Source: Candidatus Sumerlaeota bacterium (GTDB lineage: Bacteria; CG03; SLGR01). From it: a DNA stretch of 9,076 bases. A program made the translations under genes and the position numbers. The stretch spans positions 1-9,076 of the forward strand of contig SLGR01000204.1 of the NCBI GenBank assembly GCA_007136585.1. The letters are read 5' to 3'. Below the pieces are notes generated by a model. The model was not told where the DNA came from. It saw only the letters and a list, made by a program, of their open reading frames with translations, and did not search any database. This document shows, one piece after another, positions 1 to 9,076 of this stretch. How positions within the stretch are numbered: position 1 is the first letter of the stretch; each line of letters begins with the position of its first letter.

Positions 1-493
1 CGCCAAGGTTCATAAGGGAAGCAAGTTCCGCCCCCATTACGATCCCTTCTTCTTCAAAGAACCCTCCCTCGACAAAATATCCTCCGGTAAGGAAAACCTC
101 TTTCTCCCTTACGGGATCCACCCCCCGGGCTATTACCGGCAGCTCGTCAAACCCGTCGTTTATCCGGGCGGCGAAATCCAGCCTGGGGGAGAAGGCTTTG
201 AACCCTTCTGCGCCTGCGGCGGCGGAGAGGAGCTCCTCTCCGGGGATCAGCAGATGCTCCAGCGGGAAATCATCCTTCTCCTCCCAGTACGACTCGGTTG
301 TGATCTGGATATGGGAGGATGAGAAGTTAATGATGTTCTCATAGGATATCTCGTCCATACTTGCCAGGTGCGAGTCCAGGAAGAGGTAGACAAGGACGGC
401 GGCGGATATGAGGGCCGCCGTAAGAAATGTGCGGTTCTTCCGGCGCATCATATTCCGGAGAGCGAGCCTGAGAAGGAAAATCCGGTTTCTCAT
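1..493 (-). CDS. ABC transporter permease, FtsX/MacB (LolE-like) family, N-terminal part
   Basis: This is the first 164 codons of a membrane permease whose remainder lies beyond the left edge. The reading frame is open from an ATG at 493-491 to position 1. Seen: a basic N-terminus with an RNMMRRKNRT stretch at about residues 13-22, one hydrophobic membrane segment at about 22-41, then a soluble periplasmic-type region containing ARGVDP (about 122-127) and IVMGAELA (about 151-158). That layout is the known start of MacB-type permeases: a first helix followed by the MacB_PCD periplasmic domain. The ATG overlaps the TGA stop of the upstream ATPase gene (ATGA, 493-490), so the two are probably translationally coupled and form one transporter. 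Members of the family extract lipoproteins from the inner membrane or drive export by mechanical transmission rather than passing substrate through the membrane. The substrate here cannot be told. Family assignment is secure; LolE versus MacB-type exporter is not resolved. Confidence 0.9.
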   Translation of the reverse strand, partial: MRNRIFLLRLALRNMMRRKNRTFLTAALISAAVLVYLFLDSHLASMDEISYENIINFSSSHIQITTESYWEEKDDFPLEHLLIPGEELLSAAAGAEGFKAFSPRLDFAARINDGFDELPVIARGVDPVREKEVFLTGGYFVEGGFFEEEGIVMGAELASLMNLG

Positions 494-1176
494 CTTTTCT
501 CGTCCCCCGTAATCATACCGTCTTTTATCTCTATCGTCCTTTTCGCGTACTCCATTATCGCGGGGTCGTGTGTGGAGAAGATAAAGGTGGTATGGAGCTC
601 CCTGTTCATTTTAAGCATTACCTCCAGGACAGCCCGCCCTGTTTTTGAGTCAAGGTTTGCCGTAGGCTCGTCTGCAAGTACCAGCCCGGGGTCTTTTACC
701 AGGGCCCGGGCGACGGCGACACGCTGTTTCTGTCCTCCGGAGAGTTCTCCCGGTTTCCGGTTCTCAAGGCCACGCAATCCGACCGCATCTAAAATTTTAA
801 AGACCTTTTCATCAACCTCCTTTCCGCCTTTGCCCGCAGCCAGGCGGAGAGCGAACTGGACGTTCTCAAAGGCCGTAAGGACGGGGATGAGGTTGTAGCT
901 CTGGAAAATGAACCCTATGTTAAGGCGTCTTATCTTCGCCAGTTCGTTTGGGGAGAGGACCTCGAGCTCCTTCCCTCTGAAGAAGATCTTTCCTTCGGTG
1001 GGAACATCAAGGCATCCTATCATATTAAGCAGGGTGGTCTTCCCGGAGCCTGAGGGTCCGAATACGGTCGTGAATTCGCCTTTCTCAACTGTAAGGTCAA
1101 CGCCGCGCAGCGCGGCTACCTCAACCGCCCCCTGGCCGTAAAGTTTTCTTACACCTGACATTTCAAGTAAGGGCAT
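490..1176 (-). CDS. ABC transporter ATP-binding protein, LolD/MacB type
   Basis: A 228-residue cytoplasmic ATPase of the usual length for the LolD/FtsE/MacB nucleotide-binding group. All catalytic motifs are present: Walker A GPSGSGKTT (residues 40-48), Q-loop glutamine (Q92, in FQSYNLIP), signature LSGGQ (145-149), Walker B LVLADE (165-170, catalytic E170), D-loop NLDS (174-177) and H-loop histidine (H203, in STHDP). It should hydrolyse ATP to power the permease encoded immediately downstream, which its stop codon overlaps by 4 bp. The ATG at 1176-1174 is preceded by a GGGAGA ribosome site (1184-1189 on the plus strand). The gene probably belonged to an operon led by the TetR gene at 2836-3480, from which an IS110 element now separates it. 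Whether it is still transcribed from the repressor promoter is uncertain. No truncation or missing residue is visible. Confidence 0.95.
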   Translation of the reverse strand: MPLLEMSGVRKLYGQGAVEVAALRGVDLTVEKGEFTTVFGPSGSGKTTLLNMIGCLDVPTEGKIFFRGKELEVLSPNELAKIRRLNIGFIFQSYNLIPVLTAFENVQFALRLAAGKGGKEVDEKVFKILDAVGLRGLENRKPGELSGGQKQRVAVARALVKDPGLVLADEPTANLDSKTGRAVLEVMLKMNRELHTTFIFSTHDPAIMEYAKRTIEIKDGMITGDEKR

Positions 1177-1238
1177 CTATTTTTCTCCCATAATAGTTGT
1201 TACTATGCAGCCATCTTAAAACAGCTGCAATATCCGGC
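1177..1238. other. Intergenic leader of the ABC genes with two small inverted repeats
   Basis: This stretch is probably the native spacer between the repressor and the ATPase, left on the ATPase side of the insertion. It contains the ATPase ribosome site (1184-1189), a 5-bp hairpin ATAGT/ACTAT (1193-1197 with 1202-1206, 4-nt loop) and a 6-bp inverted repeat TGCAGC/GCTGCA (1206-1211 with 1224-1229, 12-nt spacing). No U-tract follows either hairpin on the minus strand, so neither looks like an intrinsic terminator. A weak minus-strand promoter-like pair exists (TTGCAG, 17 bp, CATAGT, with the -10 at 1202-1207), but it matches consensus poorly. The role of the repeats is unknown. Confidence 0.4.
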
Positions 1239-1245
1239 ATCCGTT
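1239..1245. repeat. Left copy of 7-bp direct repeat ATCCGTT at IS end
   Basis: An exact match to 2831-2837. It probably contains the recombination core and adjoining target or donor sequence of the IS110 element. A 7-bp match alone is weak, but both copies sit where element ends are expected from gene positions. Confidence 0.5.
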
Positions 1246-1257
1246 TGTTCTTTTTTG

Positions 1258-1263
1258 TATACT
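1258..1263 (+). promoter_or_regulatory. Candidate -10 element (TATACT) near the IS left end
   Basis: A good -10 hexamer about 13 bp inside the proposed left end. No convincing -35 hexamer lies 15-19 bp upstream in the integrated copy. In IS110 elements a complete promoter is often formed only when the excised circle joins right and left ends; here that junction would put TTAATC 16 bp upstream, itself only a partial -35 match. It could drive the left-end RNA and the transposase. Tentative. Confidence 0.35.
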
Positions 1264-1265
1264 CT

Positions 1266-1430
1266 AAACCGAGGTGATGAGGAACACGCCTTCATTGTTT
1301 GTGTGGCACGACCACGAAAAGGAGAATGGCGCCTCATCTCCCGGCTCTGTGCTTTGATTATATCCTGCGGCTCGACCGCGCAATTCGGGAGGCTAAGCCG
1401 AGCCAGAGTGCATGAGGATTCTCTTCGCCT
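1266..1430 (+). ncRNA. Candidate bridge RNA of the IS110 element
   Basis: The non-coding left end of IS110-group elements encodes a structured bridge RNA that pairs with target and donor DNA and guides the transposase. Here the region downstream of the TATACT box can form a 5' stem-loop (GATGAGG at 1276-1282 with CTTCATT at 1290-1296, two G-U pairs, 7-nt loop), a small hairpin GTGG/CCAC (1303-1306 with 1312-1315), and three nested helices: CCTCAT/ATGAGG (1332-1337 with 1412-1417), CTCT/AGAG (1345-1348 with 1405-1408) and GGCTCG/CGAGCC (1369-1374 with 1399-1404). The last two stack on the 3' side and leave a one-sided 20-nt loop at 1349-1368, a plausible guide loop. The ends of the RNA are estimates, folding was by eye, and guide sequences are not assigned. 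Confidence 0.55.
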
Positions 1431-1457
1431 TAAAAAATTATTTTCAGGAGGTGCTCT

Positions 1458-2831
1458 ATGAAAAAACTCATCGTCGGTGTTGATGTCGCTGAAGCCAAAT
1501 TTGATGTGGCTTTCAGAGATATCAACTGTCAGCCTGTCAGGGCCGATCTGTCCTTCAGTAATTCCTCTGATGGAATCCGGGACCTTATCGGATGCTGCAT
1601 CGCTTCCGCTTCTCTTGCAGGCAAAAAGGTCAAGATTGTTATCGGCATGGAATCCACTTCCAATTTCCATAAGAATCTTGAACGGGCTCTCAGAGACTCT
1701 TCCCGAAACTTTGAGATACACGTTATCAACCCTCTTGCCATCAAGCAGTTCAAGAAAATGAACCTCAAGGTGTACAAGACCGATAAGCTCGATGCTCATA
1801 TGATCGCTTCTTACCTGGCCCGGATGGAGCCGAACCCCTCTTTCGCGCCGCTTCCCGGCCAGGAAGAGCTCAAGGAGCTGACACGGCTCAGGCGGTCTTA
1901 TCTGGAGGAAACCACCCAACTCAAAAACAGGATCAGAAGCCTTCTCAGAATCCATTTCCCCGGATACAAAAGGCTCCTGGGCACGAAAATATCCTCTAAA
2001 ATGCTCATCGCCTTCTCGAACTATTCTTCCCCTGAAGAAATCATCTCCACGGGCATTGATACCCTTGCGGAGTTTTCGGTGTCCTTCAGGCACAGAATTG
2101 GTAGACCTTTCGCGGAGAATCTCGTAAGGCTTGCCGGAAAAGCTCCCAGCAGGGTCCTCCCCGGAGGTATTGCCCTTGCCATCAAGTGGACCGCGCAAAG
2201 TCTTCTCCAGCTTCAGGAACGCATTAAAATGCTCGATGCTGAAATCGTCGCCATGCTCGACGAATACTTCCCGGAACACAAGCTTCTCAGCATCCCGGGC
2301 ATCGGCCCGATATCCGCAGCCGCTATCATCGCAGAGGTCGGAGACATCAAGAGATTCTCTACTCCCGAAAAGTTCATCGGCTATATCGGGCTTTACCCGG
2401 TTGTATGGGAATCCGGTGAGATGAAAACCAGGTTTCAGATGACATACAAAGGCAATAAATCCCTCAAGATGACTTTCCTTGTCGCGACCGCCGCGGCCAG
2501 ACAGTTCAACCCCGCCATAAGACAGATGTATGACAGGCTCAGGGCAAGAGGAAAGTCCAAGAGGGCCGCCGGCGGTGCTGTTGCCAGAAAGCTTGCCTGT
2601 ATAGTATATGCCATACTCGCCGGCGACAAGAAATGGGATCCGGAAATCGCCTCGGAAGGATTGAGGAAGTCTCAGCAGATGGCTGAATCTCTTACTGAAA
2701 AGAAAGAGAGGAACGAGCTGCCCACTGAGGTCGTGCCTCAAAACGCGGTCATTGCCGCAATGGAGTTTAATGGCCAGCGTCGCTCCCCTGGGAATAGTAT
2801 ACTTAATGGAGGCGCAACTGGAAACCCTTAA
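1458..2831 (+). CDS. IS110-family transposase (DEDD plus serine recombinase)
   Basis: A 457-residue recombinase that moves the element, guided by the element's bridge RNA. The N-terminal RuvC-like DEDD domain shows GVDVAEAKFD with D9, GMESTSNFH with E65, and KTDKLDAH with D109 and D112. A helical, charged linker follows (about 135-275). The C-terminal Transposase_20 domain starts at LLSIPGIGPISAAAI (about 277-290) and includes the SG motif (S319-G320), whose serine is the likely covalent nucleophile by comparison with IS621, then KGNKSLKM (331-338). All key residues are present, so the enzyme looks intact. A polar tail of about 60 residues after KKWDPE (391-396) makes it longer than most relatives (roughly 320-420). 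The ATG is set by a strong AGGAGG site at 1446-1451, 6 nt upstream. Its stop ends 4 bp from the converging TetR stop, and codon use differs from the neighbours. Confidence 0.95.
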   Translation: MKKLIVGVDVAEAKFDVAFRDINCQPVRADLSFSNSSDGIRDLIGCCIASASLAGKKVKIVIGMESTSNFHKNLERALRDSSRNFEIHVINPLAIKQFKKMNLKVYKTDKLDAHMIASYLARMEPNPSFAPLPGQEELKELTRLRRSYLEETTQLKNRIRSLLRIHFPGYKRLLGTKISSKMLIAFSNYSSPEEIISTGIDTLAEFSVSFRHRIGRPFAENLVRLAGKAPSRVLPGGIALAIKWTAQSLLQLQERIKMLDAEIVAMLDEYFPEHKLLSIPGIGPISAAAIIAEVGDIKRFSTPEKFIGYIGLYPVVWESGEMKTRFQMTYKGNKSLKMTFLVATAAARQFNPAIRQMYDRLRARGKSKRAAGGAVARKLACIVYAILAGDKKWDPEIASEGLRKSQQMAESLTEKKERNELPTEVVPQNAVIAAMEFNGQRRSPGNSILNGGATGNP

Positions 2832-2837
2832 TCCGTT
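2831..2837. repeat. Right copy of 7-bp direct repeat ATCCGTT at IS end
   Basis: An exact match to 1239-1245. Its first base is the last base of the transposase stop codon, and its last two bases belong to the TetR stop codon read on the other strand. If it marks the element's end, the right end has practically no non-coding sequence. Confidence 0.5.
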
Positions 2838-3480
2838 ATCGTCTATTTTTATTGACAACTGTTATTATATCTCCTTTTTTTCCTATTCCGTCTTCCATAA
2901 AATCTATCATCCTGTCCACTATCTTCATATCCCAATTTTTAAGGGATGTCCTTTCCATTATATACTCGTTTACGGAGGCCCCCAGCTTAAAAAGGATGTA
3001 TGAGGTAAACTCTATGTCAATATCCTTCTTAAGATCACCCTGCCGGATTCCCCGTTTGAGCATCTCCCTGTAAAAACCGAGGGCCCGGGACTCTATCCCG
3101 TAGAGCTGCCTGCTGAGGAGTTCCTTGTCCCGGTAAAGGTGCCCGGAGATAGCCTCAAGGCGGGGGTTCTCCCGGGCAAGCTTTAAACTTTCCGCGTAAA
3201 GGTCCTTAAAGGTATCAAAGAAACTCCTGTCTCTTTCCGCTGAAATAAGAGGGGCAAGGCGGCGGAGCTTCATATCAAAAAAAGATTCCGTGATATACTC
3301 GTAGAGATCAAACTTGTCCCTGAAATACTGGTAGAAACTGCCGCTTGCTATCCCGGATCTTTTTATGATCCTGGCGACGCTTGCCTGGCGGAAAGGATAT
3401 GCGGCAAACTCCTCCTCGGCGCTTTTTATTATCCTGCGCCTTTTCTTTTCGGGCAGGTTAAAGAATGTCTCTTTCGGCAT
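2836..3480 (-). CDS. TetR/AcrR-family transcriptional repressor
   Basis: A 214-residue ligand-responsive DNA-binding protein of normal family length. The N-terminal TetR domain is clear: basic helix 1 KKRRRIIKSAEEEFA (about 12-26) and a helix-turn-helix at about 33-53 with SVARIIKRSGIASGSFYQYF, followed by RDKFDLYEYI, the usual start of helix 4. The rest is a helical effector-binding and dimer domain that defines no ligand. The ATG at 3480-3478 follows an AGGAG site (3484-3488 on the plus strand). Just upstream are two tandem operator-like repeats overlapping a consensus promoter, so it probably represses itself. It most likely headed an operon with the ABC ATPase and permease and controlled their expression in response to a compound they export. 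The IS110 element begins immediately after its stop; if the right repeat marks the element's end, the protein is full length. Confidence 0.93.
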   Translation of the reverse strand: MPKETFFNLPEKKRRRIIKSAEEEFAAYPFRQASVARIIKRSGIASGSFYQYFRDKFDLYEYITESFFDMKLRRLAPLISAERDRSFFDTFKDLYAESLKLARENPRLEAISGHLYRDKELLSRQLYGIESRALGFYREMLKRGIRQGDLKKDIDIEFTSYILFKLGASVNEYIMERTSLKNWDMKIVDRMIDFMEDGIGKKGDIITVVNKNRR

Positions 3481-3506
3481 TATCTCCTCTTTTAAGTCCA
3501 GTTATG

Positions 3507-3538
3507 TGAATACAGTTTCATATGAATACTGTTTCATA
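3507..3538. promoter_or_regulatory. Tandem TetR-type operators (two 16-bp repeats)
   Basis: Two directly adjacent 16-bp copies, TGAATACAGTTTCATA (3507-3522) and TGAATACTGTTTCATA (3523-3538), differing at one base. Each has TGAA...TTCA arms around six bases, the kind of short imperfect palindrome bound by TetR dimers, and the junction forms a 10-bp perfect palindrome TTCATATGAA. They lie between the TetR start codon and its promoter, touching the -10 hexamer (3536-3541) and covering the expected transcription start, so bound repressor would block transcription. Binding by this particular TetR protein is inferred from position. Confidence 0.75.
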
Positions 3539-3564
3539 TTATATATTTCCAAACGGGTTGTCAA
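3536..3564 (-). promoter_or_regulatory. Consensus sigma70-type promoter for the TetR-ABC operon
   Basis: On the minus strand, TTGACA (3564-3559), a 17-bp spacer and TAATAT (3541-3536): a perfect -35 and a five-of-six -10 at ideal spacing. The start site should fall near 3529, about 50 nt before the TetR ATG and inside the second operator repeat. This is the strongest promoter-like signal in the window. Confidence 0.85.
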
Positions 3565-3586
3565 GCGCGCGGGGGACGGTGAGTTG

Positions 3587-3614
3587 TTGCTATTTAAAAA
3601 TTTTTTAGTACAAT
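3587..3614 (+). promoter_or_regulatory. Candidate promoter for the exported-protein gene cluster
   Basis: TTGCTA (3587-3592), a 16-bp AT-rich spacer and TACAAT (3609-3614), each hexamer a partial match to sigma70 consensus. The predicted start is at about 3621-3622, only about three bases before the GTG start codon at 3625. It lies about 50 bp from the TetR operators, so control by TetR is not evident. Confidence 0.55.
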
Positions 3615-3624
3615 TGCCGGCATC

Positions 3625-5328
3625 GTGAAAAAAATAAGGATAGTATTATTCCTTCTCATTGCGCCGGTTGCGGTTTCTTCCGCCCTGGCCGGGACAGGTA
3701 TAATAATTCCCCTGGAGCCCCCTGATTCCATCATTATCACGCCCTCTGATACCGTATACGAGATAGACGGTTTTTTCCTTGAGGAAGATACCGGCCGAAG
3801 ATCTTTTGAGTGGCACTCCCGTATATCGCATGAGCAGCACGGCGTTTCCGGGGCAGGGTCGGGTTCAAGTTTCCTGGATTCGGGGGGGCATACGGTGGGT
3901 GAGGTTGAGTTCAGGAGTTACAGCCCTGTGGGGGAGAACTGGAGCGGGGAGCTGAATACTACCTTTCAGGTTACCCAGTCCCGGAGATACGACCCCTCGG
4001 ATTTTTCTGTGCGGCAGATCCGGTATATACTGAGTGATTCTTCCGGGCGCAACCACCTGACCCTGGGAGACTATTACGCCAGCCTCTCCCAGTACTCCAT
4101 GAACAGGTCGCTCAAGGGGCTGGGGTACCAGAGGAACTTCAGGGAAGGGTGGTATATGCGGATTGCCGGCGGGGTCTTTCATCCCCGGTGGGACCATGTG
4201 GCAGGACTTGGCAAGAACAGGCCTGTTGACCGCCGCGCTGTGGGTCTGAGGGCGCAGGCGGCGGGGGAAAGGAGTATCCTGGGGGTAAACGTTCTTACGG
4301 CCTGGGACTGGGACAGGGACCCCGAGCGCACAACCCAGACAACATACAGCCAGATGCTTTATTCCCTTGACTGGGAACACCGGGTATCCGGTATAATCCT
4401 TTCCGGAGAGCACGCTTACGCTCCCACCAGAAGGCAGCCTGCCGGGGGAAGCGACGAGGATATAACCGGAAGCGCGAACCGGATCAATACCAGGGCGCAC
4501 GCCGGGAACCTGAGGTTCCAGTTCAGGGGAGAGCATGTGACCCCTGATTTTTATACCATGGCCGGCGGGGCGGCAGTTGACCGTTTCAGGATATACGCCC
4601 GGGGCGATTACAGGATCGACAGCAACTGGAGCGTATACGCCGGCAACGACTGGTACCGGAACAATCTCAAGGACCGGCTTACGTCTACCACAAGGACCCT
4701 TATCCCGGAGATCGGCCTCCGCGCCAGGGGGCTTTTTGACAGGAGGAGCCTTCTCTTTACATCCGGGATAAGGCGGAGGGTTATCAGGACGGAGAAACCC
4801 GTAGGGCGGGAGAGTATTTCAGACCGTCTCAACCTGAGCCTGGGGGACAGGTACAGGGCATTATCCCTGCGGGGGGAGACCGAGATAATGCTAAATAACA
4901 GGAGAAAACCATCCCCGGGTACGAAAACCCGGGATTACCTCTACAGGCTGGTCGCGGACTCCCGGCACCTGTTTTTGAGCGGATCCCTGGAGATGAGGCC
5001 CTACATTACCCTCTCACACCAGGAGATAGAGGATTCTTTAACCGGAAAACCCGTGCGTATAAACTCCCTCGATTTTGACCTTCGGGGGACAGCTGTAAAC
5101 AACCTTTCTTTCGGTCTCTCGTACGGGAACAGGAGAAACAGGAGCAGCATACCCGGACAGGATAACAGCCGGGAGGTAAGGTACTCGGCCAACGCTGAAA
5201 GGAGTATGGAGTTTCTCGGAGGGGCCCGTATTCAGGCGGATTTCGGGCAGAGCAGATACAGGTTCTCGGATAGCGAAAGAAACTACAGGGAGAACTTTTT
5301 CCAGCTCTCCTTCAACAGGAGCTTCTGA
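3625..5328 (+). CDS. Outer-membrane beta-barrel protein, unrecognised family
   Basis: A 567-residue exported protein. The GTG start is chosen because it begins a textbook signal peptide (lysines at 2-3, hydrophobic core, ALA cleavage motif at 20-22); no in-frame ATG would keep it. After a short segment (about 23-60), the chain is a long series of amphipathic strands with alternating aromatic and polar residues, turns rich in Gly, Asn, Asp and Arg, and many Tyr/Trp residues. It ends in NFFQLSFNRSF, with the terminal Phe recognised by the BAM machinery. This indicates an outer-membrane beta-barrel from about residue 90 to the end, large enough for well over 16 strands. I see no plug or TonB box, so a porin or an anchor for the two exported neighbours are both possible. 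No Shine-Dalgarno site precedes the GTG, and the mRNA may be almost leaderless. It is probably the first gene of an operon with the next two. Confidence 0.8.
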   Translation: MKKIRIVLFLLIAPVAVSSALAGTGIIIPLEPPDSIIITPSDTVYEIDGFFLEEDTGRRSFEWHSRISHEQHGVSGAGSGSSFLDSGGHTVGEVEFRSYSPVGENWSGELNTTFQVTQSRRYDPSDFSVRQIRYILSDSSGRNHLTLGDYYASLSQYSMNRSLKGLGYQRNFREGWYMRIAGGVFHPRWDHVAGLGKNRPVDRRAVGLRAQAAGERSILGVNVLTAWDWDRDPERTTQTTYSQMLYSLDWEHRVSGIILSGEHAYAPTRRQPAGGSDEDITGSANRINTRAHAGNLRFQFRGEHVTPDFYTMAGGAAVDRFRIYARGDYRIDSNWSVYAGNDWYRNNLKDRLTSTTRTLIPEIGLRARGLFDRRSLLFTSGIRRRVIRTEKPVGRESISDRLNLSLGDRYRALSLRGETEIMLNNRRKPSPGTKTRDYLYRLVADSRHLFLSGSLEMRPYITLSHQEIEDSLTGKPVRINSLDFDLRGTAVNNLSFGLSYGNRRNRSSIPGQDNSREVRYSANAERSMEFLGGARIQADFGQSRYRFSDSERNYRENFFQLSFNRSF

Positions 5329-5338
5329 GGAGCTAAAA

Positions 5339-6718
5339 ATGAATATACGGACTGATAACAGGAACAGGTTGTTTTTTCAGGCGTCTCTTCTGGGGGTTAT
5401 AGCTGTGCTTGCGCTCTCTTCCCCTGCGGCGGGACAGTGGTGGCGTTTCGGGGCGGATGCGGGAACACCGTTCTTTACCGATCTTCTCTTTAATAATATT
5501 GACGCGATCAATGTCGACAGGAACCTGCGTATCTCCGCAGACGACCTGGATGCGGGGAGTGTCCGGGTCAGGGGTCGGGTGGAAGCCGACCGGGGGGTTA
5601 TAGGGCGCGTTGAGAGCAGTCTCGACGGGGGGCTGAACTGGCAGGAGATCCCTTTCAACGAACGCGGTCTTTTTGCGTTTGAGTTCAGACCCGATATAGA
5701 AAGGGATTACCGGTTTATGATAAGGGCTTTCTCTACTACCGGGCAGGTAAGCGACGAGCTTGACCACAGTTTTGTTTTCAGGGTCGTCCGGGAGGATACC
5801 CGCGCCCTGGCCCGGAAGGTCTTTGAGGAGATCATCCGCCTCTACTCCGCCAGGGACCGCGCAAGGTTCATGTCTTACGTATCCAGCAGGTTTACCGGGA
5901 ACGCTGTCGCCCTTGACAGCGCCCTGAGCAGTGATTTTAGTTTATTTGACTCCATACGTATTACCCCCAATATACAGAGCATGGGTGAGTTCAACGGGAA
6001 GTGGAATATATATTTCAGCTTTAACCGCCAGCTTCGCTCCGCGCGGACCGGTGAAACCTTCAGGGACCGGGCCAACACCTCCCTGACACTTATAAGAGAA
6101 GGGGAAAGCTACAGGCTTTATGAGCTTGCGACTCCCCTGATCTTCGGCCTCTCTGATCCTTCCGAAGTTGCCACTTCAGATACCCTGGACAGAGGAACGG
6201 ACGAGATAATAGAGGTTGACGAAGACGGAGAGATAAAAATAGTGACCCCTGATGACTCCGAGGAACTCGATGACCCGGACTCCGACCCCGCCCCGGGTAT
6301 TCCGCATAATATAAGGGAAGGGTCGGTAGATCTTTCAGTACAAGTCTATGCTGACGGCTCCGGGATCGGACACGGGGAGGCTTTCTCGCTCTTTGACTAC
6401 ACTAAGAAAGGCATCTATGCCACAATGACTTTCGGAAACGAACTCGGGTCATTTGTCGTATTCGGAGATGAAGTTGAGGCAGGAGAGATACTGGGTTCCG
6501 GTCCAATATCCTCTGTAACTTCAGTCCCGGCCGAGATGGGGTTCCTCGGGGAGGATTCCGAGCCGGAAGAGGGGCGGCTCTACGCCCTGAAGCTTATCGA
6601 CGGAACTTACGCGGTGCTCCAGCTTTCGGATGTTGTAATTAATGATGATGAGGGAGGAATATTTGAAACAATGACCTTCCAGTACCGGCACCAGCGTAAC
6701 GGGACCCCTAACTTTTAA
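5339..6718 (+). CDS. Secreted multi-domain protein (Ig-like, NTF2-like, acidic linker, C-terminal beta domain)
   Basis: A 459-residue exported protein. An N-terminal signal peptide (hydrophobic about 17-31) ends near AAG-QWW (32/33). About residues 55-150 resemble an Ig-like or fibronectin-like beta domain (VRVRGRVEAD, then VESSLDGGLNWQEIPF). About 155-270 begin with helices (RALARKVFEEIIRLYS) followed by strands, as in NTF2/SnoaL-like folds. Residues 281-320 are a very acidic linker (17 Asp/Glu of 36 at 281-316). Residues 328-459 form a beta-rich domain with YALKLIDGTYAVLQL (415-429) and TFQYRHQ (446-452), similar in pattern to C-terminal 'Y-x-V-K-T-x-D-G-K-Y' beta domains of some secreted proteins. 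These domain calls are by pattern only. No lipobox is seen, so it is periplasmic or surface-exposed. A GAGGAG site at 5327-5332 overlaps the previous stop codon, indicating tight coupling to the barrel gene, likely its partner. Confidence 0.75.
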   Translation: MNIRTDNRNRLFFQASLLGVIAVLALSSPAAGQWWRFGADAGTPFFTDLLFNNIDAINVDRNLRISADDLDAGSVRVRGRVEADRGVIGRVESSLDGGLNWQEIPFNERGLFAFEFRPDIERDYRFMIRAFSTTGQVSDELDHSFVFRVVREDTRALARKVFEEIIRLYSARDRARFMSYVSSRFTGNAVALDSALSSDFSLFDSIRITPNIQSMGEFNGKWNIYFSFNRQLRSARTGETFRDRANTSLTLIREGESYRLYELATPLIFGLSDPSEVATSDTLDRGTDEIIEVDEDGEIKIVTPDDSEELDDPDSDPAPGIPHNIREGSVDLSVQVYADGSGIGHGEAFSLFDYTKKGIYATMTFGNELGSFVVFGDEVEAGEILGSGPISSVTSVPAEMGFLGEDSEPEEGRLYALKLIDGTYAVLQLSDVVINDDEGGIFETMTFQYRHQRNGTPNF

Positions 6719-6741
6719 CCTGCGCAATTCACTGGAAATTA

Positions 6742-9076
6742 ATGATTAAAATATTGAAAACCCTTACAGCTCTGGCGCTTGTATTTCATAGCCTGGCGCC
6801 GCCTCTCACCCGGGCTTCGATTCTGACTAAATCTTCTGATTTCTCTGATGTGGCAAAATACGGACTGAGCTTTTCCGAGGCTCTTATGGATAAAAAAAGC
6901 GGCAGCGAAGCGGCCAAAAAGATTATGGGGGACGACCTTCTCTGGGATTTAATCGGTAAGGATTTTGAGCTCATAGGCGGAGACCCCGAGGCCCTCTCCA
7001 AGTTAAAAAGCGATGTCAGCAACATAAAAAGAGTGCTTGACGGGATAGCCGAGGTTTCCACCCGGCTGGGCGCGGGAGAGAACGTGGAAGCCCTTATTAA
7101 ATCAATAGATGTGGCTGTGGGGCTTATAGGACATCCCGTGGTAAATAATCTATGGGCGGCGGTAAAGCTGACCCACCAGTCTCAGCAGCTTGTCCGGGAT
7201 ACCCGAAGCGCTCTCCAGGTTGAGACCCTTTACGGGCTGGTTAACCGGGACAGGAGGCTTATAGGTGTAATGGAGGGGGATAGCCCCCCGCTTATACCGG
7301 TTGATTCGGATACCGTCACCTATTTTTTCAACAGGTACCTCATCACCGACGCCTCTACCCGCGGGCTTGTCAGGGCGTACGTTGAGACGGTGCTTGGGGA
7401 GGACTGGCCTGTGCTTCCGAGAGGAACCCGCTTATGGTCAGCCCTGACCCGCAGTTCGGAAGAAACCCGGGTTGAACACGAGCTCAGGGAACTTGCGGAA
7501 TTTCAAAAAGTTTCCAGAGGATGGATCAGGAAACTCATAGTTGACCTGAATATGCAGGTCAGTAAACAATGGGCCGAGACCCGTCTCAGGCAGGCCAGGG
7601 CCGAGTTTGAAGTCTTTTACAGGGAGTTCGGGGCTCTCTACGGGAGCCTGGACAAAGCTATGGAACATTTTCTCTTCAGGGCGGAGATACTGAGAGAGAT
7701 AGACCAGTATCCGGGTATTCTCAGGGAGTTGAACGAGTCGCTTAACACTTACTGGGAGGAATACCAGGAGATGGAGCCCGTGGAGGTGGACAGGAAGATC
7801 CAGGTGAGGAGGGATATATACAAGATAGCAAACAGGGCCCTTCATTACCGGGCCAGGTCGCTTACGGTCCTGGAGTTCGGCCTAAGGGATCAGTTTGAGA
7901 CGTTGAACAGAGAGGCTTTAAGGCGCGCTTCAAACATCTGGAATGATGTTGAGAGGAGTTATGCCGAGGCTGCCGAAGAACTCGCCAGCCAGCCCGCTGA
8001 TACCGAGTATGCCCGGGTACATAACCCCGATACCGGAAGTTACGATTACCGCCGGGTTCCGCGGCAGGCGCCTGAAGAATACGCGGCCGAGTTTGAGACC
8101 CGGCTCCTGAATCTGTGGAGGCCCCTGCTGGATTATTGCAGAGGCGCGATTCAGGGCGCGCCCGACGCTCCGCTTGATGAGATAACCCGGCTTCTTGCCG
8201 AAAACAGGCCCAAAGAGGCGCGGGAGGAGCTTGATAAGTGGTGGGATGGACTCTCGGAAAACGTCGAGCTGGAAAATTTTTCCGAGTACGGTTTCAATAT
8301 CGGAAGGGCGGTAATTTTGGGGAGAGCAATGGGGCAGATCGTGGAATCCATAAGAAATAACAGGCCCTATATGATAGAGACCCCCACGATTAAGGAAAGG
8401 CTGGAATCGCTGGAAGAGCGCCTTTCAAATGTCTCAAGCCAGAGCTTGAGAGATAACATTGAAGAAGAGATAAGGGAGATAAATGAAAAATACTCCCGTG
8501 AACCTATACCCCTTAATTACAGGAGATGGCGAATTGCCAGGGAACAGACCAGTGATGCTATCAATATAATATTTCAGGTCCGTGATTTTTACTCCGGCCG
8601 GGCCCGGGGGCTTGATATGATAAGTTTCTACGAAACTATGAGGGAAGAGGTAGACCGGGAAGTAAGGGAATATTTTGATGAGCTTGGCCCTATACGCGAT
8701 ACTCTCCGCTCAGGGGTCGCGGCAGCGAATAATTATGACAGGGTGGAGGATTTTCTTAGACGCCACCCGTACGGGCCTCACGGGAAAAGTGATCATACTC
8801 CCCACAGCGTAACTGATATAAGAATATCATCTCATTGGCCCCACTCTACATCCACAACTCCTCCGGAGCTCTTTGATTTTTCAGGCTGGTCTTTAGCGAT
8901 TGAAAGGGCTGAGAAGCGTTTTAAGGATCTAAGTATCGATGAAGAGACCCTCAGGATGTACGAAGAGTTTGAGTTTCCGCGTCCAGTAAGGGTAAGGGAG
9001 AGAATAGATGAAATAGAGAACCTGCTCAGGGAGGTGAACCCCGGAAGGTTGAGCAGAAGGCATTCACAGCTGAGAA
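6742..9076 (+). CDS. Large exported helical/coiled-coil protein, partial
   Basis: An open frame from ATG at 6742 to the right edge (778 codons, no stop seen), so the protein is longer than the part visible. A signal peptide is evident (MIKILK, hydrophobic to about 19, likely cleavage after TRA at 23-25). The rest is strongly helical, with charged heptad-like stretches rich in Glu, Arg and Leu over most of its length (for example about 255-345 and 550-590) and few strand-like segments, and it has no further obvious membrane helix. A histidine-rich, proline-containing stretch lies at residues 675-701. I do not recognise a family. It follows the secreted protein gene by 23 bp with only a weak ribosome site (a GGA at about 6734-6736), so it probably belongs to the same operon. 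By length and composition it could be a periplasmic scaffold or a rod-like surface protein associated with the beta-barrel; this is inference. Confidence 0.75.
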   Translation, partial: MIKILKTLTALALVFHSLAPPLTRASILTKSSDFSDVAKYGLSFSEALMDKKSGSEAAKKIMGDDLLWDLIGKDFELIGGDPEALSKLKSDVSNIKRVLDGIAEVSTRLGAGENVEALIKSIDVAVGLIGHPVVNNLWAAVKLTHQSQQLVRDTRSALQVETLYGLVNRDRRLIGVMEGDSPPLIPVDSDTVTYFFNRYLITDASTRGLVRAYVETVLGEDWPVLPRGTRLWSALTRSSEETRVEHELRELAEFQKVSRGWIRKLIVDLNMQVSKQWAETRLRQARAEFEVFYREFGALYGSLDKAMEHFLFRAEILREIDQYPGILRELNESLNTYWEEYQEMEPVEVDRKIQVRRDIYKIANRALHYRARSLTVLEFGLRDQFETLNREALRRASNIWNDVERSYAEAAEELASQPADTEYARVHNPDTGSYDYRRVPRQAPEEYAAEFETRLLNLWRPLLDYCRGAIQGAPDAPLDEITRLLAENRPKEAREELDKWWDGLSENVELENFSEYGFNIGRAVILGRAMGQIVESIRNNRPYMIETPTIKERLESLEERLSNVSSQSLRDNIEEEIREINEKYSREPIPLNYRRWRIAREQTSDAINIIFQVRDFYSGRARGLDMISFYETMREEVDREVREYFDELGPIRDTLRSGVAAANNYDRVEDFLRRHPYGPHGKSDHTPHSVTDIRISSHWPHSTSTTPPELFDFSGWSLAIERAEKRFKDLSIDEETLRMYEEFEFPRPVRVRERIDEIENLLREVNPGRLSRRHSQLR

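What the first reader, a model, noticed from the sequence alone, without database searches (positions are those of the whole stretch)
1246..1457. Structured left end with a candidate bridge RNA
The 210-bp non-coding left end has a 7-bp 5' stem-loop and three nested helices (16 Watson-Crick pairs) with a one-sided 20-nt loop at 1349-1368. This is the kind of architecture and size known for bridge RNAs of IS110-group elements. The transposase has every DEDD residue and the serine, so the system may be active, and its long C-terminal tail marks it as a distinct branch. A new guide-RNA recombinase would be worth characterising.
Basis: partly seen in the sequence, partly recalled or inferred. Interest (0 to 1): 0.65.

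Follow-up and report, generated by a model that had tools for sequence, protein, structure and literature searches.

The report
Jumping gene guided to start sites
This is a mobile DNA element of a known family (IS110) whose own guide RNA appears to carry a copy of the ribosome-binding signal found in front of bacterial genes, which explains why it and many relatives insert just upstream of gene start codons.

Summary
The left end of this IS110-family element does encode a bridge RNA, but not with the structure or boundaries first proposed. The element runs from 1187 to 2870 between two CT cores (1185-1186, 2871-2872). It interrupts the Shine-Dalgarno (SD) sequence between a TetR and an ABC-transporter gene; an uninterrupted orthologous site exists in a related genome. 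Joining the ends creates a TTGACA-17-CATAAT promoter. The RNA has a 5' hairpin, a target loop (1269-1344) and a donor loop (1345-1408). Its guide AAAAGGAGAA (1317-1326) is complementary to the interrupted SD, ATTATATC (1357-1364) matches the right end, GGGAG (1387-1391) the left end.

A covariance model led to about 25 relatives from another bacterial lineage with the same layout, strong structural covariation, and guides that covary with their own targets and donors. Of 38 insertion sites, 34 have an ATG 3-9 nt from the core. IS900's published target motif is the same, so the target class is known; linking it to SD-carrying bridge RNAs across distant hosts appears new in the papers I could search. 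Transcription and activity are untested.

The parts
1174..1184 (+). Left target flank: CAT (reverse complement of the ABC gene's ATG start codon, 1174-1176) plus 8 nt
   Evidence: ABC ORF 490-1176 on - strand; CAT 8 nt from the core; 34 of 38 related sites have CAT 3-9 nt from the core
1185..1186 (.). Left core dinucleotide CT
   Evidence: CTCC repeated at both ends; uninterrupted orthologous site in L108; relatives L034 and L035 also CT
1187..1457 (+). Non-coding left end (LE) of the IS110 element, 271 nt
   Evidence: 84% identity with L019 over 1183-1497
1189..1194 (+). -10 hexamer CATAAT, joined to the -35 in the right end only in the circular form
   Evidence: 11/12 consensus match at the RE-LE junction; 4 of 5000 shuffles reach it
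1206..1229 (+). 5' stem-loop of the predicted bridge RNA
   Evidence: 6 pairs; 5 of 6 kept in L019
1269..1344 (+). Target-binding loop (TBL): outer stem 1269-1282/1332-1344, apical hairpin 1303-1306/1312-1315
   Evidence: 12/12 outer pairs kept in L019; model R2, built without the window, finds 1276-1390 at 20.7 bits, next best in the window 6.2
1291..1302 (+). Candidate left target guide TTCATTGTTTGT, containing CAT (start-codon complement)
   Evidence: Weak in the window itself (5 of the 7 positions nearest the core match, read by hand in the register); LTG covaries with own left target in the related group
1317..1326 (+). Right target guide AAAAGGAGAA, a Shine-Dalgarno copy complementary to the interrupted target across the core
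   Evidence: 10-nt exact match; 2 of 2000 shuffles reach it
1345..1408 (+). Donor-binding loop (DBL): stems 1345-1349/1404-1408 and 1351-1354/1395-1398, hairpin 1367-1370/1376-1379
   Evidence: 13/13 pairs kept in L019
1357..1364 (+). Left donor guide ATTATATC = last bases of the right end plus first core base
   Evidence: 8-nt match; 11 of 2000 shuffles reach it, 0 of 2000 reach both RTG and LDG
1387..1391 (+). Right donor guide GGGAG = reverse complement of core CT plus CCC of the left end
   Evidence: 5-nt match, not significant alone (1001 of 2000 shuffles); position as in relatives, where it covaries
1458..2831 (+). IS110-group DEDD recombinase (transposase), 457 aa
   Evidence: PF01548, PF02371; NF033542 247 bits against cutoff 140; matches ISCro4 and IS621 structures
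2832..2870 (+). Non-coding right end (RE), 39 nt
   Evidence: shared with L019
2852..2857 (+). -35 hexamer TTGACA of the circle-junction promoter
2871..2872 (.). Right core dinucleotide CT
   Evidence: CTCC repeat and uninterrupted orthologous site
2873..2880 (+). Right target flank CCTTTTTT (SD, reverse complement)
   Evidence: uninterrupted orthologous site GGGAAAAAAGGAGGATAATATATG in L108

Best explanation
The region is the left end of an IS110-group insertion sequence and encodes a bridge RNA. When the element is excised as a circle, its joined ends form a promoter that transcribes the RNA (inferred). The RNA holds two loops on the recombinase. [quoted passage not shown] The second (1345-1408) pairs with the element's own joined ends. 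Recombination at the CT core inserts the element inside the SD, and the element's left end (GGG plus core AG) leaves an SD-like sequence in front of the gene. Shown here: boundaries, uninterrupted site, guide complementarity, conserved architecture, and guide/target and guide/donor covariation in relatives. Inferred: transcription, RNA binding and activity.
For: Recombinase family. Clean uninterrupted orthologous site in G004. RTG and LDG matches: 2/2000 and 11/2000 shuffles, both together 0/2000; junction promoter 4/5000. Model R1 (window + L019) finds the left end of a 29%-identical IS110 of another lineage, L086, at 27.2 bits, E 3.7e-5. L086 has a 9-nt LDG, a 7-nt RDG and an AGGAGAA RTG matching its own SD target. 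Model R2 (25 relatives, window not included) finds the window at 20.7 bits against 6.2 for the next hit. Covariation in 25 relatives: 11 of 14 pairs change on both sides, 59 cells, 0/500 shuffles. Core matched by guide 24/24; RTG 130/160 against permuted maximum 128 (0/10000); LTG 3/2000. RDG 22/25, LDG 135/138, handshake 14/23, each 0/5000 permutations. ATG 3-9 nt from core at 34 of 38 sites, 14% expected. Independent sites of identical copies, e.g. 4 of 4 in G548 and 4 of 4 in G459.
Against: No RNA data. Fold energy is not better than shuffles. Only one full homologue of the window's RNA exists in the data, with no two-sided compensatory change. LTG and RDG in the window are not significant on their own. 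R2 misses the window in the stricter genome-wide search, and R1 finds only one further member of the relative group. L019 shows CC instead of CT at the left core and its guides no longer match well, so that copy is probably inactive. Permutation tests ignore relatedness among elements. More distant relatives fit less well: in G408 the ATG is not consistently near the core.
Confidence: 0.9

Rival explanations
1. Bridge RNA present, but with the reader's three nested helices (1332-1337/1412-1417, 1345-1348/1405-1408, 1369-1374/1399-1404).
For: All 16 pairs exist in the window.
Against: Two of the three helices break in L019 (14/16 pairs kept) against 25/25 for the alternative; it uses up the 3' arm of the conserved target-loop stem and part of the donor loop.
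Confidence: 0.05
2. Insertion near SD sequences reflects survival only: insertions are tolerated just upstream of genes, and the AAAAGGAGAA match is chance because purine-rich runs are common.
For: SD-like motifs are common, and the transposase gene itself has AGGAGG in front; two of 154 other 220-nt stretches of the contig also reach a 10-nt match.
Against: Guide cores follow target cores 24/24 (CT with AG, CA with TG); RTG beats all 10000 permutations; identical copies sit at the same spacing at independent sites; 34/38 against 14% expected.
Confidence: 0.05
3. The segment is a leader with a small ORF (ATG at 1325, MAPHLPALCFDYILRLDRAIREAKPSQSA) and SD AAAAGGAG.
For: ATG and SD-like sequence are present (read by eye).
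Against: The SD lies almost directly against the ATG, too close for normal initiation; in L019 the frame is cut by an early TAG (read by eye).
Confidence: 0.02
4. The guide RNA lies downstream of the transposase, as in IS1111-type elements (seekRNA).
For: Known for IS1111-type elements (PMC11187229, PMC11208160).
Against: Only 39 non-coding nt lie between the stop codon and the right core, and the left end is 271 nt.
Confidence: 0.01

Closest known systems
IS621 (IS110 group) bridge RNA system (PMC11208160, PMC11208158)
   Same: DEDD recombinase plus serine domain; long left end with the RNA; 5' stem-loop, target loop then donor loop, each as stem-guide-hairpin-guide; CT core; promoter formed across the RE-LE junction; RTG and RDG include the core complement
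   Different: IS621 targets REP elements, this element a Shine-Dalgarno/start-codon region; about 220-nt instead of 177-nt RNA (predicted); recombinase 457 aa with an extra C-terminal tail
IS900 of Mycobacterium avium subsp. paratuberculosis (IS110 family)
   Same: Published target motif CATGNNNNNNTCTCCTT (PMC8141618) has the same order and spacing as this target, CAT-N7-TCTCCTT
ISEc11 / ISEc21 seekRNA elements (PMC11187229)
   Same: RNA from a non-coding end guides target choice; circular intermediate with a junction promoter
   Different: ISEc11 carries its RNA downstream of the transposase; ISEc21 targets a site inside IS3-family transposase genes
TIGR-Tas (NF052498 hit, PMC12045711)
   Same: Shares the RNA-binding C-terminal domain (44 bits, below the cutoff of 100)
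   Different: Endonuclease with a tandem guide array; not a transposon

Membership tests
IS110 family, IS110 group | DEDD RuvC-like domain plus Transposase_20 domain with conserved serine | tested here: met
   PF01548, PF02371, NF033542 above cutoffs; residues D9, E65, D109, D112, S319 aligned
IS110 family, IS110 group | Left non-coding end longer than right end | tested here: met
   271 nt against 39 nt
IS110 family, IS110 group | Insertion at a short core without target duplication beyond it | tested here: met
   Uninterrupted orthologous site L108
IS110 bridge RNA | Two internal loops complementary to target and to donor, on the strands expected | tested here: met
   RTG and LDG exact matches; RDG 5 nt; LTG weak in the window but covarying in relatives
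IS110 bridge RNA | Conserved secondary structure with covariation | tested here: met
   Met in 25 relatives; in the window's own lineage only one homologue, no two-sided change; linked by reciprocal model hits
IS110 bridge RNA | Promoter reconstituted at the RE-LE junction | tested here: met
   Sequence only: TTGACA-17-CATAAT
IS110 bridge RNA | RNA is transcribed and bound by the recombinase | not testable with these tools
   needs RNA and protein experiments
IS1111 group | Subterminal inverted repeats and RNA in a long right end | tested here: not met
   right end 39 nt; no inverted repeat pair at the two element ends among those listed
IS900-type target specificity | Target CATG-N6-TCTCCTT | tested here: met
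   CATCTATTTTTCTCCTT: matches except the G after CAT (against PMC8141618)

The most novel reading that the evidence does not exclude
A broad, cross-lineage branch of IS110 elements carries bridge RNAs fixed on the translation-initiation signal: the right guide is a Shine-Dalgarno copy and the left guide reads the start codon. They can insert ahead of almost any gene while leaving an SD-like sequence from their own end, and this also explains the long-known IS900 target.
Probability: 0.75. Interest if true: 0.7.

Novelty: new member of a known kind. Interest (0 to 1): 0.6.

Why it matters
Bridge RNAs were described with narrow targets such as REP elements. Here the guide itself is a Shine-Dalgarno sequence, so one RNA gives access to many genes while insertion stays upstream of the coding sequence and an SD-like sequence is left behind. 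That would be a way for an RNA-guided transposon to spread with little harm. It offers a mechanism for the IS900-type target motif and supplies about 25 naturally matched guide-target-donor sets for recombinase engineering. The link is testable by changing ten bases (1317-1326).

Tried and rejected
Rfam found nothing. Protein-pattern scans of genome contigs and viral contigs found no close relative, and a viral scan for the left-end pattern found none. A genome-contig scan with the left-end pattern returned 30 loci; apart from L056 and L063, which are the already known L019 and L035 contigs, none encoded an IS110 protein or showed left-end homology beyond the pattern itself. The L042, L043, L049 and L052 pattern hits are EF-Tu coding sequence. 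The idea that 1185-1253 is a repeat used as target was dropped: the segment occurs only at element ends. Fold energy alone was uninformative. Tail-based classification and a recombinase tree were not pursued. The IS900 sequence could not be reached with the collections left.

Full report
What was checked. The window comes from a draft genome (1.88 Mb, 257 contigs) with a single copy of the element. A related contig in the same order carries the public title 'Elusimicrobia bacterium'. The transposase at 1458-2831 is an IS110-family recombinase with all catalytic residues.

Element boundaries. A contig of another family in the same order (L019, G004) holds an internally deleted derivative: the left end (84% identity over 1183-1497), then the last 35 codons and the right end, with the transposase body missing. 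Ends shared with L019, a CTCC repeat at both ends, and an orthologous TetR-ABC operon without insertion in G004 (TetR 67% identical) fix the core at 1185-1186 / 2871-2872. The reconstructed uninterrupted site GGAAAAAAAGGAGAAAAATAGATG aligns without gaps to GGGAAAAAAGGAGGATAATATATG in G004. The element therefore sits in the SD of the ABC gene, which overlaps the 3' end of the TetR gene. Two more loci of this lineage (L034, a short remnant, and L035, cut by a contig end) also have the left end 5-8 nt from an ATG.

Guides. Two stretches of the left end stand out. 1317-1326 is a 10-nt complement of the target top strand across the core. 1357-1364 equals the right end plus the first core base. Shuffles reach these in 2/2000 and 11/2000 cases, and both together never. 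GGGAG at 1387-1391 fits the right donor guide but is not significant alone. The circle junction reads TTGACA-17-CATAAT, 11 of 12 consensus positions, against 9 of 12 at either inserted end.

Structure. The best model is a 5' hairpin 1206-1229, a target loop with outer stem 1269-1282/1332-1344, and a donor loop 1345-1408 with hairpin 1367-1370/1376-1379. Two sequences cannot prove a structure, so a covariance model (R1) was run over other IS110 loci. It hit L086 (transposase 29% identical, other lineage) directly upstream of that transposase at 27.2 bits. L086 shows LDG TAGTTATCT (9 nt), RDG ACAAGAG (7 nt), RTG AGGAGAA, and an SD target in front of a ribonucleotide-reductase-like gene (gene identity is my reading of the sequence).

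The relative group. A search in the class of that genome gave 29 more loci. The alignment of 25 left-end RNAs folds with 11 of 14 pairs changing on both sides; 59 such cells against a shuffled mean of 16, 0 of 500 shuffles. The apical target hairpin also covaries (GTAG/CTAC, ATAG/CTAT, ACAG/CTGT, GCG/CGC). The window shows the same order of parts, and a hairpin loop that starts with C and ends with GA recurs in both loops. A model built from these 25 alone (R2) finds the window at 1276-1390 with 20.7 bits, next hit 6.2, and finds left ends in L087, L140 and L143; L004 and L085 are marginal.

Guide covariation. Guide core matches target core in 24 of 24 elements, including elements with CA cores. 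RTG matches its own target better than all 10000 permutations; LTG does so in one register, 3/2000 (ten registers were tried). RDG, LDG and the two-base handshake segment match their own ends, 0/5000 each. These tests do not correct for relatedness. Of 38 sites, 34 have an ATG 3-9 nt from the core (14% at random positions), 30 of them opening an ORF of at least 50 codons or running to the end of the locus. Left-flank positions were taken from left-end motifs or from comparisons of copies. The more distant G408 and G436 elements were not counted: in G436 three of four sites fit, in G408 it is inconsistent.

Comparison with what is known. All testable defining features of IS110-group bridge RNA elements are met. 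IS900's published target motif CATGNNNNNNTCTCCTT (PMC8141618) has the same spacing as this site. The bridge RNA papers and the seekRNA paper do not mention IS900, or SD or start-codon targeting, in the term searches made, and other searches found no such link. The library holds only open-licence papers, so an earlier report cannot be excluded.

Verdict. The element is a new member of a known kind, with a target class known from IS900. The new content is the guide-level explanation and its breadth.

Noticed in passing
window 2836-3480 (-): The last codons of the TetR gene are supplied by the element's right end: the original end was ..GKKGEK* and is now ..GKKGDIITVVNKNRR*. Orthologues in G004 (L108) and G001 (L109) are uninterrupted.
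   Followed up: yes
L019 1196-1663 (same contig as L038, L056): Internally deleted, non-autonomous derivative that keeps the whole bridge RNA region and both ends; its own guides no longer match its ends or target well.
   Followed up: partly
L034 1470-1575: Remnant of about 100 bp of the same element family upstream of another gene, right flank again SD-like (CTCCTTTTTT).
   Followed up: partly
L035 / L036 1-120: Left end of a further relative cut by the contig end in another family of the phylum; its partial left guide TCATTG matches its own left target TCATTG.
   Followed up: partly
L146-L161: Several genomes carry up to four near-identical copies of SD-type elements at independent gene starts (G548, G459, G184).
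   Followed up: partly
window 2640-2831: The transposase has about 60 residues beyond the IS110 domains; part of this tail is conserved in L019 (60% over 35 codons) and borders the right end.
   Followed up: no
window 3625-5328 and 5339-6718 (+): Two long ORFs without any Pfam or NCBIfam match.
   Followed up: no
L132, L133, L134, L136: In these relatives the apical target hairpin is longer than in the others (up to about 15 nt between the arms).
   Followed up: no
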